64,000 bases of DNA from Giesbergeria anulus (lineage in GTDB: Bacteria; Pseudomonadota; Gammaproteobacteria; Burkholderiales; Burkholderiaceae_C): contig NZ_FOGD01000007.1 in the NCBI RefSeq assembly GCF_900111115.1, forward strand, positions 1-64,000. The letters run 5' to 3'. The notes under the pieces were generated by a model, which saw only the letters and a program-made list of their open reading frames with translations, ran no database searches and was not told the DNA's origin. Made by a program: the position numbers and the translations under genes. How positions within the stretch are numbered: the stretch's first letter is position 1; the number at the start of each line of letters is the position of its first letter. Shown piece after piece: positions 1-64,000 of this stretch.

Positions 1-153
1 ACCTTGACGCGCCACGGCTACCGCATCAAGGACTTGGTGGAGCAGTTCAACGCCAAGCCGGCTGAAATCAAAGCCCTGTTCGCCAACCAGCTCGATCCCA
101 CACGCACAGCCGAGCTGCGTGCAGAGCTTCAGATGGCTGGACTGCCGATTTAA
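1..153 (+). CDS. C-terminal fragment of unrecognised protein
   Basis: Fifty residues of a reading frame that is open at the left edge and ends with TAA. The visible part is charged and probably helical (it contains KDLVEQFNAKPAEIKAL and ends MAGLPI). I do not recognise the family. Within 40 bp downstream begin five direct copies of a short repeat that resemble transposase-binding sites at a transposon end, so this could be the last gene of a mobile element; that is inference from position only. Confidence 0.5.
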   Translation, partial: TLTRHGYRIKDLVEQFNAKPAEIKALFANQLDPTRTAELRAELQMAGLPI

Positions 154-189
154 AGGAGGCGTTCAAGGCGGGTTGGTGAAGGCTCGGTA

Positions 190-326
190 GTTGCACTTAA
201 TGTTGGCCGGCGGCCATGCAATGCAGGCCTGCGCCGTCAAACGCAAGTTCAGTTGCACTTAATGCTGGCCTGAGGGCGCTGATAGACGCAGTTAATGTTG
301 GCCCAGAAATGCGCTGAATGCAGGCC
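190..326 (+). repeat. Five direct repeats, probable transposon end
   Basis: The core AATGYWGGCC occurs at 199-208, 220-229, 261-270, 294-303 and 317-326, always in the same orientation. Three copies sit in the longer context TTAATG(T/C)TGGCC. Arrays of short direct repeats with irregular 20-40 bp spacing are typical of the ends of transposons that use several transposase-binding sites. The family is not identified and the other end is outside the window. Confidence 0.5.
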
Positions 327-513
327 TGACGCTTTTCAAATGCAAGTCCCTACAGGTAACGGTCGTGCTTTGCGTTGTATCTACCGCTAACGCAGCCGCA
401 ACAACAGGATTGCTGGCAGATTGAACGGACAGGGCGAGGTCTGCAACCGCTTGAAGTTCTTCCATATCAGTGGCAGCCTGATTCAGTTCTGAGGTAGCAG
501 TAGGGTCATTCAT
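292..513 (-). CDS. Small peptide gene, 3' end replaced by transposon sequence
   Basis: A 73-codon frame whose first ~54 residues look like a real peptide: an acidic N-terminal part followed by an Ala/Val stretch and a Thr/Ser-rich segment ending in Cys (TTQSTTVTC). The last ~19 codons read into the direct-repeat region of the putative transposon end, so the native C-terminus is probably lost. The Shine-Dalgarno is weak (AAGAG close to ATG). The Thr/Ser/Cys tail is loosely reminiscent of modified-peptide precursors, but no modifying enzyme is near and no family is recognised. Confidence 0.3.
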   Translation of the reverse strand: MNDPTATSELNQAATDMEELQAVADLALSVQSASNPVVAAALAVDTTQSTTVTCRDLHLKSVRPAFSAFLGQH

Positions 514-626
514 ATCTCTTGGCCAAAAAATGTTGAGGTAAATTCATTTTGTGGGGAAAATCTTTTCATTGCCAACCGAAAAAATAGGAAAAAGCGGAAA
601 CATTTGGAAAAATCAAGAAATGATTA

Positions 627-655
627 TTGAGTAGCTCACTGCACGCCCATTTAAT
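627..655 (+). promoter_or_regulatory. Candidate sigma70 promoter of structured RNA
   Basis: TTGAGT (627-632) and TTTAAT (650-655) are separated by 17 bp. The predicted start near 662 lies directly before the structured, non-coding region that ends in a terminator on the same strand. Confidence 0.4.
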
Positions 656-1490
656 TATTCGCAAATCTGCCGTAGCTTTCGGACTACTGGCGGGTGTCAC
701 CTCGCAGCATCGCTCCGCCTGTGTAAGCGCTCAGGACTTTTTTGTAGCGGCTCTGGCTTGCTGCTGGTCGGCGAGGAAGGCCCCAAATAAGGGCTTTGGC
801 AGCGAGGGTAGGGCTTGGCCTCAATTGCCAATGTGTCGCCCGTTTTAGGGCCGTTCTAGCCCTTCTTTTGGGGGGCTGCCCCAGTTTCTTTTCCAGTGCT
901 TCTATGCGTGCGTTGAGCTTAATGCCTTGGGTTTCCAAATCGGATGTGCAATCCCCGCGCAGAGGATTGCAGCCGCCGCAAACTCGCAGAAAAAATCTGC
1001 GGAACTGGCGTTGCACCAGCATTTTTTGTGGTAGATTCCCGCCCCAATGGTGCCATGTTGCTTTGGGCGCATGAACTGAAAAGTCGCGTAGCGGCTGCTA
1101 GGTTCCCCGGAGCAAGATAAACGCTAGTTAGTTGCCAGAGGCTTAGGCCCACAACAGCAACAGACGGCGGCGCGGTTTTGCTTATGCGTCATAGAGTGGA
1201 AAGCCGCTCTATCCCGATTCGGCAAGGCTAGTACCAGCAGTGCGAGAATGGGAACCCTTGGTAGCACTGGCCCAATCCTAAGTCGAGACGGGCAGGGGGC
1301 GGCGATGGAGCCGTGAACTCGATAACAGTTGCCATCCATCTGTGCGACTGGGCCTTGAAGCGACTTCCGTAGTCCAAAAAAGCAAGGTTGAAAGGCTGTA
1401 AACCTGCGTTCAAGCGGGTAGGGTCTCCTTTCGGCCTTTCGCTCCTAGCCGAATCCAAACCTGCTGACTAGCCTTAAATTCAACCCTTTT

Positions 1491-1505
1491 ATAAGAAATT
1501 CTTAT
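1491..1505. repeat. Palindrome ATAAGAAATTCTTAT
   Basis: A perfect 15-bp inverted repeat just before the terminator at 1514. A 14-bp part of it (TATAAGAAATTCTT) recurs in inverted orientation near 2052-2065, on the far side of the AT-rich tract. Confidence 0.5.
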
Positions 1506-1513
1506 GTATTAAG

Positions 1514-1540
1514 ACGCGCCCGTGTGAGCGCGTTTTTTTT
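1514..1540 (+). terminator. Rho-independent terminator of structured RNA
   Basis: Stem ACGCGC/GCGCGT with an 8-nt loop followed by eight T residues. It closes the structured non-coding region on the + strand. Confidence 0.8.
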
Positions 1541-2130
1541 GGAATTTTTTTAAGAATACGGAATTTTTTTCGGACAAGGTAAACCTTGGCCTCAAAAAAT
1601 TGGCTCAGTTTTAGAGATTTTGAATCTTTAAAAAAGCGGTTAATTTTTTAAGATTTTTTGGCTTTTCCGCTGAGGATGATCTAAGAAGACCGTTTTTTAT
1701 TCAAAGAGCGTGCGCGTCTCAAAGGTTTTTCGCGTGCGCGAGCGTGTGCGCGCGTAGGCGCGAGCATCGTAGCCCGCGATCAACTCTAGCTTCCGACCGG
1801 CCAAATTTGGCCGGTGGTTCTTAGAGGCACGATCTCCAAACCTTCACCTACGGAAAAGCCAAAAATCTTTAATAAGTAAAGAGTCGTTAATAAATAAAGA
1901 GGCTTAAAAAAAGAAAAAGAAAATTCGTTTTTAATTGAAAATTAAAAACAACTTTTTATAAAATAAAGCATCAAAAATTTTTAAGAAACAAAAAATTTTT
2001 AGAATTTTTGTTCTTTTAATTTTAATGAGTTTGTAAAATCAGTCCATAAAAAAGAATTTCTTATAAAACAAAGTCTTTTTCGAAAATTTCTTTTCGGTGA
2101 TTAGATTTTTTTAGATTGCGATCTAAAAAA
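1541..2130. other. AT-rich gene-free tract, candidate origin region
   Basis: About 590 bp with long A/T runs, no credible gene, a short CG-alternating patch (~1709-1765) and one copy of the plasmid palindrome. Together with four more palindrome copies over the next 530 bp this resembles an origin or partition region. No DnaA box matching TTATCCACA and no iteron array was seen, and no initiator gene is adjacent, so the assignment is weak. Confidence 0.3.
1796..1815. repeat. Plasmid palindrome copy 1
   Basis: Exact ACCGGCCAAATTTGGCCGGT. First of a cluster of five in the gene-free region up to 2654. No T tract follows, so it is not acting here as a simple terminator. Confidence 0.9.
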
Positions 2131-2219
2131 TCATCTATCTCCGATTCGATTTTTTCTAATTCCGAGATTGGCATATCCGGGCTGCGCGTGAATGGGTAGG
2201 GCTGGCGCACTGCTCCACG

Positions 2220-2239
2220 ACCGGCCAAATTTGGCCGGT
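2220..2239. repeat. Plasmid palindrome copy 2
   Basis: Exact copy, preceded by CTCCACG as is copy 4, so some flanking sequence is shared within the cluster. Confidence 0.9.
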
Positions 2240-2307
2240 GGCTTATCCGGGATCGCGTGAGCTAGATACGCGCCCGACACCAACCCTCTGCTATCGACCG
2301 ACTTGCG

Positions 2308-2327
2308 ACCGGCCAAATTTGGCCGGT
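2308..2327. repeat. Plasmid palindrome copy 3
   Basis: Exact copy, 68 bp after copy 2. Confidence 0.9.
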
Positions 2328-2409
2328 GTTTTTGGAGGAGAGATCGCATGAGCGCGCATTGCCCGCCAAGGCCCATCCCAAAGTTCTGTCTGTTCGCCAC
2401 CGCTCCACG

Positions 2410-2429
2410 ACCGGCCAAATTTGGCCGGT
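2410..2429. repeat. Plasmid palindrome copy 4
   Basis: Exact copy, preceded by CGCTCCACG. Confidence 0.9.
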
Positions 2430-2634
2430 ACTGCCACTAGGATCGGTATGGAAACTCTCTGTTGGAGCATGGCAGGCCGCTAGGATTGAGCAATTTCTAG
2501 TGGGCTAGAAGGCCACAAATCGATCAAGGCAAGGGCTATATAGCCCGAACCCCTTAAAACGGCTCTAAAGCCCGCTAATCGCGTCCAACGCAAAAAATGA
2601 GGGTTCTTGGCGACCCAGCCTTGCCGATCCAGCG

Positions 2635-2654
2635 ACCGGCCAAATTTGGCCGGT
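2635..2654. repeat. Plasmid palindrome copy 5
   Basis: Exact copy, last of the five-copy cluster. Confidence 0.9.
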
Positions 2655-3151
2655 GTTTTCCAAGGATCGAAAAGACTCGGAAAGCACAAAAACGACACTA
2701 TCGTGAGACAGTGCCGCAATGTAGAGAAGCTATGCAAACGCAAAAAGCCTCAAAGCATCAAAGAGCCAGACCAGCAGCGCGGATAAAGCCAACGCAACTT
2801 TTATTATCGCGCAATAAAGCCCCTAACGCGGATTTAGCAGATTCTTACGAATTGCGCTTCCAGCAGTGAGCGGTGCGATGACGTACCAACCCTTCCTCAT
2901 CCTCTCCATCATTGTCAGATCAGATGGTGCAATCCTAACACAGCAAAAACGCAATTTTTCGGAAAAAGTGAATTTTTCTGATTTTTTAGCAATTTCCGCG
3001 AACAAACCCCGTGCAGCCGCCGCACGAACTCGAAAACTCAGTTCTTAACGCGAGCTTTCGACATCGAAGCACCGAAGCTACAAATTCTAATCGGAGCAAG
3101 CAGTCTCTTACCAAAATTTGATTTGTTCGCTTTGAGTGCGACCATTTTTGC
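2655..3151. other. Gene-free stretch
   Basis: Nearly 500 bp in which only weak short frames without Shine-Dalgarno sequences or recognisable domains are seen. No clear regulatory element was identified apart from its position upstream of the kinase operon. Confidence 0.5.
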
Positions 3152-3379
3152 ATGGAAGACCTCATCGAGCAACTCAAACAAACAGTCCCTCCTATCGAGG
3201 GCAAGTGCTGTGGCACTCAGCTAGAGCTTTCACGGGCAATCGGCTTTTTGGGCCGTGCAATCAAAGAAGCTGCAATAGAAGAATGCCGCAGCCACGAAGC
3301 ATTGCGCCGAGAACTCAGTGCCATGTGCGAATCACTGGAGCTGTGGCGGCAGTTTATCGCTATCGAAAGAATTCACTAA
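3152..3379 (+). CDS. Hypothetical 75-aa protein upstream of kinase
   Basis: Short, acidic, probably all-helical protein (begins MEDLIEQLKQTV; ends FIAIERIH). It stops 8 bp before the kinase start and reads in the same direction, so the two are probably co-transcribed. No Shine-Dalgarno is obvious before the ATG. No family is recognised. Confidence 0.5.
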   Translation: MEDLIEQLKQTVPPIEGKCCGTQLELSRAIGFLGRAIKEAAIEECRSHEALRRELSAMCESLELWRQFIAIERIH

Positions 3380-3387
3380 AGGAAAAA

Positions 3388-3942
3388 ATGCAAAATCCGG
3401 TCATCTTTCTCATTGGCCTGCATGGCGTAGGAAAGTCCACCATCGGCAAGATTTTGGCTGCCAAGCAAGGCTTCAAACACATCAGCATTGGTGATCTTGG
3501 CCGACTGCTGCGCAAGAATAAAATTCCCAAAGGGTATAGCTTGCGCTTTTTACGCCTGTTGGCCAAGCACGAGCGCGGCGAGCGCATGGCCCCTGAGCTG
3601 GTCAATGCGCTAATGGAAGAAATCCGGGCTGTGGTGCATCTGCGCGGCGTAGTAGTCGATGGCTTCCCAGCCGAGCCTATGCACGTTCTATCGCTGCCCA
3701 CGGGTAGCACAGTGGTGCATCTGACCTGCCCGGAACAAGAGCGCGTGCAGCGACTGGCACACCGGAGCGAATGCACAGCACGCAAGTGGCACTGTGGCAT
3801 CGAAAGCCGCCGCGACGAGCAAGTTGAGGCCGTCTTCAGTGTGGCCCAAGAAAGCCGCATTTTGCGTACACAAGTGATTGCCAGCGAGGGTGATCCGCAA
3901 GCCATCGCTGGACAAGTGTTGGCAGCCAGCTTCCCCATCTAA
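3388..3942 (+). CDS. Adenylate-kinase-like P-loop NTPase
   Basis: A 184-aa protein with Walker A GLHGVGKST at residues 10-18 and a VVVDGFP segment near residue 90, the arrangement of nucleoside/nucleotide monophosphate kinases, where the DGFP motif lines the NMP-binding site. The usual Arg after DGFP is replaced by Ala, so substrate and activity are uncertain. The start is fixed by an AAAGGA Shine-Dalgarno at good spacing; a longer upstream frame is ignored for this reason. It sits between a small hypothetical gene and a Rha-like regulator. Some phage and plasmid kinases of this type act in nucleotide metabolism; the role here is not deduced. Confidence 0.7.
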   Translation: MQNPVIFLIGLHGVGKSTIGKILAAKQGFKHISIGDLGRLLRKNKIPKGYSLRFLRLLAKHERGERMAPELVNALMEEIRAVVHLRGVVVDGFPAEPMHVLSLPTGSTVVHLTCPEQERVQRLAHRSECTARKWHCGIESRRDEQVEAVFSVAQESRILRTQVIASEGDPQAIAGQVLAASFPI

Positions 3943-3979
3943 ACCACAGATATTCACCCCCCCAACCAGGGAGCATCCT

Positions 3980-5215
3980 ATGTCCACCACCCTCGAAACA
4001 ACATCAATCAGCAGCTTGGAGCTAATCCGCTTAGTCAACCAATGCCGCGAGCGCCAAGCCCATGCCAGTGGCGTTTCTTTCCCGTCCCAGACCTTCCAGC
4101 GCATTGAGCATACGGACATCGAGAAGAAGGTGAAGGAATTGCTGGAAGGCTTTTCCGATAGCAGTATCTACATCTTCTCGCAACGCCAAGCGCACATGGT
4201 GTCCGCTGGCTATGGCCCGTTTGTTCAGGATGCTTTATTCGACTTTTTCGAGCAGCGTGCAACCATGCCCACGGTTGTTGAAAGTAGCGCTAATGGTCTT
4301 GTAGGCAAAGCCAAAATCCAGCTACCTGTTGGGGGCGGTGATAGCGTGAGCATGAGTAGCTTGGAAATTTCTGAGTTGACTGAATCACGCCACGACAACG
4401 TGAAAGTGACGATTGATCGACTGGCTAAGAAGGGCGTAATTGTCCAACCTGCAATGCAGGATGAACAAACTACAGACAAAATGGGCCGCCCTCGCACCAC
4501 CTCGGCCTATGTGTTCAGCGGTGACAAAGGCCGCCGCGACAGCATCATTGTGGTTGCCCAGCTTTGCCCCGAGTTCACTGCCACTATCGTTGATCGCTGG
4601 CAAGAACTGGAGACGCTGTACCAGCAGCAGGCACAGGCCACTACACCCTACGGCCAGATGCCTGTGCCCATGTCCCAGATGTTCGCCATGTTCTCTGAGC
4701 AATATGGGAAGCTGGAGCAAGAGTTGCAGCGCCAAGCTCAAAAAATTGATTCCCTCAGCGCCGCAATGCAGCTACTGCAACGCCCGACACCGAAGCAGCG
4801 CACGAAAGACCCTCACCGCATTCCTGGCCCTCAAGACTGGCAGACTGCAAGAATAATCGATTCGATTCGCTTTACTTTCTCTATTGGCCCGCACGAGATC
4901 GGCCTTGAGCGCTTCTACCTGTACTTGCACAGCCTTGATTCGGACGTTGCGCGACGCGAAGCACTACGCCAAGCACTGCACTTCGGCATCGCGCTAGACG
5001 CATCAATGCCAGCGAATTTTCCAACCGATGCAAAGACAATCACGTTCAAGTTCACGATTAGCGAGAAAGATTCGGGTCTAAAAGACGCACTGGACATGCT
5101 GCTGGTATTGCCTGACGACAAACAGCGCCGCACTGCCATCAAACGTCACTTGGTAGCCAAATCGCAGGCAGTGAACGTGTCGGTTTCGCTTGTGCAGCAG
5201 CCAGCACTGTTCTAG
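3980..5215 (+). CDS. Rha-family regulator-like protein
   Basis: A 411-aa protein with a segment around residues 120-215 (MSSLEISELTESRHDNVKVT, then a Tyr/Phe-rich stretch and a helix ending WQELETLY) that matches the phage Rha/antirepressor domain, a putative winged-helix DNA-binding module of temperate phages. A Gln-rich linker with coiled-coil character follows (about 215-260), then an unrecognised C-terminal domain of about 140 residues. AGGGAG precedes the chosen ATG. A terminator follows the stop. It might be taken for a replication initiator because of its position next to the AT-rich region, but I see no Rep motif. The function is probably transcriptional regulation. Confidence 0.55.
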   Translation: MSTTLETTSISSLELIRLVNQCRERQAHASGVSFPSQTFQRIEHTDIEKKVKELLEGFSDSSIYIFSQRQAHMVSAGYGPFVQDALFDFFEQRATMPTVVESSANGLVGKAKIQLPVGGGDSVSMSSLEISELTESRHDNVKVTIDRLAKKGVIVQPAMQDEQTTDKMGRPRTTSAYVFSGDKGRRDSIIVVAQLCPEFTATIVDRWQELETLYQQQAQATTPYGQMPVPMSQMFAMFSEQYGKLEQELQRQAQKIDSLSAAMQLLQRPTPKQRTKDPHRIPGPQDWQTARIIDSIRFTFSIGPHEIGLERFYLYLHSLDSDVARREALRQALHFGIALDASMPANFPTDAKTITFKFTISEKDSGLKDALDMLLVLPDDKQRRTAIKRHLVAKSQAVNVSVSLVQQPALF

Positions 5216-5235
5216 CGGAGTCCAAGGCGGCACAG

Positions 5236-5263
5236 AAAGCCTCAGCATCGCTGGGGCTTTTTG
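5236..5263 (+). terminator. Terminator after Rha-like gene
   Basis: AAAGCC-CAGC...GCTG-GGCTTT stem followed by a T run, 20 bp after the stop codon. Confidence 0.8.
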
Positions 5264-5281
5264 TTGGGCCAGCCATTTTGG

Positions 5282-5301
5282 AGCGGCCAAATTTGGCCGG
5301 T
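5282..5301. repeat. Plasmid palindrome copy 6 (variant)
   Basis: AGCGGCCAAATTTGGCCGGT: one mismatch in the left arm relative to the consensus. Confidence 0.8.
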
Positions 5302-5564
5302 CGTCCAAAAGTCCGCTCCAGCCAGCGCACTTGTACTGTAGCAAGCAAGATGGAAGCCGGGCTGTTTTCCAGTGGCAATTAATGTGCCAGTGACTATGAG
5401 TGGACGGGGAGCTTTACGAAAATTTTGTAGAGGCCCCCAAGACAGCCACGACAGGCCACATCCCAGCTTTTGCCTTCGCGGTTTCGGCAACATCAGCCGC
5501 CGCCAGCACCAGCCGCCACCCCGGTCAGCCCTATCTGTTCTGAACCAAACCCCTGCTCTACGCG

Positions 5565-5588
5565 AACCGCCTTCGGGCGGTTTTTTTT
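5565..5588 (+). terminator. Rho-independent terminator
   Basis: AACCGCC-ttcg-GGCGGTT followed by T8, between the convergent Rha-like and DUF6927-like genes. The stretch between 5302 and 5564 otherwise shows no gene. Confidence 0.75.
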
Positions 5589-5597
5589 GCCGCCGCT

Positions 5598-5617
5598 ACC
5601 GGCCAAATTTGGCCGGT
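5598..5617. repeat. Plasmid palindrome copy 7
   Basis: Exact copy, placed between two terminators in a convergent intergenic region. Confidence 0.9.
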
Positions 5618-5640
5618 CGTACTCAGCAGCGCGAACGCAC

Positions 5641-5674
5641 AAAAAAAGCCCCCCAACCGAAAGGCTGGAGGGCT
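5641..5674 (-). terminator. Terminator of DUF6927-like gene
   Basis: Read on the minus strand: GCCCTCCA...TTGGGGGGC stem followed by T7, 17 bp past the stop codon. Confidence 0.75.
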
Positions 5675-5690
5675 TGTGCTTCTTGGTTTT

Positions 5691-6260
5691 TTAGGCGGCA
5701 GCAAAAAGATCGAGAGTTTCCTGCACAGGGATAGGTGCTGGTGCAGCCACCCGCTCAGAAAGGATGGTCAAATCCTTCAATCCCTCTCTTGGCAGTCGAA
5801 ACAGCTTGTCTGTCTCGACATTCCGAATAACCCATTGCCTGTTCTGCTTTCCAACCAGTCGGAATTTTGCTCCCCAAAGGGAGATCAACACATCTGGCCG
5901 AAGGTTCTTCTTTAGCTCCTTTTTGCGCGCATCGAATTGAAGCACTTTTTCACGCCACTCCCGCGCACACTCAGTCTGCGGCGGGTCACACTGTTCGATA
6001 AATGCAATTGGGCAGTCAAATTCGCCGGGGTAATAATCCTCATCTACGCCTTTGTACCCCCAGCCCTCGTCACTTCTTCCTCCTGGCTGTAGCAAATACA
6101 GCCCAATGGATTTGCTTCCATCTGGACGGGAAAAAGTATGCCAAAGGTGGTTGCCAACGACTTTATGTTCGAGAAACTTATAGCCGCTCGACAACTCGCT
6201 ACCGATTAGCCGTTCGACTAGCTGCTTTTTATCTTCATTCCAACTAAAACTCCATCCCAT
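5691..6260 (-). CDS. DUF6927-like protein
   Basis: A 189-aa protein beginning MGWSFSWNEDKKQL, with KVVGNHLWHTF, a short GLYLLQ strand, WGYKGVDEDYYPGEFDCP and EWREKV. The order MGW...VGNxLW...WGYKxxxE...CP...WR is that of the DUF6927 family of small plasmid and phage proteins of unknown function. The start is set by AAGGAG eight nucleotides before ATG. That Shine-Dalgarno can pair with CTCCTT upstream, as part of the leader family repeated across this plasmid. No enzymatic motif is evident. Confidence 0.65.
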   Translation of the reverse strand: MGWSFSWNEDKKQLVERLIGSELSSGYKFLEHKVVGNHLWHTFSRPDGSKSIGLYLLQPGGRSDEGWGYKGVDEDYYPGEFDCPIAFIEQCDPPQTECAREWREKVLQFDARKKELKKNLRPDVLISLWGAKFRLVGKQNRQWVIRNVETDKLFRLPREGLKDLTILSERVAAPAPIPVQETLDLFAAA

Positions 6261-6348
6261 TTTTTTACTCCTTAAATTTGCCAAAACAATGGCGTTAAAA
6301 ACCAAGGAGACAGGTTTTCTTATGCCTTTAGTGTGTGGCATAAGAAAA
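6261..6348 (-). promoter_or_regulatory. Leader RNA copy 1 (SD-sequestering)
   Basis: Read on the minus strand: a 12-bp stem-loop (TTTTCTTATGCC/GGCATAAGAAAA), then CTCCTT, a TTTTTAAC box, a small GCCA/TGGC hairpin and AAGGAG before ATG. CTCCTT and AAGGAG are perfectly complementary, so the ribosome-binding site can be masked. See the finding on the repeated leader. Confidence 0.7.
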
Positions 6349-6362
6349 CCCGCCGAAGCGGG
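6349..6362 (-). terminator. Terminator after metal-binding/RDF-like gene
   Basis: CCCGC-TTCG-GCGGG followed by TTTTC on the minus strand. It lies between the upstream gene and leader copy 1, so it could end the upstream message or act as an attenuator for the DUF6927-like gene. Confidence 0.6.
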
Positions 6363-6385
6363 CCTTGTTTCATGAAATTGTGAAA

Positions 6386-7810
6386 TTATGGAATTTCATT
6401 TTTCATTACCGAAATGGCAGAGTCTGCGCCTTGTTCAAGCAGTTCATCCAGATGATTCAGTATCTGGTGCAAGGTTTCACCAGTACCAAACCCACCGAAT
6501 TTATGCTTGATGTAGGGCAGGGCCACATCTTGATAGGGAATGCCTTTGTCCTGTACCAGAATCTGCAAATCAAGGAACTGTGCAGTATTGACACTGAACT
6601 TGGCCTCGATTGCAAAGAAGTTCTCACAGACCAAATTCACCTTGTCAGAAGCATTCCAGCCTTCACCGTAGCGCATGGTGGCCCATTCCTCCACCTTGCG
6701 GCGGATTCCGTACACATCAGCGCGTTCATTCAGGCGGTCAAGATCACTAAGCGGCTTCTTGGGTGGAGCAATCTCTGGGGCATTTTCCAGCATGAACGCC
6801 GGGGCTGCACCATAGACCTGCCCACCCGCATCATCGTAGTCCTCATCATCGCTTTGCAGCCACGACGAAGGAAGCACGACTTTTTGCGGAGCCTTTGGAG
6901 CAGCCAATAGCCGCCGCTCTTGTTGTTGTCGCACCTTGGTCAGATCGATCTCAGTTTCCAGCACCACCACCCACTGGTCGCCTTGCTTTTTTACCCCATT
7001 TTCATCGTAATGCACGCGAGGCTTTTTGGCCTTGGTGATGTAGAAAACGGGGCTACCATCAGGCGTGAAGTTGGGCAGTCTGCCGCATTCTTGCAAGATG
7101 GACGTGAGGCGCAGGTAGATTTCCGATGCAGCTTGGGTACTTCCTGTTTCCAGAGAGAACACGCCAGCACCAGACATACCGGGGATGTAGAAACGCAGGG
7201 TTCCCGCAAAGCGGCAAGCTCCCGTAGCGTATTCCACACACTTTTCAGTGTCGCAAACGCTACGAATGACGAATTGACGACGAACGAATTGCTTGCGCTT
7301 GGTGTCTGCATTGGGCACTACAGGCGGGAGGTAAACGCAGCTACGAACACCATCATCACTGTATTGACTGCGATAGCCAATCATGCCGGGGCCACGCACT
7401 GCAAGACCCGATCCGAGGATCGTATCAATGCCATTGCGACCCACATCAGGAAACACTACTGGGAAGCGGTAGAGACGCGGCTCTTGATCGTTATCCCGCT
7501 TTTCGCCATACAGTTTCATCAGCTTATCTGAGGCAATTTTTCCACTTTCCATATCCCACGGATGGGCATGAAAATGCGGGGTATTGCGCGGATAAAAAGG
7601 GTTACTGATCCCAGTTTTCTGTTTGATTTCATTAGCAGCTTGCTGAAAAGACATTTTGCCTTCTTGCACTTTGCGAAAAATCTCTACAGCTTGGGCGTTT
7701 TCCAATGTTGCCTTCGTTGGTGCCTTGAATCCAGCGCGAATTTTCCCAGAAACAGAAAAACCAGCGGCCACGTTATTTTGCGCGACCACTTCAGCCAAAA
7801 AGGATGCCAT
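6386..7810 (-). CDS. Putative metal-binding / recombination-directionality-factor-like protein
   Basis: A 474-aa protein. Residues ~90-240 contain YRFPVVFPDVGRN, a GYRSQYSDDGVRSC segment and a cysteine cluster CDTEKC...GAC followed by a strand-rich region, resembling the phage proteins annotated as hydrolase/metal-binding protein or Gp3-like recombination directionality factor. The C-terminal third has an acidic linker (DDEDYDDAG) and a helical region. AAGGAG lies just before the ATG. It is transcribed divergently from the RecG-like helicase, with a long inverted repeat between them. Family assignment is from memory of conserved motifs; function is uncertain. Confidence 0.45.
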   Translation of the reverse strand: MASFLAEVVAQNNVAAGFSVSGKIRAGFKAPTKATLENAQAVEIFRKVQEGKMSFQQAANEIKQKTGISNPFYPRNTPHFHAHPWDMESGKIASDKLMKLYGEKRDNDQEPRLYRFPVVFPDVGRNGIDTILGSGLAVRGPGMIGYRSQYSDDGVRSCVYLPPVVPNADTKRKQFVRRQFVIRSVCDTEKCVEYATGACRFAGTLRFYIPGMSGAGVFSLETGSTQAASEIYLRLTSILQECGRLPNFTPDGSPVFYITKAKKPRVHYDENGVKKQGDQWVVVLETEIDLTKVRQQQERRLLAAPKAPQKVVLPSSWLQSDDEDYDDAGGQVYGAAPAFMLENAPEIAPPKKPLSDLDRLNERADVYGIRRKVEEWATMRYGEGWNASDKVNLVCENFFAIEAKFSVNTAQFLDLQILVQDKGIPYQDVALPYIKHKFGGFGTGETLHQILNHLDELLEQGADSAISVMKNEIP

Positions 7811-7931
7811 TTTTTCTCCTTGAGCAGTTACCCGCTCAACAAAGTTATCCCAGCCAGAAGTTGGCTGTGATCTTCTCTTGCCACATGCGCGGCGTTGAAG
7901 TCAGTAAGTGAGGAACGGAGATGATTCCTCT

Positions 7932-8006
7932 CTACAGGTGTGCCCTTTTTCCCTTGCACCCCTATAGCGCCACGAACCAAACCAAGGGAGAAGGGCACAC
8001 CTGTAG
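7932..8006. promoter_or_regulatory. Long inverted repeat between divergent genes
   Basis: A 16-bp arm (7932-7947) is the exact complement of 7991-8006, with a second inner pair CCCTT/AAGGG (7951-7955 and 7984-7988). It lies in the divergent promoter region of the RDF-like gene and the RecG-like helicase. There is no adjoining T tract, so it is more likely an operator or structured leader than a terminator. Confidence 0.7.
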
Positions 8007-8070
8007 CTACTGACCAGCCGTAACGATACAGCGAAATGTTGTCTCCTAGGTGATCGAAAGATTGCGATTT

Positions 8071-8098
8071 TTGCCAATCTTTTGAGTCAGTGGATAAT
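8071..8098 (+). promoter_or_regulatory. Candidate promoter of RecG-like helicase
   Basis: TTGCCA (8071-8076) and GATAAT (8093-8098), 16 bp apart, just upstream of the helicase start. Confidence 0.5.
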
Positions 8099-8123
8099 CG
8101 GTTAAATTGCTTTAATCTTGGGC

Positions 8124-9998
8124 ATGATTCAAAAAACTAATGAAATCTTTGCGAGTCTTGCTTCACTGGGTTGTGATAGTGCAGCGACAGCACTGTTAGC
8201 GCTTCCGAGAGGGTTCGTTGATAAATCTAGGTTCATCAGCGCCATAGCATCCGCACCCACCGAAGAAGTTGTGCTTTTCCGTACAACCTTGAGTTCGTTC
8301 AAAATGATTGATCGCTCAGGTAACGAAACCAAAAATCCGAAATCAGACATTGCAAGTTTGAGCATCAATTTTGCCGATGTGAAGGGCTTGCAGATACGAC
8401 TATTCGGAGTCAACTTGGATGAGATGCAAAAGCTTCGTGGGGGCGAAATTTTCATCCAAGGTCTTTTGCGGATGACAGGCAAAGGCCCGTTGATTTTCAA
8501 CTCAGCACTTTCTGATTTCACGGGGAGAGTAGAGCCGCAGTATTCGGGAGTGCCCGGACAGGTTGCCGGAGAAAAAATCCAGCGCGCCATCCAAGCGGCA
8601 TTAGACGAACCGGATGCGATAGAAGAAGCGGCAAAGATCGTGGCGAGCACCCAGCCCATTGCGGAGCTGCTGCAAGCCCACGGCATCACCCCCAGCCAGC
8701 TCATCCGAGATTTGCACGCGCCCAGCACACTGGCGGCTGGCAATACGGCTTTGGCAATCGCCCGAAAATCCGTGGTGGCCGAGGTACGCCATGCGGCAAA
8801 GAACGGCACCGAACAAGGCCCAGACGAGCCAGCGCGCTACAACGTAGACACGCACCTGATCGCAGCAGTGAAGGCGCAAAAGGAAACACTCAGCCCGGAT
8901 CAGCGAAAAGCCCTCAATGCCATCAGACTCGAATTGAACCGCAAGTCCGGGGTACGGATTCTGCTCAATGGAGATGTTGGCACTGGCAAGACGCTGGTGT
9001 TCTTGCTGGCAATCGCTGCCGTGGCCCGCACCAGCCGCAATCCTGTGGCTGTGGTTGTCCCCAGCGACTTGGTGGCAAGGCAAATCCACGATCAAGCCCA
9101 AGCGCGCTTTCCCGACCTCAAGCCCGGCCTCATTGTCTCAGGGGCGGCAGCGCCTGACACGCACTCCAAAATGCTCATCGGCACACAGGCCATGTTCAGT
9201 TCGCCAGCCATAAAAAAACTGGAAGCACTGGTGATTGATGAGCAGCACAAATTTTCTGTGGAGCAGCGGCAGATGCTGGCGCACGCGCAGACCCACGTTA
9301 TTGAGGCCAGCGCCACGCCCATCCCGCGCTCACTGGCGTTGGCCATCTTTGATGGCTGGAAGCAAATCAAGCTCATCAATGGCCCGGTGCCCAAGCAAAT
9401 TCGCTCTTGCATTGCTACACCAGCCAATCGGAGCGGCGTGGTGGGACTGGTTCGCCAGCACCTCAAGGCAGGCAAAAAAATAATCTTCCTCTACCACCGG
9501 GTCACAGGCGCGGGTGCGTCTGTGAAAGATGCTGGCCAGCGTTTGTCAGAGCATTTTCCGGGCCTTGTCAGCATCCTGCACGGCAAACTCAAGCCAACAG
9601 ACAAGCAAAAGGCGCTGACCGCTTTTGCCACAGGCGAGCAGCCCATCATCGTAGCCAGCACAGCGGTAGAAGTGGGGGTGGACGTGCCCGATATTGGCCT
9701 GATGGTGGTGTCCAACGCCGACAGGTTTGGGGTGGCCCAGTTGCACCAGTTGCGTGGGCGCTTGGCCCGAAATGGCGGGGCGGCAGACTTTGTGATGATG
9801 GTGGATAAAGAGCTTAAAGGCGACACCCGCGAACGCTTGCAGGCTTTGTGCTGCCATGCTGATGGTTTCTCCCTAGCCGAGCGGGATATGGAGATTCGAG
9901 GCTTTGGTGATGTTCTTGGCGAATTCCAAAGTGGGAAATTTATCGGGACATTTAAGCTATCTAGGCTGGACGTTGCAGATTTTATTCCCGAAAAATAA
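8124..9998 (+). CDS. RecG-like superfamily 2 DNA helicase
   Basis: A 624-aa protein. The helicase core carries Walker A GDVGTGKT (~residue 282), a DEQH box (~372), SATPIPRSLAL (motif III), STAVEVGVDVP and QLHQLRGRLAR (~538, motif VI). These features, especially IPRSLAL and ADRFGVAQLHQLRGR, are those of RecG, which remodels stalled forks and branched DNA. It is shorter than typical chromosomal RecG (about 690 aa), and the N-terminal ~280 residues show only weak resemblance to the wedge domain. DEQH replaces the usual DEQHRFG context only partly (DEQHKFSVEQR). The ATG chosen lies two codons inside a possible TTG start. The Shine-Dalgarno is weak. Confidence 0.8.
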   Translation: MIQKTNEIFASLASLGCDSAATALLALPRGFVDKSRFISAIASAPTEEVVLFRTTLSSFKMIDRSGNETKNPKSDIASLSINFADVKGLQIRLFGVNLDEMQKLRGGEIFIQGLLRMTGKGPLIFNSALSDFTGRVEPQYSGVPGQVAGEKIQRAIQAALDEPDAIEEAAKIVASTQPIAELLQAHGITPSQLIRDLHAPSTLAAGNTALAIARKSVVAEVRHAAKNGTEQGPDEPARYNVDTHLIAAVKAQKETLSPDQRKALNAIRLELNRKSGVRILLNGDVGTGKTLVFLLAIAAVARTSRNPVAVVVPSDLVARQIHDQAQARFPDLKPGLIVSGAAAPDTHSKMLIGTQAMFSSPAIKKLEALVIDEQHKFSVEQRQMLAHAQTHVIEASATPIPRSLALAIFDGWKQIKLINGPVPKQIRSCIATPANRSGVVGLVRQHLKAGKKIIFLYHRVTGAGASVKDAGQRLSEHFPGLVSILHGKLKPTDKQKALTAFATGEQPIIVASTAVEVGVDVPDIGLMVVSNADRFGVAQLHQLRGRLARNGGAADFVMMVDKELKGDTRERLQALCCHADGFSLAERDMEIRGFGDVLGEFQSGKFIGTFKLSRLDVADFIPEK

Positions 9999-10030
9999 AA
10001 AAGGGTGGCTGCCGCAGCAACCACCCTTTC
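9997..10030. terminator. Convergent terminator
   Basis: AAAGGGTGG...CCACCCTTT stem between the helicase and the opposing small gene. The minus-strand reading is followed by T6, so it serves mainly the minus-strand unit. Confidence 0.65.
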
Positions 10031-10040
10031 TATCCGAAGC

Positions 10041-10283
10041 TCAGGTACTAAATTTCTCAGCCTTGCTAGAGTTTAGTAAGATATCCAAGACTTCATTGCA
10101 GTTTTTGGAAGTCACATTTTTTTCCAAGAACTCAAGCCAGTTTTTTTCCAAATCATTTGTGTTTGTAAAAAAGCCTAAATCTTTAGCCACCGACACCATG
10201 CCTGACTGCCGGTATCCAACGGATCGGCAGTTCATCATTGCAGCCAATTTGATTCGGCAGATTATTATTGCGGTATTGCTCAT
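10041..10283 (-). CDS. Hypothetical 80-aa protein
   Basis: Begins MSNTAIIICRIKLAA and ends NSSKAEKFST; mixed helical protein with no recognised domain. It starts 11 bp after the stop of the upstream 111-aa gene, with GAGG in between, so the two form an operon. The start codon fits this spacing. Confidence 0.5.
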   Translation of the reverse strand: MSNTAIIICRIKLAAMMNCRSVGYRQSGMVSVAKDLGFFTNTNDLEKNWLEFLEKNVTSKNCNEVLDILLNSSKAEKFST

Positions 10284-10294
10284 CGCTTGTTGCC

Positions 10295-10630
10295 TCAGTT
10301 ATTTTCTACCAAGCCCAACTCTGCCAAGGCTTCCTGATCCCAATTTTCCAGCACGTTTTTAGCATCGCCTTCAATTTTGGAAATCCAGTCGTAAATAGCC
10401 TTTGCCTGTGTCCATTCGTGAATACAGGCAACCACTTCATAGTAGCGGCCAAAGTCATGGCTGAATCGCTTGGGTTTTAGAGTGCCAAACTTACTGGGGG
10501 CAGGGTAGTGGCGCAGGATTTGGTTAATGAAGGCACGGCACTCAGCAAGGGCACGAGCGCTGTAGTTTTCTTCGCCAACTTGCGCGCATTCCTCACCCCA
10601 AGGGCTGGGGCCAATTTCATAGTATTCCAT
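10295..10630 (-). CDS. Conserved plasmid hypothetical protein
   Basis: A 111-aa protein starting MEYYEIGPSPWGEECAQVG, with FSHDFGRYYEVV in the middle. This pattern recurs in small hypothetical proteins of plasmids and integrative elements, but its function is unknown to me. The start is supported by AAGGAAA and by leader copy 2, in which that sequence pairs with TTTCCTT upstream. A 20-codon longer frame through the leader is rejected for this reason. Confidence 0.6.
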   Translation of the reverse strand: MEYYEIGPSPWGEECAQVGEENYSARALAECRAFINQILRHYPAPSKFGTLKPKRFSHDFGRYYEVVACIHEWTQAKAIYDWISKIEGDAKNVLENWDQEALAELGLVENN

Positions 10631-10714
10631 CGGTATTTCCTTCTTAAATTCCCGCAAGCGCGGTGTTGAAAAAAGGAAAGGCGCTTTCAAAAGGCAGGCG
10701 CTGGCCTTTTGAAA
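10631..10714 (-). promoter_or_regulatory. Leader RNA copy 2
   Basis: Minus strand: TTTCAAAAGGC/GCCTTTTGAAA stem-loop, TTTCCTT anti-SD, TTTTTTCAAC box, CCGC-gctt-GCGG mini-hairpin, AAGGAAA, ATG. Confidence 0.7.
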
Positions 10715-10739
10715 AATCTATCCGCTTGTCAATTTCCCG

Positions 10740-10850
10740 CAAAAATTTGGCGCATTCTTTCCAGAATTTGGTAGGTTTCCGCCAAAATTTGGCGGATTTT
10801 TGATAAGTCTGGCGGGTTTCTGCCAAAATTTGGCAGGTTTTGGAAAGATT
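10740..10850. repeat. CCAAAATTTGG-type repeat array, downstream of darB-like gene
   Basis: At least four imperfect copies of a ~24-bp unit built on GCCAAAATTTGGC with a GGTTT spacer. Exact GCCAAAATTTGGC is seen twice (near 10783 and 10823). A similar array lies on the other side of the darB-like gene. Confidence 0.65.
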
Positions 10851-10886
10851 CGCACACCCACCCCTTTCGGGGCAGGCGTTGCGTTT

Positions 10887-13800
10887 TTAGTCCTCAGTCA
10901 TCGTGACCAAAGACATATCTTGCGAGTCGATTTCCAGACTTGCATCAATTTCCTCTTGACGGGCCAGTGCTGCATTCAAGGCATTTTCATGCTCGAACTC
11001 CACAGCGCATTGCACCGTCAGCGTTTGGATAGTGCTCTTTCCATCTTCGATAGCCACCAGATTTTTTTCTGCAATTTCTTGCAGTTGTTTTTCTAGTGTT
11101 TTATCGGTCAGGTAGTAAGCAATACTTTCTGCACCGTAAGGGAGCTTAACTTCGTAGCGTCGATTGTTGATGCGAACTTGCGTGCGCTTGAACCCAAAAT
11201 TAACAATTTCCAGTGCGGCATTGCCAATTTTGCAGATACCCATAGACGCATTTTTTTCCTCCTTCATGATTTCTGAAATAACAGCGAGGCGCTGCATAAT
11301 CAGCTTTCCAGCTTGGACTGCATCTTGTGGATCGACACCATTAACGATCACTTTCGTGGTATCGCCAAGAGTATCAATATCAGCAACCAAGTTACGACCG
11401 AGATTTTCCCGGTAATCGAGAGTTTTCTTTTCATAGTGCAGATCACTCGAATACTTCCGCTGCGCGTTCTTATGCACACTTTTCAGTGCCAACAAGCGCG
11501 TAACTTCGGCATCGATACCAGCTTTCTCAATCACCAATGGGTTCCCGGAAGCCAAGGCTTTCACCTCTGCAAACGAAAGTGCCTGACTGGTGACATCCTC
11601 GACCGACCGTGCATCGCCGGAGTGCTCCATCACTTGCGAGATGAAGCCCGCCTTGCGCTCTAGGGTCTGCCACATATAGGCATCGAAGGTCTGCTCAGTA
11701 ACGTAGCGGTAAATCCAAACTACTTCGTTTTTGTTGCCTTGACGAATGATCCGGCCATCACGTTGCTCCACATCACGGGGCCGCCAAGGAGCGTCCAAGT
11801 CATGCTTTGCGATCAGGCGGTCTTGCACATTGGTGCCAAAGCCCATCAGTTCCGTAGAACCAATCAGCACACGCACCATCCCTTGTCGCACCTTGCGGTG
11901 TAGCTCGGCCTTGGCTTTGTCAGTAGAGTAGTCTTGCGCGAACGCAATTTCCGCCGCTGGCACGCCACGCTCCATCAGCTTTTGCCGAATGTCGGTATAG
12001 ACCGAAAACCCGGTATTGCTTGGCACGCTCAGATCAGAGAACACCAGTTGCGTCAGACGCTCCTGTTGCCCTTCTTTCCAATGCTCAAACACTTTTTCGA
12101 CACAGGCATTCACCTTGCCGAACGGGTTATCAAAGGCCATCGGGTTCATGCAGCGCATATCCAAGGCAGCCTTGCGGCCATCGTTGGTTATACAGAGCAT
12201 GTTGTCCTCGTTGGGCTTGACTTGGCCGGAGCGGATCAACTCTGCACGTTCGACCAGACTTTGCACAAACTGCTTTTGCGCGTCCGAAGCCGCAACAGAA
12301 ACCAGCGTATGCTTGCCACCAGCCAGAATGGGATCAGGCAGGGCCAGGTCTTTCTTGGTACGAATCTCGGCAATTTCGCGGAACAACAGCATCAGCTCAG
12401 GCACGTTCACAAACCGGGCGAACCGGGTGTGCATACGGAAACCCGAACCTTCAGGCTTGACCTCGATGGAAGTGATCTCCCGTGCGAAGTTGGCAGCCCA
12501 AGCATCGAAGCTATCGATCCCTTTTTTCTCCAGAGTGAATGGTTGCAGATAGGTTTGCATAATGAACATCTCAGCGATGGTGTTAGCAATAGGCGTAGCC
12601 GTTGCGAACATCAAGCCGAAGCCGTCAAAATTACGCCGTTGAAAAATCATGCGCGACTTCAAATACAAGTCCAAGGCACGCCCAGAACAAGTATTCGACA
12701 GGCCAGCAACACGAGTTTTTTTAGTGTGGAACCACAGGTTCTTAAACAGGTCAGCCTCATCCACGCACAGCAGGTCAACGCCCAACTGCTCGAAGGTCAG
12801 CATCCCAGCATCTTTTTCGCCTTCACTCATTTTCTTGAGCTTTTCCTCAATGAGTTTTTTCTGGCGCATGGCGTCACGAACTGCGTTGTCGTCAGTCGCT
12901 CCCATGATGGATTCTTCCACTTTGCCTGCCATTTCTTTGCAGAACTGATCCAGTGCCTTCGTCCCTACCGACAAGCGCCCGAAGGAGCTATGGGTAATGA
13001 TGATGCAGTCCCAGTCGTGCGTTGCCGCACGCATCAGCAAAGTTTTGCGACGATCTCCTTGTAAGTCTTCCTTGCTTGCGGCAAGGATTTTTGCTCGCGG
13101 AAAGGCCCGCAGATATTCACCGGCAAAAGCCTCTAGCATGTGATTTGGCACCACTAGCATCGGCTTGTTGGCAATACCTAGACGTTTTGATTCGTGCGCG
13201 ACACAAATTTGGATAAGTGTCTTGCCACCACCAACCGCCAAGGCATAGAGCGTGTTACCGCTCACCAGACCACGCCAGATGGAGTCTTTTTGCGCTGCAC
13301 GTAGCTTGATCGCCGGATTTAACCCCGGAATGACCAAGTGGCTACCGTCATAGCTGCGATTGACCCGACCGTTGTAGGTTCGGTTGTAGATGTCTTCCAG
13401 TTCGCCAACTCGTTTTTCGTCCTCGAAAACCCATTCGGCAAAAGCCGTTTGGATTTTTTCAGCCTTTTCTCTGGCAGCCAGAGTTTCATCAGCGTTCAGA
13501 ACCATCTTGACCTTGCCATCTTCCAAAATCAACTTGTCGTGAACTTCTGTTGTCTTCTGATTCAATAAATCCTCAAGAAGCGCAACAAAACTTCTACGGG
13601 TGGTTCCCCACTTCGTATTAACGTCCAAGTCTTTTTTGGCATAGCCACTCACCGTCCAGCTTGCAGCGCTAGGCAAGTGCGTAATAGAAATGCGCGATTT
13701 TCCAACGCCGATCACCTCAAGGACAAATTCCTCAAGCATCTCAGCACGAATCCACGACACCCCCAAGCGCACAGCGATAGCACGCAACGGAATCCGGGTG

Positions 13801-15785
13801 GGCACTACAGCCTGCAATGCGGTTACATTGCGCTCAAAACGGGAGTCCCCCATCTGAGCAGCCTTGGCCACATCCAGTTTTTCGTACACGTCACCACTCA
13901 AGTAGCTTTCTTTGTCTTCCCATTGCAGCGTCAGCGGATTTAGGTAAACCCGATCTTCAGCAATCAATTCCTCCAAAATGCTTTCAATGCTACGACCCAA
14001 TGCTTTCGCAATGAATTTCACATCAAATCTAGCGAACTTGTTGTAGGACAGGGCAATTGCTTCCCCCATCGTTTCAGCGCGTTCTGCCAAGATGGCGTGA
14101 GAGACAGTAGATTTAGAAAAAATATCTGCCTTGACAGCAGTTTCTTTTTCTTCGTCATACATTTCCAACGACCACAGCAAAGGCGAGTGCGTATCAGCAG
14201 AAAACAGACGACGATTGTGTGATGTCATCAAGAAGCCGTGGCGCTTCACAAACGAGTCGTAGTACCGATTGAGTTTTTCCCGCTTCGCAGCAGCACTTTC
14301 GCACTGCATAGAATCGGCCTCCAATACCTCCAACACCGCATTGCGAATATGCGTCATACCTTCCAAGCGCAGCAGCGTACCAGTAGGCAAATAGCTCAAG
14401 GTTTTCACCTCGGAGCATTCATCCAACTGCATGAGCTGACCGTCATCATCGAAGAAGTAACCATAGGCCACCCCGGTTTTGATCCCGGTTTTGTCCCTAG
14501 CTACATTTCTTTGCTTCTCAATACGAACATTCAAGGCTGGGTCAAAGCGTCCAGCAAGCTCCTGCTGGTGGGCAAGAACATCGCTAAGTTGCTGTTGCCA
14601 GTCCTGATGAGGCACCACGCCCACAGTTTGACCGTACCGGGCTACCAAGTGTTGCAGCTTGCCCAAGACGTTCTGCGGGTGATTCACGAAATAGCTATTG
14701 ACCGGAATTCTTGCGTATGCGGTCTGTAGTATTGCGGGCGTTGCCTGTGTCAGGTGTTGAAAATTGGATTTTTTAACAGTGGGGTCATACTCTTTCTTTT
14801 GGAAAACAAGAATGTCTGCGACAACATCTGTCGAACCAAGGCGCTTAAAGGAACCAGTGGGTAAACGGATAGCTGTGAGCAGGTTTGCACGTTGCGCCAG
14901 ATATTCACGAAATTTTGCTTCGTCTTTATCCAGCGTTCCGGTAGATGTGATCAAACACATGATGCCACCCACCCGCAAGGCACTCAGACACTTCGCAAAG
15001 AAGTAGTCGTGAATTACCAAACGCAAGTGGTCAAAATTCCGATCTGTTACTCGGTAGTTGCCAAACGGCACATTCCCAACGACCAAATCGAAACTATCAG
15101 GCTGGATAGGCGCATTTTGCAGGCCGGTGTGGTACACCAGTGTCTGTTCATCGGCATAAACGGTACGCGCAATGGCAGCCGTTGTGTCATCAATTTCCAC
15201 CATCGAGATATGCGATTCTTGGCGCAGGTCTTGGGGCATGGCACCAACGAAGTGGCCTACACCGCAAGATGGTTCCAGAACGCGACCGCCTGTGAACCCC
15301 ATGTGCCGAATCATTTTCCAGATGGCCCGCACCACAGCAGGCTCGGTGTAATAAGCCGATAGAACCGACTCCATTGCACTGGCATAAGCATCTTCACCCA
15401 AAAGCGCACGCAAGCGTTGCTGCTCCACAGGGAAGTCGGTGTTTTTGGCAAACACATTGGATAAGCCACCCCAGCCGCTATACGCAACCAGTGCCGCTTT
15501 TTCTTCCACGCTTTTTGCCGAAGTACCAGACTGCAAGATTTCGATGGCCCGGATGTTGGCACGCACCTTGGTGCGATCAGAACCCAAGCACATCAGATGC
15601 GAATCCAGCAACTCGAACAGTTCGCGCTTGCTTTTCACTTCCTCCTCAAATGCCTGCTCAATGCGCTCTACCACCTCCTTCTTTTCGGAGATGATTTTGG
15701 GCACTACCACAGGGGCATCGATCACTGCAAAGTCGCCGCCGAATAAATCCAGTTGCAAGGCGCTCAGGCTAGTTTTCTTTTTCAT
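10887..15785 (-). CDS. DarB-like N6-methylase/SNF2-type helicase, 1632 aa
   Basis: Very large protein. The N-terminal half holds a methyltransferase fold: motif I VLEPSCGVGHF (~residue 165) and motif IV GNVPFG (~236). The C-terminal half is an SF2 helicase: GGGKT (~851), VDEADLFKN (~1008) and QRDGRIIRQGN (~1339). Methylase plus helicase in one chain is the layout of phage P1 DarB and of related plasmid proteins linked to protection of incoming DNA from restriction; that role is inferred here. The start is the ATG after GGAAAGG, which begins MKKKTSLSALQLDLFGG. An 80-codon upstream extension only translates the KFW-rich repeat array and is rejected. Leader copy 3 precedes it. Confidence 0.75.
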   Translation of the reverse strand: MKKKTSLSALQLDLFGGDFAVIDAPVVVPKIISEKKEVVERIEQAFEEEVKSKRELFELLDSHLMCLGSDRTKVRANIRAIEILQSGTSAKSVEEKAALVAYSGWGGLSNVFAKNTDFPVEQQRLRALLGEDAYASAMESVLSAYYTEPAVVRAIWKMIRHMGFTGGRVLEPSCGVGHFVGAMPQDLRQESHISMVEIDDTTAAIARTVYADEQTLVYHTGLQNAPIQPDSFDLVVGNVPFGNYRVTDRNFDHLRLVIHDYFFAKCLSALRVGGIMCLITSTGTLDKDEAKFREYLAQRANLLTAIRLPTGSFKRLGSTDVVADILVFQKKEYDPTVKKSNFQHLTQATPAILQTAYARIPVNSYFVNHPQNVLGKLQHLVARYGQTVGVVPHQDWQQQLSDVLAHQQELAGRFDPALNVRIEKQRNVARDKTGIKTGVAYGYFFDDDGQLMQLDECSEVKTLSYLPTGTLLRLEGMTHIRNAVLEVLEADSMQCESAAAKREKLNRYYDSFVKRHGFLMTSHNRRLFSADTHSPLLWSLEMYDEEKETAVKADIFSKSTVSHAILAERAETMGEAIALSYNKFARFDVKFIAKALGRSIESILEELIAEDRVYLNPLTLQWEDKESYLSGDVYEKLDVAKAAQMGDSRFERNVTALQAVVPTRIPLRAIAVRLGVSWIRAEMLEEFVLEVIGVGKSRISITHLPSAASWTVSGYAKKDLDVNTKWGTTRRSFVALLEDLLNQKTTEVHDKLILEDGKVKMVLNADETLAAREKAEKIQTAFAEWVFEDEKRVGELEDIYNRTYNGRVNRSYDGSHLVIPGLNPAIKLRAAQKDSIWRGLVSGNTLYALAVGGGKTLIQICVAHESKRLGIANKPMLVVPNHMLEAFAGEYLRAFPRAKILAASKEDLQGDRRKTLLMRAATHDWDCIIITHSSFGRLSVGTKALDQFCKEMAGKVEESIMGATDDNAVRDAMRQKKLIEEKLKKMSEGEKDAGMLTFEQLGVDLLCVDEADLFKNLWFHTKKTRVAGLSNTCSGRALDLYLKSRMIFQRRNFDGFGLMFATATPIANTIAEMFIMQTYLQPFTLEKKGIDSFDAWAANFAREITSIEVKPEGSGFRMHTRFARFVNVPELMLLFREIAEIRTKKDLALPDPILAGGKHTLVSVAASDAQKQFVQSLVERAELIRSGQVKPNEDNMLCITNDGRKAALDMRCMNPMAFDNPFGKVNACVEKVFEHWKEGQQERLTQLVFSDLSVPSNTGFSVYTDIRQKLMERGVPAAEIAFAQDYSTDKAKAELHRKVRQGMVRVLIGSTELMGFGTNVQDRLIAKHDLDAPWRPRDVEQRDGRIIRQGNKNEVVWIYRYVTEQTFDAYMWQTLERKAGFISQVMEHSGDARSVEDVTSQALSFAEVKALASGNPLVIEKAGIDAEVTRLLALKSVHKNAQRKYSSDLHYEKKTLDYRENLGRNLVADIDTLGDTTKVIVNGVDPQDAVQAGKLIMQRLAVISEIMKEEKNASMGICKIGNAALEIVNFGFKRTQVRINNRRYEVKLPYGAESIAYYLTDKTLEKQLQEIAEKNLVAIEDGKSTIQTLTVQCAVEFEHENALNAALARQEEIDASLEIDSQDMSLVTMTED

Positions 15786-15845
15786 GATAAACCTTTCCAA
15801 AAAATGGTTAAAAAGGCTTTTGTTTTTGCACCAAGGAACAAAAGC
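15786..15845 (-). promoter_or_regulatory. Leader RNA copy 3
   Basis: Minus strand: GCTTTTGTT/AACAAAAGC stem-loop, CCTTT, TTTTTAAC box, CCA/TGG mini-hairpin, AAAGG, ATG of the darB-like gene. Confidence 0.65.
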
Positions 15846-15904
15846 AAAAGCCGCCATCAGGCCCACTTGCATCGATTTGGCTTCAGAACGGATCAATCTA
15901 CGTC

Positions 15905-16030
15905 TGGCAGGTTCTGTCCAAAATTTGGCTGGTTTCGGCCAAAATTTGGCTACTTCTTGAAAGGTTTGGCAACTTCCTACCAAAAATTGGAAGGTTTCTC
16001 CAAAATTTAGGAAACTTCCCGCCAAAGTTT
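15905..16030. repeat. CCAAAATTTGG-type repeat array, upstream of darB-like gene
   Basis: Five to six degenerate copies of a ~24-bp unit (GGTTTC.GCCAAAATTTGGC.A). Together with the array at 10740-10850 it brackets the darB-like gene. Confidence 0.65.
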
Positions 16031-16062
16031 GCCCAGCATCACGCTGGGCTACCCCCTTACAT

Positions 16063-16088
16063 GGAAAAACCCACCGAAGTGGGTTTTT
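16063..16088 (-). terminator. Terminator of DUF932 gene
   Basis: AAAAACCCAC-cgaa-GTGGGTTTTT; T runs on both strands, positioned just past the DUF932 stop codon. Confidence 0.75.
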
Positions 16089-16111
16089 GTTTTGCAGTTA
16101 GCGGTTAGCGG

Positions 16112-17083
16112 TTAGATAATCATTTCGCACAGCAATTGTTCGGTGGTCTCTTTCAGCAATGCGCCTTTACCGAACCATTGATTATGGAGTCGGTTTTCAG
16201 AATTGTGAGCGCGGGCATGATGATCAACATACTCGGTCATTGCATTGAGAAGACCCCAAGCCGTTCCTTGAATACCGGGCAAGGTTGAACCTTTACCAGT
16301 GCCATTGAACAGGCTCATGATCTGAACAAAGCCTTTGGATTGCGTGATTTCTTTCTCGCCAGCAGGCTTCGGAAGAAGCGAGCCAACAATGCTGATGGCA
16401 TCGCTTTGCGTGATTTTCACTTTCGTCAAATCGCGCATTTTTCCGAGGAAGTTCTCAAAGGCTTTCGCACCGATCAGTCCCATTTGGCCTTTCACCGCAT
16501 CAGGGTCAAATACAGTGTTGTGCCGTACCTTGACTTCTTTACCGCCTTCACCCAGAGCAATAGCCTGCGTATTCCAGCAGACGACGCGAACGCTGGTAAA
16601 TTTGGCTGTAGTAGCCAAAGAACCATCGCAGGAGGTAATCAGAAGGACATAAGCCTTGAGACGATCACTTCCAACGACATCGTTTTGGATATTGGTATTA
16701 GCCAATGCCCAGATACGACGGCCTTCTTTCAGGGTGCCAATCGTTTCGATGTTGAACCCTTCGTTTTCCACAAGGGAGCGGAAGAAATCAATCATGTCCT
16801 TGGGCTGGACAACCTTGTAGCGATCAGAGACAACCGATAAGGCTTTCCCGTTGTCGCTGCGATAGAGAACGTGACTATCAGGATACTCGCACATCAAATC
16901 AGAATTTGCATTCTTGAATTGAACGGGTGCGCGATTGATACTCCAGTTCATGCGTGCTGCATCCATCCATTCCTCCAAACTTGCGTTCGGATTCACTTCC
17001 TGACCAAAGCCGTGCCAAGGCTTTGCACCAATGTAGGCCATTTCAGCTTCACCAGCACCATTAAAAGACAGTTCGTGTGCCAT
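16112..17083 (-). CDS. DUF932 (phage/plasmid-like) protein
   Basis: A 323-aa protein with the hallmark stretches of the DUF932 family: PWHGFGQEV near residue 25, VLYRSDNGKALSVVSDRYKVVQP (as two blocks) near 75-95, GTLKEGRRIWALAN near 120 and VRVVCWNTQ near 165. The family is common on large plasmids and phages next to anti-restriction and RadC genes, but its biochemical role is unknown. AGGAGT precedes the ATG and can be masked by ACTCCT in leader copy 4. It follows the secreted 90-aa gene and precedes the darB-like gene, all on the minus strand. Confidence 0.8.
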   Translation of the reverse strand: MAHELSFNGAGEAEMAYIGAKPWHGFGQEVNPNASLEEWMDAARMNWSINRAPVQFKNANSDLMCEYPDSHVLYRSDNGKALSVVSDRYKVVQPKDMIDFFRSLVENEGFNIETIGTLKEGRRIWALANTNIQNDVVGSDRLKAYVLLITSCDGSLATTAKFTSVRVVCWNTQAIALGEGGKEVKVRHNTVFDPDAVKGQMGLIGAKAFENFLGKMRDLTKVKITQSDAISIVGSLLPKPAGEKEITQSKGFVQIMSLFNGTGKGSTLPGIQGTAWGLLNAMTEYVDHHARAHNSENRLHNQWFGKGALLKETTEQLLCEMII

Positions 17084-17167
17084 AAAAAACTCCTAAAAAA
17101 TCCCCAAAATAGGGTGTTAAAAAAGGAGTGGCCGATAGGCTTTCTAATGCCGTGAAGCATTAGAAAA
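17084..17167 (-). promoter_or_regulatory. Leader RNA copy 4
   Basis: Minus strand: TTTTCTAATG/CATTAGAAAG stem-loop, CCTATCGGCC, ACTCCT, TTTTTTAAC box, CCC/GGG mini-hairpin, AGGAGT, ATG. Confidence 0.75.
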
Positions 17168-17188
17168 CTCACCGAAGTGAGTTTTTAA
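17167..17188 (-). terminator. Terminator before leader copy 4
   Basis: AAAACTCAC-ttcg-GTGAGTTTT on the minus strand, directly abutting the stem-loop of the leader. Confidence 0.6.
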
Positions 17189-17248
17189 TTCATCGTTTAT
17201 TTTCGATTGAAGTCGATCCTTTCAATAAGTGAGTTTTCAAATTGCTGA

Positions 17249-17521
17249 TCACTTGCGATTGAAGTCGATGCCTTCAATGCCTGTTTCGGTGCCTACATAG
17301 TTGCGACCAACCATGCGAGCGGTGCCCATGTTGCTAGTGCGGGTAGCATCAGCAACATAAACAGCATGAACGATGTTCTTTTTAACAGCGTTTTTTTCTT
17401 GAATAGCAACAGCTTTACTGATACCGGGTTGAACAATGATGCCATTATTTTTTTGAGCAACTTGTGCGTTAGCAACAGAAGCGAAAGCAATAGCGGCAAC
17501 GATAGCGATAGTCTTGAACAT
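17249..17521 (-). CDS. Small secreted protein
   Basis: A 90-aa protein with a clear signal peptide (MFKTIAIVAAIAFASVANA, cleavage after ANA). The mature part of ~71 residues has no Cys and no recognised domain and ends GIEGIDFNRK. AGGAGT before ATG is mirrored by ACTCCT in leader copy 5, which is nearly identical to copy 4. Downstream at 17200-17240 lies a degraded second copy of the gene's last ~20 codons, pointing to an ancestral tandem duplication. Confidence 0.65.
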   Translation of the reverse strand: MFKTIAIVAAIAFASVANAQVAQKNNGIIVQPGISKAVAIQEKNAVKKNIVHAVYVADATRTSNMGTARMVGRNYVGTETGIEGIDFNRK

Positions 17522-17607
17522 GATGAAACTCCTAAAAAATCCCGCATTCGCGGTGTTGAAAAAGGAGTAGGCCGATAGGCTTTCTAATGTGCAGCGACAT
17601 TAGAAAA
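17522..17607 (-). promoter_or_regulatory. Leader RNA copy 5
   Basis: Minus strand: TTTTCTAATG/CATTAGAAAG stem-loop, ACTCCT, TTTTTCAAC box, CCGC-gaat-GCGG mini-hairpin, AGGAGT. The stem-loop and CCTATCGGCC match leader copy 4 exactly. Confidence 0.75.
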
Positions 17608-17640
17608 CCCACCGAAGTGGATTTTCAATTTTTATTTAAC

Positions 17641-17772
17641 TCAGTTCATGAATCGAGTCGAAATAAGACCCAAGATGAACATTACAACAACCCAAGCTGG
17701 TGCAGACCAACGAAGGATGCTGTAACGAGAAAAGGAAGACTTTTTCTGTTGATACGACGAGTAAGAGCGCAT
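17641..17772 (-). CDS. Small single-pass membrane protein, 43 aa
   Basis: Begins MRSYSSYQQKKSSFSRYSIL and has one hydrophobic segment (APAWVVVMFILGLIS) near the C-terminus, giving a basic N-terminal tail and one membrane helix. AAGG lies eight nucleotides before ATG. It precedes the 90-aa secreted gene in the same direction. The element TTCCGCAGTTGCGG lies 150 bp upstream. No family recognised. Confidence 0.45.
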   Translation of the reverse strand: MRSYSSYQQKKSSFSRYSILRWSAPAWVVVMFILGLISTRFMN

Positions 17773-17921
17773 GGTTTAAGCCTTAAAAATTGCCAGATTC
17801 CCGGCGTAGAAAAGGCTTTGAGCAATTTGCTCTGCAAATTCTCATTTGCACAGCAAACATATCCGTGGCTCGTCCTCAAACAGCAAGCGTAAGGCGCAAG
17901 GCTGCTCGCTTTGTGTGTCAG

Positions 17922-17935
17922 TTCCGCAGTTGCGG
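17922..17935. promoter_or_regulatory. TTCCGCAGTTGCGG element, copy 1
   Basis: Palindromic CCGCAGTTGCGG core shared with 29622, 56177 and 62697. About 20 bp to its right lies TATTTCAGCATAAAAAATGC, also conserved at copy 3. It is upstream of the 43-aa membrane protein gene. Confidence 0.6.
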
Positions 17936-18048
17936 TGTGGTAGAGGTATTTCAGCATAAAAAATGCTGTATTTGCACATCGAATGAATGCCTGTTTGGGG
18001 CAGCTTTCGCAATCCAGCCCCATCAGGGCCACCAGCCGCCAAAAAAAG

Positions 18049-18068
18049 ACCGGCCAAATTTGGCCGGT
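18049..18068 (-). repeat. Plasmid palindrome copy 8, with T tract
   Basis: Exact copy. On the minus strand it is followed by T7, and it lies 24 bp beyond the stop of the M15-like peptidase gene, so here it also fits a Rho-independent terminator. Confidence 0.9.
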
Positions 18069-18091
18069 CGCAGTTTGCCGCCGAATCGCCG

Positions 18092-18640
18092 TCAGCCACG
18101 CCAAAACCGCAATCGCCCGTCATCAATGTGAATGAAGCCCCGCCCCTTGTAGAGTCCCACGCCGCCACCTTGCAGGTACAGGGCTATCTGAGCCATAACA
18201 TCGCCGGAAACCCCCGGCATCCGCCCATCCCAAGCCCTACCGTGCATGTGCATACTGTTCCGAGAGGCCCCTTCCGTGGCAGCGTTTGTAGCGGGGCTTC
18301 TGTAGCCCGATGTTGTGACCAGTGGGATGCTGTAGCCATGCGCCCCAAGAAAGCCCTGTATGCCGCAGAGAATGTCCAGCAGGACTGGCGACATTTGCAC
18401 GGCCTGACCAGCTCGCACATCCCGCAGCAACCGACAGGCTTGCACATACCCATCAGGGATGATGCGCCCATCAGCAAAGTAGATGTTCCTTACTTCCTCC
18501 TTTCCATTGCTGGTTTGCCTCTGAAGCCAAATTCCACGGGGTTGTGACCAGTAATCGGATTGCGCCCAAGCACTGGAGATGCCTGAGAAAAATGCGGGTG
18601 CAATGGTGGCTGCTGATTGAAGAAATTTGCGTCGATCCAT
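18092..18640 (-). CDS. Tat-exported M15/DUF882-type murein peptidase
   Basis: A 182-aa protein beginning MDRRKFLQSAATIAPAFFSG, a twin-arginine-type signal with cleavage probably after AWA. The remainder has SGYRSPATN, SMHMHGRAWD and GRGFIHIDDG, which give the His/Asp zinc ligands of the DUF882 (YcbK/MepK-like) peptidase M15 family that cleaves peptidoglycan cross-links in the periplasm. A plausible role is local wall opening for the secretion channel or pilus. The ATG is chosen so that the Arg-Arg signal is N-terminal; a 20-codon longer start would bury it. Confidence 0.75.
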   Translation of the reverse strand: MDRRKFLQSAATIAPAFFSGISSAWAQSDYWSQPRGIWLQRQTSNGKEEVRNIYFADGRIIPDGYVQACRLLRDVRAGQAVQMSPVLLDILCGIQGFLGAHGYSIPLVTTSGYRSPATNAATEGASRNSMHMHGRAWDGRMPGVSGDVMAQIALYLQGGGVGLYKGRGFIHIDDGRLRFWRG

Positions 18641-18743
18641 CCCTAAATTGTTGAGACTGGCAAGGCAATATAGATGGCAAAAACTACTAGAAAATTGCAA
18701 TCTTTTGTCTGGAATTCTGATTGCACCAAATTATCATAGTGCA

Positions 18744-18914
18744 ATGGATGTAAATTCTTCAACAATCAAGTTGCTTACCAAAAATAAACAAAAGCTCATA
18801 GTACGCCTGCACAAAAATGAATCCATAAATTCATTGCTCACTGCTACAGCAAAGCACTGGCGACTACCTGTAAAACGAGAAATCACTTTCAAAAATAAAA
18901 AAACTGAGAAATAA
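18744..18914 (+). CDS. Hypothetical 56-aa basic protein
   Basis: Lys-rich protein (MDVNSSTIKLL... ending FKNKKTEK) with no recognised domain. It overlaps nothing but is joined to the next gene by a TAAATG junction, suggesting translational coupling. The pair is AT-rich compared with neighbours and transcribed opposite to them, which suggests separate acquisition. Confidence 0.45.
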   Translation: MDVNSSTIKLLTKNKQKLIVRLHKNESINSLLTATAKHWRLPVKREITFKNKKTEK

Positions 18915-19418
18915 ATGCTTTTGCTAAATTCTTATCCCCATCAGGATTTTTTATTAACTATCAATAAGCCTCTAACTTTGTGGATTGGAACCCACGAAGC
19001 CATTGTTAAAGTGAGAGGAAAAAACCTCAACTACGTTATTTTTTCACCAATCACTGCCGATCCAAACTCTGAAATTCTGGTTGACAAGGCCAAGCAAATT
19101 TTCTGGAGAAATCAGTTTAGTGCGCTGGGGTGGTTTCCTGCTCGGATTTACAACATTGCTTTGAATCCTAGCCGTTATACAACGGTTGCCCCTGAAAGCG
19201 ACGAATCGACGCTATGGCGGGTGATGCCGTTTGAGTATTGCTTGTCTAATGGGTTGATTTTGCAGAAAAAACGACCAGCATACCATCAGGTGGTTTATGC
19301 CAAGAGAACCATGATGGCACCGGATCAGTGTGAGCGTTTGATGGAATCTGCTGATTTACTCACCACGCCCAATGCGCCACAGGAATTGCAGTGGCTTAAG
19401 CAATCGGAATTCGATTGA
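18915..19418 (+). CDS. Hypothetical 167-aa protein
   Basis: Starts MLLLNSYPHQDFLLTINKPL, followed by a strand-rich N-terminal part (residues 10-50) and a mixed C-terminal domain. No Shine-Dalgarno is needed if coupled to the gene before it, whose stop directly precedes the ATG. No family recognised; a faint similarity of the first 45 residues to CsrA is not strong enough to use. A strong bidirectional terminator follows. Confidence 0.5.
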   Translation: MLLLNSYPHQDFLLTINKPLTLWIGTHEAIVKVRGKNLNYVIFSPITADPNSEILVDKAKQIFWRNQFSALGWFPARIYNIALNPSRYTTVAPESDESTLWRVMPFEYCLSNGLILQKKRPAYHQVVYAKRTMMAPDQCERLMESADLLTTPNAPQELQWLKQSEFD

Positions 19419-19431
19419 AGCACAATCTCCG

Positions 19432-19469
19432 CCAATAAAAAACCGCCTTAGCTGGCGGTTTTTTATTGG
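19432..19469. terminator. Bidirectional terminator
   Basis: A 16-bp stem CCAATAAAAAACCGCC/GGCGGTTTTTTATTGG with loop ttagct, between the convergent 167-aa gene and the recombinase gene. Confidence 0.85.
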
Positions 19470-19478
19470 GCCGAAGGC

Positions 19479-20456
19479 TTATTTTTTCGGTCTGAAGGAG
19501 CCGTAGTAAGCGCCTGTTACTTCGGGCCGATGGTGCCCCATGTTTTGGGAAACGATGGCCTGAATTGCCAACCGTGCCTCTTTCTCCATCTGGTTCGGCC
19601 TCCCGCCCAAGACAGGCGGCACCAAACCATTCATCAGTGAGATGTTCTCGGCATACTCAGCACGCAGGCCATGCCCAACGCAGCCACTCTCACGCGCAGA
19701 TATGCCAACTTTCCGCATCAGGTAGTTGTAGTGGTCAACATTCTGCTCATAAGTTCGACCGGGCCAACCCAGATGCTCCCCGCCTTTCACAATGCGCTTG
19801 GCATGTTCCAAGCACACGCGCTGGAAAGGATGCTCTACGGGGATCATGCGATCCTTGCCCGATTTTGCCATGTTGCTGTTGATGAGCAGCACGCTACCCC
19901 CATCCATAGCGTAGGGCTTTGACCGAAGCTGCTCTTTACGCCGCAGCCCGAAGGCCAAGCCCAGCCGTAGCATGGCCCCAAATCGGGCATCGATCTTGTC
20001 CGCTTGGAGTATTTTCTCCAATACGTTGACGCCATTCTCAGTCCAGCTTTTCGAGTTTTCAGCCACCGTCTTCACCCGTAGCTCCCCAGCATCAGCGTCA
20101 GGGAACATCTGATCCAATAGGCCATGTGGAATCATGCCGGGCTTGCCAATCCACTCTGCGACCCGTCGCAAGCGACTGACATGGTTTTGTATTGTTTTGA
20201 TAGCGTAGTTATTTGCGCGCCAATCTTTAATCAAGCCCTCCACATGGCGCAGCTTCAAATCGTGAATGTCCCGAATTTGAAAACCCAATGTCCAAAGGCG
20301 CTCACAGCAACTCATGAGGACTTCATGCGTGAGCTTCTTTGTGCGATCAGAGGCAATAGCTCCGTTGATGCGGAACCCGCCATGCTTTTCCACTAAGGCA
20401 CTGGCTGATTTTTTCAAAATGGCCAAATGCCTGCGGCCAACATCTTGTTCTCTCAA
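19479..20456 (-). CDS. Tyrosine recombinase (integrase)
   Basis: A 325-aa protein with the tyrosine-recombinase catalytic pattern: LAFGLRRKEQL (first Arg), GHGLRAEYAEN (HxxR) and MGHHRPEVTGAYYG (H and nucleophile Tyr). The N-terminal half fits a core-binding SAM-like domain. The start is a TTG: AAGGAG sits six nucleotides upstream and TTGA overlaps the lipoprotein stop codon, so translation is coupled to the end of the VirB8-VirB9-VirB10 operon. An upstream ATG would overlap that gene by 36 bp and lacks a site. It could resolve plasmid dimers or integrate the element; no attachment site was identified. Confidence 0.8.
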   Translation of the reverse strand: MREQDVGRRHLAILKKSASALVEKHGGFRINGAIASDRTKKLTHEVLMSCCERLWTLGFQIRDIHDLKLRHVEGLIKDWRANNYAIKTIQNHVSRLRRVAEWIGKPGMIPHGLLDQMFPDADAGELRVKTVAENSKSWTENGVNVLEKILQADKIDARFGAMLRLGLAFGLRRKEQLRSKPYAMDGGSVLLINSNMAKSGKDRMIPVEHPFQRVCLEHAKRIVKGGEHLGWPGRTYEQNVDHYNYLMRKVGISARESGCVGHGLRAEYAENISLMNGLVPPVLGGRPNQMEKEARLAIQAIVSQNMGHHRPEVTGAYYGSFRPKK

Positions 20457-20803
20457 TTTTTCTCCTTCGGCAAAACCAGCTTTGACCAACGGCCATCAGC
20501 TTTTACTTCCAAATTGCGGAAGCCAGCCCGCACCAGTAGGTAAGAACCGTGTGCAGACCACGGCACAAGCTGGCTGCCATTACTGCGGATGCCCTCAATG
20601 AGATAGCCCCGCTTAGGCACCAGCCACACTTGCCCCTGTGCATCGCGCCATGCCACGGAAATGCTTTCCGGCATTTCCTCTACGAATTCCAAGTTGTGAT
20701 TGCTTGAGAAGCTAGGAAGCCAGTTTGCAATCACCCCGCACCCAGAAAGCCCAGATACAGCCAGCAAGGCCGCAGCAAGTTTCAAGATCAGTTTGCTAGG
20801 CAC
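20453..20803 (-). CDS. Lipoprotein of the VirB8-10 operon
   Basis: A 116-aa protein with a signal ending LSGC (lipobox, Cys at residue 22) and a strand-rich C-terminal domain. The start is GTG after GGGAGG, four bases past the VirB10 stop. Position after VirB10 suggests a VirB7/TrbH-type outer-membrane lipoprotein of the secretion core, but the sequence itself does not prove this, and VirB7 proteins are usually shorter. Confidence 0.6.
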   Translation of the reverse strand: MPSKLILKLAAALLAVSGLSGCGVIANWLPSFSSNHNLEFVEEMPESISVAWRDAQGQVWLVPKRGYLIEGIRSNGSQLVPWSAHGSYLLVRAGFRNLEVKADGRWSKLVLPKEKN

Positions 20804-20806
20804 GGA

Positions 20807-22084
20807 TTACCTCCCGGTATAGGGTTCCATCTCCACGTCGCGGGAAATGGTGAGTGTGAAGGGGGTTCCAATTTCAACCGTGCCTGTAGGCGGGATGCGT
20901 GCGTTGCGCTGCAAAATGGTTGTGATGGTGTCGTGCAACGCCGTGCCCAGAATTGACCCGCCCTTTTCCTGCGAACCGTTGGATGAAGAAACGGTGATGC
21001 GCTGATCTTTGTCGGGCAACAACAGCGATGCAGCCCCCAGCATGAGGGATGTGCCAAACATCTTGAAAAAGTGGTTATTCACGTCCGCTGGGAGACCCGA
21101 AGCGCCCTGCATATCGCTGGCAGGAGTGGACATGAGGGAAAAGCTCTTTCCGTTGGGCAGACGCAGGCGCTCGCAGGCCGCCAATACAACCTCTTGGCCC
21201 ACCAGCAGCTCGGACTGATAACGGCACGTTACTTCGGAGCCGCGAGGGATGAGCATGGTTTGCATCGTCACGCTGTCATAAACATCGCTCATGACCTTGG
21301 CTGTCACCACACCCGGTAGATCGGTTTGCACCTTGCGGGTCAGCACGGTACGAATCAGGGTGCCCTCATAGATCGTGTTGGGTTTACGCGCATCCACCAT
21401 GCCTATGGGAGCCTCAATGCCCTTCGACTCTTTCAAGAAGGCAGCATGTAGGCTATCGGGCTTCTTCTTTGCGCCATCAGACTCGGCTGCGGCTATCGCT
21501 GCCATCATTCGCTCTTGCTGTCGCATTGCGTCTTCCGCAATTTTGCTGCTATCAAAATTGGGCAGCGCATCAGCAGGGGGTGCCTTTTCCTTGCTGGTTT
21601 TGCTGCTACTGGACAACTGCACATCCGTTCCCATAGGAGAAGCAAGGATGAGGGCCATCTTCTCGTCATCCCTGTTGGTTGCAGGCTCAGTCGCCATCTT
21701 CACTATCGGCGGTGGCGAGGGTGGTTGAGGGACTACGGTTTCTTCTAGCACCGTCACCACTGGCTTGGATCGCTCCAATTCGTCGGCGATGCTGGCCTCT
21801 GACTGCTGCTTGGTCGTCACCGCCTTATCTTTGCTGCCCTGAGACTGGGGCCACAGCATGGAACCAGCTACAGCTAAACCCAAAATTCCAATGGCCCAGT
21901 TTTTGAGATTACGCCCCGGCATACCTCTCTGAACAGAATTATCATGTTCATCGTGGGGCAAATCTTCCTCTGGGGGGCGAGCCGTCTTCTGCTTCGATTT
22001 TTTATATTGAGCAGGAGACTTAGGCAATTCGTCCAAATCATCCAGCGGATTCATGGACGGATGTGGCATGTTATTTTCTTGCAT
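20807..22084 (-). CDS. virB10: VirB10/TrbI-like secretion core protein
   Basis: A 425-aa protein with a cytoplasmic N-terminus, one membrane helix near residue 65 (NWAIGILGLAVAGSML), a Pro-rich periplasmic linker (PQPPSPPP) and the conserved C-terminal VirB10 domain (IYEGTLIRTVL, PRGSEVTCRY, LPNGKSFSL and a terminal DVEMEPY). VirB10 spans both membranes and gates the type IV secretion pore. AAGGGTG precedes ATG. It lies 13 bp after VirB9 and 3 bp before the lipoprotein gene. Confidence 0.9.
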   Translation of the reverse strand: MQENNMPHPSMNPLDDLDELPKSPAQYKKSKQKTARPPEEDLPHDEHDNSVQRGMPGRNLKNWAIGILGLAVAGSMLWPQSQGSKDKAVTTKQQSEASIADELERSKPVVTVLEETVVPQPPSPPPIVKMATEPATNRDDEKMALILASPMGTDVQLSSSSKTSKEKAPPADALPNFDSSKIAEDAMRQQERMMAAIAAAESDGAKKKPDSLHAAFLKESKGIEAPIGMVDARKPNTIYEGTLIRTVLTRKVQTDLPGVVTAKVMSDVYDSVTMQTMLIPRGSEVTCRYQSELLVGQEVVLAACERLRLPNGKSFSLMSTPASDMQGASGLPADVNNHFFKMFGTSLMLGAASLLLPDKDQRITVSSSNGSQEKGGSILGTALHDTITTILQRNARIPPTGTVEIGTPFTLTISRDVEMEPYTGR

Positions 22085-22097
22085 GGCACACCCTTCT

Positions 22098-22907
22098 TTA
22101 ATCGCGCACTAGGCGAACTTCCACGGATTTTCCAATACGCAAAATCCAATAAGGAGCAAAGCGATCAATAATGATGACATCGCGGTCGCGGAGATTGGCG
22201 CGATCCGCCACCGTGTAGTTCACCGGCATGAGATTTTCCTTATCGCGCTCATCACGTTCAACCATAAAAACGGCAGGGAGGTCTTGAATACCGGGTGGCA
22301 GGCGAATCCATGTTTTCAAACCATCAGAGTAAGCATGGACTCGCTTGTAATCTTCATTTTTCGTGTGAATAGAATAAAAAGACAGCAGCGAAGAATCAAT
22401 CGGCTTGGGCGCAAGATTCTGTGCATTCAGATGCTGTTCATGTGCTTTTTGTTCGTTCTGTGTTTCTTCAATTCGGTTACGCCAAGCCATTTTGATGCCC
22501 GCTTCTTCATCAGGGTAGGTGAACTGCGCTTTCTGGATGCGCTCACTCGACTTGGTAGTGGAAACCAGCTCGAATTGATAGACCCGCTTGTTGGTCACTA
22601 GCGACAACGATGTACGCACATCCGGTTGTAGGGCCTTGATGTAGAGGTTTTTTTCGTTGCCCTCAATGCGCCAGCGCACCTTTTCACCAATGCGCGGGGT
22701 TTCAATCAATTCCTCACCCGGCCCCATAGGAATGTGGGTGTGCATACCCACCGTCACTGGCAAGCGGAAAACCACATCAGGCGTGTAGGCGAAAGTGACA
22801 ATGCGCGAATCCAGATTGCCCGGAATGGGTACAGAGATTTCCGGCGTGGCCTGCGCCGCACCCAAACTGCACATCATCAGCAGTGAAGCTAAAATTTTCT
22901 TGCTCAT
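22098..22907 (-). CDS. virB9: VirB9/TrbG-like secretion protein
   Basis: A 269-aa protein with signal MSKKILASLLMMCSLGAAQA and VirB9-type blocks: VVFRLPVTVGMHTHI, NLYIKALQPDVRTSL and YQFELV in the N-domain, and a C-terminal region with TWIRLPPG and DRFAPYWILRIGK. VirB9 forms the outer-membrane ring of the channel with VirB7 and VirB10. Its ATG follows the VirB8 stop by one base, so expression is coupled. Confidence 0.9.
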   Translation of the reverse strand: MSKKILASLLMMCSLGAAQATPEISVPIPGNLDSRIVTFAYTPDVVFRLPVTVGMHTHIPMGPGEELIETPRIGEKVRWRIEGNEKNLYIKALQPDVRTSLSLVTNKRVYQFELVSTTKSSERIQKAQFTYPDEEAGIKMAWRNRIEETQNEQKAHEQHLNAQNLAPKPIDSSLLSFYSIHTKNEDYKRVHAYSDGLKTWIRLPPGIQDLPAVFMVERDERDKENLMPVNYTVADRANLRDRDVIIIDRFAPYWILRIGKSVEVRLVRD

Positions 22908-22908
22908 C

Positions 22909-23601
22909 TTAATTGCCTTTATCTTCGGAAATACTAAAGTTCAATGCTGCCAGCCCTTCCGGGTTTTTGAAAACATCGTCCCGTGTTTTATGACCAATGT
23001 TGGTCAGCGAAATCGACATGGAGTACGATTTCTTTTCTGGCTGTGCATTCGGAACGATTCGAGAAATTAACTCGTAGCGAATCAAGTAAGTGTTATTCGC
23101 AATCTTGTTGATCGACTTGCGCTTGAACTCACGAACATATAATTCGTTTTTGCTCAATAGCCCCGCAGGATTGCTGGTGGGCTGCTGTAAATACGCACGA
23201 ACCTGATCTTGCGAAATCCCAACGGACAAGCTCATGGTGCGATCTACGTTGCGCCGCCAGATAGCAGGTGTAATTTCTGTGAGCGTTTGTGCGTAGTTCA
23301 AGGCCCAAGCCATCTGGGCTTCCTCGTCAGCCTCAAACTTGCTTGCCACTCCACCCACCTGAAGCTGGCCAGAGGCATCTTTGCTCACCTGCATCACATA
23401 GATGTCCTGCCTAGATGCCATGACGACGATCCCAGCCGAAAGCATCATGACCGTGAGTAGCGCACCAATAGCCGTGACGCGCCATCGGTTTCCATCCACT
23501 GCCTGCTTCGAGCCGCGCTCATAGTAGGCGCGGACAGCAGCTTCTTCCATTGGGCCAGGTACATGATCGGATGGTGGGGTCTTCTTGGGCGATGATTTCA
23601 T
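22909..23601 (-). CDS. virB8: VirB8/TrbF-like secretion protein
   Basis: A 230-aa protein with a short cytoplasmic tail, one membrane helix at ~45-65 (ITAIGALLTV-like, VTAIGALLTVMMLSAGIVVM as read) and a periplasmic NTF2-like domain containing EADEEAQMAWALNYAQTL, NELYVREFKRKSI and TYLIRYEL. VirB8/TrbF is an inner-membrane assembly factor of type IV secretion. GAGG precedes ATG. First gene of the VirB8-9-10-lipoprotein-integrase operon, divergent from dsbC. Confidence 0.85.
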   Translation of the reverse strand: MKSSPKKTPPSDHVPGPMEEAAVRAYYERGSKQAVDGNRWRVTAIGALLTVMMLSAGIVVMASRQDIYVMQVSKDASGQLQVGGVASKFEADEEAQMAWALNYAQTLTEITPAIWRRNVDRTMSLSVGISQDQVRAYLQQPTSNPAGLLSKNELYVREFKRKSINKIANNTYLIRYELISRIVPNAQPEKKSYSMSISLTNIGHKTRDDVFKNPEGLAALNFSISEDKGN

Positions 23602-23730
23602 GCCCTCATTTTTGCCAACTCTATCCAGACATTTTTATCAAATGCTGCATCAAATCATGCACATTTCCCGCTCAGATTGCTTTCACGGAATGCGATATTT
23701 AGCTTCTCTATTTATTCGAAGCTATCGCAC

Positions 23731-24474
23731 ATGCACTTCCTCCGTACCCCCAAGCCTGCCAGCCTGTATTTGGCCTTCTCCTTCGTTGCGTGTTTCGCAG
23801 GGCCAGTAGTCGCCCAAGCAGCAACACCGGCAACTGCCCCCACACCAGAAGCGGTATCCAAGCAGTTACCCAATAATCCGAAAATTGAGGAGGTTCGTGC
23901 CTTGCCGAATTCCAATCTGCTAGAGCTTCGTATGGGCAAAAGCGAGCTTTATTATGCGGACGCCAGCTTGAAATATCTGATCAAAGGCGAAGTGATGGAA
24001 TTGCCCAATGGCAAAAATCTCACGCAAGAGCGGATTGCTGCGCTGGAGGCTATTCCATTCAAAAGCCTCCCGCTGGCAGATTCATTCACTATCGTGAAAG
24101 GCAAGGGCGAGCGTGAATTCGCAACCTTTGAAGACCCTAATTGCGGTTTCTGCAAGAAGCTGACCAAATCGCTGCTTGACCTCGATAACGTCAAGATTCA
24201 CGTTTTCCTCTACCCGATCCTTGGCCCTGATTCGGTGAAAAAGAGCCAGAACGTCTGGTGCGCCAAGGACAAGGCCGCAACTTACGAGGCGTGGATGCTC
24301 AAGGGCGTGATCCCGCCTGACGCCACCTGCGACACATCAGCCCTTGATCGCAACAAGCAGTTCGGCTTGCAGTCCTCTATCCGGGGCACGCCCGCCATCG
24401 TGTTCAAGAGCGGCAAGCGCATCAACGGCTTCATGGAAGCGCCCCAGATTGATGCGGTCTTAGCCAAGCCCTGA
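23731..24474 (+). CDS. dsbC: DsbC-like disulfide isomerase
   Basis: A 247-aa protein with signal peptide (LAFSFVACFAGPVVAQA), a DsbC dimerisation domain (residues ~45-115) and a thioredoxin fold with FEDPNCGFCKKL active site and the cis-Pro loop RGTPAIVFKSG. The redox motif is CGFC where chromosomal DsbC has CGYC. Plasmid DsbC homologues assist folding of Cys-containing secretion and pilus proteins, fitting the Cys-rich gene X protein and VirB components here. An ATG 18 codons upstream is possible, but this start gives a normal signal peptide. Confidence 0.85.
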   Translation: MHFLRTPKPASLYLAFSFVACFAGPVVAQAATPATAPTPEAVSKQLPNNPKIEEVRALPNSNLLELRMGKSELYYADASLKYLIKGEVMELPNGKNLTQERIAALEAIPFKSLPLADSFTIVKGKGEREFATFEDPNCGFCKKLTKSLLDLDNVKIHVFLYPILGPDSVKKSQNVWCAKDKAATYEAWMLKGVIPPDATCDTSALDRNKQFGLQSSIRGTPAIVFKSGKRINGFMEAPQIDAVLAKP

Positions 24475-24497
24475 TCAGCCCCCTCCCCGCGCACAAC

Positions 24498-24526
24498 GAC
24501 CGGCCAAATTTGGCCGGTCTTTTTTT
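24498..24526 (+). terminator. Plasmid palindrome copy 9 acting as terminator of dsbC
   Basis: Exact palindrome at 24499-24518 extended to 22 bp by G/C and followed by T7 on the + strand, 24 bp after the dsbC stop. Confidence 0.85.
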
Positions 24527-24754
24527 GGCAATTGCCGGTCAGGGCCGTGCTAGGGCCGAACGCTGGAGAGATGCCAAAGCTCCTACTTTCTTGGCACAAT
24601 GCGCGCGTACTCTTGTACGAGACATCGTTATGTGTTAAAAGCGGCAGCAGTTGTGAGTGGCAATCAACTGTTGGCATGTCCACACACATCTGCGATGTGT
24701 ACCCAGTGCTCTAACCGATGCGTAGAGAAAAAGGTAACACCAAAAGGAAAAAAA

Positions 24755-25360
24755 GTGGCCTATCCAGAAACCCTATTGGACTCTGTTCGATCAGAGGCAG
24801 CTAAAGATTTTGAGACGCAGGCTTCTGCCGTGAGTCAGTCTGTGATTACATTTACTCACGAATTATTGCTGCGAATAAAACAAAATACATCCAAAAAAAA
24901 TGGCAGCACTTTAATTAAAAACGGCTCCCATTTAATTCTAACGCTGAATAGTGTTCTAATTAAACTGAAATCAATTAGCGTTAATGAAAAAATTTCAATT
25001 TCTTCAAATCTTACTCCGATTGGGAAAATAATAATCAGTTCGTTGAATGAGCTAGATAGTGTTTTTTCTGAATTAGAAATTCTATATGAATCTAGTTCAA
25101 GAGAAGAACGTCGAGCAAGAAGCAAAGACCATAAAGAAATAAAGACTGTTATGTTGTATGTCGATAAAATTAGAGACATCACGTTAGATATTTTAGATGA
25201 GCTGGCAATAAAAGATAGCCATGACAATTTAATATTTTTTAAGGGTGTAGCTGATCGCCACGGACTTAATGCTGAAAGCGTTGTTCATTGTCTTCAAGAA
25301 ATATCTTTATCGAATAATTTTTCGTTAGAAAATTTCAAGAGCCGTCATAACTTGCAATGA
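24755..25360 (+). CDS. Unknown protein, possible partner of YafO-like toxin
   Basis: A 201-aa, AT-rich protein rich in Ser, Ile, Leu and Lys, mostly helical, without recognised motifs. GTG is chosen as the start because AAAAGGA lies at good spacing; an ATG 20 codons upstream has no site and would add a Cys-rich tail. Its stop is 14 bp before the YafO-like frame, the spacing expected for an antitoxin-toxin pair, but it is twice the size of YafN and not similar to it. Base composition differs sharply from the flanking secretion genes, which suggests transfer. Confidence 0.5.
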   Translation: MAYPETLLDSVRSEAAKDFETQASAVSQSVITFTHELLLRIKQNTSKKNGSTLIKNGSHLILTLNSVLIKLKSISVNEKISISSNLTPIGKIIISSLNELDSVFSELEILYESSSREERRARSKDHKEIKTVMLYVDKIRDITLDILDELAIKDSHDNLIFFKGVADRHGLNAESVVHCLQEISLSNNFSLENFKSRHNLQ

Positions 25361-25374
25361 CGGGGATTATTTTG

Positions 25375-25798
25375 ATGAACTTAATTTTCAGTGATTCACT
25401 AAAAAATCAGCTATCAGATAATACAAAAAAATATAATAAAAGAAGAATTTTTATGGTGGAAGTCGGATAAAAGAAACGAATTCATCAGTGAAATTTTTGG
25501 TAAAGATTCTGCACTTATAACACCAAAAATTAATGGTAAACCGTATGTTTTGCGGCATTGTCATTTGCCTCCATTAAACGATAAAAAAGCCCTTGCGAAG
25601 TGGAAACAGTGCCACAGACTTGGCTCAAGAAAAGTGAGCGACAGGGTTTTGATCTATGCCGAAAATAATAGTGACTACTATTTAATCGATATTCTTGATG
25701 ATCCTGGAGCTCATGAAATTATGAAGATGAAGGATGTAAAAGGTCGTTCATTCATGCTCAAATGTGCTGAAGAAGCAGATATTTTTCTCAACAAATGA
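25375..25798 (+). pseudogene. Frameshifted YafO-family toxin gene
   Basis: Two frames join into one protein of about 140 aa if a single base is removed from the A7 run at 25425-25431. The first starts MNLIFSDSLKNQLSDN and ends at TAA 25468-25470; the second reads EFLWWKSDKRNEFISEIFGK, then LRHCHLPPL, SDRVLIYAENNSDYYLIDIL, AHEIMKMKD and AEEADIF. The blocks IFGKD, HCHL, SD.VLIY, YYLI.IL..AHE match the YafO family of ribosome-dependent mRNA interferases. As written the gene is broken; a sequencing error or polymerase slippage on A7 would restore it. The region is AT-rich. Confidence 0.6.
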
Positions 25799-25900
25799 TC
25801 AGAAATCCTGTGCAAACCTCGCCGTTCACAGAATATATAGACCTAGCGAAATCGCTGAGAAGCACAAAAAACAATCGGATTTTCCGTACAAGCATCTTAG

Positions 25901-25922
25901 AAACCGCCTCCGGGCGGTTTTT
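25901..25922 (+). terminator. Terminator after toxin unit
   Basis: AAACCGCC-tccg-GGCGGTTTTT on the + strand. Confidence 0.8.
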
Positions 25923-25948
25923 CTTGGCGTAACTTTTTGTTCGCACAT

Positions 25949-25976
25949 TTGACCGGGGAGAGGCACCTGCTACGAT
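25949..25976 (+). promoter_or_regulatory. Candidate promoter of CAP-protein gene
   Basis: TTGACC (25949-25954), 16-bp spacer, TACGAT (25971-25976), 33 bp before the start codon. Confidence 0.5.
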
Positions 25977-26009
25977 CAAGCAAAGGAAACCAAAAATAGG
26001 AACTTTCCA

Positions 26010-27623
26010 ATGCTTACCACCTTCGCTCCCCGCTCACTTTCTATTCTCGCCCTTGCTTGCTACGCCAGCATTGCGTCTGCCCAGTCCACGCCTGTCGTGC
26101 CTACAGACCTAGTGTTGTCCAAGCCCAGTTGGACGACTGAGACCGAAGACCCCAAGTTCTTTCTGCACCAAGGCTATGCGGGCGCTATTGAAGCTATCGA
26201 CATGGCTGGTTGCGTATTCAGCCAGCCCAAGGTGCTCAAGTTTTCCACTGCCACGCCGCCAGTGACTAACTACGGCTTGGTGCTGATCGACCCCAGCGAG
26301 GCCCGCAAGCTGCCTCGTGGCGAGAATAGCATCACAATTGATTGTGCTGGAAAAAAAACTAGCTTTGTCGTGAATAACAGCTATCCAGATTTAACAAAAA
26401 CCGTAGCCCGTTTTGATGATAGTGATCGGCAGGCCATGAAACTCATAGTCACGCGCCCCCCAGCAGAGGTATCGGCCAGCCTTCGTGGCGTTACTTTCTG
26501 GGTTGCAGCATCCGTCCCCGGTAGTGTTTTTGGTGTCCCCGATCAGCAACTGTTTTTTTTGGTGCCAAAGGCTGGCGGCGGCACTGAGTGGCGGCAGTTG
26601 ACCAGCGATGTGCTGTCCGTGGCCTTCGCAAAAAACCAAAGTGCGGCAAATCCTTCGCACGAATTCCCAGTGAATTTCGGCTTCACCAAAGAAGAAATGG
26701 CCGCGATCAATGCCAAGGTGCTTTTTGCCTACCAGATCGACGGTAGTGATATTAAAGTTCTCGACTATTCTTACGACCCAAAGATCGAAACCATGATTGC
26801 TGGGAAATATGCAGAACCGGGGCGACTCCACGCTTACGAAACACTGAACAGAGTTCGGGCTATTACTGGACTTGGTTATTTTGAGCAAGATGTAGCTCTT
26901 GATAAAGCGGCGCAGGCTCATGCAGATTACGTTAAGATTAATGGTGGCGGTCAGTATTATAGCCATGATGAAGTCCCCGGTCTTCCGGGTTTCAGTGGAA
27001 TTAGTCCAAGCGATAGAGCCTTGAGCGCTGGATATTCCAGCACATTTGCAGTTGGCGAAGTTATGAGTGGAAGCAATGGCGGTAGTAATTCGTCGGTTTG
27101 GGAATTGCTCGGTGGCCCATACCACGCCTTTATTATTTTGGATAAATTTCGGTATTATGGCATTGGTTTTAATGACAATGTTTACGTTACCGATTTTGCA
27201 AACAAACCCAATAACCCTCAAAAAGTTATCGACAAAAGCACTGTTGCTATTTACCCATGTAACGACATCGTTGTCAACGTGCAATCGCAAGGATACGAAA
27301 TTCCAAGTCCATCAGTATTGAATGAAAAACAAGATTTTGGTTATAGCAGTACGGCGATTGTGTCCATCGGGCAAAAGATCACAGTTGATTCTTGGGAGTT
27401 GCGTGACGCCAGTAAAAAAATTATTCCTACTGTTGTCATGACAAAAGATAACGACACAAGAAATCTAACGAGAGAATACTTTGCCTCGCTAATTCCACTT
27501 AATCCACTTCCTCGCGTCGAGACAAGTTATACCAGCGTGCTGAAAGGTAAAAATAACGGCATTCCATTTGAGAAAACCTGCACTTGGCGCACAACGGCGT
27601 TCAGGAATTTTTGGGCGAACTAA
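26010..27623 (+). CDS. Secreted CAP (SCP/PR-1-like) domain protein
   Basis: A 537-aa protein with a signal peptide (cleavage near ASAQ, residue ~25), an unrecognised N-terminal domain (~30-260) and a CAP/SCP-like domain (~275-410): ETLNRVRAITGL, AQAHADYV, YYSHDE, FAVGEVMS, ELLGGPYHAFIIL and FRYYGIGF. The His/Glu pattern (H in SHDE, E in GEV, H in PYHAF) fits the CAP cavity. CAP proteins are extracellular, with lipid-binding or protease-like roles in different families. The gene stands alone with its own promoter and terminator, next to gene X; the second half is more AT-rich. Role unknown. Confidence 0.75.
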   Translation: MLTTFAPRSLSILALACYASIASAQSTPVVPTDLVLSKPSWTTETEDPKFFLHQGYAGAIEAIDMAGCVFSQPKVLKFSTATPPVTNYGLVLIDPSEARKLPRGENSITIDCAGKKTSFVVNNSYPDLTKTVARFDDSDRQAMKLIVTRPPAEVSASLRGVTFWVAASVPGSVFGVPDQQLFFLVPKAGGGTEWRQLTSDVLSVAFAKNQSAANPSHEFPVNFGFTKEEMAAINAKVLFAYQIDGSDIKVLDYSYDPKIETMIAGKYAEPGRLHAYETLNRVRAITGLGYFEQDVALDKAAQAHADYVKINGGGQYYSHDEVPGLPGFSGISPSDRALSAGYSSTFAVGEVMSGSNGGSNSSVWELLGGPYHAFIILDKFRYYGIGFNDNVYVTDFANKPNNPQKVIDKSTVAIYPCNDIVVNVQSQGYEIPSPSVLNEKQDFGYSSTAIVSIGQKITVDSWELRDASKKIIPTVVMTKDNDTRNLTREYFASLIPLNPLPRVETSYTSVLKGKNNGIPFEKTCTWRTTAFRNFWAN

Positions 27624-27637
27624 GCACTTTTGAAATA

Positions 27638-27664
27638 GAAAAACCGCCCGAAGGCGGTTTTTCT
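27638..27664 (+). terminator. Terminator between CAP gene and gene X
   Basis: AAAAACCGCC-cgaa-GGCGGTTTTT, T tracts on both strands, so it can serve both convergent genes. Confidence 0.8.
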
Positions 27665-27690
27665 ATTGGACATTGAGGCTGGAAATAATG

Positions 27691-29178
27691 CTAACCGCCG
27701 ACGCATGCGCCCAAAGAAATATACGACGATTCATAGCACGTTGGCCCAGAATCCTCTGGGTATTGGATGCAATATCCCGGTACCAACTGATAACCGCTGG
27801 TGGCGGTGATGCTGTAACAAGTCGCGCCAGCGGCGGCGGCGGCAGCTTCTGCACCAGATACTGTAATGCTGCCACAGCCTATAGTGATCGGCACGCACGT
27901 TGCCGCGATAGGCGTAGGCGTCGAACAAGTAGCACTGGCAGGAATCACCGAGCCATCAAGACAAGTTTTGGTTGCTGCTGCTGGAGGCGGTGTCCAGCAG
28001 GCAGCGCTGGCGGGAATCACCGAGCCATCTGGGCAGATCTGGGTAGGTGGTGGCAGCGTTGGGCAAGTATCAGTAGCCAGAACGACCGAGCCGTCAGCAC
28101 AAATCTTAGTTGGTGGTGGCAGCGCTGGGCAGGGCTGGGAAAGTGGCACTACCGAGCTGTCAGGGCAAGTTTTTGTAGGCTGCGGGCAAATTCCGCTTAG
28201 GGGCATCTCGGTTATACCGTCTGGGCAAATCTGGGTAGGATTTGGCACAATCGGGCAGGCTTGTCCAGCAGGTACCACCTTGCCATCGGGGCAAACCGTG
28301 GGCGGAGGTGCTGCGGGCGTGCAGGAAGCAACGACATTGACCCACGCCCCGTCATTACACGTTGCAGACAGCGTACCCGACACGCCGTTGTTCGATGCAA
28401 CCGAAGCTGTGCCATTGTGGGCGACACTGCCCCAGACGAAATTGCACGACTGATAGGGAGTGCTACCAGCGGGGCAACTCAATTTGGGCGGTGTTGGCGT
28501 CGTCGGTGGCGTTGGTGTTGTCGGCAGCGTCGGCGGCGCTGGTGGCGTTGGTAATGTGGGTGGCGTGGGCAGCGTCGGTGGTTTTGGCGGCGTCGGCAGC
28601 GATGGGGGCGCTGGCGTCTGCGGGGGAGCCGTGGGTGGACTATCGGCTACACACACCGTGTTCCCAAGCGAATCAGTGCTGCACTGCGGCGGGCAGGCTT
28701 GGCTAAAGAGAATGCGCGAGCCGTCCCAACAAGTTTTCAAACATAACCCGCCCTCGGGGTGGGCACCGCTGCTAACGCAAATCAAATCTTCTGGATCGCG
28801 GCAGCCGTTGCCGCCCGAAATGCCGCTGGGGTCGCCGCGTGGTTCGCGGCGGCAGTACGGGACGAAGATGCAAGCATCGACGCCGTTCGTGCCCTCCGCA
28901 AGGCAATGAGGGGGTGGGCCGCACCAAAATGGCGCTGAATCGCCTTCGTCGCGGTCGGTAATACGGGTGAGGCCCCCCGGCGCGTTGCAGCCTTCAATTG
29001 GCTTCATCTCACGCAGATCACGCATCCCTTGAGTGGAGGGATCATATGACCAACCACCATTCGGCTGTGAAGTTGGATTGAAAATGGTAGCGGGCATCGC
29101 TTGAGCGACAGCGTTGCCCGCTGTGACAAGCTGCGCGACGAGCGCAACGCTTGCAGCGAGTTTTCGTAGAAAACGCAT
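27691..29178 (-). CDS. Gene X: secreted Cys-rich repeat protein, family targeted by adjacent CRISPR
   Basis: A 495-aa protein with a signal peptide (LVTAGNAVAQA), an N-terminal Cys-rich domain, a long Pro/Thr linker (PTPP-type repeats, ~200-245), then six tandem ~22-aa units each with two Cys (such as QICPDGSVIPASAAC, KICADGSVVLATDTC, KTCLDGSVIPASATC) and a Cys-containing tail. GAGGAT precedes the ATG. The modular, disulfide-rich design suggests a surface or pilus-tip protein, perhaps for mating-pair contact; this is inference. DsbC encoded nearby could help fold it. All three spacers of the CRISPR array upstream match divergent versions of this gene. Confidence 0.7.
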   Translation of the reverse strand: MRFLRKLAASVALVAQLVTAGNAVAQAMPATIFNPTSQPNGGWSYDPSTQGMRDLREMKPIEGCNAPGGLTRITDRDEGDSAPFWCGPPPHCLAEGTNGVDACIFVPYCRREPRGDPSGISGGNGCRDPEDLICVSSGAHPEGGLCLKTCWDGSRILFSQACPPQCSTDSLGNTVCVADSPPTAPPQTPAPPSLPTPPKPPTLPTPPTLPTPPAPPTLPTTPTPPTTPTPPKLSCPAGSTPYQSCNFVWGSVAHNGTASVASNNGVSGTLSATCNDGAWVNVVASCTPAAPPPTVCPDGKVVPAGQACPIVPNPTQICPDGITEMPLSGICPQPTKTCPDSSVVPLSQPCPALPPPTKICADGSVVLATDTCPTLPPPTQICPDGSVIPASAACWTPPPAAATKTCLDGSVIPASATCSTPTPIAATCVPITIGCGSITVSGAEAAAAAAGATCYSITATSGYQLVPGYCIQYPEDSGPTCYESSYISLGACVGG

Positions 29179-29234
29179 GATTTTATCCTCCAGAATTAGA
29201 TTTCTAATCATGCCTTTTTTTTCTGGGAAATTGG

Positions 29235-29295
29235 AATCGAAAGATTCACTAAAAATGTTAGGAATCGAAAAGAAAAAACCGCCCGGAGGCGGTTT
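29235..29295. repeat. Direct repeat flanking CRISPR cassette, gene X side
   Basis: About 61 bp running from AATCGAAAGAT to GGCGGTTT, closely similar to 29677-29736 on the other side of the array. It includes a terminator hairpin. Confidence 0.7.
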
Positions 29296-29298
29296 CTC
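29270..29298 (-). terminator. Terminator of the CRISPR transcript
   Basis: AAACCGCC-tccg-GGCGGTTT followed by TTTCTTTTC on the minus strand, starting at the last base of the array. This fixes the array's direction as minus. Confidence 0.65.
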
Positions 29299-29506
29299 TT
29301 TCTAAGCTGCCTACACGGCAGGTAACACGGGGGCGCTGGCGTTTGCGGTGGCGCTGTCTTTCTAAGCTGCCTACACGGCAGAGAAGTGCGCGACTTACGC
29401 GAACTGAAGCCAATCGAATTTCTAAGCTGCCTACACGGCAGGTAACTCGGTGGCGTTGGCAACGCTGGCGGCGAGGGTTTTCTAAGCTGCCTACACGGCA
29501 GGTAAC
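29299..29506 (-). CRISPR. Type I-F-like CRISPR mini-array, 4 repeats, 3 spacers, no cas genes
   Basis: Repeats at 29299-29326, 29359-29386, 29419-29446 and 29479-29506 are 28 bp; spacers at 29327-29358, 29387-29418 and 29447-29478 are exactly 32 bp. On the minus strand each repeat has the I-F hairpin CTGCC-gtgta-GGCAG and ends CTTAGAAA. The second repeat differs only in its first six bases outside the hairpin. All three spacers match the neighbouring gene X at 23-26 of 32 bases, and the matched sites carry a CC PAM. No cas gene is in the window, so processing and interference would need host I-F proteins. Confidence 0.9.
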
Positions 29507-29621
29507 TAGACTTTTTCGAGTCTAAGCCTATGTTTTTGAAGTAATTTTTTGCTATTCCGTGTTTTTACCCTTTTGTTTGAGCCACAGCTACCTGAGCGGC
29601 GGTGACTCCGGTTGATGAAAT
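29507..29621 (-). promoter_or_regulatory. Presumed CRISPR leader
   Basis: AT-rich sequence with A tracts directly upstream (minus strand) of the first repeat, as expected for a leader. No unambiguous -35/-10 pair was found; the TTCCGCAGTTGCGG element lies at its far end. Confidence 0.4.
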
Positions 29622-29635
29622 TTCCGCAGTTGCGG
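29622..29635. promoter_or_regulatory. TTCCGCAGTTGCGG element, copy 2
   Basis: Same 14-bp element as at 17922 and 56177, here upstream of the CRISPR array. Confidence 0.6.
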
Positions 29636-29676
29636 TGAAGATGGGTAGATTAGAGCACACGGGGGTTTTAGTTATC

Positions 29677-29736
29677 AATCGAAAGATGCACGAAAAAAGC
29701 GAGGAATCGAAAAGAAAAACCGCCCGAAGGCGGTTT
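29677..29736. repeat. Direct repeat flanking CRISPR cassette, MazF side
   Basis: About 60 bp matching 29235-29295 with a few substitutions and one missing A. Its hairpin (29715-29736) is also positioned as terminator for the mazF-like gene. Confidence 0.7.
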
Positions 29737-29741
29737 GGTTT

Positions 29742-30068
29742 CTACTCAAAAATTGTTGATACTTTTGCCAGTACCTCGTCCATTATGGAATCTGGTAGCG
29801 ACTCAATCTTTCTTCCATTACGCGCAGCTAAATCAAGCACTCGTGGTTGATCGCAGCGAATAATTCCTGTAGTCTTTGTTCCTTCTAACGAAACAAAAAA
29901 TCCTAACCGACGAGCAAAATCGCCACCATTGGTAATTGGCAAAACCACAGGCAATTTTGTGGCTTGGTTAAATGCTCCGGGTGATACAACTAATACGGGG
30001 CGACTACCACTTTGCTCATGCCCAGCAGTCGGATCAAGCGACACTAAATATATGTCGCCGCGCTTCAT
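29742..30068 (-). CDS. mazF: MazF/PemK-family toxin
   Basis: A 108-aa protein starting MKRGDIYLVSLDPTAGHEQ, with SRPVLVVSP, LPITNGGDF and a QPRVLD segment: the endoribonuclease fold of MazF/PemK/ChpB. The ATG overlaps the antitoxin stop (ATGA), giving coupled translation. It would cleave mRNA when the antitoxin is lost, stabilising the plasmid. Confidence 0.9.
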   Translation of the reverse strand: MKRGDIYLVSLDPTAGHEQSGSRPVLVVSPGAFNQATKLPVVLPITNGGDFARRLGFFVSLEGTKTTGIIRCDQPRVLDLAARNGRKIESLPDSIMDEVLAKVSTIFE

Positions 30069-30322
30069 AATAACTCGCCCCCGGCAGCGGGAGCATCGAC
30101 CCATTCACGCTGATCTTCTGGTTGCGGCTGTGTATAGTCCGATCCAGCCAGCAGTTGTGCCATTGTGTAGCGCGGACGGGGTTTGGGCTTGACCAAAAGG
30201 CAGCCATGATCGACGGTCAAGCCCACCGTTGTACCGACTTGCAGATGAAGCTGCTCAAGGAGCAAAGGCGGTACGGCCAGCATGATTGAGCCGCCAACTT
30301 TGCGCAAACTGGTTGTATGCAT
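30065..30322 (-). CDS. mazE: MazE/PemI-family antitoxin
   Basis: An 85-aa protein with the SpoVT-AbrB swapped-hairpin DNA-binding motif (LRKVGGSIMLAVPP...LQVGTTVGLTVDHGCLLVKP) and an acidic, Pro-rich C-terminal tail for binding the toxin. It is the first gene of the pair, and an 18-bp inverted repeat lies 20 bp upstream. Confidence 0.9.
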   Translation of the reverse strand: MHTTSLRKVGGSIMLAVPPLLLEQLHLQVGTTVGLTVDHGCLLVKPKPRPRYTMAQLLAGSDYTQPQPEDQREWVDAPAAGGELL

Positions 30323-30342
30323 AGGGCACCCCCATTGAATTT

Positions 30343-30360
30343 GTTATATTTAAGTATAAC
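30343..30360. promoter_or_regulatory. Inverted repeat, probable MazE operator
   Basis: GTTATA-tttaag-TATAAC in the promoter region between the divergent mazEF and rpn-like genes. Autorepression by the antitoxin complex is usual for this family. Confidence 0.55.
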
Positions 30361-30375
30361 AGATACAATCGAGCC

Positions 30376-31320
30376 ATGTCCAAAGACAACGATGCCTCAT
30401 ACAAGCTACTTTTCTCATCGCCCGAACTGGTGCGCGACTTGGTTCTGGGTTTTATCCCCGACGACTGGCTGCACAGCCTAGACTACAGCACGTTGGAAAA
30501 AATGCCCGGCAGCTACGTCACCGACGACCTGCGCCACCGCGCCGACGATGTGGTTTGGCGCGTCAAGGTCGGACAGGAATGGGTCTATCTCTACATCTTG
30601 ATCGAGTTTCAGAGCAAAGTCGATCCGTGGATGGCCGTGCGCATGATGAGCTATGTGGGCCTGCTGTACCAAGACCTCATCAAGGCCAAGCAGGTGCTGC
30701 CCCATCGCAAACTGCCGCCCGTGCTACCCATCGTGCTCTACAACGGCGACGCGCCGTGGACAGCGGCCACCAACATTGCCGATTTGATTCCGAAGGTGCC
30801 GGGCTTAGTAGCGCAGTTCTTGCCCAGCATGGAGTACCTGCTGATCGCAGAAAACCACTACACTCAGGCGCACTTGGCCAAGATGCACAATCTGGTGGCG
30901 GCAGTGATGCGCTTGCAACGCCCAGACAACCAAGCGGCGGTGCTGGAACTGATCGATCATCTGAACGATTGGCTGGCCGACAACCCCGAACTGATGCGAA
31001 TTTTTGCCATCTGGATACGCGCGGTACTGTTGCGACAAAGCAAAAACGAATTGGTCTTGCCAAAGATACAAGATTTGAAGGAGTTGAAAATGACACTGGC
31101 TGCACGCTTTGAAGAATGGGCACTTGAGTCTGAGCAAAAAGGCCGCAAAGAGGGCGAAGCTCGCATCCTGCAACGCCTGCTAGTCGCCCGCTTTGGCCCG
31201 CTCTCGCAGGAAACCATTGCCACCATCGAAGGTGCCAGCACGGTGCAATTAGAGGCTTGGACGGATCGTTTTCTTGCCGCCAAAACTTTGGCGGAGGTGT
31301 TTGCTGTTCCAGCGGACTAA
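30376..31320 (+). CDS. Rpn-family recombination-promoting nuclease with DUF4351 tail
   Basis: A 314-aa protein beginning MSKDNDASYKLLFSSPELVRDL, with the PD-(D/E)XK-type core of the Rpn/transposase_31 family (RADDVVWRV, LYILIEFQS), PVVLPIVLYNG-like segment and a C-terminal DUF4351-type domain (ILQRLLVARFGPLSQ...LEAWTDRFLAAKTL, in blocks). Rpn proteins are DNA endonucleases that promote RecA-independent recombination and some limit phages. Base composition is more GC-rich than its neighbours, which suggests independent acquisition. Confidence 0.85.
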   Translation: MSKDNDASYKLLFSSPELVRDLVLGFIPDDWLHSLDYSTLEKMPGSYVTDDLRHRADDVVWRVKVGQEWVYLYILIEFQSKVDPWMAVRMMSYVGLLYQDLIKAKQVLPHRKLPPVLPIVLYNGDAPWTAATNIADLIPKVPGLVAQFLPSMEYLLIAENHYTQAHLAKMHNLVAAVMRLQRPDNQAAVLELIDHLNDWLADNPELMRIFAIWIRAVLLRQSKNELVLPKIQDLKELKMTLAARFEEWALESEQKGRKEGEARILQRLLVARFGPLSQETIATIEGASTVQLEAWTDRFLAAKTLAEVFAVPAD

Positions 31321-31350
31321 GCCTTCCCAGCACCACGGCAAAAAGCAAAA

Positions 31351-31370
31351 AGCGGCCCAATTGGGCCGCT
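31351..31370 (-). terminator. Terminator of the pil cluster
   Basis: AGCGGCCCAATTGGGCCGCT followed by TTTTTG on the minus strand, 23 bp past the pilV-like stop. The shape recalls the plasmid palindrome but the sequence differs. Confidence 0.75.
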
Positions 31371-31392
31371 CGTCGTTTCGGGCACAGCTTGC

Positions 31393-32643
31393 TCAAGGAT
31401 TGCAAAAAGCCAGCACCAGAGCCATTGCACTGCTGCCCGCAGGTTGCCCGCTAGAGCCAGTGATCGTCACGCGCCAAGAGGAATCGATGGATGCTTGGAA
31501 GCTGCCCGAATTGTTGCCGGGGTTATTCGATCCAATGATGCTGCTTGCCGATACGGCGGCAACCACGGCTGATGGCGTAAGTCCCGGCGTACAGGCTGGA
31601 GTAGGCACAACACTACCGTTCTGATAATAAGATGCCGTGCGCAAGCCGCTGCGTGCCTGCGAGACCCACTTGTTGTTGGAGCAGACCAAGGCCACGTTGG
31701 TAGTAGTGATCGCAAAATCCCGATCCTGCGAACAAGCTGCGCCTTCGGTGGCGTAGGTCAGGCCATTGCCCGGTTCCCATTTACCTGCCTTGCATTGCAG
31801 CCATACAGGGTTGCCTTCAAAGTTCCCCCACATGGCCATGCCATCAGTTGGGCAGGCAGCGCCATAGGTTGCCGTCGATTTCACATGCAAGCCACCCTTG
31901 AGGGTGACGTTGTTCATAAAATTGGGATCGCGGCTATCGCGCACGCGCAGAAAATTCCAGTATTCAGCGACACCGAAACCGAAGCGGGCGCAAACAACCC
32001 CCGCTGGAGTACCGGGAATCGGGTTCGGCGCTTTCCAGCTTGCGCCCGTGCTGACGATTTCCCCGGTGCCCCCCAGCATACTAGCCCCAGCATTGCCGCC
32101 GATACGCGAGAGCATCTTGCCAATGCCGAAGCCATCAACCTCCCCCGCAGGAGCACCAAAATCCTGCACGGGCCTGTCGGTGCAGACTAGCCCAGTGATA
32201 TTGCAATCGACCCCAGAGGGAGAGGTTTCGCAGCCAGCGGGGGTTCGATTGACGGTGATGCTGTAGCCGCCTTGGGTGAGAGATTTGTAACTGCCCACAT
32301 CAGATGCGCCTTCAATGCCCAAGTTCATTTGCCTCAGTTGCGCTACCGTTGGCCGCAACGCCTGCCCCGGCGAATTACCAAATGACAACGTGGTTCCGCC
32401 ACGGGTGATAGGCACGCCCTCTTGGTAGTCAACGTAGTGCTCAAAGACAAGAATTTCTGCGGCGGTACGAATAGCTGAGAGTGCATCCGCTTGGGCCACG
32501 GCGCGCTCACCCATGTCTTTCTGGGCCTGTTCGCGGAAGGCATACAGAGACATGATAGAGGCGATGACCAGTGCCATTGAGGCCGACAACATCAGCCAGC
32601 CGCCTTGTTTTTTCTTGGGCGTTGCATTTTGGCGCAGCAGCAT
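31393..32643 (-). CDS. pilV: PilV-like minor pilin of the thin pilus
   Basis: A 416-aa protein starting MLLRQNATPKKKQGGWLML, with a prepilin-like hydrophobic helix (residues ~17-40) after a Gly, Gly-rich and Cys-containing middle and a C-terminal receptor-like domain. In R64-type thin pili PilV is the tip adhesin that selects recipients. No shufflon repeats or Rci recombinase are seen here, and the C-terminus is fixed. GGAGA precedes the ATG. Last gene of the cluster. Confidence 0.7.
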   Translation of the reverse strand: MLLRQNATPKKKQGGWLMLSASMALVIASIMSLYAFREQAQKDMGERAVAQADALSAIRTAAEILVFEHYVDYQEGVPITRGGTTLSFGNSPGQALRPTVAQLRQMNLGIEGASDVGSYKSLTQGGYSITVNRTPAGCETSPSGVDCNITGLVCTDRPVQDFGAPAGEVDGFGIGKMLSRIGGNAGASMLGGTGEIVSTGASWKAPNPIPGTPAGVVCARFGFGVAEYWNFLRVRDSRDPNFMNNVTLKGGLHVKSTATYGAACPTDGMAMWGNFEGNPVWLQCKAGKWEPGNGLTYATEGAACSQDRDFAITTTNVALVCSNNKWVSQARSGLRTASYYQNGSVVPTPACTPGLTPSAVVAAVSASSIIGSNNPGNNSGSFQASIDSSWRVTITGSSGQPAGSSAMALVLAFCNP

Positions 32644-32712
32644 GATTTTCTCCAAAAAAAGCGCCTTGGCTTGGATGGCCAAGGCGCGGTTGTTACACCA
32701 AGCAGGGCAAAA

Positions 32713-33810
32713 TTAGTTGCTACCGACAGGGTTGACCCGCAATGGGACGAAAGAAGTTTTGCTTTCGGTGTAGGTGCCGGATTTCACCGTGGCCTTGACC
32801 GAGAAAAGCAAATCGCCGGGGGCGTCGGCGGTCACGAAAACAGAGCTGCTGTTGGGATTGATGATGAGAGCAGTCGGGCCAAGCAGTTGTGTCCATTCGT
32901 ACTGAATGCTATCGACTTGCCCCTTGGGCACCACGGCGGTAGCGGTCAGCTTGGCGGGAGCACCGGCAAACACGCTGGGTTGCTCAGTTTCAGTATTCAG
33001 CGTAAACCCGATAGGGCTGACCACAGAGGATTCGTCGGCGTTGAGCGTGACGTATGCAGTCTTGGTGACGCTATCAGCACCGTCAGTAAACTTGACCGTG
33101 ACAACAAAGACATACTTACCCGGTGTCGTGAGCAGCACCCCAGCTTCGGAATTGGTGCCCAAGGAAGTTCCAGCCTGCAAGGTGCTGGCGTTGCTGGGGG
33201 CATACAACACCTTCCAGTCGTACTCAAATTTGTAGCCATTGGACACGGGCTGAGTCGTAAGCATTGGACTGGCCCGCAGACGAATCGGTGCGGTCAACAC
33301 GGCAGGATCGAGAGCAGATGCAGCAAGCTGGAAGTCACGAACCACCGATTTTGGAATCACAGTGACAGTGAATTTTTGGACACTCTGCGAGCCGTCATCA
33401 GCGGTAGCAACACTGGAGACGTTGAAATCACCTTTGGCCGTGGGAGGAATGATGGCATTGGTTTCACAATGGGCGGTGGCAACAAAAACGCCGGTACTGC
33501 CTGGGACGGCGCGCGACGACATGGCGGCATTGGCGCAATGGGCATCAGCAATGTTCAAACTGCCCTGAGTAGCCGCCGTAGCCGCTTCGCTGGCCCACGC
33601 AACGGAGGTGATTTTGGGGCCGAAAGTTTCAACGCTGGCCGCCAAAGGGAGCGTTTGTCCAGCCATAACGGAGACAGTTGGTGTGCTAGGCGTGAGTTCA
33701 TGCTTGACGATGGTGTTTTTCGCGCCTTCCTCGCCACCACCGCCACAGGCAGCGAGAGAAGACAGCAGCAGGGCGGCGGCAGAGAGGCGGAACAGGTTGT
33801 GAGTTTTCAT
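32713..33810 (-). CDS. Putative lipoprotein in pil cluster
   Basis: A 365-aa protein with signal MKTHNLFRLSAAALLLSSLA and lipobox AAC followed by Gly-rich linker. The rest is strand-rich with Ig-like or PKD-like repeats (TVSVMAGQTLPL, GKYVFVVTVKFTDG, GDLLFSVKATV). It lies between pilS and pilV, where R64 has pilT and pilU, so it is not a core pil gene known to me; it may coat or anchor the pilus. No clear Shine-Dalgarno is seen before the ATG. Confidence 0.6.
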   Translation of the reverse strand: MKTHNLFRLSAAALLLSSLAACGGGGEEGAKNTIVKHELTPSTPTVSVMAGQTLPLAASVETFGPKITSVAWASEAATAATQGSLNIADAHCANAAMSSRAVPGSTGVFVATAHCETNAIIPPTAKGDFNVSSVATADDGSQSVQKFTVTVIPKSVVRDFQLAASALDPAVLTAPIRLRASPMLTTQPVSNGYKFEYDWKVLYAPSNASTLQAGTSLGTNSEAGVLLTTPGKYVFVVTVKFTDGADSVTKTAYVTLNADESSVVSPIGFTLNTETEQPSVFAGAPAKLTATAVVPKGQVDSIQYEWTQLLGPTALIINPNSSSVFVTADAPGDLLFSVKATVKSGTYTESKTSFVPLRVNPVGSN

Positions 33811-33890
33811 GGAGAAGGGGTGTTTGCGTTGGAAAAAATGGCGCTCGTAGGTGCCCCGCCACAATGGCTAGAGCGCCTATAAGCAACCGA

Positions 33891-34475
33891 TCAAGAACGA
33901 CCGATCCAAAACTTCAGGGACTGAGCAGGAGCAGATTCGCAGGCGGTTTCCAGAGCAGCCAAATCGAGCGTGCCGTTGTTACTCTTGACGCTGGTGGAAC
34001 CCACAGAAATTTGGCGCATTTCGCGCTGTACGTTGGTCACGAGGTCAGAGCATTGATCGGCAGGAACATTGGGCCATTCGATTTCCAATGCGTCATTCGC
34101 GCCAGTGAGGGTGGCAGGCGCTACAGTGATGGAACCACCAAAGCTGTTGCTGGCCGTGGCCGCCGTGCCATCACGCAACGCAGAGGGAATCGACTGCGAA
34201 CGCACAGCCAAAGCAGTTGTTACGCTGCCATAGAGGTTGGCTTGCCCGTACTTTGCCCGTAGATTCGCAGCAGTACCAGAGATTTGCTGGGTGTTGTTGT
34301 TGATGGAAGTTTTGCGCAAGTTGTCACGGTACGAAAGCACTGCTGCAACAATAGCGACGGCCACAACCAAAAGCACGAGGCCCAGTTCCAAGCTCAAAAA
34401 GCCTTTGTAGCAGCTTTTGAGCACAGCGCGATTACCGCGCTTGCCAGTACGACGAGAAACGGAAAACAGTTTCAT
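33891..34475 (-). CDS. pilS: PilS-like major type IV prepilin
   Basis: A 194-aa protein with a basic leader ending YKG and the prepilin helix FLSLELGLVLLVVAVAIVAA, cleaved after Gly and carrying Glu at mature position 5. The C-terminal domain has two Cys that can form the D-loop disulfide (DQCSDL and ETACES). This matches the R64 PilS family of thin-pilus pilins. No prepilin peptidase is encoded in the window. The ATG lacks an adjacent Shine-Dalgarno, because an IS200/IS605-like remnant lies directly upstream. Confidence 0.8.
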   Translation of the reverse strand: MKLFSVSRRTGKRGNRAVLKSCYKGFLSLELGLVLLVVAVAIVAAVLSYRDNLRKTSINNNTQQISGTAANLRAKYGQANLYGSVTTALAVRSQSIPSALRDGTAATASNSFGGSITVAPATLTGANDALEIEWPNVPADQCSDLVTNVQREMRQISVGSTSVKSNNGTLDLAALETACESAPAQSLKFWIGRS

Positions 34476-34483
34476 CAGTTTTA

Positions 34484-34910
34484 GCGTGAAACCTCGGCAT
34501 TCATGCCGGGGAGGTAGAGCGCGGAACGCATAGCATTCCTTGCCTTGGGCCGTTACCTGCTCACGTCCATTTAATAGCCCGGTTAAAAAATAATCAGTGC
34601 AAGGCTTTTCACCTCCGCTGGGCCTTTCGGCTCTGCCTGTAAGGGCCTAGTGACGCACGCCTTGCGGCGTGTCTCCCTTCGGGAATGTGCATAACCGGCT
34701 CCAGCCTTTGCAAGCTGCGATCTAAACCTTCGGGCCTTTACCTTTGCCCAGCATGATCTAAACCTTGCAGAGCAGCAAACTGAGGAAGCATTTGCTGGTG
34801 CGTCTGAACGACCTATTACTCACGTAGCGGATTGGCTACCGCTTTCCCTGGTCAACCCGGCTTGGCGCTTTTCAGCTCCAAGCCCCATTCTTTAGGGTGG
34901 GGTGATTGAC
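34484..34910. mobile_element. Decayed IS200/IS605-type element without transposase
   Basis: About 430 bp of non-coding DNA bounded by subterminal hairpins of the kind seen at IS200/IS605 ends: CCTCGGCAT-tc-ATGCCGGGG (34492-34511) and CCCCA...TGGGG (~34883-34902). No tnpA or tnpB remains, so it is either a remnant or a palindrome-associated non-autonomous element. It separates pilS from the SD-like AAGGAG of the 32-bp tandem repeat. Confidence 0.5.
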
Positions 34911-34974
34911 TAAAAACTCCTTGGGTATATCAGACTGGTGATTAAAAACTCCTTGGGTATATCAGACTGGTGAT
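34911..34974. repeat. Perfect 32-bp tandem repeat
   Basis: Two identical adjacent units, 34911-34942 and 34943-34974. On the minus strand each contains CCCAAGGAGTTTTTA, an SD-like sequence that originally probably served pilS. Confidence 0.85.
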
Positions 34975-34977
34975 TTA

Positions 34978-36210
34978 TCAGGGCCTAGTGCCCTGTGGTG
35001 GTTGCGCCGATAGGTCAGGATTAACCTGATCGATGCGCAATTGCTTCTGCCGTTGCCGCTCAACTTCACGGCGTGTTACTGCCGATGGACTATTGGCTTC
35101 TTCGATAGATTTGATAATGGTGGCTTGTCCACCGTAGAAAAAAACAATCACGCCCAATGTGCTTGCAAGCAAGATTGAACTAAATCTGGTAGCACTGCGA
35201 CCCAATGCCTCTTGTGCTTCTGCTTGACCTTTGCTGCCAATATCGACAAGCACGTTAGAGAACTGACCGGAATCACGACGCACAGCACTGTGCAAGCGGC
35301 CAGCAATGAATTGAGAGAGCACACCTTGGCTGAATGCGCCAATATGATCTCCGGGGGTGGCTTGGAGATGACCCAGAATCATCACTAGATGCTTACGCAT
35401 CCAAGGTGTCGCATCTTCTAGCATGATAAATAATGCGTCTTGAAGCAACATTCCTGACTTGAGCAAGAAGGACAAATCAGACAAGAATCGGGTGCCCTGA
35501 ATATCACGGTACATTTGGAAGACCGGACGAAATGGAAAAACCAAATTCCAAATGATTCGATCCATGCCTGTAGCACCCTCAGCTTTGTAACGCCAATCAG
35601 CCGTCATATTGGGAAGCGCCCAGATCAGAATCCATGCGGTAAGAGCACTGATCCCGGCAAAAACGCCCAATCCAAAACGATCAAATGCTTCCGCAACAAC
35701 CCGGACAAATAGGTTGAAGCCCGTCCAAACTTCAGGTGGTGCAGTTTTGACAAATTCTGGTATGGCTACAGTTGCTAGGACGTAAGAGAAAACAAAGCCC
35801 ACAGGAATCAAAACCAGTGGTGACAGCAGCGATTTCATAATCAACTTGGTCATGGCCTTTTGTTCGTCCACGTTTTTTGCCAAGTTGAGCAATGCTTCCA
35901 CTTGATTTTGGCTTTTACGCAAGATGCTTAGGGCCATGTGGTCTTTTTTGGGCATAGTCCCAATGAGTACATCAGCCAATGAAACCCCGCCAGCATCGAG
36001 AAGCCCACGCATGTGCAAGAGTCCTTTAGCACGAACCTTGTTCATGGTCTGCTTAGACATAGCGATAGCCAACTCACCTTCGATAAAATCACGCAAAAGT
36101 TCCTTGCCCTCAATGGAGCGAGAAATATCGCGGTACATTTCAGCTCGCTGGCCCCAGAAGCCGTTAGCTCCTAAGTGAAGCCATCGCTCAATGTCTTTTA
36201 CAAAGCTCAC
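34978..36210 (-). CDS. pilR: PilR-like inner-membrane platform protein
   Basis: A 410-aa protein of the GspF/PilC type: two cytoplasmic domains alternating with hydrophobic helices (PLVLIPVGFVFSYVLATV; AGISALTAWILIWALP; ILLASTLGVIVFFYGG). It anchors the assembly ATPase in thin-pilus systems. The start is GTG, overlapping the PilQ stop as GTGA, so it is translationally coupled. Confidence 0.85.
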   Translation of the reverse strand: MSFVKDIERWLHLGANGFWGQRAEMYRDISRSIEGKELLRDFIEGELAIAMSKQTMNKVRAKGLLHMRGLLDAGGVSLADVLIGTMPKKDHMALSILRKSQNQVEALLNLAKNVDEQKAMTKLIMKSLLSPLVLIPVGFVFSYVLATVAIPEFVKTAPPEVWTGFNLFVRVVAEAFDRFGLGVFAGISALTAWILIWALPNMTADWRYKAEGATGMDRIIWNLVFPFRPVFQMYRDIQGTRFLSDLSFLLKSGMLLQDALFIMLEDATPWMRKHLVMILGHLQATPGDHIGAFSQGVLSQFIAGRLHSAVRRDSGQFSNVLVDIGSKGQAEAQEALGRSATRFSSILLASTLGVIVFFYGGQATIIKSIEEANSPSAVTRREVERQRQKQLRIDQVNPDLSAQPPQGTRP

Positions 36211-38039
36211 GTTAAAATCTCCAGAGTTTCCAATTGACCGAAACGCTCTACGTTGCGCGGATCAATCAATCCGACATGGGCCTTATAAAGTGCGTGTTCA
36301 ATCACAAGTTTTCCACTCATATTTTCAGAGGTTGGCTGGCGGTCAGAGTATTTGTGCCTCCAGCGACGCATGGCTTCTCGGTCTTTTCCTTCTGCACTGC
36401 AATTGAGCCAGTCGTCGTCGGGCATCAAAACCTCAGCACAAATGGTCAATCCTTTTGTGCCCCGCTTTCTGCAATGATCGCAGCCATTTGGATTCCGCCA
36501 GCGCAGAATGTTTGGCTCTAAATTGAATCTTTTGCTCATTACATCGGTCAAGTAGCTGATGTAACGCACTTCGCGCAGTGAGTTGGCGTCCCCAATGCGT
36601 TTCAAATCGGCAACCAGTTCATGTTGCGTCAGGCTGCAATGCGAGCACAGCAACGGCACCAAGGCTTGATAATCGAGTAGGCCAATCATTCCACCCCCAG
36701 CCAACTCCTCTCTGGTCAACCCTACCTTGGGGTCGGTGAGACGGTTAATTGCACCAGCAATAGAATCGACGTGCAGGGTAAACATGGACAAGTGACCAGA
36801 TTTAGCAATGTTGGCCATTGCACGGGCACTGAGCACATCGCGCACTTCGCCCACATCAACCAAGTCTGGGTCATTACGAAGCAGCGCCTCTACCACTTCG
36901 CTGTACGGGTCTTTCTTTCCCGCTTCATTGAGCGTCATCAGATTGCGCTGCACATAAATTTGGTGCATCTGGGCAATCGGGTACTCAATCGGATCGGCCA
37001 CCTGATAGAAGGCTGCGCTGCCGTATTTCGGGTGGGTTTCAACAAATGTTTTTGCCGCTGTTGTTTTGCCCGATCCCGTGACACCCATCTGACCAATGGC
37101 ACCAGCATCAAGGCGCTGGGCACGCTCAAATAGCTCAACATGACTGGGTGCAAACCCCATTTCTGCGAACGACATAACCCTGCCGTTGATATTGGAAGGC
37201 AACAAACGCACCACCGCTTTTGGCCCATACAGCCCGCGCAGAGAGGCAAAACGCAGGCGGATGTTGGCAATACCTAGCGCAGAATCGATCATGGATGACA
37301 GCGTGCTCGTCTCGCTGAAGGTGCCCATGTTGTTGCTGTGTCGGTCGGACAGCACCTCATAAGCACTTTTCATCGCATCAAGCGCATCGCGGGCCGTGAA
37401 CAATCCCCGATCAGAGCCTGTAATAGGTTCGAGTTCACCATCCACGCGCATCAGCACCTCGGCTTGACCACCATCGAGAATTCGGATGTGAACGTCAGTC
37501 GCCTTTTCTTCTTTCGCCCCGCGAATCCACTCCTGAAACAAGACAACGCCACCAGATTTAGAGCCAATAGACGATGACTTTGCTTCTGAATTCTGCTCGG
37601 CATTAAGGCGAACGGAGCGAATCACGCTAGAGTCCGCGAACAACGGCTGACCACCAGTAGAGAAACTAGCCTCGCTTAGTGCGGACTGAATCGTGGTCAC
37701 ATAAGGCATCACCTGCTCAGAAAATGCAGGGTCATAGACGATACGCGCACGAGTAGCTTCCAACTTGATAGCAATAATTTGGTCTTGCAGTTCTGTTGGA
37801 ATGCGCAAACCGATATTCGTTGAGTTCGGATGCGTCAAGACGCTACGGTGCGGTGGAAAATCAGCAATTTGCTGCACCACATTGACAGAAATATCGTTAT
37901 CACCATCGACTGTAGCTACAGCCTCAGACGGGAATGCCGCATCAACGCGAAACCTGCTTGTTTCACTTCTTGGTTTAGCCAAATTTGTTTTGGATTTGGC
38001 TGGCTTTTCTTTTTTCTTAAATATATTTAGTAAGCCCAT
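36207..38039 (-). CDS. pilQ: PilQ-like thin-pilus assembly ATPase
   Basis: A 610-aa GspE-family ATPase: Walker A GVTGSGKTT, Asp box DVGEVRD and His box LHVDS, followed by a tetracysteine zinc-binding region (LCSHC...CDHCRKRG). The role is energising pilin polymerisation at the inner membrane. In R64 nomenclature PilQ is the ATPase, unlike Pseudomonas PilQ. Confidence 0.9.
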   Translation of the reverse strand: MGLLNIFKKKEKPAKSKTNLAKPRSETSRFRVDAAFPSEAVATVDGDNDISVNVVQQIADFPPHRSVLTHPNSTNIGLRIPTELQDQIIAIKLEATRARIVYDPAFSEQVMPYVTTIQSALSEASFSTGGQPLFADSSVIRSVRLNAEQNSEAKSSSIGSKSGGVVLFQEWIRGAKEEKATDVHIRILDGGQAEVLMRVDGELEPITGSDRGLFTARDALDAMKSAYEVLSDRHSNNMGTFSETSTLSSMIDSALGIANIRLRFASLRGLYGPKAVVRLLPSNINGRVMSFAEMGFAPSHVELFERAQRLDAGAIGQMGVTGSGKTTAAKTFVETHPKYGSAAFYQVADPIEYPIAQMHQIYVQRNLMTLNEAGKKDPYSEVVEALLRNDPDLVDVGEVRDVLSARAMANIAKSGHLSMFTLHVDSIAGAINRLTDPKVGLTREELAGGGMIGLLDYQALVPLLCSHCSLTQHELVADLKRIGDANSLREVRYISYLTDVMSKRFNLEPNILRWRNPNGCDHCRKRGTKGLTICAEVLMPDDDWLNCSAEGKDREAMRRWRHKYSDRQPTSENMSGKLVIEHALYKAHVGLIDPRNVERFGQLETLEILT

Positions 38040-38048
38040 AAGATCACC

Positions 38049-38648
38049 TCAGCGTGTCCATTCAACTGACTCACCCGCCAGCAGATGGAAATTTGGCAGT
38101 ACCGCTGGCTTGCAGGTTTTTTTCTTAGAGGACTTGCATTTTTTTACAGGCAATTTTTCTGCATAGGCCACCAAATTTCCTTCGACATTTTTTTTAATAG
38201 ACACGACTAAGCGGTCACTTTTCAAGATGCTTCCATCATTTACCGTAGCGACTACCCCATCAAAAACCACATCAGCAGAAGGCGCACGCTTCACTCCGTA
38301 CACGGCCCGCACTTGTAAGTTGTGTGGCGGCGGTGGCAACGGCTTGGGCTTGGCAGCATTACTCAAGACCGCTTTGGGCTGCTCTTGAGTGGTAAAGCCA
38401 TTTTGGGCAAGAAAGTCTTCAGCCATTTTCTTTCGATGGATTTCAGACATATCTCCGACCGTCAGTGGCTTGCTTGCGTCCCAATACTGGAGCTTTTTTT
38501 CTTCTTTTAGTGATACAGGGGCACCTTGAACCACTTGAGCACTTTGGCCTTGATTCATCAGGTTAGTTTGAGCTTGTGCCAAAAAAGAAATGGAAGCTGA
38601 TGCAGCAATCGTAAGAGGCAGCAAAAAGCGCTTCAGATCATTTTTCAT
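38049..38648 (-). CDS. pilP: PilP-like thin-pilus biogenesis protein
   Basis: A 199-aa periplasmic protein with signal peptide (ASISFLAQAQ), a KLQYWDASKPLTVGDM segment and a C-terminal strand-rich domain (LQVRAVYGVKR) ending with two CK motifs. Position between pilO and pilQ and the conserved RAVYG block fit R64 PilP. It overlaps the end of pilO. Confidence 0.75.
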   Translation of the reverse strand: MKNDLKRFLLPLTIAASASISFLAQAQTNLMNQGQSAQVVQGAPVSLKEEKKLQYWDASKPLTVGDMSEIHRKKMAEDFLAQNGFTTQEQPKAVLSNAAKPKPLPPPPHNLQVRAVYGVKRAPSADVVFDGVVATVNDGSILKSDRLVVSIKKNVEGNLVAYAEKLPVKKCKSSKKKTCKPAVLPNFHLLAGESVEWTR

Positions 38649-39930
38649 AAATAAACCCTTTAATCACAATAGTCATTCCTTGAGCGGCAGAAAGCGAAAA
38701 GGTTTCTGGCACAAAGTTTTTTGGAAAAGAATTGATTGCTTCCGAAACGTGCGGCAACTTGTAACTCAAATCTACGCGAGTGCGTTTAACCACAACGTCA
38801 GGCTTGACGCCATCCATTGGCATCACGGGCCATGTCATGCTTTCGCCAATTTGACCCGTGGCCCCGGCATTTTCCAGAACATTCAAGGGGGGTTTCAATA
38901 CCATGTGCAACGGTGTGCCGGATGGAGTCAGCATTTCATTGGTTAGGCGCATGGGTTCCCCTTTATTGGGGGTGTGCAGCACTGCTGTCTTGTCCGATTT
39001 TGAATCTTCTGGCTGATAGCTACTTTCTGGCCGCATTTGCACTAACTCGGTAATCAATCCCCCTTGACGCTCCCAAGTTTCGGTGCAGGCAACGGCGTTG
39101 CATTCCATCGTCTTGAGTGCCCAGCCTTTATAAAAATAGGGCATCGACTTGATGTTCTGTGTAAAAGATACCAGCGATGGAATTGACCACCCAACCTGCT
39201 CCATTGCCTGACTCAGAGCCTTCAAATAAATTGGCGTTCTATCCAACTCAGCTTGCCGTCGCGCTTCGGCTTCAGCCTTATTTGGAATAACCACAAGAAC
39301 ATGGTATGCGCCATAGAGACTGACGCTCAGAAAACCAAGGCCAATTAGCAAAAGGCGAGCAGGGTTTCGCGGTATTTTGTTACAGATATTGGATTTATCT
39401 GCGTAATCAATTAGCTCATCCCATTCAATAGTCGTGGAGTTTTCGTACTCATCCGTGTCGCAAAAGACACGAAACTGAATTTGGCGTGCCCGATATTCAT
39501 GGACGATTTCAACCGCCCTAGTCCGGTTTTCAATACCGTCATGCACAACCCGGCCTGCATCAATGACGATCACTGCGCGAGTTTCACCTTGGTGGTCATT
39601 GGGTGGTGTCGCAACCAGAATCGCATAGAGCAGCGAACGATCCACGTCTGAAGACTGCTGCATCGCATTGATAAAAACCAACGCCAGCGAGTGAATCTTG
39701 TGTTTTTTGCTGCTATTCTGAATGTCACTGGCACTGATGCCTTCAGTGTAAAGACCGAGATAACTCGTGTCGTCGCATTGGTCAATCGCAAACCGAGAGG
39801 CATCGACGGTTTGCGACGCTTTGCGGATGGCCGCATTGACCTTGCTGGTTTTTCCGGTTTCCGCCAGCACAGACCAGCGCAAGCCACAGGCCAGCGCCGT
39901 ATTTTTCCCATGAAAAACAATGGTGCTCAT
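38638..39930 (-). CDS. pilO: PilO-like thin-pilus biogenesis protein
   Basis: A 430-aa bitopic protein: an N-terminal cytoplasmic domain (~200 residues) like the PilO2 family, a membrane helix near residue 195 (ARLLLIGLGFLSVSLYGAYHV) and a periplasmic domain with the Cys pair MECNAVAC. In R64 PilO joins the secretin PilN with inner-membrane partners. Confidence 0.8.
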   Translation of the reverse strand: MSTIVFHGKNTALACGLRWSVLAETGKTSKVNAAIRKASQTVDASRFAIDQCDDTSYLGLYTEGISASDIQNSSKKHKIHSLALVFINAMQQSSDVDRSLLYAILVATPPNDHQGETRAVIVIDAGRVVHDGIENRTRAVEIVHEYRARQIQFRVFCDTDEYENSTTIEWDELIDYADKSNICNKIPRNPARLLLIGLGFLSVSLYGAYHVLVVIPNKAEAEARRQAELDRTPIYLKALSQAMEQVGWSIPSLVSFTQNIKSMPYFYKGWALKTMECNAVACTETWERQGGLITELVQMRPESSYQPEDSKSDKTAVLHTPNKGEPMRLTNEMLTPSGTPLHMVLKPPLNVLENAGATGQIGESMTWPVMPMDGVKPDVVVKRTRVDLSYKLPHVSEAINSFPKNFVPETFSLSAAQGMTIVIKGFIYEK

Positions 39931-39941
39931 TTGGCTGTCCC

Positions 39942-41675
39942 TTACAAGGGGGTTGCCCGAACGAGAATGAGGAAATGCTCACGCTGGAGATCAAGCTTGC
40001 GCGAGCCGCCCATTGCGATGGGCACGTCCTGACCGAGGCGGGCGTCATCACGCTTGGCAATGGTGCGTGACAGGCCCGTGATGACAGCGGTTTGACCTGG
40101 CATCAAGGAGATGGTGGACGAAGCATTCAGAGCTTCAATGCGAGGTGTCTGCACCTTCTGCAAAGTTTGGCCACTACCCGTAGTGACATCAAACATACCC
40201 AGCAAGTCAGACAGGGTGATCGAATACTTGATGACAACACTGTTGTCCTGCTGGACGTAAGGCACCACAGCGAACTGATCGCCAGTGGTGATCGAATCGG
40301 TCTTCAAACCGGGGGCACCAGCCGCGCCAGAGGCTCCAGCCGCACCGGGGGTTGTTTCCTTCAAGTAGCCATCAGTGGACAGATGGGACTTGGTATCCCA
40401 CATGCCATTGAGCGTGGTGATGGAGACAGGCCGATGTTGAGAGGTTTCGCCGTACTGACTGAGCAAGGCCAACATCGCCGAGGTCGTGGTCGTGCCGCCA
40501 CCCCAAATCATGTTGCCGCCAAGCACCCCAGTCGAAGCGCCAGTCAGCAAGCCCGGAGAACTGAAATTGATACCATACTTGGCGTTCAGCGATTGGAAAA
40601 CGCTAGTCCAATTGACACCCTTTTCATCCGACTCCTTCGTCTTGACCGAGTAGAGATCGAAGGTGACATTCACCATCGTGCGCAGCATCTTGTTTTCTTT
40701 GCGCAGGAATTCGCGCACGGACGATTGGGCCTCTTTCGATGACACCACGATCATTCGGCCCGAACCGTCCGCCCAAGTGGCGCTGCTACCGGGAACCTTG
40801 GAGATGAGTTCCTGCACCGTCTTGAGCAGGCTTTGGCGCATGTCCATGCTGCCTTGCTGAGACACCGTGGTGGAGTTTTGGCTAGTCATGCCAGCATCAC
40901 TACCACCCCCCTTACCGCTGCCACCGCCACCTGCGGACATACTGAAGTTCTGCACACCGGGGAATGTCGCAACTTCATAGGTTTCCGTGACCAGACGCAT
41001 AATGACCACCGCACCATCCTTGTATTCCCAAGACAGCGATAAAGTGTTGGTCAGGTGATCCAAGAAATCACGCAGGCGGCCATTCCACTTCATATTCACT
41101 GCATCGACATTGATTTCAGTCTCTGCGGATACCGCACTTGCAGGAATAGCCGCTGACAAGGGAGGAAGCATCGGAGGCTTGCTATCAAGCACCTTGGGCA
41201 AAGCCGCCCCCGTTTGCAAAATAGGGGATGGAATTGAGGAAGCGCGCGCAACAGGCGAACCAGCCCCTTCTTCTTTCTTGTCCATGCGCAGGCGCACCGG
41301 GATATTGGTCAGTTTCGTCAACCGCGCAACAACAACTGGCAAGGAAACTTTGCTGGTTCCAAAATCGAGCACGAAGTTTTCGTGGAAGATGGCTGGCAGC
41401 TTGTCTTCCGTGCGGGCCACTGTTTGGATGCCGCCAATCCACGGCGATGAGGCATGGCGAACCAGTTGGGTACGCTGAAGCTCACCCGCACGGGCTGCAA
41501 CATGACCCGTAGCACCATAGCTATTTGCATGAGAACCAAGTGGCGCAGAAGCCGCTCCATCAGGAACGCCTTGAGCGTAAGTAATGCGCTGATCTAAGTT
41601 GCTTGCGCAACCAGAAGACGCCAGCACAACGACAGCGCAACTCATCGCAGACAGTTTCAAACGGTGTGAATTCAT
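39942..41675 (-). CDS. pilN: PilN-like secretin lipoprotein
   Basis: A 577-aa protein with lipobox (VVLASSGC), N-domains and a C-terminal secretin domain (VQTPRIEALNASSTISL, PGQTAVITGLSR). A Gly-rich insertion lies near residue 265. It forms the outer-membrane ring through which the thin pilus passes. AAGGAG precedes the selected ATG; a 51-codon longer frame has no signal sequence. Confidence 0.9.
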   Translation of the reverse strand: MNSHRLKLSAMSCAVVVLASSGCASNLDQRITYAQGVPDGAASAPLGSHANSYGATGHVAARAGELQRTQLVRHASSPWIGGIQTVARTEDKLPAIFHENFVLDFGTSKVSLPVVVARLTKLTNIPVRLRMDKKEEGAGSPVARASSIPSPILQTGAALPKVLDSKPPMLPPLSAAIPASAVSAETEINVDAVNMKWNGRLRDFLDHLTNTLSLSWEYKDGAVVIMRLVTETYEVATFPGVQNFSMSAGGGGSGKGGGSDAGMTSQNSTTVSQQGSMDMRQSLLKTVQELISKVPGSSATWADGSGRMIVVSSKEAQSSVREFLRKENKMLRTMVNVTFDLYSVKTKESDEKGVNWTSVFQSLNAKYGINFSSPGLLTGASTGVLGGNMIWGGGTTTTSAMLALLSQYGETSQHRPVSITTLNGMWDTKSHLSTDGYLKETTPGAAGASGAAGAPGLKTDSITTGDQFAVVPYVQQDNSVVIKYSITLSDLLGMFDVTTGSGQTLQKVQTPRIEALNASSTISLMPGQTAVITGLSRTIAKRDDARLGQDVPIAMGGSRKLDLQREHFLILVRATPL

Positions 41676-41679
41676 TTTT

Positions 41680-42438
41680 TTACTCCTTGGTGGACTGATC
41701 ACCCAAGCGGGTAATGCGAATGACTGGTGGTGTGTTGGAATAGAAAACCGCTTCAAGCGGGTAATCGCTATCACGAATAGCAGGGGAGTTGAGTACCCGG
41801 TTAATAGCGTCAGGCAAGGTGCCCACAAATTGATCCGTAGCAGAAATCAAAACGTGGCGGTCAGCATCCCAAATCAGGCGGTATCCAGCATCTTTGGCCC
41901 AGCGTTCCAGCGTAGTTTCCAAGCGAATATCGGAGGTAAGAACCGCCCATTGCTGACTGGGTGGAGCACCTGGAACATAGCCATAGCCATAGCCATAGCC
42001 ATAACTAGCTTGTTGGTACTGAGGCGGCTGGTACTGAGTTTGACCATAACTGCCAACAGGATCGCTACCTACCTGCAAAGGTGCTGGAGAGGAAATAGCC
42101 CCACCTGTGCCTGAGTGCAAATAGAATTTGCGAGTGTTCCAGTCAAGGCGAGCAGACAATTTCTCTTGTGCCAACCAACGATCTAAAGCGCCAAGCCAAG
42201 GTTCACCGGGCTGAATACGCACTGCGCTGGCACGGCGCACGTCAAGCCCCTTCTGCGCAAAGCCATTCCACGCTTGCGGGAAAATGGTTCGTGCGGCAGT
42301 CAGCAGATCAGTCCTCATTTCCACGGGTGACGATGCAAATTCGCCACCAGCGACAGGGCCAACATGCTCAATGCGCTGTGCATGGGCCTGAGCAACAGAA
42401 AGAAAAAGGACGGCAGCGCCGACCAGTGGTTTCAGCAT
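41680..42438 (-). CDS. pilL: PilL/TcpQ-domain protein
   Basis: A 252-aa secreted protein with signal peptide (LFLSVAQAHA), a first domain (residues ~40-110), a Gln/Tyr/Pro linker including a GYGYGYGY stretch encoded by tandem GCCATA hexamers, and a C-terminal TcpQ/PilL domain (ETTLERWAKDAGYRLIWD). TcpQ-type proteins stabilise the secretin. The hexamer run is a site where repeat number could vary. Confidence 0.75.
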   Translation of the reverse strand: MLKPLVGAAVLFLSVAQAHAQRIEHVGPVAGGEFASSPVEMRTDLLTAARTIFPQAWNGFAQKGLDVRRASAVRIQPGEPWLGALDRWLAQEKLSARLDWNTRKFYLHSGTGGAISSPAPLQVGSDPVGSYGQTQYQPPQYQQASYGYGYGYGYVPGAPPSQQWAVLTSDIRLETTLERWAKDAGYRLIWDADRHVLISATDQFVGTLPDAINRVLNSPAIRDSDYPLEAVFYSNTPPVIRITRLGDQSTKE

Positions 42439-43151
42439 ATTCTTTTCTCCGGGGTTTCAAGGTTTTTTTTCTGCAATTCGCCCATCTTCTGTAATACGTC
42501 AGCAAGATAAGGTTGATTACGTGATGGGGTTTTCGAGTGATAACGGGCAATTGCATCCCGCCACGAACCCGTAGCATTGAATTGCTCAACAAGTATCTGT
42601 TCAGCAATCCGAATGTTAGTGACCGGATCAAATGCAGCATCTATATTGGCAAAACGATGACCATGCCACCGCCAATTCACCTGCATGACCGAGGTATCGA
42701 AGTTTGTATAGCCTGCTTTAATGAGCTGCTTCGCAGCCTCAATAGCGTGTTCACGGCTTTCAAGGTAGTAGCTTTTTCCAGCCCAGTTGATTGACCAAGG
42801 CCAGAATCTTTCTTTTCGTCCTGTCTCTTTAAGCGCAATCGCAGTGAGTATTTCTGGTGCGACTTGAGTACCTGCCACTTGCATGAGTGTTGGCAGTGGG
42901 GCGGCAAACCAAATGCCACGGCCCTCCGCCATTGCATCAATCGTGTATTTATCAATCGTTCCGCGACTCCAAACAGCCTGCCCAGAGCGCAACAGCGTAG
43001 CTACTGATTCAGAAGTGGACTTTTGTGTGGAGAACTCTTGCTGGATGAGACTACCGTTTTCACACGAATAGACCGTCAAAGATTCAGCACTACACAGCCC
43101 TGAAAATAGGAAAAACGTGATGGTAGAGAGTGTTCGGATGCCTGAGTGCAT
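42432..43151 (-). CDS. pilT: Lytic transglycosylase (PilT/VirB1-type)
   Basis: A 239-aa protein with signal peptide (FFLFSGLCSAES) and SLT-type domain: EILTAIALKETGRKE (catalytic Glu), SVMQVNWRWHGHRF and ARYHSKTP. It opens peptidoglycan for the pilus or the secretion channel. Here it is the first gene of the cluster and overlaps pilL by seven bases. In R64 the equivalent gene lies after pilS. Confidence 0.8.
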   Translation of the reverse strand: MHSGIRTLSTITFFLFSGLCSAESLTVYSCENGSLIQQEFSTQKSTSESVATLLRSGQAVWSRGTIDKYTIDAMAEGRGIWFAAPLPTLMQVAGTQVAPEILTAIALKETGRKERFWPWSINWAGKSYYLESREHAIEAAKQLIKAGYTNFDTSVMQVNWRWHGHRFANIDAAFDPVTNIRIAEQILVEQFNATGSWRDAIARYHSKTPSRNQPYLADVLQKMGELQKKNLETPEKRIC

Positions 43152-43257
43152 GGTCACATTAAAAAATAACCCACGCACTTTTTTTTATCGAATGAACTGG
43201 GTTATTTGCAATCTTTCACGCCAGAACTTCAAGACGGCATCTTCGGGCGAAAAAAAG

Positions 43258-43277
43258 ACCGGCCAAATTTGGCCGGT
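43258..43277 (-). repeat. Plasmid palindrome copy 10, with T tract
   Basis: Exact copy; the minus-strand reading continues TCTTTTTTT, so it can terminate transcription coming from the VirB6 side before the pil cluster. Confidence 0.9.
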
Positions 43278-43377
43278 CGTAGAACTTCGAGCAATCGGGT
43301 GACAGGGGGTGGGGGGGCGGCCCTTGCGGTATCGAGCCGCCTTTTTGCCTTTGGTATGGGCGACTCGCTTTTTCCTG

Positions 43378-43397
43378 ACCGGCCAAATTTGGCCGGT
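43378..43397. repeat. Plasmid palindrome copy 11
   Basis: Exact copy, 22 bp beyond the stop of the Gln/Pro-rich secreted protein gene. Confidence 0.9.
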
Positions 43398-43418
43398 CGT
43401 AGCTGAACAGGGATCAGG

Positions 43419-44027
43419 CTAGAACATCGGCACGAACTCAGGACTAGAGGGCTGGATGCCCGCCACGCCGCGCACCTGCATCGGCTCATAGTCCGCTGGA
43501 TTGAAGGATGCAGTCGCACCGCTCCCGAACATCGCGGCGGGCGGCTGGTGTTGAACGGGTGCTGCTGCCATCGGGGGCTGGTAGCGCTGCTGGGCGGCCA
43601 CCGCTGGATAAGCCGGAGCAACCACCGGCTTACTGGCCACTTGCACCCCAGCGTACTGATACTGCACAGATTGAGAGGCAACGGGTGCCACTGGAGGCGG
43701 GTTCTGGGGCGCGGCAGCCTGATAGGCAGGCATTGCCCCGACTGCCGCAGTGGGTTGCACTGGGTACAGATACTGCGCAGACTGCTGATGCACGCTGGCA
43801 ACGATGGCGGGGCGCTGGGTTTGCTGCTGCGCCACAGGGACGGGGGCTGTGCGGCACAAGGCGTCAGCGCGTTCAGTGCCCAGCGTGTTGCGCCACACTA
43901 GAGCAGCCTCAAGCTGTCCATTCGGGCCTAACGTGCATTGCACACTGGATTGAGCGTGCGCCGCGCCAGTGCCCACAATGGCAATGGCTGAAATCACAAC
44001 CGCTTTAGAGATAGATCGAGTGATCAT
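43419..44027 (-). CDS. Secreted Ala/Pro/Gln-rich protein of the VirB block
   Basis: A 202-aa protein with signal MITRSISKAVVISAIAIVGT cleaved near AHA, a short Cys-bearing head (VQCTLGPNGQ...ALCRTAP) and a low-complexity Gln/Pro/Ala tail. GAAAGGA precedes ATG. It ends the VirB11-B2-B3-B4-B5-B6 operon. The identity is unknown; its place suggests an accessory or entry-exclusion-type component, without sequence proof. Confidence 0.55.
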   Translation of the reverse strand: MITRSISKAVVISAIAIVGTGAAHAQSSVQCTLGPNGQLEAALVWRNTLGTERADALCRTAPVPVAQQQTQRPAIVASVHQQSAQYLYPVQPTAAVGAMPAYQAAAPQNPPPVAPVASQSVQYQYAGVQVASKPVVAPAYPAVAAQQRYQPPMAAAPVQHQPPAAMFGSGATASFNPADYEPMQVRGVAGIQPSSPEFVPMF

Positions 44028-44058
44028 CAGATTTCCTTTCGACAAAATTCGATAGTTA

Positions 44059-45240
44059 TTAGGGGGCTGAACTTTGCCGCCCAGCTTTGCGCGCCAGAGC
44101 CGCCCCGGTTTGTTTCCCAGCGTTCTGCATTCCTGCGGCAGCCCGGTAAGCGCCATTAGCAGCATTCGACGCGCCCTTGACGGCACCTTGCGCTGCATTG
44201 GCAATCATGTTGCCCGGAGCACTCGACATGGCGGAGCCAGCACCTGTACGTCCGGGGAATAGCGCATCAGCAAACGATGGAATCGCTTGGAAGACCTTGG
44301 ATAGTGATGCTGCAATCAGTGCCAGAGCAAGCAATTTACCAACCGTGCCTGTCTGACCCACCATGAAACCCTTCATCGTGTTCAGAATGGCATTCTGAAT
44401 CAAGACCATGACAATGACCGCCAGCGCAGTGAGCATGGCCGCATTTATCAGGAAATTGATCCACTGGTCAAACCAGCGACGAGTAGCAGGCATAGGCAGT
44501 GTTGCAATAAAAAGTGGGCCTACCGCAACGCCGATACCCAATGCCACTGGCCCGGTCAGAAATACTGCAACAATGTCCTTCATCGCAATCAAAATCAGAA
44601 CGCCCGCACCAGCCAAAATCACCAAAGCAATAATAGCTTCCAAAACGATACTGAAAATTCCCCAACTAAATTCAAACCTATTCAGTACCGAAATGAAGAT
44701 GTTGATAAAAGACCCCACGAACGTATTGATAAAATTCGTAAAGGCTGCACCTACCGATGTACCACTAGCTGCAATTGCTTTTTGCCCAAGATCGACCACA
44801 TCGCCAACTATCATTCCATAGTTTGTTAAGAGCATGGCTGTCAATGCAGAAAATATGACAGGCTCCATCATTGCACTGAATGCTGACTTCTTAGAAATCA
44901 TCGCAATAAGTAGTGCCCAAAGCAAAGCTATCAACGCTAAAGCACCAGCAATACTCATAGCTAATCCGTTCAGGTTAGAAGCTATAGGCATACCAGCACC
45001 GACAAACATATCTATAGCGCTTCGCCCCAAAACGTCATCAATAACTTTAGCAATCAGCCGCAGTGATTCAACTTCATTTCCAGTTCCGTTTCCTGCCCCC
45101 GCTCCATTTTGCGGAGGGGCGGAACCAAAAGTTTCACGGAAAAAATCACCGAAGGCACCAGCAAAAGCGTTTGTAGAAAACAAAGAAGGGAGTAGAAATA
45201 AAAATATCCTCCCAATTTTTTTGTGAGAAAAGTGACTCAT
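44059..45240 (-). CDS. virB6: VirB6/TrbL-like polytopic membrane protein
   Basis: A 393-aa protein with a signal-like first helix, about six membrane helices (for example LAMSIAGALALIALLWALLI, IALVILAGAGVLILIAM, AAMLTALAVIVMVLIQ) and a Gly/Ala/Gln-rich C-terminal tail. This is the layout of VirB6/TrbL, the inner-membrane channel component. ATG 45240 is preferred; a GTG six codons upstream touches the SD-like GGAG. Confidence 0.85.
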   Translation of the reverse strand: MSHFSHKKIGRIFLFLLPSLFSTNAFAGAFGDFFRETFGSAPPQNGAGAGNGTGNEVESLRLIAKVIDDVLGRSAIDMFVGAGMPIASNLNGLAMSIAGALALIALLWALLIAMISKKSAFSAMMEPVIFSALTAMLLTNYGMIVGDVVDLGQKAIAASGTSVGAAFTNFINTFVGSFINIFISVLNRFEFSWGIFSIVLEAIIALVILAGAGVLILIAMKDIVAVFLTGPVALGIGVAVGPLFIATLPMPATRRWFDQWINFLINAAMLTALAVIVMVLIQNAILNTMKGFMVGQTGTVGKLLALALIAASLSKVFQAIPSFADALFPGRTGAGSAMSSAPGNMIANAAQGAVKGASNAANGAYRAAAGMQNAGKQTGAALARKAGRQSSAP

Positions 45241-45306
45241 TGATTTATTCCGCTGCACCTCCAGTTGGAGGATGCTATAAATTATTATGCAATTTCTCGC
45301 CCAATA

Positions 45307-46062
45307 CTAGCGAGAGCCAGTCGCCCCTATTTGCGCCCGATCAGCCTCTAATGCGCGATATGATTCCACGAAATAGTCAGCGAGAGACTGCTCATGCTGT
45401 TGTTCTTTTTTGGCCTCTTCTGCCATTTTTTGAGCTTGATTTTTATTTTGCGTACTCATTGCATAAAGCATCGCAGAATTCTGATCGATGATGATGCTGC
45501 TGGCATTAACGCTGGCTTGCAAGGCTTCTGTTGGGCCACTAACGTAAGGCATTTTTTGCAGCAACGCTCGATTGGCCTCATAAGCATTTTTAATTTGCCT
45601 ATCAGCATGGGCTGCTGCATCAAATAAAGCAAGGGCCTGTTTATCACCCGCATCTTTTCTACGTCCAATATCAGCGGCAAACTCATTCCAATTATGAAAT
45701 CGGCTGGCACCAAATACATTTTGCAAATCATTCAAAGCCTGCTGACCCTGCCGTATCGACCCCTGAAGTCGCTGTGACTCCCGCATCACATCACCAACCA
45801 ACGCACGGATTTCAGATGTATCCGCTATCGAATCGGCCAATTCAAATAATTTTTTGTTTGATAATTGAGTTTCAATGAAGATTTTTGCTTGGGTAATAGT
45901 TTGCGCTGTTGCTTCAACTGCTGACTTCAAATTTTGCACATGGTTCGTTGGATCATAAACAATCCGCCCACCACCACCAAACAAGGCGTAAGCGGGTGCA
46001 GCGGTTGTGCTAATGGCCGCAGCCACGAAAAGGCCCATGATTTTTCTGCGTGTACTTTTCAT
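45307..46062 (-). CDS. virB5: VirB5/TrbJ-like protein
   Basis: A 251-aa protein with a signal peptide ending APAYA, then FGGGGRIVYDPTNHVQNL, which is typical of TrbJ, and a long helical region. VirB5/TrbJ is a periplasmic, minor-pilus component. The ATG overlaps the VirB4 stop (ATGA). Confidence 0.85.
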   Translation of the reverse strand: MKSTRRKIMGLFVAAAISTTAAPAYALFGGGGRIVYDPTNHVQNLKSAVEATAQTITQAKIFIETQLSNKKLFELADSIADTSEIRALVGDVMRESQRLQGSIRQGQQALNDLQNVFGASRFHNWNEFAADIGRRKDAGDKQALALFDAAAHADRQIKNAYEANRALLQKMPYVSGPTEALQASVNASSIIIDQNSAMLYAMSTQNKNQAQKMAEEAKKEQQHEQSLADYFVESYRALEADRAQIGATGSR

Positions 46063-48545
46063 TTATTTTTCCTCAAAAGTGCTTGTTGAATGTACCAATC
46101 GCGCCAGTCTTCGCCACCCCGCGCTTGGGCCTCGTCAAACAAGTCCTGAAAAATTGGTTCTGACCGTAGGTGAGCAAGAATATGATCGTCGAAGCCGGTT
46201 CGCATCGTTCGGCAAGTGCCGTTGAAAACACGTAAGTAATCGCGTTTTGGGGTCAATTCACCGATCATCGACACCTGCTCATTGCTCATGCCGAACATGG
46301 TGCGATAAAGTTCGCGGTGATTTTCCAAGCGGGGGTTGTAGCCAAGGATCAGATTGGGTACGTTATCCGCCAAGGTGGCCCGGATGCGCTCGTTATCCAC
46401 GCCAGAAACGGATTCTGGGGATTGGACGGTCATCCAGACCATCGCGTTGAGCTTACGGAAGGTTTTGAGCCAGCCATCGATGGCATCAAGGAATGCTTCG
46501 TTGTTGAGTAAAAAGCTGGCTTCTTCCAAGTAGATGAGGGTGGGCCGCCCCGTCAGGCTACGCATGATCGAGGTCAGCATGTGATCCAAAAATGCCCGCG
46601 ACAGGCGCTCCACGGCCATGATTTCGCGCATCTCAATGCACGTCCAAGAAGACATTTGAAAATCGTCTTCCACGGAGTCGAAGTAGCCGTATGGCCCACC
46701 CTTGACCCATTCGGACAGCAGTGTTTGCAGCTTGCGTGGCATCAACGTCCACACGGTTGAGAGGCACAGCTTTTGAGAAGATTGGGCCACGTTGTCCAGA
46801 ATGCGATAAATTTCCTGCCGATCTTCAGCAGTTACAGTATCCCCAGCCTCTGCAATGCGGCGCAGCAAGAATTCGCGCGCCTGCACCTTACCCAAATCGC
46901 CCTCGCGCAGATGGGCCATCGGATTCAGGCGAATAGTGTTTCCGCGCAAGTCCATGTGGGTGCCACCCGCCAGCCCGGTGATGATCCGGCACGACCTATC
47001 TCGGTCAAAGATGACGACCTGTGCATCTTTGTAGCGGGTGAACTGGGCCAAGCAGTAGTTCACGAAAGTAGTTTTACCGCCACCCGATGGCATCACCATC
47101 AGCGTGTGCCCCAGTTGGCCTACAAATGGATCGAAATGAACCTCAGTGCCTAGCACAGACTGGAAGGTGGCCAGTGAGCGGACAGGCTTGCCATAGACCG
47201 TCTTGGAAAGATGATCGCAGTCCTTGGAGCCAGTATCCGCAGTAATCAATGGCAGGCACTGGGCTACCAGCTCAGAGTTGGCCAACATCAGGCGCTTGTT
47301 GGTAGCCCACTGACCTGGCAACATCGACAGGAACGCAGCTTTCAAGCCTACGCGCTCCCGAATCATGGGTACTTGGCTCAGTGTGCGCGATACCTCATCA
47401 ATGGTTTGCTCAAGCTGTTTGGTATTGTCGGCCAACAGTATCAGCGTCATGGAGTGGTGTACGAACCCCAGACCATCAGAAAGCTGGCGGCCCATTGCTT
47501 CAAGGCATTGGGCGTAGAGTTCTGCCTTACCCGGATCGACTTCGGGTTCACTGCTACCGCTGGCATAGGCGGCAAACCGCTGCGCCACTGTGCTTTGCGT
47601 CATGCGATAGAAGCGGGTGGCCTCATCGAGCGTAGCGCGCGTGGTGGCCTCACTCATGCACTTGACGATATGCACCAAGCGATACTCCACTTGCAAGCCC
47701 AAGATACTAGACAACGCAGTTGGCAAGGGATAATTTCTCAGCGAGAGTACGCCGCCGAAAGTAGTTCTGTCAGGCCCGTAAGAAATAAACGTATCACGGC
47801 CAAATTTCAAGTCAGACAAAGCAGCCGCGCTATCAAGAACCGATTGTGGGCGAATTTGGTAGCTTGTCTTTTCGCGCAAAGAGATGTTTGCCATGCGAAT
47901 CAGCGCATTGTCCAAATCCCACCCAGACAAGCGGCGCATGGTAAGCGTATGGCTACTGGCAACTACCTTTTTGATACCAGCGGTCGCTTGACGGATGTTT
48001 TCATCTAGTTGACGTGCATCGTGTAACACCGCATTTTTTCCGCTCTTGGTGGGATTGAGGCTTTCAATGATAGCGACAGGCAAAGATTTTCCTTCGTCTG
48101 CCATGAGTCGCTGCACCTTATCCATGAAAGCGAAAACGCCTGTTTCGCCCAAGTAGGCAATAAATAGATGGAAACTGATTGTGAAAACAGTCCCAGATTC
48201 ATAGCGTGATTTTTCTCGCGCTGCAAAAATTTCTTGTAGCGTATTTTTTTCGTCGCCTTGGCTCAGGTCTGGCTGTGTTTTTTTTCTTTTATCAATAACC
48301 CACCAAGTATAAAACCTTTCATCCATTGATTGGAAGGCATTTTGCACTTCATTAACCGCATTTTCTATCTCATGCGGTTTGTCTTCATCAATATCTACGC
48401 CACTGTATTCAAACCCAGCCAATAGCGAACCGTCTTTGCACAGCACTAGATCAGGTGTTGTATGTATCAACCAAGGCAAATGCTCAGAAAGCGATTGTCG
48501 ATTGATCGCAGACTCTGGATTTCTAGCGGGGATTTTTTTGTTCAA
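46059..48545 (-). CDS. virB4: VirB4/TrbE-like secretion ATPase
   Basis: An 828-aa CagE/TrbE/VirB family ATPase: Walker A MPSGGGKTTF, Walker B region LIYLEEASFLL and the RLMLANSELVAQ block before the ATPase domain. It powers pilus assembly and substrate transfer. The start is a TTG seven bases after AAGGGAG and overlapping the VirB3 stop as TTGA, so it is coupled; the frame is open seven codons further but without a site. Confidence 0.9.
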   Translation of the reverse strand: MNKKIPARNPESAINRQSLSEHLPWLIHTTPDLVLCKDGSLLAGFEYSGVDIDEDKPHEIENAVNEVQNAFQSMDERFYTWWVIDKRKKTQPDLSQGDEKNTLQEIFAAREKSRYESGTVFTISFHLFIAYLGETGVFAFMDKVQRLMADEGKSLPVAIIESLNPTKSGKNAVLHDARQLDENIRQATAGIKKVVASSHTLTMRRLSGWDLDNALIRMANISLREKTSYQIRPQSVLDSAAALSDLKFGRDTFISYGPDRTTFGGVLSLRNYPLPTALSSILGLQVEYRLVHIVKCMSEATTRATLDEATRFYRMTQSTVAQRFAAYASGSSEPEVDPGKAELYAQCLEAMGRQLSDGLGFVHHSMTLILLADNTKQLEQTIDEVSRTLSQVPMIRERVGLKAAFLSMLPGQWATNKRLMLANSELVAQCLPLITADTGSKDCDHLSKTVYGKPVRSLATFQSVLGTEVHFDPFVGQLGHTLMVMPSGGGKTTFVNYCLAQFTRYKDAQVVIFDRDRSCRIITGLAGGTHMDLRGNTIRLNPMAHLREGDLGKVQAREFLLRRIAEAGDTVTAEDRQEIYRILDNVAQSSQKLCLSTVWTLMPRKLQTLLSEWVKGGPYGYFDSVEDDFQMSSWTCIEMREIMAVERLSRAFLDHMLTSIMRSLTGRPTLIYLEEASFLLNNEAFLDAIDGWLKTFRKLNAMVWMTVQSPESVSGVDNERIRATLADNVPNLILGYNPRLENHRELYRTMFGMSNEQVSMIGELTPKRDYLRVFNGTCRTMRTGFDDHILAHLRSEPIFQDLFDEAQARGGEDWRDWYIQQALLRKNK

Positions 48546-48859
48546 ATCGCAACTCCCTTGCCCCAACCTTTAGGGCGTGATTCTGATGGCTCACCGTGCG
48601 AAGGCTCTCCCGATTTTAAATCGTTCGGCACATACTCATGAATCATGTAGAGATTCACAATCTCTGGATCAATACGAAAAAACCACGAAGCAGCCTTGTG
48701 GATAATCGCTGCAATGGGGAATGTGGATAATCCCCAAGGCAGCCCAATTGTCATAGCAATCAGTGCTGCTATTGACCAAATCATTGACGCCGTTTTTGCC
48801 CCCACCCCGGCAGTTAAGCGAGGGCGGCGAAAAACCGGATAATCTGGTGCTGGCGTCAC
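48542..48859 (-). CDS. virB3: VirB3/TrbD-like protein
   Basis: A 105-aa membrane protein with the YPVFRRPRLTAGV start that is characteristic of the family and two adjacent hydrophobic helices. The start is GTG overlapping the VirB2 stop as GTGA. VirB3 partners VirB4 in the inner membrane. The C-terminal tail is hydrophilic. Confidence 0.85.
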   Translation of the reverse strand: MTPAPDYPVFRRPRLTAGVGAKTASMIWSIAALIAMTIGLPWGLSTFPIAAIIHKAASWFFRIDPEIVNLYMIHEYVPNDLKSGEPSHGEPSESRPKGWGKGVAI

Positions 48860-49221
48860 GACGACAGGCTACAGCTTGAGGTCAGACCTGTTTGCTGCAC
48901 AATATAAACAGCGGCAGTAGCTATCGCGCAACCAATCATGACGTACATAACCAGATCACCGACGATGGAGGACTTAACGAAAAAGCTATTCGCCACAAAA
49001 ATGAGAACAGCAATAATTGCCGCGCCTGTCACAATGGTTTTCATAAACGAGGCAACATTACACAAGCCTGTCGCAGCAGACCCAGAATTTTGTGCCATTG
49101 CATCCGTCCCAAGAAAAAGCGTCAAAAAAATCAACGCCAAGAACTTCATTGCTGGTGAAATTTTCGGAAATTCTAGCGAAAAGCTATTTTGTGAGAAGGT
49201 AGTCAATTTTATATTCTCCAT
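48856..49221 (-). CDS. virB2: VirB2/TrbC-like conjugative pilin
   Basis: A 121-aa precursor: a long N-terminal extension, a hydrophobic signal (MKFLALIFLTLFLGTDAMA) and a mature pilin of two membrane helices (IVTGAAIIAVLIFVANSFF; DLVMYVMIGCAIATAAVYIV). The start shown overlaps the end of VirB11 by 38 bp; an internal ATG at 49149 would give a shorter signal. Neither has a strong Shine-Dalgarno. Confidence 0.8.
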   Translation of the reverse strand: MENIKLTTFSQNSFSLEFPKISPAMKFLALIFLTLFLGTDAMAQNSGSAATGLCNVASFMKTIVTGAAIIAVLIFVANSFFVKSSIVGDLVMYVMIGCAIATAAVYIVQQTGLTSSCSLSS

Positions 49222-50233
49222 TTTCAACACCATGAACTAAGGCAATTTCTGCCACTCGACGAACGCTCTTATGAACGTCGCCATCTTTCACATAGCGACG
49301 TTCACAAAAAACGATGAGATTGATACAGCTAGTGATGTATCGTTGTGCAGCGGCTGGAGACATTTGTACTCCAGAAGGAAGGGACATTTGGAATAGCATT
49401 TCCAGCGTACTCAATGCCCCCAAAGCGGAAGATGCGTGAAGGGTGGTTACGCTTCCATTGTGTCCAGAAGAAAGGGCACGCAGCAAATCGTAAGTGTCAT
49501 CGCCGCGAGTTTCAGACAAAATCAGTCGATCAAACCGCGACCGCATGGCGTGCTGGATCAATACCTTGGCCGTCAACCCCGTTTGAGGTGTAGCCAACAT
49601 GCACTCTTTATTTTCTACACGCAAAGCCATTTCTCGCGCATCTTCAATTAGGCCAATGCGCTCATTTTTCGGCAGCCCCATGAGAATGGCATTTGCCAAC
49701 GTGGTTTTGCCGCCAGACGTTGGGCCAGCAAATACGCAATTCTTTTTCTGGTTAATAATCAGATCGGTCAGCAGTTCACCTTGCTCGACCGTCAGCATGT
49801 CCCACTGGACAAGCTGATCCAGTGTGGGCCGCATCTCCGGCTCCAAGTGCTTCCGAATGGTGATCGTCGTACCACGCGAATCAACGCCCTTCAGGGCACC
49901 AGCAAAGCGCAGGCCACCGACTGAGGTACTGACAACGGCTTGTTCAGTACCTGGCGTCATGTCAACGCCCGCACCTCCGTTAGCTTTCCCCACGGTAGTC
50001 AAAGCAACGCTTCGATCAGCCTCAGAAATGCAGATGTCGGTAAGGGCAATGGCACCTTTGCGCTCAACCCAAACGCAACCATCTGCCGTGACCATGATCT
50101 CGGTTACGGTGTCATCTTCCAAGATGGAGGCAATAGGCCGCAGAGAATCACTGATGATTTGGTTGATTGTTTGAATATCGATCATGTGGTCAATGATGGC
50201 AACCAATTGACCTTTTATCGAAGCGAAAAACAT
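49184..50233 (-). CDS. virB11: VirB11/TrbB-like secretion ATPase
   Basis: A 349-aa hexameric ATPase: Walker A GPTSGGKTTLAN, LILSETRGDDTYD and the His box SGHNGSVTTLHASS. It is the first gene of the VirB11-B2-B3-B4-B5-B6 operon. The ATG at 50233 sits in a small palindrome (ATCGAAAATTCGAT) and lacks an SD; the ATG at 50185 (MIDIQTINQ) is the alternative start. Confidence 0.9.
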   Translation of the reverse strand: MFFASIKGQLVAIIDHMIDIQTINQIISDSLRPIASILEDDTVTEIMVTADGCVWVERKGAIALTDICISEADRSVALTTVGKANGGAGVDMTPGTEQAVVSTSVGGLRFAGALKGVDSRGTTITIRKHLEPEMRPTLDQLVQWDMLTVEQGELLTDLIINQKKNCVFAGPTSGGKTTLANAILMGLPKNERIGLIEDAREMALRVENKECMLATPQTGLTAKVLIQHAMRSRFDRLILSETRGDDTYDLLRALSSGHNGSVTTLHASSALGALSTLEMLFQMSLPSGVQMSPAAAQRYITSCINLIVFCERRYVKDGDVHKSVRRVAEIALVHGVENGEYKIDYLLTK

Positions 50234-50354
50234 CGAATTTTCGATAGATTTCGCATCTCTGAGACGGGTGAAGCTGGCGAAGGTTATATGGTATCTACAG
50301 ACTGATTTGATTCTTGAACTTACTGCCTGATAATAGTGTCAACAGGAGATTCTC

Positions 50355-51041
50355 ATGAAACAAGAACGCCCCACATTTTTCTCAGCAGCGATGGTAAAGC
50401 GAATCCTCGATAAAAACTCATCGACCGCAGATACAACCGAAACAACCATTCAAAATTTTTCTGCCGAAGATATTGGTTTTGAAAACATCCAAAAATCGTT
50501 CAAGAAAATTTTTCCAGAGGCACGGCTCCTGAAAAACGTCATCCTGCCAATGGAAGATGATGGCCTTGTAAAAACGGCAGAATACGATGTGATGGTTGTT
50601 TGTGCAGCGGGCATCCACATCTTTGAAATCAAAGGCTATCCAAAGGGCAAGGTTTGGTACGAAAAAGGTGAGAATGGGTTGCGCCTTTGGAAAATAGATA
50701 ACGGCACTACCGTTAGTGAAATCCACGACCCGATCAGTCAAGGTCTAGGCAAGCTGTATTACATCCGAAAATCGGTGCAATGCTTCTCCAAATATTATGT
50801 TTACTTCACTGGGGATGAAATCGATCTTGAGCCAACCATGCCAGCTACTGTCCTGACTACGGATGAATTGCCTTATGTTTCTCGACTGGCTTACAGCGAT
50901 GCAAAATTCCGAAAATCAATGATCAAAAAAGAAGAAGTCGATGTAATTGCTGATGCCATCCTTGAGATTTCGAGCCAATACACAATAGTCGAGCATATCT
51001 CCAATTGCCGCGAGTTCCACAAGCACAAGCACGCCGCTTGA
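50355..51041 (+). CDS. NERD-domain (nuclease-related) protein
   Basis: A 228-aa protein. Residues ~60-130 show the NERD pattern: EYDVMVVCAAGIHIFEIKGY, the Asp and Glu-x-Lys of a PD-(D/E)XK-like nuclease fold. AGGAGA precedes ATG and a TTGATT-16-GATAAT promoter is plausible upstream (50306-50333). It is transcribed divergently from VirB11. NERD proteins are thought to act on DNA; on a plasmid this could be defence or DNA processing. Function is inferred. Confidence 0.7.
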   Translation: MKQERPTFFSAAMVKRILDKNSSTADTTETTIQNFSAEDIGFENIQKSFKKIFPEARLLKNVILPMEDDGLVKTAEYDVMVVCAAGIHIFEIKGYPKGKVWYEKGENGLRLWKIDNGTTVSEIHDPISQGLGKLYYIRKSVQCFSKYYVYFTGDEIDLEPTMPATVLTTDELPYVSRLAYSDAKFRKSMIKKEEVDVIADAILEISSQYTIVEHISNCREFHKHKHAA

Positions 51042-51057
51042 GTCGTGATCGACGGAC

Positions 51058-51090
51058 AAAAAAAGCCCTCCCCCGAAGGGAAGGGCCTTG
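51058..51090 (-). terminator. Terminator of ParB-like gene
   Basis: GCCCT.CCC-ttcg-GGG.AGGGC followed by T7 on the minus strand. Confidence 0.7.
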
Positions 51091-51112
51091 CTGGAGTAGC
51101 AGCGAGATTCAG

Positions 51113-51132
51113 ACCGGCCAAATTTGGCCGGT
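51113..51132. repeat. Plasmid palindrome copy 12
   Basis: Exact copy five bases past the ParB-like stop codon; another copy lies upstream of the same gene. Confidence 0.9.
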
Positions 51133-51137
51133 AGCTC

Positions 51138-52085
51138 TCACGTAGGTGTCAAAAGAGAATCCTCAATATCACTCTGTTTGAGCAGAAATTTAATTTTCTC
51201 GACATCAGTACCTGTCAGGAAAGCTAGGAGCATTTCTGCTCCCGTTCCGTCTGGGCCGTTCTTTTTGATCCACTCAATGCCGCGAGATAGAAGGAGGTCG
51301 TTCTTTTTTTCAAAGTCGTCTTCCTGCATCGGCAATTTTTCTTGGGCCTTTTTCTCTTTCTTTTCTTTTTTATCTTTCAGGTGCTTTTCAGTCACTTTGG
51401 CCTTGCCAACGGATTCAGCATTCGCCAAACCGTCTTTGAGAACTTCGATAGCTTTACTACCGTGGGTTTTTAGAGTTGCGACAGCCAGTGATGCGCTCAC
51501 CTTACCTTCTTGGACAAGGTTGCCAATTTCACGAGGCGCAGACACCAACAGAAGCAAATTTGCTACATGCTGCTTGGACAAGCCAATACGCCGAGCAACT
51601 TCAGCCTCATCCATGCCGTAGTGAACCAAGCGTTTGCAAACCAGCGCAGTTTCGTAGGAAGTCAATTGCCGCCCGTTGTTAGAAACAACCAAAGCAACCG
51701 TCAAATCTTCCATCGACGTTCCCTTTGGCTTAATCACCATCGGGATACCTTGCAGTTCTGCGCCTTCACTCATCGCCAGATCGTAAGCATCCAGCCGAGT
51801 GTGGCCATCGATCACATAGACGACATTGTTGCCATCAACTTCTGCCACGAAGCCCGCAATGGGCTTGTCTGGGAAAAATCCATTGGCTTTCATCGAATCA
51901 GCAATCACACGAACTTGCGCCAAGTAATCATCGTTCTTGATGCGGACGTTAAAGCCCTCAAGCACTTTGATTTTCTCGCGCTGGACTTTCCACAAGTCGG
52001 TGCGCTTGGCATCCTTCAGACCTGCGGTAGTGCTTCCTGGAAAAAGCATGGTATCAAATTGGATTTGCATTTCAGTATTTTCCAT
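51138..52085 (-). CDS. ParB/KorB-like DNA-binding protein
   Basis: A 315-aa protein: an N-terminal ParB/Srx-like domain with DGHTRLDAYDLA (in place of the usual GERR box), a KorB-type helix-turn-helix (DEAEVARRIGLSKQHVANLL), a Lys/Glu-rich linker (KDKKEKKEKKAQEK) and a C-terminal domain. The altered GHTR box is also common in ParB-like plasmid proteins that are not true partition factors. No ParA is nearby. The gene lies between two copies of the plasmid palindrome, which makes it a candidate reader of that element. AAAGGAG precedes ATG within leader copy 6. Confidence 0.75.
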   Translation of the reverse strand: MENTEMQIQFDTMLFPGSTTAGLKDAKRTDLWKVQREKIKVLEGFNVRIKNDDYLAQVRVIADSMKANGFFPDKPIAGFVAEVDGNNVVYVIDGHTRLDAYDLAMSEGAELQGIPMVIKPKGTSMEDLTVALVVSNNGRQLTSYETALVCKRLVHYGMDEAEVARRIGLSKQHVANLLLLVSAPREIGNLVQEGKVSASLAVATLKTHGSKAIEVLKDGLANAESVGKAKVTEKHLKDKKEKKEKKAQEKLPMQEDDFEKKNDLLLSRGIEWIKKNGPDGTGAEMLLAFLTGTDVEKIKFLLKQSDIEDSLLTPT

Positions 52086-52165
52086 TTCAATCTCCTTTCC
52101 GCATATAGCGGGGTTAATAGGATGCCAGCGCAGAGGCTGTCTTCAGAGCTGCCGCTGAAGACAAC
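52086..52165 (-). promoter_or_regulatory. Leader RNA copy 6
   Basis: Minus strand: GTTGTCTTCAG/CTGAAGACAGCC stem-loop, TCCT, TATTAACC box, CCGC-tatat-GCGG mini-hairpin, AAAGGAG, ATG of the ParB-like gene. Confidence 0.65.
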
Positions 52166-52192
52166 CCCCGAAAGGGCTGCCGGTATCTGTGA

Positions 52193-52212
52193 ACCGGCCA
52201 AATTTGGCCGGT
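52193..52212. repeat. Plasmid palindrome copy 13
   Basis: Exact copy, about 108 bp upstream of the ParB-like start and downstream of the 127-aa gene. Confidence 0.9.
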
Positions 52213-52274
52213 CGTCATTGTTTCATCTTATCACCCAGCCCATCAAGCCAGCAGCAAATTCTATTGATCTGTCT

Positions 52275-52658
52275 TTAGCTATCACCAAAGCCGACAGACT
52301 CAATGTGCAGCAGGTAGGAATTGGCGGGCGTGAGCTTCACACCATAGAGGGCTTCGTAGAGATCGGGATGCCAGTCGCGTAACGTATCAATCGCATCCAA
52401 AAAGCGATCTCTCGTTTTTGCTATGAATGGAAAGGCGATAACGGGAATGCAAAAATTCTGATCTCTCTCAAACCAGAAATACTCGCCATCCTGCAATGCC
52501 CAGTCACTTTCCAGCAGCCGCTGGAATGCCTGTGGAAATTTTTTCCGCAGCGAAAATGGAACACCTATTCCGCCATGAACGAGTGTTTGTATTTCCAGAA
52601 TTCCGAGGCCAAGCTGATATATTTTTTGAGAAATACCCCAAGGAGTGGATATTAGCAA
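52275..52658 (-). CDS. Hypothetical 127-aa protein
   Basis: Starts (as Met) LISTPWGISQKIYQL and contains YFWFERDQNFCIPVIAF and DWHPDLYEALYGV; no family recognised. The start is TTG because AAAGGAG lies six bases before it; the in-frame extension upstream simply reads the leader stem-loop. It lies between the methyltransferase and the ParB-like gene on the same strand. Confidence 0.55.
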   Translation of the reverse strand: MLISTPWGISQKIYQLGLGILEIQTLVHGGIGVPFSLRKKFPQAFQRLLESDWALQDGEYFWFERDQNFCIPVIAFPFIAKTRDRFLDAIDTLRDWHPDLYEALYGVKLTPANSYLLHIESVGFGDS

Positions 52659-52724
52659 ACGGAACTCCTTTCTGGAAATGCAGCGATCATCAGAGGCTGT
52701 CTGTAGAGGTATCCCTACAGACAA
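52659..52724 (-). promoter_or_regulatory. Leader RNA copy 7 (partial)
   Basis: The GTTGTCTGTAG/CTACAGACAGCC stem-loop matches that of copy 6 in sequence and place, but the TTAAC box and anti-SD are not clear. Confidence 0.45.
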
Positions 52725-52818
52725 CTCCCGAACGAGTTGCATTTTTCGATCAGGGCTTTCTCATTTTCTTTGCCAGCGCAAGGCACACCAGTTGGCGTAC
52801 CTTGCGCGGCTTTTTGAA

Positions 52819-52838
52819 ACCGGCCAAATTTGGCCGGT
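52819..52838. repeat. Plasmid palindrome copy 14
   Basis: Exact copy, six bases past the methyltransferase stop codon. Confidence 0.9.
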
Positions 52839-52844
52839 CAATCA

Positions 52845-53738
52845 TCAAGCGGTCAGTGCCCAGATGCCACGCTGGCAAGAGGCAAAGTATTCGCTGTTCT
52901 GGTTAAGAACTTGCCTCACCTTGGCCTTCCAGTTCGGGTTATTCGCCAAACGCTCTGGAGCGTTTTCAGCAACCTTCGTGTAGATGGTTGCCAGATCGGC
53001 TTTACCACCAAGGGCCATCAGCACCATTCGCACCAGTGCTTTCCACGTCGATGCAAGGCGGGCGCTTTGTTGGCGGGCCATGATGGACAGGTCAGACAGG
53101 AACGATGCAATCACCTTGGGCTTTTCCCATAGCAGGATGTATTCGTGCAGGATTCGAGGCATCTTCATGCCTGTGTACCCACGCGAATTCGATACCGTGT
53201 TGTGCTGCTGTTTGATGAGAACGGCAGCCAGCTCATCGGCAGGCATCCGAGCAATGCACTCAGCTTGGTAGCTGGTGTAGCGCCCATTGCGCCGCCAATC
53301 GCCAATGATGGTGCCGTAATAGCCACCGCCTTTGGTTGCTTCGCGTTGGTTCATCAGCGCTATGTGCAGCTTTTCGTGGAAATCTTGATCATCAATGCAG
53401 CGCGAAAGATCGTCTGCATGGGGCGATCCCCACACATTGCCGGAGTAGAGAATCATCCCGCCGTAAGGTGGATGCGACACCACCAAATCAGCAGGCTGAC
53501 CTACAACCGACAAGATGCTCTCGCGCAGCACGTTAAACCCGCTGTGCAAATCAAGACCAAAAGCCTTAATGCCCATCTCGCGCGCTACTTCGACCGAAGT
53601 GCCTGAACCGACCATAGGATCGACAAAGACGCTAGGCCGCAGTTGCTCGAAAAGTGACTTATAAACATGGCCTGAGCAATTGCCCCGCCACGATGATTGA
53701 CCCCAAGGGCCGCGATCAGGGAAGGAAAGAATACTCAT
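52845..53738 (-). CDS. DNA adenine-N6/cytosine-N4 methyltransferase
   Basis: A 297-aa protein: motif I VFVDPMVGSGTSVEVA (S-adenosylmethionine binding, ~residue 38) and catalytic SHPPYGG (~88), as in the N6/N4 methylase family. The C-terminal ~70 residues (GGKADLATIYTKVAE...) resemble a winged-helix domain. No restriction endonuclease gene is adjacent, so it is an orphan, possibly protecting the plasmid from restriction. Specificity cannot be read from the sequence. Confidence 0.75.
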   Translation of the reverse strand: MSILSFPDRGPWGQSSWRGNCSGHVYKSLFEQLRPSVFVDPMVGSGTSVEVAREMGIKAFGLDLHSGFNVLRESILSVVGQPADLVVSHPPYGGMILYSGNVWGSPHADDLSRCIDDQDFHEKLHIALMNQREATKGGGYYGTIIGDWRRNGRYTSYQAECIARMPADELAAVLIKQQHNTVSNSRGYTGMKMPRILHEYILLWEKPKVIASFLSDLSIMARQQSARLASTWKALVRMVLMALGGKADLATIYTKVAENAPERLANNPNWKAKVRQVLNQNSEYFASCQRGIWALTA

Positions 53739-53785
53739 TTTTACCTGAAAATTTTTTCAAACTAGCAAAATGACGCTTTATGGTT

Positions 53786-53813
53786 AAAGGCAACTCCCGA
53801 AGGAATTGCCTTT
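53786..53813 (-). terminator. Terminator upstream of methyltransferase
   Basis: AAAGGCAA.TCC-ttcg-GGAGTTGCCTTT on the minus strand, closing the 69/121-aa unit. Confidence 0.6.
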
Positions 53814-53838
53814 GTTGATAAAGTTCGTGAAAAATACC

Positions 53839-54048
53839 TTAAATTTCTAGTGCAATGTTTTTAGCAACCTGAAAATCAAAGTTTTTACCACACTCATGCG
53901 GATGCAGAAGTTCAAGCATTGGGCTTGTCCTCAAGCATTCACCTGATTTTTCACATTTATCAGCGTTGGAACACCCGGCAAGACCCGTGCGCTTTCCATT
54001 CACCATAGCGGTATAGCTATCAATAATCTGGTTATCACCACGGTTCAT
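53839..54048 (-). CDS. Hypothetical 69-aa Cys-containing protein
   Basis: Contains four Cys (AGCSNADKC, GECLRT and HECGKN) that could bind a metal. Its ATG overlaps the stop of the upstream gene as ATGA, so the two are coupled. No family recognised. Confidence 0.5.
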   Translation of the reverse strand: MNRGDNQIIDSYTAMVNGKRTGLAGCSNADKCEKSGECLRTSPMLELLHPHECGKNFDFQVAKNIALEI

Positions 54049-54410
54049 TTGACGTTCCGCATCATAAGAACAGCGTCGTCTACACCTTCCGGCATCTTCA
54101 CTTCTTCTGGGCCGTATATTGTGGCTAAATCCTTATCTGTCCAACCGTATTCCTCAGACCAATAACCATTGCTGCGAATCTGGTTTTTCGTTGGTGAAAA
54201 AATTACCCAGCCGGACTCGAAATCACCAGCCTGATAAGTTCCATTTGTGACTAAATCGTCAATGACAGTATTAGTCTTAGAGATTCGTTCACTTGAAAAG
54301 TCTATAACAGACGCGCCAACAAATGGTTCCACTAATCCTAGGAATGTGGAGTACGCATCGAGTTCATTAGCTTCATCAATCAAAAGTGTTGCTGTAACAA
54401 TGTAAGCCAT
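54045..54410 (-). CDS. Hypothetical 121-aa protein
   Basis: Begins MAYIVTATLLIDEANELDAY and contains SNGYWSEEYGWTDKDLATIY; acidic soluble protein, unrecognised. GGAAAGG precedes ATG in leader copy 8. First gene of a two-gene unit. Confidence 0.55.
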   Translation of the reverse strand: MAYIVTATLLIDEANELDAYSTFLGLVEPFVGASVIDFSSERISKTNTVIDDLVTNGTYQAGDFESGWVIFSPTKNQIRSNGYWSEEYGWTDKDLATIYGPEEVKMPEGVDDAVLMMRNVK

Positions 54411-54496
54411 AAAAAATCCTTTCCTGCATTAGCAGTTAAAAAAATGGCTCAACAAAAAGTTGTCCCAATTACTTGATTAAAAGCAATTGGGACAAC
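54411..54496 (-). promoter_or_regulatory. Leader RNA copy 8
   Basis: Minus strand: GTTGTCCCAATT/AATTGGGACAAC stem-loop, CCATTTTTTTAAC, TGC-taat-GCA mini-hairpin, GGAAAGG. The anti-SD pairing is weaker than elsewhere. Confidence 0.55.
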
Positions 54497-54519
54497 CCTT
54501 TCAGGCGGCTGTCTCTTTT

Positions 54520-54969
54520 TTATGCAGAAACCTTGCAGTTGTGATTGTTGATTTTCTCAGCAACTTCTGCGGCGCTCATGCTGGCACGGCCTTTGAAAAC
54601 AAAGCACCCCTTTCCTGTTTTGCAGTAAATACTGGTGACATTGCCCCAGTAATACTCCATAAACTTGAAAGATTCCACACCATTAACGCGCTTCCAGTCT
54701 TCTGGAGGCAGCGCTTCCAGTGCGTCTTGCCACTGTTCTTCGGTAATGGCTGACGGCTCTGTGCAATGGCTTTCCTCAATCATAGCGGAGACTACACTCC
54801 ACTTTCCGATGAGAATTTTTTGCTTGCGTTCAGCCTCCAAACTTTGATGGGTTTGGTTGCTGTGAAAGCCAAAGACTTCCCCAGATTCAGTACGGCGAAC
54901 CGCATCGATCATTCGGGCTTTAGAATTTTCGGTTGCAGGGGTGTAAAAAACGTCGAAATCGTGTTCCAT
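54520..54969 (-). CDS. Hypothetical 149-aa protein
   Basis: Starts MEHDFDVFYTPATENSKARM, continues with an LIGKW segment and ends NNHNCKVSA; no recognised domain. The selected ATG follows AGGAAATTTCTC and leader copy 9; a 16-codon extension would only translate the leader. Confidence 0.5.
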   Translation of the reverse strand: MEHDFDVFYTPATENSKARMIDAVRRTESGEVFGFHSNQTHQSLEAERKQKILIGKWSVVSAMIEESHCTEPSAITEEQWQDALEALPPEDWKRVNGVESFKFMEYYWGNVTSIYCKTGKGCFVFKGRASMSAAEVAEKINNHNCKVSA

Positions 54970-55037
54970 GAGAAATTTCCTAAGAAAGGTTAAAAAACCA
55001 GTCAGAAACTTATCCAAACCCTGTTGAGCTTGGATAA
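54970..55037 (-). promoter_or_regulatory. Leader RNA copy 9
   Basis: Minus strand: TTATCCAA/TTTGGATAA stem-loop, TTTC, GGTTTTTTAACC box, TTTCTTAGGAAA around the SD. Confidence 0.55.
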
Positions 55038-55066
55038 ATCCCCGGAGAGATTTATCTTATGAAGAT

Positions 55067-55324
55067 TTAGCGATTGCTAACAAAGTCATCCAAACTGATA
55101 ACTTTGGCATCTTCCTCAATGACACCAATTTTCTTGAGGAATTTCTCAAGACCATCAATGTCATTCTTGTGTTTCATGCCGTACCCTTTGAAAAAGAATA
55201 CACCCTCTCGTTCCCAAGGAGCAACATCAAAAACAGGATCATCTCCGAGATTTTCACTGTCCAGCACTTCGGCATAGAAAGTGGCGTTCTCATCGAAGTT
55301 GATTCGGTAAACGTAAGTTTTCAT
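55067..55324 (-). CDS. Hypothetical 85-aa protein
   Basis: Starts MKTYVYRINFDENATFYAEV, a strand-rich opening, and ends VISLDDFVSNR. The N-terminal pattern resembles the DpnD/PcfM-like protein encoded just upstream (3-bp gap), so the pair may have arisen by duplication and divergence. The function is unknown. Confidence 0.55.
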   Translation of the reverse strand: MKTYVYRINFDENATFYAEVLDSENLGDDPVFDVAPWEREGVFFFKGYGMKHKNDIDGLEKFLKKIGVIEEDAKVISLDDFVSNR

Positions 55325-55327
55325 AGA

Positions 55328-55483
55328 TCATTCAACCCCAATGATTTCACAGTCAATCAAGGTGTCATCATGATTTACCTCGCCATCCGTGGATTCTGCT
55401 AATTTCTTCGCTTGCGTAGAATTATCAGCTTCCACCTCAACTTCTTCGGTATATTGGAAGATTTTTCTTACCGTGAACTTCAT
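55328..55483 (-). CDS. DpnD/PcfM-like 51-aa protein
   Basis: Starts MKFTVRKIFQYTEEVEVEAD, followed by AKKLAES and a strand pair ending IDCEIIGVE. The alternating strand-helix-strand pattern with EVEVEAD is that of DpnD/PcfM-like small proteins found on plasmids and near Dpn genes. AGGAAAACC precedes ATG within leader copy 10. It is followed three bases later by the 85-aa gene. Confidence 0.55.
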   Translation of the reverse strand: MKFTVRKIFQYTEEVEVEADNSTQAKKLAESTDGEVNHDDTLIDCEIIGVE

Positions 55484-55555
55484 GGTTTTCCTAAAAAAGG
55501 TGTTAAAAAACCACTCAGAAACTGACTCAAATCCTCATCCATAAAGATTTAAGTC
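55484..55555 (-). promoter_or_regulatory. Leader RNA copy 10
   Basis: Minus strand: GACTTAAATC/GATTTGAGTC stem-loop with one U-G pair, GGTTTTTTAACACC box, AGGAAAACC, ATG. Confidence 0.55.
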
Positions 55556-55586
55556 AATCCCCGAAGGGATTGGTCAGTGTGCTTTC

Positions 55587-55748
55587 TTACTCTTGGCTCA
55601 AGGCCAATTCAGTTAACTCACCTTTTTCATTAACATAACCTTTATCCTGAAAAAATTTCAGAAGACCGGGTGATGCTCCTTTATGTAGTTTCTTGCGGAA
55701 CTGCATAACTTTTGCAAACTCTTTTTTCTTTTTTTGTTTCGGGGTCAT
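55587..55748 (-). CDS. Hypothetical 53-aa Lys-rich protein
   Basis: Starts MTPKQKKKKEFAKVMQFRKK and ends ELTELALSQE. GGAAGGG precedes ATG. It follows the PemK-like gene by 24 bp on the same strand. Its small basic character and place leave open a role in a toxin-antitoxin pair, but antitoxins are rarely this basic. Confidence 0.45.
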   Translation of the reverse strand: MTPKQKKKKEFAKVMQFRKKLHKGASPGLLKFFQDKGYVNEKGELTELALSQE

Positions 55749-55772
55749 ATTGGCCCTTCCTTCTTATTAAAA

Positions 55773-56114
55773 TTAAATGAGGCCAGCGTGAGCAGCAGCT
55801 CGTGCAAGCTGCCCGTATTTGCGCTGTGGCAAATCACCTGCGATGCACTGATTGCGATTCAGGGTCATTGCTATACGCACTCCCAGATCGAACCGAGTGG
55901 GTCGGTTCAATCCGCAGTCCATCAAGTCTTCCTTGCTGGCGATGACAACTTCGCCCTTGAGGGGGAAGGCAGCATCAACTTTTTGAGAAGACCCGTAGGC
56001 GAGCAGGAAACGATTGTCACCCAAGTCCTCAAGGACTAGGGCTGGTCGCACCTTGTTTTCAGCAGCACCTTCAGCGAGGAAGGGAACGAAAACGATGTTG
56101 CCAATTGCAGCCAT
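55773..56114 (-). CDS. PemK/MazF-like protein
   Basis: A 113-aa protein: NIVFVPFLAEGAAENKVRPA near the start, VLEDLGDNRFLLAYG, an FPLKGEVVI strand and TRFDLGVRIAM. The RPALVL strand and the order of strands fit the PemK/MazF-like (CcdB fold) superfamily. No MazE-type antitoxin is adjacent. A tight hairpin GCTCCTT-tttctc-AAGGAGC covers its ribosome-binding site. Confidence 0.55.
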   Translation of the reverse strand: MAAIGNIVFVPFLAEGAAENKVRPALVLEDLGDNRFLLAYGSSQKVDAAFPLKGEVVIASKEDLMDCGLNRPTRFDLGVRIAMTLNRNQCIAGDLPQRKYGQLARAAAHAGLI

Positions 56115-56136
56115 GATTAGCTCCTTGAGAAAAAGG
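56115..56136 (-). promoter_or_regulatory. SD-masking hairpin of PemK-like gene (leader copy 11, short form)
   Basis: GCTCCTT/AAGGAGC seven-base-pair hairpin directly before ATG. It lacks the TTAAC box and mini-hairpin of the other leaders but follows the same principle. Confidence 0.6.
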
Positions 56137-56176
56137 AGCCAGCCCCAAGGGACAGATAGCCCCTAGGGTGGTTAAA

Positions 56177-56190
56177 TTCCGCAGTTGCGG
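56177..56190. promoter_or_regulatory. TTCCGCAGTTGCGG element, copy 3
   Basis: Upstream of the PemK-like gene. The neighbouring TATTTCAGCACAAAAAGCA matches the sequence beside copy 1. Confidence 0.6.
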
Positions 56191-56270
56191 TGGTGAATGA
56201 CGCTATTTCAGCACAAAAAGCACTACTTTTGGGTGATGAATAAATGCTGTTTTAGCTTGCGTTTTGCTTA

Positions 56271-56531
56271 TCAATCTGACCGCGTGATAGACAGATCGTA
56301 GTAGAGCACCAGCCTATCGTCGAGGTTCAGCACACCTTCTGGTAGCTTCTCGGCCACAGTGATGATAGTTGCGTAGTCTTTGACAATCCAAGCATTCTTA
56401 AAGCCTTCTAACAAAGCCTGAACCTCTATCTGGCCTTCCTTCAGGCGGCGACGAGTGCGGTAGCCCTCGAATTCCTTCAGTAGTGCCTTTTGCGTTGCGT
56501 CTGGATCAAATAGGTCTTGTGTTACAAACAT
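56271..56531 (-). CDS. Hypothetical 86-aa protein
   Basis: Starts MFVTQDLFDPDATQKALLKE and ends VLYYDLSITRSD; helical, no family recognised. GGAG precedes the ATG; a TTG four codons earlier would lie too close to the RadC stop. It is the second gene of the radC unit. Confidence 0.55.
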   Translation of the reverse strand: MFVTQDLFDPDATQKALLKEFEGYRTRRRLKEGQIEVQALLEGFKNAWIVKDYATIITVAEKLPEGVLNLDDRLVLYYDLSITRSD

Positions 56532-56544
56532 GGATTTCTCCAAA

Positions 56545-56985
56545 TCAAATAATACCTTCTTGGGTCATTGACAGGCAACTTCTTCCGGAGGTGATAACAT
56601 GATCTAGCAGCATCACATCCACTAGACTCAGCGCCTCTTTCATTTTTTTGGTAGTAGCAATGTCTTCTGAAGACGGTATCGTATTTCCATTTGGGTGGTT
56701 GTGTGTAATAATTACAGCCTCGGCATTTTTTTGCAGTGCTGCGCGAACTATCTCTCTTATATATATAGACACCCCAGCTATTGTCCCAAAAAACAGATAT
56801 TGAAAATCAATAACTCTGTATTCCTTATCAATAAACATTACTCCGAATACTTCACGGCCATCGTGTTTCGCAGCTTGGATAGTAAGATATTTTTTTACTG
56901 CATCTGGGCTAGACATAACCGTATCACGACGAATACGACCATCGAGAATAGTCAAAGCCTTTTCGATAATTTCATCATCAGTCAT
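56545..56985 (-). CDS. radC: RadC-family JAB-domain protein
   Basis: A 146-aa protein with the JAB/MPN metalloprotease-like core of RadC: HNHPNG motif, a Ser/Asp pair downstream (DVMLLDHVITSG) and an N-terminal strand-helix region. Plasmid RadC proteins often accompany anti-restriction and DUF932 genes; their molecular role is unresolved. It is preceded by leader copy 12, consistent with the known radC RNA motif being found upstream of such genes. Confidence 0.85.
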   Translation of the reverse strand: MTDDEIIEKALTILDGRIRRDTVMSSPDAVKKYLTIQAAKHDGREVFGVMFIDKEYRVIDFQYLFFGTIAGVSIYIREIVRAALQKNAEAVIITHNHPNGNTIPSSEDIATTKKMKEALSLVDVMLLDHVITSGRSCLSMTQEGII

Positions 56986-57076
56986 AAATCACTCCATTCC
57001 AAAAAGTTTGGTTAAAAAGGAGTGGGCCATAGCAGGCTTTCCGATGGCATCGATATGGCAGCCATTGGGAAGCCTG
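56986..57076 (-). promoter_or_regulatory. Leader RNA copy 12
   Basis: Minus strand: CAGGCTTCCCAATGGC paired with GCCATCGGAAAGCCTG, then CACTCC, TTTTTAACC, a CCAAA/TTTGG mini-hairpin, GGAGTG, ATG. CACTCC/GGAGTG are exact complements. Confidence 0.75.
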
Positions 57077-57125
57077 CATACCTAGCCCTGTGGGGGCAGG
57101 GCGGCAAGGCTTGGTGAAAGGTTAG

Positions 57126-57145
57126 ACCGGCCAAATTTGGTCGGT
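57126..57145. repeat. Plasmid palindrome copy 15 (variant)
   Basis: ACCGGCCAAATTTGGTCGGT: one C-to-T change in the right arm, which still allows a G-U pair in RNA. Confidence 0.8.
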
Positions 57146-57224
57146 CAGTATCGAAGGTAGCAATCTACGAGCAAGCAAAGCTGCCCGTGGATGGTCTTTT
57201 CTGCTGTAACCTGGAGGGCAGGCC

Positions 57225-57563
57225 CTAGTCAATTACAGAGAACTCAACATGCTTTCCTGTCCGAGCAATCATATCGATCAGGGCATCGATGCTGAATTTC
57301 ACAGATTTTTTGTTAATCACATCAGAAACTCTTGGGCGCGTTACACCTAAGATTTCCGCCGCATCCGACTGCCTTAAATTTTTCGCTTCGATCCATTCCG
57401 CCAATTCCGCCATCAATGAATTCTTAATGGCTAATTTTTCAGATATGATTCGCTGCGACTCTGCTTTTAAGGATGCTGCTTCTTCCGGCTCAAAACCCAA
57501 ATCTGCAAAAATGTTTCCATCAGCAGGGGTGATGTGTGCTGATTTAGTATCAATGTTCATCAT
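57225..57563 (-). CDS. higA: HigA-like XRE-family antitoxin
   Basis: A 112-aa protein with a C-terminal helix-turn-helix (NLRQSDAAEILGVTRPRVSDVINKK, in blocks). It begins with two consecutive ATGs; the first overlaps the toxin stop, the second has better SD spacing. Toxin-first order is typical of HigBA. It likely represses its own promoter and neutralises HigB. Confidence 0.85.
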   Translation of the reverse strand: MMNIDTKSAHITPADGNIFADLGFEPEEAASLKAESQRIISEKLAIKNSLMAELAEWIEAKNLRQSDAAEILGVTRPRVSDVINKKSVKFSIDALIDMIARTGKHVEFSVID

Positions 57564-57907
57564 TTGCTCCTTTCTTGAATGACAGCTTTATAACGGACGG
57601 CTGCAATATCCTTGTCATGCTTACTGGTCGCTGTTGTTTTCTTCTTAAAGCAGTGCAACACATACACTGCCTCTGGAAACTTCGCCAGATACATTACACG
57701 AAACCAACCATCGCCAATGTTGATCCGAATTTCCTTTGTTCCAGCACCCACCACATCAAATGGCTTCCAATCATCAGGTTCCAAGCCAGCCTGAATCCGA
57801 TTAAGCTGAAACCCAGCCTCCTTCCGCGCATTAGGCGTGAAGATGCTATCGTCCTTGATGTCTCGGAACGAAGAACCTCGCCAGTCGATAGGCTTTTCTT
57901 TCCTCAC
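57560..57907 (-). CDS. higB: HigB/Gp49-like toxin
   Basis: A 115-aa protein: RGSSFRDIKDD, a helical ARKEAGFQLNRIQ, then IRINIGDGWFRVMYLAKFPEAVYVLHCFKKKT in blocks, which is the Gp49/HigB RelE-like mRNA interferase pattern. A GTG start is chosen (GGAG at six bases); the frame is open four codons further. It overlaps the antitoxin gene by four bases. Confidence 0.85.
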   Translation of the reverse strand: MRKEKPIDWRGSSFRDIKDDSIFTPNARKEAGFQLNRIQAGLEPDDWKPFDVVGAGTKEIRINIGDGWFRVMYLAKFPEAVYVLHCFKKKTTATSKHDKDIAAVRYKAVIQERSK

Positions 57908-57980
57908 TTTTATCTCCACATGATTGTATCAAATCTTATACAGACAGCGTACCTTTTCCTTCGGAACGCAGTCTTGTAGC

Positions 57981-58376
57981 TCACTGCTGCGTGCTGCCGC
58001 ACACCCCAAGATCGTCCACGCGGGCGACGATGACGCGCCCGTCAGCCACAGCGAGTACGCCGTGGTTGGGAAACCGGGCCATAAACGCGTTCGCATCGCT
58101 AGTGCCGTCCTTCGTATCGGGAAACTCTGCGACGATGGCAAAGTCCAGACCGAGGTGGCGATAGTAGTGCGGCTCCAGATGAGTACCTGGCAGTCCGTAG
58201 GTTTTAGAAAGTTCCAGCGGATTGCCCTGCGGATCAGGTCTGCCGAACATCGTCCGTTTTGCGATCCAATCAGCACACTTGCGACACAGACCAAAGCCCG
58301 TGTCTTGGTTATGCCATTGTTCCCATTGACCTGCACTTTCACCACAGCAGGCGCATGTCAGTTCACGTTTTGCCAT
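57981..58376 (-). CDS. Hypothetical protein with zinc-ribbon-like Cys pairs
   Basis: A 131-aa protein starting MAKRELTCACCGESAGQWEQ with CACC and CRKC pairs (residues ~8-35) that could bind zinc, followed by an unrecognised domain ending GVCGSTQQ. GGGTAAAG precedes the ATG. It follows the 65-aa gene by 25 bp; a longer in-frame start lies within that gene. Confidence 0.55.
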   Translation of the reverse strand: MAKRELTCACCGESAGQWEQWHNQDTGFGLCRKCADWIAKRTMFGRPDPQGNPLELSKTYGLPGTHLEPHYYRHLGLDFAIVAEFPDTKDGTSDANAFMARFPNHGVLAVADGRVIVARVDDLGVCGSTQQ

Positions 58377-58401
58377 TTCTTTACCCTTTTTTATTTCGAC
58401 A

Positions 58402-58599
58402 TTAATGCCAATGGTGGCTTTCAGTAGAGCTTTCATGATCATTTATTTCTTGCCACCAAGGATCAGGATTCCATCCCGAATCAGATTCAACCTCAATACA
58501 AAGCCCGAACTTTTCTGAGGTTCTTACAGCATATCGGATGATCTCTCCAGCTTTAACAGCATCCTCTGCCATTTTTTTAGCCACATCAAAACTTACCAT
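58402..58599 (-). CDS. Hypothetical 65-aa protein
   Basis: Starts MVSFDVAKKMAEDAVKAGEI, includes WNPDPWWQEI and ends SHHWH. Unrecognised. GGAGTG in leader copy 13 gives the start. Confidence 0.5.
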   Translation of the reverse strand: MVSFDVAKKMAEDAVKAGEIIRYAVRTSEKFGLCIEVESDSGWNPDPWWQEINDHESSTESHHWH

Positions 58600-58684
58600 A
58601 AATCACTCCATTCCAAAAAGTTTGGTTAAAAAAGGAGTGGCCTAAATACAGGCTTTCCAATAGATTAAATCCATTGGAAAACCC
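58600..58684 (-). promoter_or_regulatory. Leader RNA copy 13
   Basis: Minus strand: TTTTCCAATGG/CTATTGGAAA stem-loop, CACTCC, TTTTTTAACC, CCAAA/TTTGG, GGAGTG. Its last 42 bases match copy 12 almost exactly. Confidence 0.75.
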
Positions 58685-58705
58685 GCAAATTGGGTTTTCT
58701 TCTAA

Positions 58706-58942
58706 TCAAACCCACATTCTCATGTGTGTTGAATAGAATTGTCGATAATAATTTTCCTGCAATTCATCGTACAACTCTGGGTTTTGATGTCCATCAATGA
58801 CGAATGCCTTTTTGGGGTCGCGTGTCATCGTGCCATCCAAATCCATCAAGTAGCGATCATCAAGGTCTTCTTGCTTGCCTTGCAGGAACAAAGCCCAGCC
58901 CGGTATGTAAAAGCGCTGATTTTTCTCAGTTAGCTGAGTCAT
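58706..58942 (-). CDS. Hypothetical 78-aa protein
   Basis: Starts MTQLTEKNQRFYIPGWALFL, with KKAFVIDGHQNPELYDELQE. AAGAGTG lies nine bases before the ATG; GTG three codons earlier is an alternative. It overlaps the upstream 87-aa gene by 17 bp. Unrecognised. Confidence 0.5.
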   Translation of the reverse strand: MTQLTEKNQRFYIPGWALFLQGKQEDLDDRYLMDLDGTMTRDPKKAFVIDGHQNPELYDELQENYYRQFYSTHMRMWV

Positions 58943-59189
58943 TGCAAACACTCTTTTTTTGTGAATTCAAAAACATTGCATCTTCACTTCCGTCTCGATA
59001 TGCCTTTATCAAAAAAGGATCACAGCGAAATGTCGAGGGAAGCGGTTCGTTATAAAATCCAGAAGAATGAGCGTACTCGTATGCCAACTCACGATCTCTG
59101 TCAGCAGCTTCCAGTTCATTTATCGCTTCAAGTGCCTTTGAGACTTGCAAATGACAGCGTGCGTTCATTTGATTTCCTGTATGGATCAT
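58926..59189 (-). CDS. Hypothetical 87-aa protein
   Basis: Starts MIHTGNQMNARCHLQVSKAL, with a helical segment KALEAINELEAADRDRELAY. Start set by GGAG nine bases upstream in leader copy 14. Unrecognised. Confidence 0.5.
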   Translation of the reverse strand: MIHTGNQMNARCHLQVSKALEAINELEAADRDRELAYEYAHSSGFYNEPLPSTFRCDPFLIKAYRDGSEDAMFLNSQKKSVCNDSAN

Positions 59190-59272
59190 GATGTTTAACT
59201 CCATTCCAAAAAATTGGTTAAAAAGGAGTGGGCCGTAGTAGGCTTTCCAATAGAGCAATCCATTGGAAAGCC
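59190..59272 (-). promoter_or_regulatory. Leader RNA copy 14
   Basis: Minus strand: GGCTTTCCAATGG/CTATTGGAAAGCC stem-loop, CACTCC, TTTTTAACC, CCAA/TTGG, GGAGT. Confidence 0.75.
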
Positions 59273-59299
59273 CGCAGAGCGGACTTACCTAGCAATCAA

Positions 59300-59494
59300 T
59301 TAAATGCCACAATACAGATCGTAAGCAGCACCAAGCTCCTCACTGGACACCCCGGAAGCGTAACTCACCTTCCAGATTGCATCTGGGTATTCTTGCCCTT
59401 CATCAATGAGTTTCAAAAGACGCTTCAGTGCAGCGCAAATTTTCTCATCAAGAGTAGAGAGAAAGCTTTCTTCATTAAGATTGAATTGGTTCAT
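59300..59494 (-). CDS. Hypothetical 64-aa protein
   Basis: Starts MNQFNLNEESFLSTLDEKIC and ends AAYDLYCGI; helical, unrecognised. GGAGTAAATTTA precedes ATG. Confidence 0.5.
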   Translation of the reverse strand: MNQFNLNEESFLSTLDEKICAALKRLLKLIDEGQEYPDAIWKVSYASGVSSEELGAAYDLYCGI

Positions 59495-59577
59495 TAAATT
59501 TACTCCATTCCAAAAAGTTGGTTAAAAAGGAGTAGGCCATGCTAGGCTTTCCAATAGACTGCAATCCATTGGGAAGC
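59495..59577 (-). promoter_or_regulatory. Leader RNA copy 15
   Basis: Minus strand: GCTTCCCAATGG/CTATTGGAAAGC stem-loop, TACTCC, TTTTTAACC, CCAA/TTGG, GGAGTA. The C/G-to-T/A change on both sides of the SD pairing (CACTCC/GGAGTG to TACTCC/GGAGTA) preserves complementarity. Confidence 0.75.
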
Positions 59578-59622
59578 CCGCAAGCGGGCTTTGTCTAAGA
59601 GGTGCTGATGCTTCGATGGCTG

Positions 59623-59642
59623 ACCGGCCAAATTTGGTCGGT
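59623..59642. repeat. Plasmid palindrome copy 16 (variant)
   Basis: Same C-to-T variant as copy 15, two bases past the stop of the 87-aa gene. Confidence 0.8.
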
Positions 59643-59644
59643 CG

Positions 59645-59908
59645 CTACCGGGGCACCCGCAGGAGGGATGCTTTCCGTTCTAGCAATTCGGCCAAAAGTT
59701 GATCGAGGGTTCCACCGGGCAGAGACTTCAGCAGCCCGTCCGCTAATTCCTTAGCTTGGGCTGCATAAATCTCTTTGGCGGCTTCAATCGAAAGATTGTC
59801 CGGCATTTGCGACTCCCCTACGATAATCTTCAGATTGGGTGGTGAGCTATTTCCCCCCAACGAAGCGGCACGCAAAAGGTGAATTTCCTTAGCAACGACT
59901 GCATTCAT
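59645..59908 (-). CDS. Hypothetical 87-aa protein
   Basis: Contains SIEAAKEIYAAQAKELADGL and TLDQLLAELLERKASLL, two amphipathic helices. GGGGA precedes ATG. It has no copy of the leader family. Unrecognised. Confidence 0.5.
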   Translation of the reverse strand: MNAVVAKEIHLLRAASLGGNSSPPNLKIIVGESQMPDNLSIEAAKEIYAAQAKELADGLLKSLPGGTLDQLLAELLERKASLLRVPR

Positions 59909-59999
59909 TTTTATCCCCTATTCGATTAAGACAAAAAACTTTCCAATTTACCAACGGTGAAATCCCAACGAATGGACTTTCACCGTAGCAGTTACGCCA

Positions 60000-61118
60000 T
60001 CACTTTGTCACATCAACCCGGACGGGCATCATAAAACCAATCCAGTCCTTCATTACCTTATCGGTATCGAGCGGATCGGAATGCAATACCACCTTACCTT
60101 TCAGCACATCAGCATCATCGATATAAATATCAACCTTGCCTGTTTCGACACAAGAAACTGCGTTGATCAGCATCTTCCCGTTGAAGGGAAAAGTAACCTC
60201 ACTAGCAACCAGTGTTGATTCAACGCTGAATTTTTCGCGCTGCTCACCATCGACAGATTGCACCGTAACCCCATCTTTGGAAAAGACAAGGGCGGCGTAT
60301 GCAGAATCTGAAGCGGCAGTGACTCTATTCACCGCACGAACCAGCTCATCCCGATCTAGGACAGCTTGTGCATAGCGATTTTTACCGGGCATGGCTTTGC
60401 GCCAAGTTGGGTAAGTACCACCAATCAGCGTCACCAGCCATTTGGTTCTGTCAGTGCTAAACAGAAGGCGCATTTTGTCACCCTGACCAATCATTTCCAC
60501 CGAGAATTCACTCTCACCGAAGACGGTGTGAATGGCCTCAGCGGTAGAGATAGGCAGAATGAAGTTTGCGGATGGATGCGCTGCAATGTCAGTTTTGACA
60601 GTGCAGAGCCTAATCCCGTCTGTACCAACGAGCCGCAAAACACCCTCGTCTGACTCGAAACGCACGCCCATCAAGAAGACACGCACATCGTTTTTCGCAG
60701 CGTAGTTCAAAGGGCCATCCAGCAACTTCGACAGTTTGCTTCCTTGAGTAGAAAACAATTTCTGTTTAAGAAGCGGAACAGTGCCAAAGAGCGAATCTGC
60801 TTCGCCATCGTAGGGATGAAGAAGCCTGATTCTTGCACCAGCAAAGCTGATAACAATTCCACTATCCACTTTCTTAAAGGTGCAGTCCGTGCTATCGGAC
60901 ACACCATTGAAAATAGCGAGAATCTGTTTCTGAGACAAAGATGCACTGCAATTTTCGACAGAACCCTTCGTGGGTACGTCAATTATTACAGCACCCTCCA
61001 TTGAGGATGCCTTCACATAGACCGAGTTGTGCTTGATTTCAATGGCACAGATTCCTTTGTTGACAGCCTTCATCGCCTGCTTCATAGCGGCGCGCAAATT
61101 ACCAATAGTTGTTTTCAT
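60000..61118 (-). CDS. DnaN-like DNA polymerase sliding clamp
   Basis: A 372-aa protein of the usual beta-clamp length. Clamp-type blocks in all three domains: MKTTIGNLRAAMKQ and SLSQKQIL; GVRFESDEGVLRLVGTDGIR (LxxVATDGHR equivalent); and FNGKMLINAVSCVETGKVDI followed by a C-terminal IGFMMPVRV that replaces the LMPMRL end of chromosomal DnaN. The hydrophobic-pocket end is therefore divergent. A plasmid-borne clamp could recruit the host replicase to plasmid replication or act in an anti-defence role; this is inference. Leader copy 16 precedes it. Confidence 0.75.
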   Translation of the reverse strand: MKTTIGNLRAAMKQAMKAVNKGICAIEIKHNSVYVKASSMEGAVIIDVPTKGSVENCSASLSQKQILAIFNGVSDSTDCTFKKVDSGIVISFAGARIRLLHPYDGEADSLFGTVPLLKQKLFSTQGSKLSKLLDGPLNYAAKNDVRVFLMGVRFESDEGVLRLVGTDGIRLCTVKTDIAAHPSANFILPISTAEAIHTVFGESEFSVEMIGQGDKMRLLFSTDRTKWLVTLIGGTYPTWRKAMPGKNRYAQAVLDRDELVRAVNRVTAASDSAYAALVFSKDGVTVQSVDGEQREKFSVESTLVASEVTFPFNGKMLINAVSCVETGKVDIYIDDADVLKGKVVLHSDPLDTDKVMKDWIGFMMPVRVDVTK

Positions 61119-61213
61119 AAAAGCCTTTCAAGAATTCCCTACAAAGGGTGTTAAGAAAGGATTGGCATTCGCCTTTTCTGTAGCCTCGACTGAAAATACA
61201 GAAAAATGAATGC
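61119..61213 (-). promoter_or_regulatory. Leader RNA copy 16
   Basis: Minus strand: long stem GCATTC..TTTTTCTGTA paired with TACAGAAAA..GAATGC, CCTTTC, TTAACACC, CCC/GGG mini-hairpin, GAAAGG, ATG. Confidence 0.7.
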
Positions 61214-61256
61214 GGTGTTGAAAGCAAGGTTTTTACACCTTGCTTTCTTCGATAAA

Positions 61257-61553
61257 TCAAGTCGCCAGCCGTTTTAACTGGATGGACGACTCTTTCACTG
61301 GCATCCAGTGCGAACTCCACTTGAGCATGTAGCGGTAGCCACTTGCATAAAGGGCAGTCATTGGATTGGGCAGATAAAGCCCCGTGACCAAGAACGTCCT
61401 CTCCATGTCAGCAGCTTCGTCACCGTCACAGCCCAAATAGATCACTTCGTCACCGACATTGAAGGCCAGTTCTTTTCCGTTTTCAGGAGCGAATGGCTTT
61501 TTTTTATCATGCTCTTTTATGACTTCTAGTATCCAGTCGTGGTGGCTACTCAT
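61257..61553 (-). CDS. Hypothetical 98-aa protein
   Basis: Starts MSSHHDWILEVIKEHDKKKP, with FNVGDEVIYLGCDGDEAADM, an SH3-like strand pattern. A GTG three codons earlier overlaps the stop of the upstream gene, which is an equally possible start. Unrecognised. Confidence 0.5.
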   Translation of the reverse strand: MSSHHDWILEVIKEHDKKKPFAPENGKELAFNVGDEVIYLGCDGDEAADMERTFLVTGLYLPNPMTALYASGYRYMLKWSSHWMPVKESSIQLKRLAT

Positions 61554-61561
61554 AAGGCACA

Positions 61562-61897
61562 CTAGAGCAGATTCGGAAGGATCAGATCAGATTCAGCACA
61601 GCGAGCAATTGATGTTTGCAGTGCCATCTTGCTTTTTGCACGGTGAATCTTATTGATAGGTAGGCGGGAGCCAGATCGCATAAAAGTCGCATCCGAGTGA
61701 AATTTCGCGTTCACCCGAATCTCGTGCATTTTTTCAGAAGAAACCCCACCGTTGTAATTCCGAGGCGAACGCACAACTGCTTGTCCACCCGAATGCTTGC
61801 TGCGAAAAGTGATTTCCCCTTCGATCATTTCAAACCCATAGCCAAAGAAAACTACCTTGAGCCACTTTTCATTTTTCCGACGAATTGTTCGAGACAT
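61562..61897 (-). CDS. Hypothetical 111-aa protein
   Basis: Starts MSRTIRRKNEKWLKVVFFGY; basic, unrecognised. GAAAGGA precedes ATG in leader copy 17. First gene of a two-gene unit with the 98-aa protein. Confidence 0.5.
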   Translation of the reverse strand: MSRTIRRKNEKWLKVVFFGYGFEMIEGEITFRSKHSGGQAVVRSPRNYNGGVSSEKMHEIRVNAKFHSDATFMRSGSRLPINKIHRAKSKMALQTSIARCAESDLILPNLL

Positions 61898-61993
61898 ATT
61901 TTCCTTTCAAAATTTCCCTAAAAAGGGTGTTGAGAAAGGATTGGCATTCGCCTTTTCTGTAGCCTCCAGTGAAAGATACAGAAAAATGAATGC
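61898..61993 (-). promoter_or_regulatory. Leader RNA copy 17
   Basis: Nearly identical to copy 16: GCATTC/GAATGC and TTTTCTGTA/TACAGAAAA stems, CCTTTC, TCAACACC, CCC/GGG, GAAAGG. Confidence 0.7.
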
Positions 61994-62046
61994 TAAAAAG
62001 GCAAGGCATAAAAGCCTTGCCCTTTCAAATCAAAGAGTCGTCAGTT

Positions 62047-62226
62047 TTATTCCGACGATACTTTGCTCGACATGAGATTGGATTCCCAAGTCAACATGAG
62101 GTCTTGTCCACCAGCGAACAAAGTGGTCAGCGCCCCCGGACTTTGCAATCCTGACAGCAAAAGTGCCATCCCAAGATCATTACGGGTTGTTCCGACTTCA
62201 GCATTATTTTCTTCACTCTGACTCAT
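62047..62226 (-). CDS. Hypothetical 59-aa protein
   Basis: Starts MSQSEENNAEVGTTRNDLGM and ends LMSSKVSSE. GAAGGAG lies inside the end of the upstream frame and the ATG overlaps its TGA region, so it is coupled to the amber-interrupted gene. Unrecognised. Confidence 0.55.
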   Translation of the reverse strand: MSQSEENNAEVGTTRNDLGMALLLSGLQSPGALTTLFAGGQDLMLTWESNLMSSKVSSE

Positions 62227-62527
62227 TATTTTCTCCTTCGACTTTCAAAAGTACCTCATATGCAAACACAGAGGCATCGGATGTTGAGTCACCCAGTTCG
62301 TTCAGCAGCTTTTCGACTACCTCAACGAGTTTCGGAGACTACGCGATCAGACGAGCGTTAGCTTGTCCTAGCCCCATAGTCTCAGCAGTGTGGATGCAAT
62401 GTCCATTTGCAGTGGTGATCTGTGCAACAGCCACACCACCAACGACAGGCCCAACGGCAACATCAATAGCTGATTCGCCGTAATTCCAGACAGCCCAAGG
62501 GTCAGCCGTGAATTTCTTTTTAACCAT
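62213..62527 (-). pseudogene. Conserved plasmid protein interrupted by an in-frame amber codon
   Basis: Starts MVKKKFTADPWAVWNYGESA and reaches QANARLIA, then TAG (62339-62341), then continues in frame for 41 codons (SPKLVEVVEKLLNELGDS...) to TGA. The ANARLIA-x-SPxLxEVVEKLL pattern is the usual C-terminus of a common phage/plasmid protein type (ANARLIAAAPELLEAL), so the TAG interrupts one protein. CAG to TAG is the simplest change. The downstream gene still starts within its 3' end. Either a recent nonsense mutation, a suppressed codon or a sequence error. Confidence 0.65.
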
Positions 62528-62628
62528 AAGTGGCATTCCTTTCGGTGCCCCAGCGAAGGGGGGTTGAGAAGGGATGGGCGCAAACGCCTTTCCTGTAGGC
62601 TCACAAACAAGCGAACACACAGGAAAGA
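62528..62628 (-). promoter_or_regulatory. Leader RNA copy 18
   Basis: Minus strand: CTTTCCTGTG/TACAGGAAAG stem-loop, CCCTTCTCAACC box, CCCC-ttcgct-GGGG mini-hairpin, GAAAGGA. More GC-rich and longer than the others. Confidence 0.55.
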
Positions 62629-62690
62629 CAGATTGACTTGGGAGTAGCAGTGGACGCGCAGCACACCCCAAGCGGGATGGCTTGCTTCTA

Positions 62691-62720
62691 TTGACATTCC
62701 GCAATTGCGGATAGCTGTAT
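62691..62720 (+). promoter_or_regulatory. TTGACA promoter with TTCCGCAATTGCGG element, copy 4
   Basis: TTGACA (62691-62696) and CTGTAT (62715-62720) flank the palindromic TTCCGCAATTGCGG (62697-62710). This fits a + strand promoter for the PAP2 gene with an operator in the spacer; on the other side it is also upstream of the amber-interrupted gene. Confidence 0.45.
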
Positions 62721-62840
62721 TGAACCAGAAAAAGTAGCAATTCCGCCGGTCGAAAGATGCTTCATTCATAGCACTTTTCGCGTCGTTTGAGTGCTTTACT
62801 GCACAGAAGATACGGGGCATCGCAACCGGAAAAAATTTCA

Positions 62841-63524
62841 ATGGCATCACATCACCGCATCTTGGCAGCCGCCACAGTGGCCTTTACCGCGCTATCAGCA
62901 AGCGCGCTTGCACAAGCTGGCTGTATCACGACAGGGTTCACTCCAACACTGCCCGCCCCGCCCGCAGACGACTGGGCGGATGCACAGCGATTGAAGTTGA
63001 TGCAGGAATTGCGAACGCCAGAGCGGGTTGCCGCGATCAGAGCAGAAGAATACGACCCGACACCCAAGTTTTGGGCTGCTGCCGGGTTGCAAGCGAAAGA
63101 TCACCCTGAGCTTGAACGCCAGATCACGGTGGCGCAAAAAGAAGCGGAAAAAATCACTTTGATTTTGAAAGATTTCTATGCCCGCAAACGTCCCAACACC
63201 GCTGATAGCAGCTTGAGCACCGTGGTATCCGTGCCCTGGCACGCATCGTACCCCAGCGGCCATGCAACGCAGTCCATGCTCACGGCGTTCGTACTAGGGG
63301 CCGCCGTACCCAGTGCAGCCCCAGCGCTCAAGCACCTAGCCATTGATGTGGCCCACGGACGCGAAATTGCTGGCCTGCACTACGCCAGCGACACGCAAGC
63401 TGGCTTTGAGCTGGCACGGCAAATCTGGGATGCCTTAGATGCAGCTTGCAAACCCAAAGCATTACCGAAATACCACATTGCAGAGTTTGAGCGCGACGCC
63501 TTGCCTCAAATTTTTCAACCTTGA
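62841..63524 (+). CDS. PAP2-family acid phosphatase
   Basis: A 227-aa protein with a signal peptide (ALSASALAQA) and the three phosphatase motifs: KDFYARKRPN (KxxxxxxRP), YPSGHAT (PSGH) and REIAGLHYASD (SRxxxxxHxxxD). It is probably a periplasmic class A-type non-specific phosphatase or lipid phosphatase. The SD is weak. Its function for a plasmid is unclear; it is more GC-rich than the small genes beside it. Confidence 0.8.
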   Translation: MASHHRILAAATVAFTALSASALAQAGCITTGFTPTLPAPPADDWADAQRLKLMQELRTPERVAAIRAEEYDPTPKFWAAAGLQAKDHPELERQITVAQKEAEKITLILKDFYARKRPNTADSSLSTVVSVPWHASYPSGHATQSMLTAFVLGAAVPSAAPALKHLAIDVAHGREIAGLHYASDTQAGFELARQIWDALDAACKPKALPKYHIAEFERDALPQIFQP

Positions 63525-63608
63525 ATGCTTGCGTGAAGAGCATTTGACTTCACTCCATCGTCAAGTAATCTTGATTTGTAGCCACTTTATTCACTGAAAG
63601 GAAACCTC

Positions 63609-64000
63609 ATGGCCGACAAAATTTTTCATCTGATTGAACAAGATGGCACCCGCCGCCTGATTCAGGCCCAAAACGAAGGTGCGGCGTTGTTGCACGCGCT
63701 TGGTGCGAAACTGAAAATCGAGGCAGCTAGTGCTGTAGATACCGTCAAACTGATCGGCGAAGGTATCTCGCTGGAAGTTGTCCCCAGCGAAACAGTTGCG
63801 CGCAAAATTTTTCAACTGACTGAAGAAAACGGCACCCTCCGCCTGATTCAGGCCAAAAATGAAAGCGTGGCGCTGCTGCACGCGATTGGCGCGAAACTGA
63901 AAATCGAGGAGGCCAGTGCTGTAGATACCGTGAAACTGATGGGCGAAGGTCTTTCGCTGGAAGTTGTCCCCAGCGAATCCGTCACGCCCCGCAAACGCCG
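63609..64000 (+). CDS. Tandem-repeat protein, cut by the right edge
   Basis: Begins MADKIFHLIEQDGTRRLIQA after AAAGGA. The visible ~130 residues consist of two 62-residue units (first from residue 4, second from residue 66), about 80 percent identical, each with an RLIQAxNE...ALLHAxGAKLKIE and a VKLxGEGxSLEVVPSE block. More units may follow. The unit resembles a small plasmid protein family of unknown function; internal duplication is evident at DNA level too. Confidence 0.6.
   Translation, partial: MADKIFHLIEQDGTRRLIQAQNEGAALLHALGAKLKIEAASAVDTVKLIGEGISLEVVPSETVARKIFQLTEENGTLRLIQAKNESVALLHAIGAKLKIEEASAVDTVKLMGEGLSLEVVPSESVTPRKR

Follow-up and report, generated by a model that had tools for sequence, protein, structure and literature searches.

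A Cas-less type I-F CRISPR mini-array on a plasmid-like element of Giesbergeria anulus and its likeness to the neighbouring gene

Why should a mobile element carry a short CRISPR array but no CRISPR-associated proteins to use it, and why should the spacers of this array resemble the gene next door? The question is raised by contig C12 (146,907 bp) of a G. anulus assembly (G000; 3.42 Mb, 99.6% complete). Positions 1-64000 of this contig were analysed and are referred to here as the window. Proteins resembling VirB4, VirB9, VirB10 and PilN are encoded on C12, with clear E-values that all stay below the strict NCBIfam cut-offs, and no overlap of the contig ends was found. Most simply, C12 can be read as a conjugative plasmid, the other reading being an integrated element. 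A HEARO RNA (RF02033, 103.8 bits) was observed between pil genes of the window (34667-34910, minus strand). The array neighbours an open reading frame termed gene X. On the evidence set out below, the segment is probably a Cas-less I-F guide cassette on a conjugative plasmid-like element, run by the host and directed against the gene X of sister plasmids.

The array reads on the minus strand from 29506 down to 29299 and comprises four I-F repeats of 28 nt, separated by three spacers of 32 nt, designated S1 to S3 (Table 1). The repeats have the hallmarks of type I-F arrays, namely a CTGCC-5-GGCAG hairpin, an 8-nt CTTAGAAA handle or tail and spacers of 32 nt. Repeat 3 has a variant 5' part (CTTCTC) with hairpin core and handle unchanged, and the repeats differ from those of the host array in the 5' part and the loop. 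When the six host I-F Cas proteins were compared with C12 by tblastn, no homologue emerged (best E 0.006), and the only match to PF09618 in the whole genome lies on another contig, C14. Thus, given four Rfam matches and a contig on which I-F Cas homologues were not found, the Cas-less, I-F-like mini-array proposed in a preliminary description of the locus is confirmed.

Table 1. Features of the array, its flanks and the gene X module (window coordinates).
Feature	Position	Strand	Evidence
I-F repeat 1 (leader side), GTTACC...CTTAGAAA	29479-29506	-	Rfam CRISPR-DR4, 37.9 bits; hairpin
Spacer S1 (leader-proximal)	29447-29478	-	8-9 mismatches to several gene X Pro-linker registers
I-F repeat 2	29419-29446	-	Rfam CRISPR-DR4, 37.9 bits
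Spacer S2	29387-29418	-	8 mismatches to 28993-29024; complementary strand encodes RDLRELKPIE
I-F repeat 3	29359-29386	-	Rfam CRISPR-DR4, 38.4 bits
Spacer S3	29327-29358	-	6 mismatches to 28602-28633
I-F repeat 4 (distal)	29299-29326	-	Rfam CRISPR-DR4, 37.9 bits
Leader-like 42 nt beside repeat 1	29507-29548	-	Alignment to host chromosomal I-F leader
Intrinsic terminator	29273-29298	-	11-bp stem, 4-nt loop, T tail
AATCGAAA-terminator block, distal side of array	29235-29295	.	Direct repeats D3/D4, 88-89%
AATCGAAA-terminator block, between mazF and leader	29677-29736	.	Direct repeats D3/D4, 88-89%
MazF/ChpB-like toxin gene, upstream of array	29742-30104	-	NCBIfam PRK09812, E 1.5e-31, below its cut-off
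Gene X site resembling S2 (CC at 5' side)	28993-29024	+	8 mismatches; 6/7 changed codons synonymous
Gene X site resembling S3 (CC at 5' side)	28602-28633	-	6 mismatches; 5/5 changed whole codons synonymous
S1-like sites, repeated Pro linker	28521-28606	-	8-9 mismatches, several registers
Gene X, 506 aa, secreted-looking Pro/Cys-rich protein	27691-29211	-	ORF
537-aa partner gene of variable module	26010-27623	+	Homologues close to gene X in G004 and in G011

The proteins missing from C12 are encoded elsewhere in the same assembly. Contig C14 carries Cas1f, Cas3f and Csy1-4, all above the NCBIfam cut-offs and together a complete I-F system, along with a long I-F array. Csy4, whose single gene in this genome is the one on C14, was detected in 4/26 genus genomes, including both bearers of a C12-type element, G000 and the metagenome-assembled genome (MAG) G004. 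To judge by this gene set, the host I-F system can be expected to use the plasmid guides. The lack of I-F Cas proteins in hosts of this plasmid family had been put forward as grounds for refuting such use; G000 and G004 both have Csy4, whereas none was found in G011, a further bearer of a gene X homologue. The host also has a solo crRNA-like unit between csy1 and cas3 (locus L100, 442-515; C14 ~309341-309414). Its 'spacer' agrees at positions 1-5 and 7-11 with a site that is flanked by CC and lies immediately upstream of csy1 (L100, 401-432), and the unit looks like a cas-autorepressing mini-CRISPR of the CreR type.

In a right-anchored alignment the leader-like 42 nt scored 34 against the host leader (null mean 12.2), a value reached by none of 1000 mononucleotide shuffles. 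With the leaders of G004, G006 and G001, 3, 10 and 145 of 1000 shuffles, respectively, were as good. In sequence, the array leader resembles that of the host, less so those of G004 and G006, and not that of G001. No sigma-70-like promoter was seen in it. At the distal end, the terminator hairpin (-16.4 kcal/mol; 0/200 shuffles as good) starts at 29298, the first base past repeat 4. A AATCGAAA-terminator block of ~60 bp flanks the array on both sides and is absent from the other three of the five terminator places in the window. This duplicated block may be a trace of the arrival of the cassette, that is an insertion scar, or may represent regulatory iterons.

Such flanks are also what a captured relic might leave behind. 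A chromosomal array of the genus could have held three spacers against a sister plasmid, and a piece of it could have been caught by the plasmid through recombination and kept with no selected function. The likeness of the leader to chromosomal leaders of the genus, the position of the cassette between 88% direct repeats, with the terminator block as a perhaps recombining site, the leader in which no promoter was seen and the diverged 5' part of one repeat all speak for such an origin. Primed acquisition draws on both strands within a small region, and the spacers of this array, which come from such a region and from both of its strands, would fit it. However, a chance landing 87 bp from a gene that resembles the spacers would be unlikely, arrays beside their own targets are also seen in phages (see below), and the terminator stands exactly at the array end. 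Furthermore, the exact repeat core occurs in no other genome among 399 of the family (13/399, own included, with <=2 mismatches). We therefore regard the relic as an unlikely explanation, and return to a host-run cassette directed against sister plasmids.

The best match of each spacer in the window outside the array lies in gene X, 87 bp from the array. Three controls were applied. When 20,000 random 32-mers of the window were compared with gene X, 8 mismatches were found once and fewer never. Among 5,000 shuffles per spacer, the observed value was reached twice for S1 and not at all for S2 and S3. Finally, 103 readable chromosomal spacers from four genus genomes (38 from the host and 65 from G004, G006 and G001, the N-masked part of the host array being left out) gave best values of 11-16 mismatches. 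By all three controls the resemblance of the spacers to gene X far exceeds chance, in line with the earlier proposal that all three derive from a gene X homologue. The counts of 8 and 6 mismatches previously given for S2 and S3 hold, but the site with 9 proposed for S1 (28575-28606, CC present) is not unique because the Pro linker of gene X repeats: S1 has 8 mismatches at 28521-28552, where CC is absent, and 9 again at three further linker registers. Likewise, the CC protospacer adjacent motif (PAM) described for each site is present 5' of the S2 and S3 sites and of the 28575-28606 site; two of these three lie in proline codons, and since such linker codons are CCN the motif carries little weight there.

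The kind of differences indicates where the spacers came from. Mismatches fall on third codon positions in 6/6 cases for S3 and 6/8 for S2 (12/14 together), and 11 of the 12 changed codons lying wholly within S2 and S3 are synonymous. That all changes in S2 but one are synonymous had been noted before; 6/7 of its changed codons are synonymous. For S1, 3/6 changed codons are synonymous at 28521-28552 and 2/6 at 28575-28606. This pattern shows that S2 and S3 came from a diverged coding homologue of gene X. S2 lies on the strand opposite to S1 and S3, as would be expected from ordinary spacer capture but hardly from a simple duplication. Seed mismatches, which the preliminary description placed at all three sites, do occur at each (S2, position 4; S3, positions 1, 4 and 7; S1, positions 1 and 4 or 4 and 5), but with 1-3 per site within positions 1-8 and a pooled 6/23 they are not concentrated there. 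The mismatches in gene X look like ordinary coding divergence in these alignments, and as the seed is not enriched and the PAM is kept, there is no sign of selection for self-immunity in the plasmid. A gene X site with a partial match and a PAM could even trigger priming against the plasmid that bears it. No chromosomal spacer of the host (38 readable) matches C12 with <=8 mismatches, and none of these or the 65 spacers of G004, G006 and G001 has <8 mismatches to C12 or to the G004 contig.

Two further explanations hinge on these sites. The spacers might once have fitted the plasmid's own gene X, which later changed mostly synonymously, as the mismatches of S2 and S3 would allow. A single change in PAM or seed would have sufficed for escape, whereas about a quarter of the bases differ per site, along the whole spacer (6-9/32, i.e. 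19-28%, at every site), and a homologue at the divergence of a sister plasmid explains these differences directly. A former self-match is therefore very improbable. Alternatively, the crRNAs might be regulatory. CreR-like mini-CRISPRs guide Cascade to a cas promoter, where binding without cutting lowers expression, and host Cascade might act on gene X in the same manner. The partial CC-PAM matches in the neighbouring gene and the CreR-like unit of the host are compatible with this idea. However, no gene X site has an intact seed, a site combining CC and seed, as in CreR, was found for S1-S3 neither in gene X nor in its upstream region, and the matches lie inside the gene on both strands. Hence, regulation of gene X is very improbable, and a guide cassette against foreign gene X alleles is the reading pursued here.

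By eye, the gene X protein begins with a signal-peptide-like stretch; its tail is rich in Pro and Cys. No family was found for it in Pfam, NCBIfam or PHROG at E 0.001, nor was one found in these databases for the 537-aa partner, whose product is presumably CAP-domain-like. A sister of the element is present on a 153-kb contig of the Giesbergeria MAG G004, which is collinear (inverted) with C12 over ~5-103 kb and, in 74 kb of aligned sequence, 80.3% identical to it. The two contigs differ by a mean of 5.6 mismatches per 32-mer (sd 3.35), so that the spacer divergence of 6-9/32 falls within the range of the sister plasmid and fits a source in a sister-type gene X. Compared with its G004 counterpart, gene X is only 43% identical and the partner 52% (also 52%, over 278 aa, to G011), whereas values of 82-92% were found for the genes closest to them on both sides; two pil genes are low as well (48 and 60%). 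In G004, contig C3 (locus L029, 10576-14157) carries two gene X copies, a 950-aa one rich in CPDGS-like repeats and a shorter one of 206 aa. The gene X module looks repeat-expanding and fast-evolving. Among 100 relatives, 6 including G000 gave a match to gene X, strong only in G000, G004 and G011, in the last of which the homologue lies on a chromosome-sized contig. Gene X was also found in 2/399 family genomes (one being its own), in 1/399 order genomes (its own) and at one locus, the G004 sister, in GTDB genome contigs; tblastn against PLSDB and a profile search of IMG/VR retrieved none.

Near-perfect spacer matches in gene X homologues of related plasmids had been expected to support this reading. 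PLSDB returned 54 records for S2, none covering 80% of it, 211 for S3 (95 covering 80%) and 170 for S1 (52 covering 80%), and the best 10 matches per spacer comprised only unrelated GC-rich genes (best E 5e-3). INPHARED gave 3, 49 and 88 records for the three spacers, the best of them unrelated (best E 0.08), and exact 24-mers of S1, S2 and S3 had 0 matches each in IMG/VR. In none of the plasmids, phages and genomes searched (PLSDB, INPHARED, IMG/VR and the family and order genomes) was a near-perfect protospacer found. The proposal of an array turned on related plasmids through the I-F system of the host is therefore sustained by the complete I-F system and the sister element, but not by a protospacer. 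As candidate targets the G004 contig (best S2 site 8 mismatches, S1 and S3 >10) and G011 (S3 at 7 mismatches in the low-complexity gene X linker) were rejected. Sister plasmids had also been thought worth inspecting for the array, and no CRISPR-like repeat was detected in a 7-kb stretch around gene X in G004. Plasmids of PLSDB matching the repeat were dismissed as comparable arrays (six of eight inspected; five with I-F or I-Fv cas genes, one unannotated there). A three-spacer I-F-like array with degenerate repeats and no local self-match was observed in a family genome (G144; locus L073, 1380-1560) and is possibly of the transposon type.

If array and target are adjacent for a reason, other mobile elements might show the same layout. 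IMG/VR was scanned for I-F repeats and each spacer was compared with its own contig. The first look covered 81 loci, 70 of which yielded 370 spacer-like 32-mers. Subsequently, 34 records (16 + 18) were scanned whole, or nearly so for G830; by pattern, 23 of them have <=5 repeat units and 11 have more. An array common to L164 and G813 was counted once. Four of the first 12 records (L120, L160, L177 and L191) and L164 had been chosen for a local match already seen and are hence not blind. In the 23 records with <=5 units, spacers match their own record with <=8 mismatches in four arrays from three phage kinds (G807, G812 and G813, the last with two arrays; L164 is the duplicate). All of these matches lie within 500 bp of the array and none farther away. 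Allowing for the choice of records, the figure for +-500 bp is 6e-4, within the fetched loci of three mini-arrays; the second array of G813 was found without prior picking. G813 is the IMG/VR record of L165 and has two separate I-F arrays, at 10768 and 21978-22160.

The array of G807 immediately follows an exonuclease/DUF2800 gene (7 mismatches, CC retained) and that of G812 a major tail gene (4 mismatches, at positions 3, 6, 8 and 9, with CG at the PAM position). In G813, array 1 lies beside the capsid gene (7 mismatches, five of them at positions 1-7, CC retained) and array 2 beside a GemA-like gene (mismatches at 2, 3, 5 and 15, AC at the PAM position). Thus, in three of the four phage mini-arrays the seed or PAM of the resident site is clearly altered. 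For the spacers of G812 and G807, no good protospacer match was found in INPHARED. Most short arrays carry no self-homologous spacer at all: the other 19 of the 23 records have none with <=8 mismatches, and at six small-array loci no local match was seen, 15 spacer-like 32-mers showing 11-14 mismatches once +-95 bp had been excluded.

Among the longer arrays, near matches were found in G818 (9 units; 1 kb, 8 mismatches) and in G817, where the match lies in the portal gene at 1.1 kb with a single mismatch, in the seed, and CG at the PAM position. G817, the record of L177 (21421-23480), encodes Csy4, the only Cas protein sought there, and is hence not Cas-less. Far matches (12-32 kb) occur in G821 (2), G828 (2) and G827 (1); seven further matches with 9 mismatches are all far and about at chance level. 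Within positions 1-8, mismatches account for 17/31 at the near sites and 6/31 at the five distant sites matched by long arrays (nominal Fisher p 0.008). From these alignments, the resident copy of the target looks edited for escape from the guide in the phages, which implies working guides. The plasmid shares with the phages the adjacency (87 bp, 3/3 spacers) but not the seed pattern (6/23); its gene X is simply another allele. Two candidates were discarded, L135, whose 'spacer' was sequence past the last repeat, and a 9-mismatch match at 0.9 kb in G816, which is AT-rich and equalled by its own shuffles. Some phage contigs have I-F hairpins every 46-48 nt, with 'spacers' of ~20 nt (L126, 7780-7960; L168, 10600-10670; L169, 1434-1510; L122, 1131-1210), which are perhaps multi-copy Racr decoys.

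I-F repeats on a mobile element may also serve as RNA anti-CRISPRs, the plasmid being shielded from the host I-F system by repeats that mainly sequester Cas6f and Cas7f. Such an action is described for mimics of I-F repeats carried by mobile elements (PMC10651486; review PMC11656645), and like RacrIF1 (PMC10651486) the repeats of the plasmid would be handled by the host Cas6f. In these accounts, however, RacrIF1 and its kind are solitary repeat units that inhibit the host system, whereas the plasmid has four normally spaced repeats and would make use of that system. In addition, a decoy needs neither an I-F leader nor 32-nt spacers homologous to one gene. A Racr-like role is thus improbable, and a cassette of working guides remains the favoured reading.

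Several related systems have been described. The archaeal viruses SPV1 and SPV2 carry mini-CRISPR arrays that are reported to target each other next to the arrays, the own sites being changed, and in the discussion of this proximity by Medvedeva et al. 2019 its origins and consequences are called unclear (PMC6858448). We propose, by analogy, that the cassette would work like these mini-arrays. As far as the description of SPV1 and SPV2 goes (PMC6858448), these are archaeal viruses with another CRISPR type, whose relatives are known and matched by some spacers at 100%. Here, a bacterial conjugative element carries type I-F guides, no matching relative was found in the collections searched, and all three spacers point to one neighbouring gene. 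Orphan plasmid arrays likewise lack cas genes, and the use of host Cas proteins in trans and plasmid-plasmid conflict have been proposed for them (Pinilla-Redondo et al. 2021, PMC9071438); in that report's account of such arrays, no case appears in which all spacers derive from a homologue of the neighbouring gene. The type IV-A and V-M systems, as summarized in a review (PMC11656645), also direct plasmid-borne guides against genes of other plasmids; in contrast to the present plasmid, which has guides only, they carry their own effector. In a Bathyarchaeia virus, self-targeting mini-array spacers with a 100% match are described, their role being called unclear (PMC10848311). In the open-access literature searched, neither a plasmid I-F mini-array with neighbouring-gene spacers nor a rule of array-target linkage beyond the remark of Medvedeva et al. 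was found, a result that does not establish absence.

How might the cassette act? It would be transcribed, its repeats would be cut by the host Cas6f (Csy4), and the three crRNAs would be taken up by the host Cascade. Together with Cas3f, these complexes would destroy incoming sister plasmids bearing the other gene X allele, and the resident gene X would be spared by its divergence at the sites. Selection may then have favoured linkage, so that the guide is inherited together with an allele of its target that is immune to it: a guide parted from this allele by recombination would find its target in the gene X of the very plasmid that carries it, which would explain why the array adjoins gene X. 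The phages with the same layout lend support to this idea. We suggest tentatively, as a possibility somewhat short of an even chance, that the guide ('poison') and the altered copy of the target ('antidote') form a linkage group that turns the host CRISPR system into an allele-specific exclusion device.

If this is true, the plasmid carries guides alone, rents the CRISPR system of its host and keeps out related plasmids at a single locus that changes fast. The linkage of a guide to its immune allele would then apply to the plasmid and also, independently, to several phages that bear I-F arrays, and it would account for the proximity of array and target in SPV1 and SPV2. The repeated placement in a plasmid and in unrelated phages thus offers a testable answer to the question of why arrays lie near their targets. 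It would further provide a search rule, in that the weak matches of a short array in the neighbouring gene may reveal the real enemies of the element that carries it.
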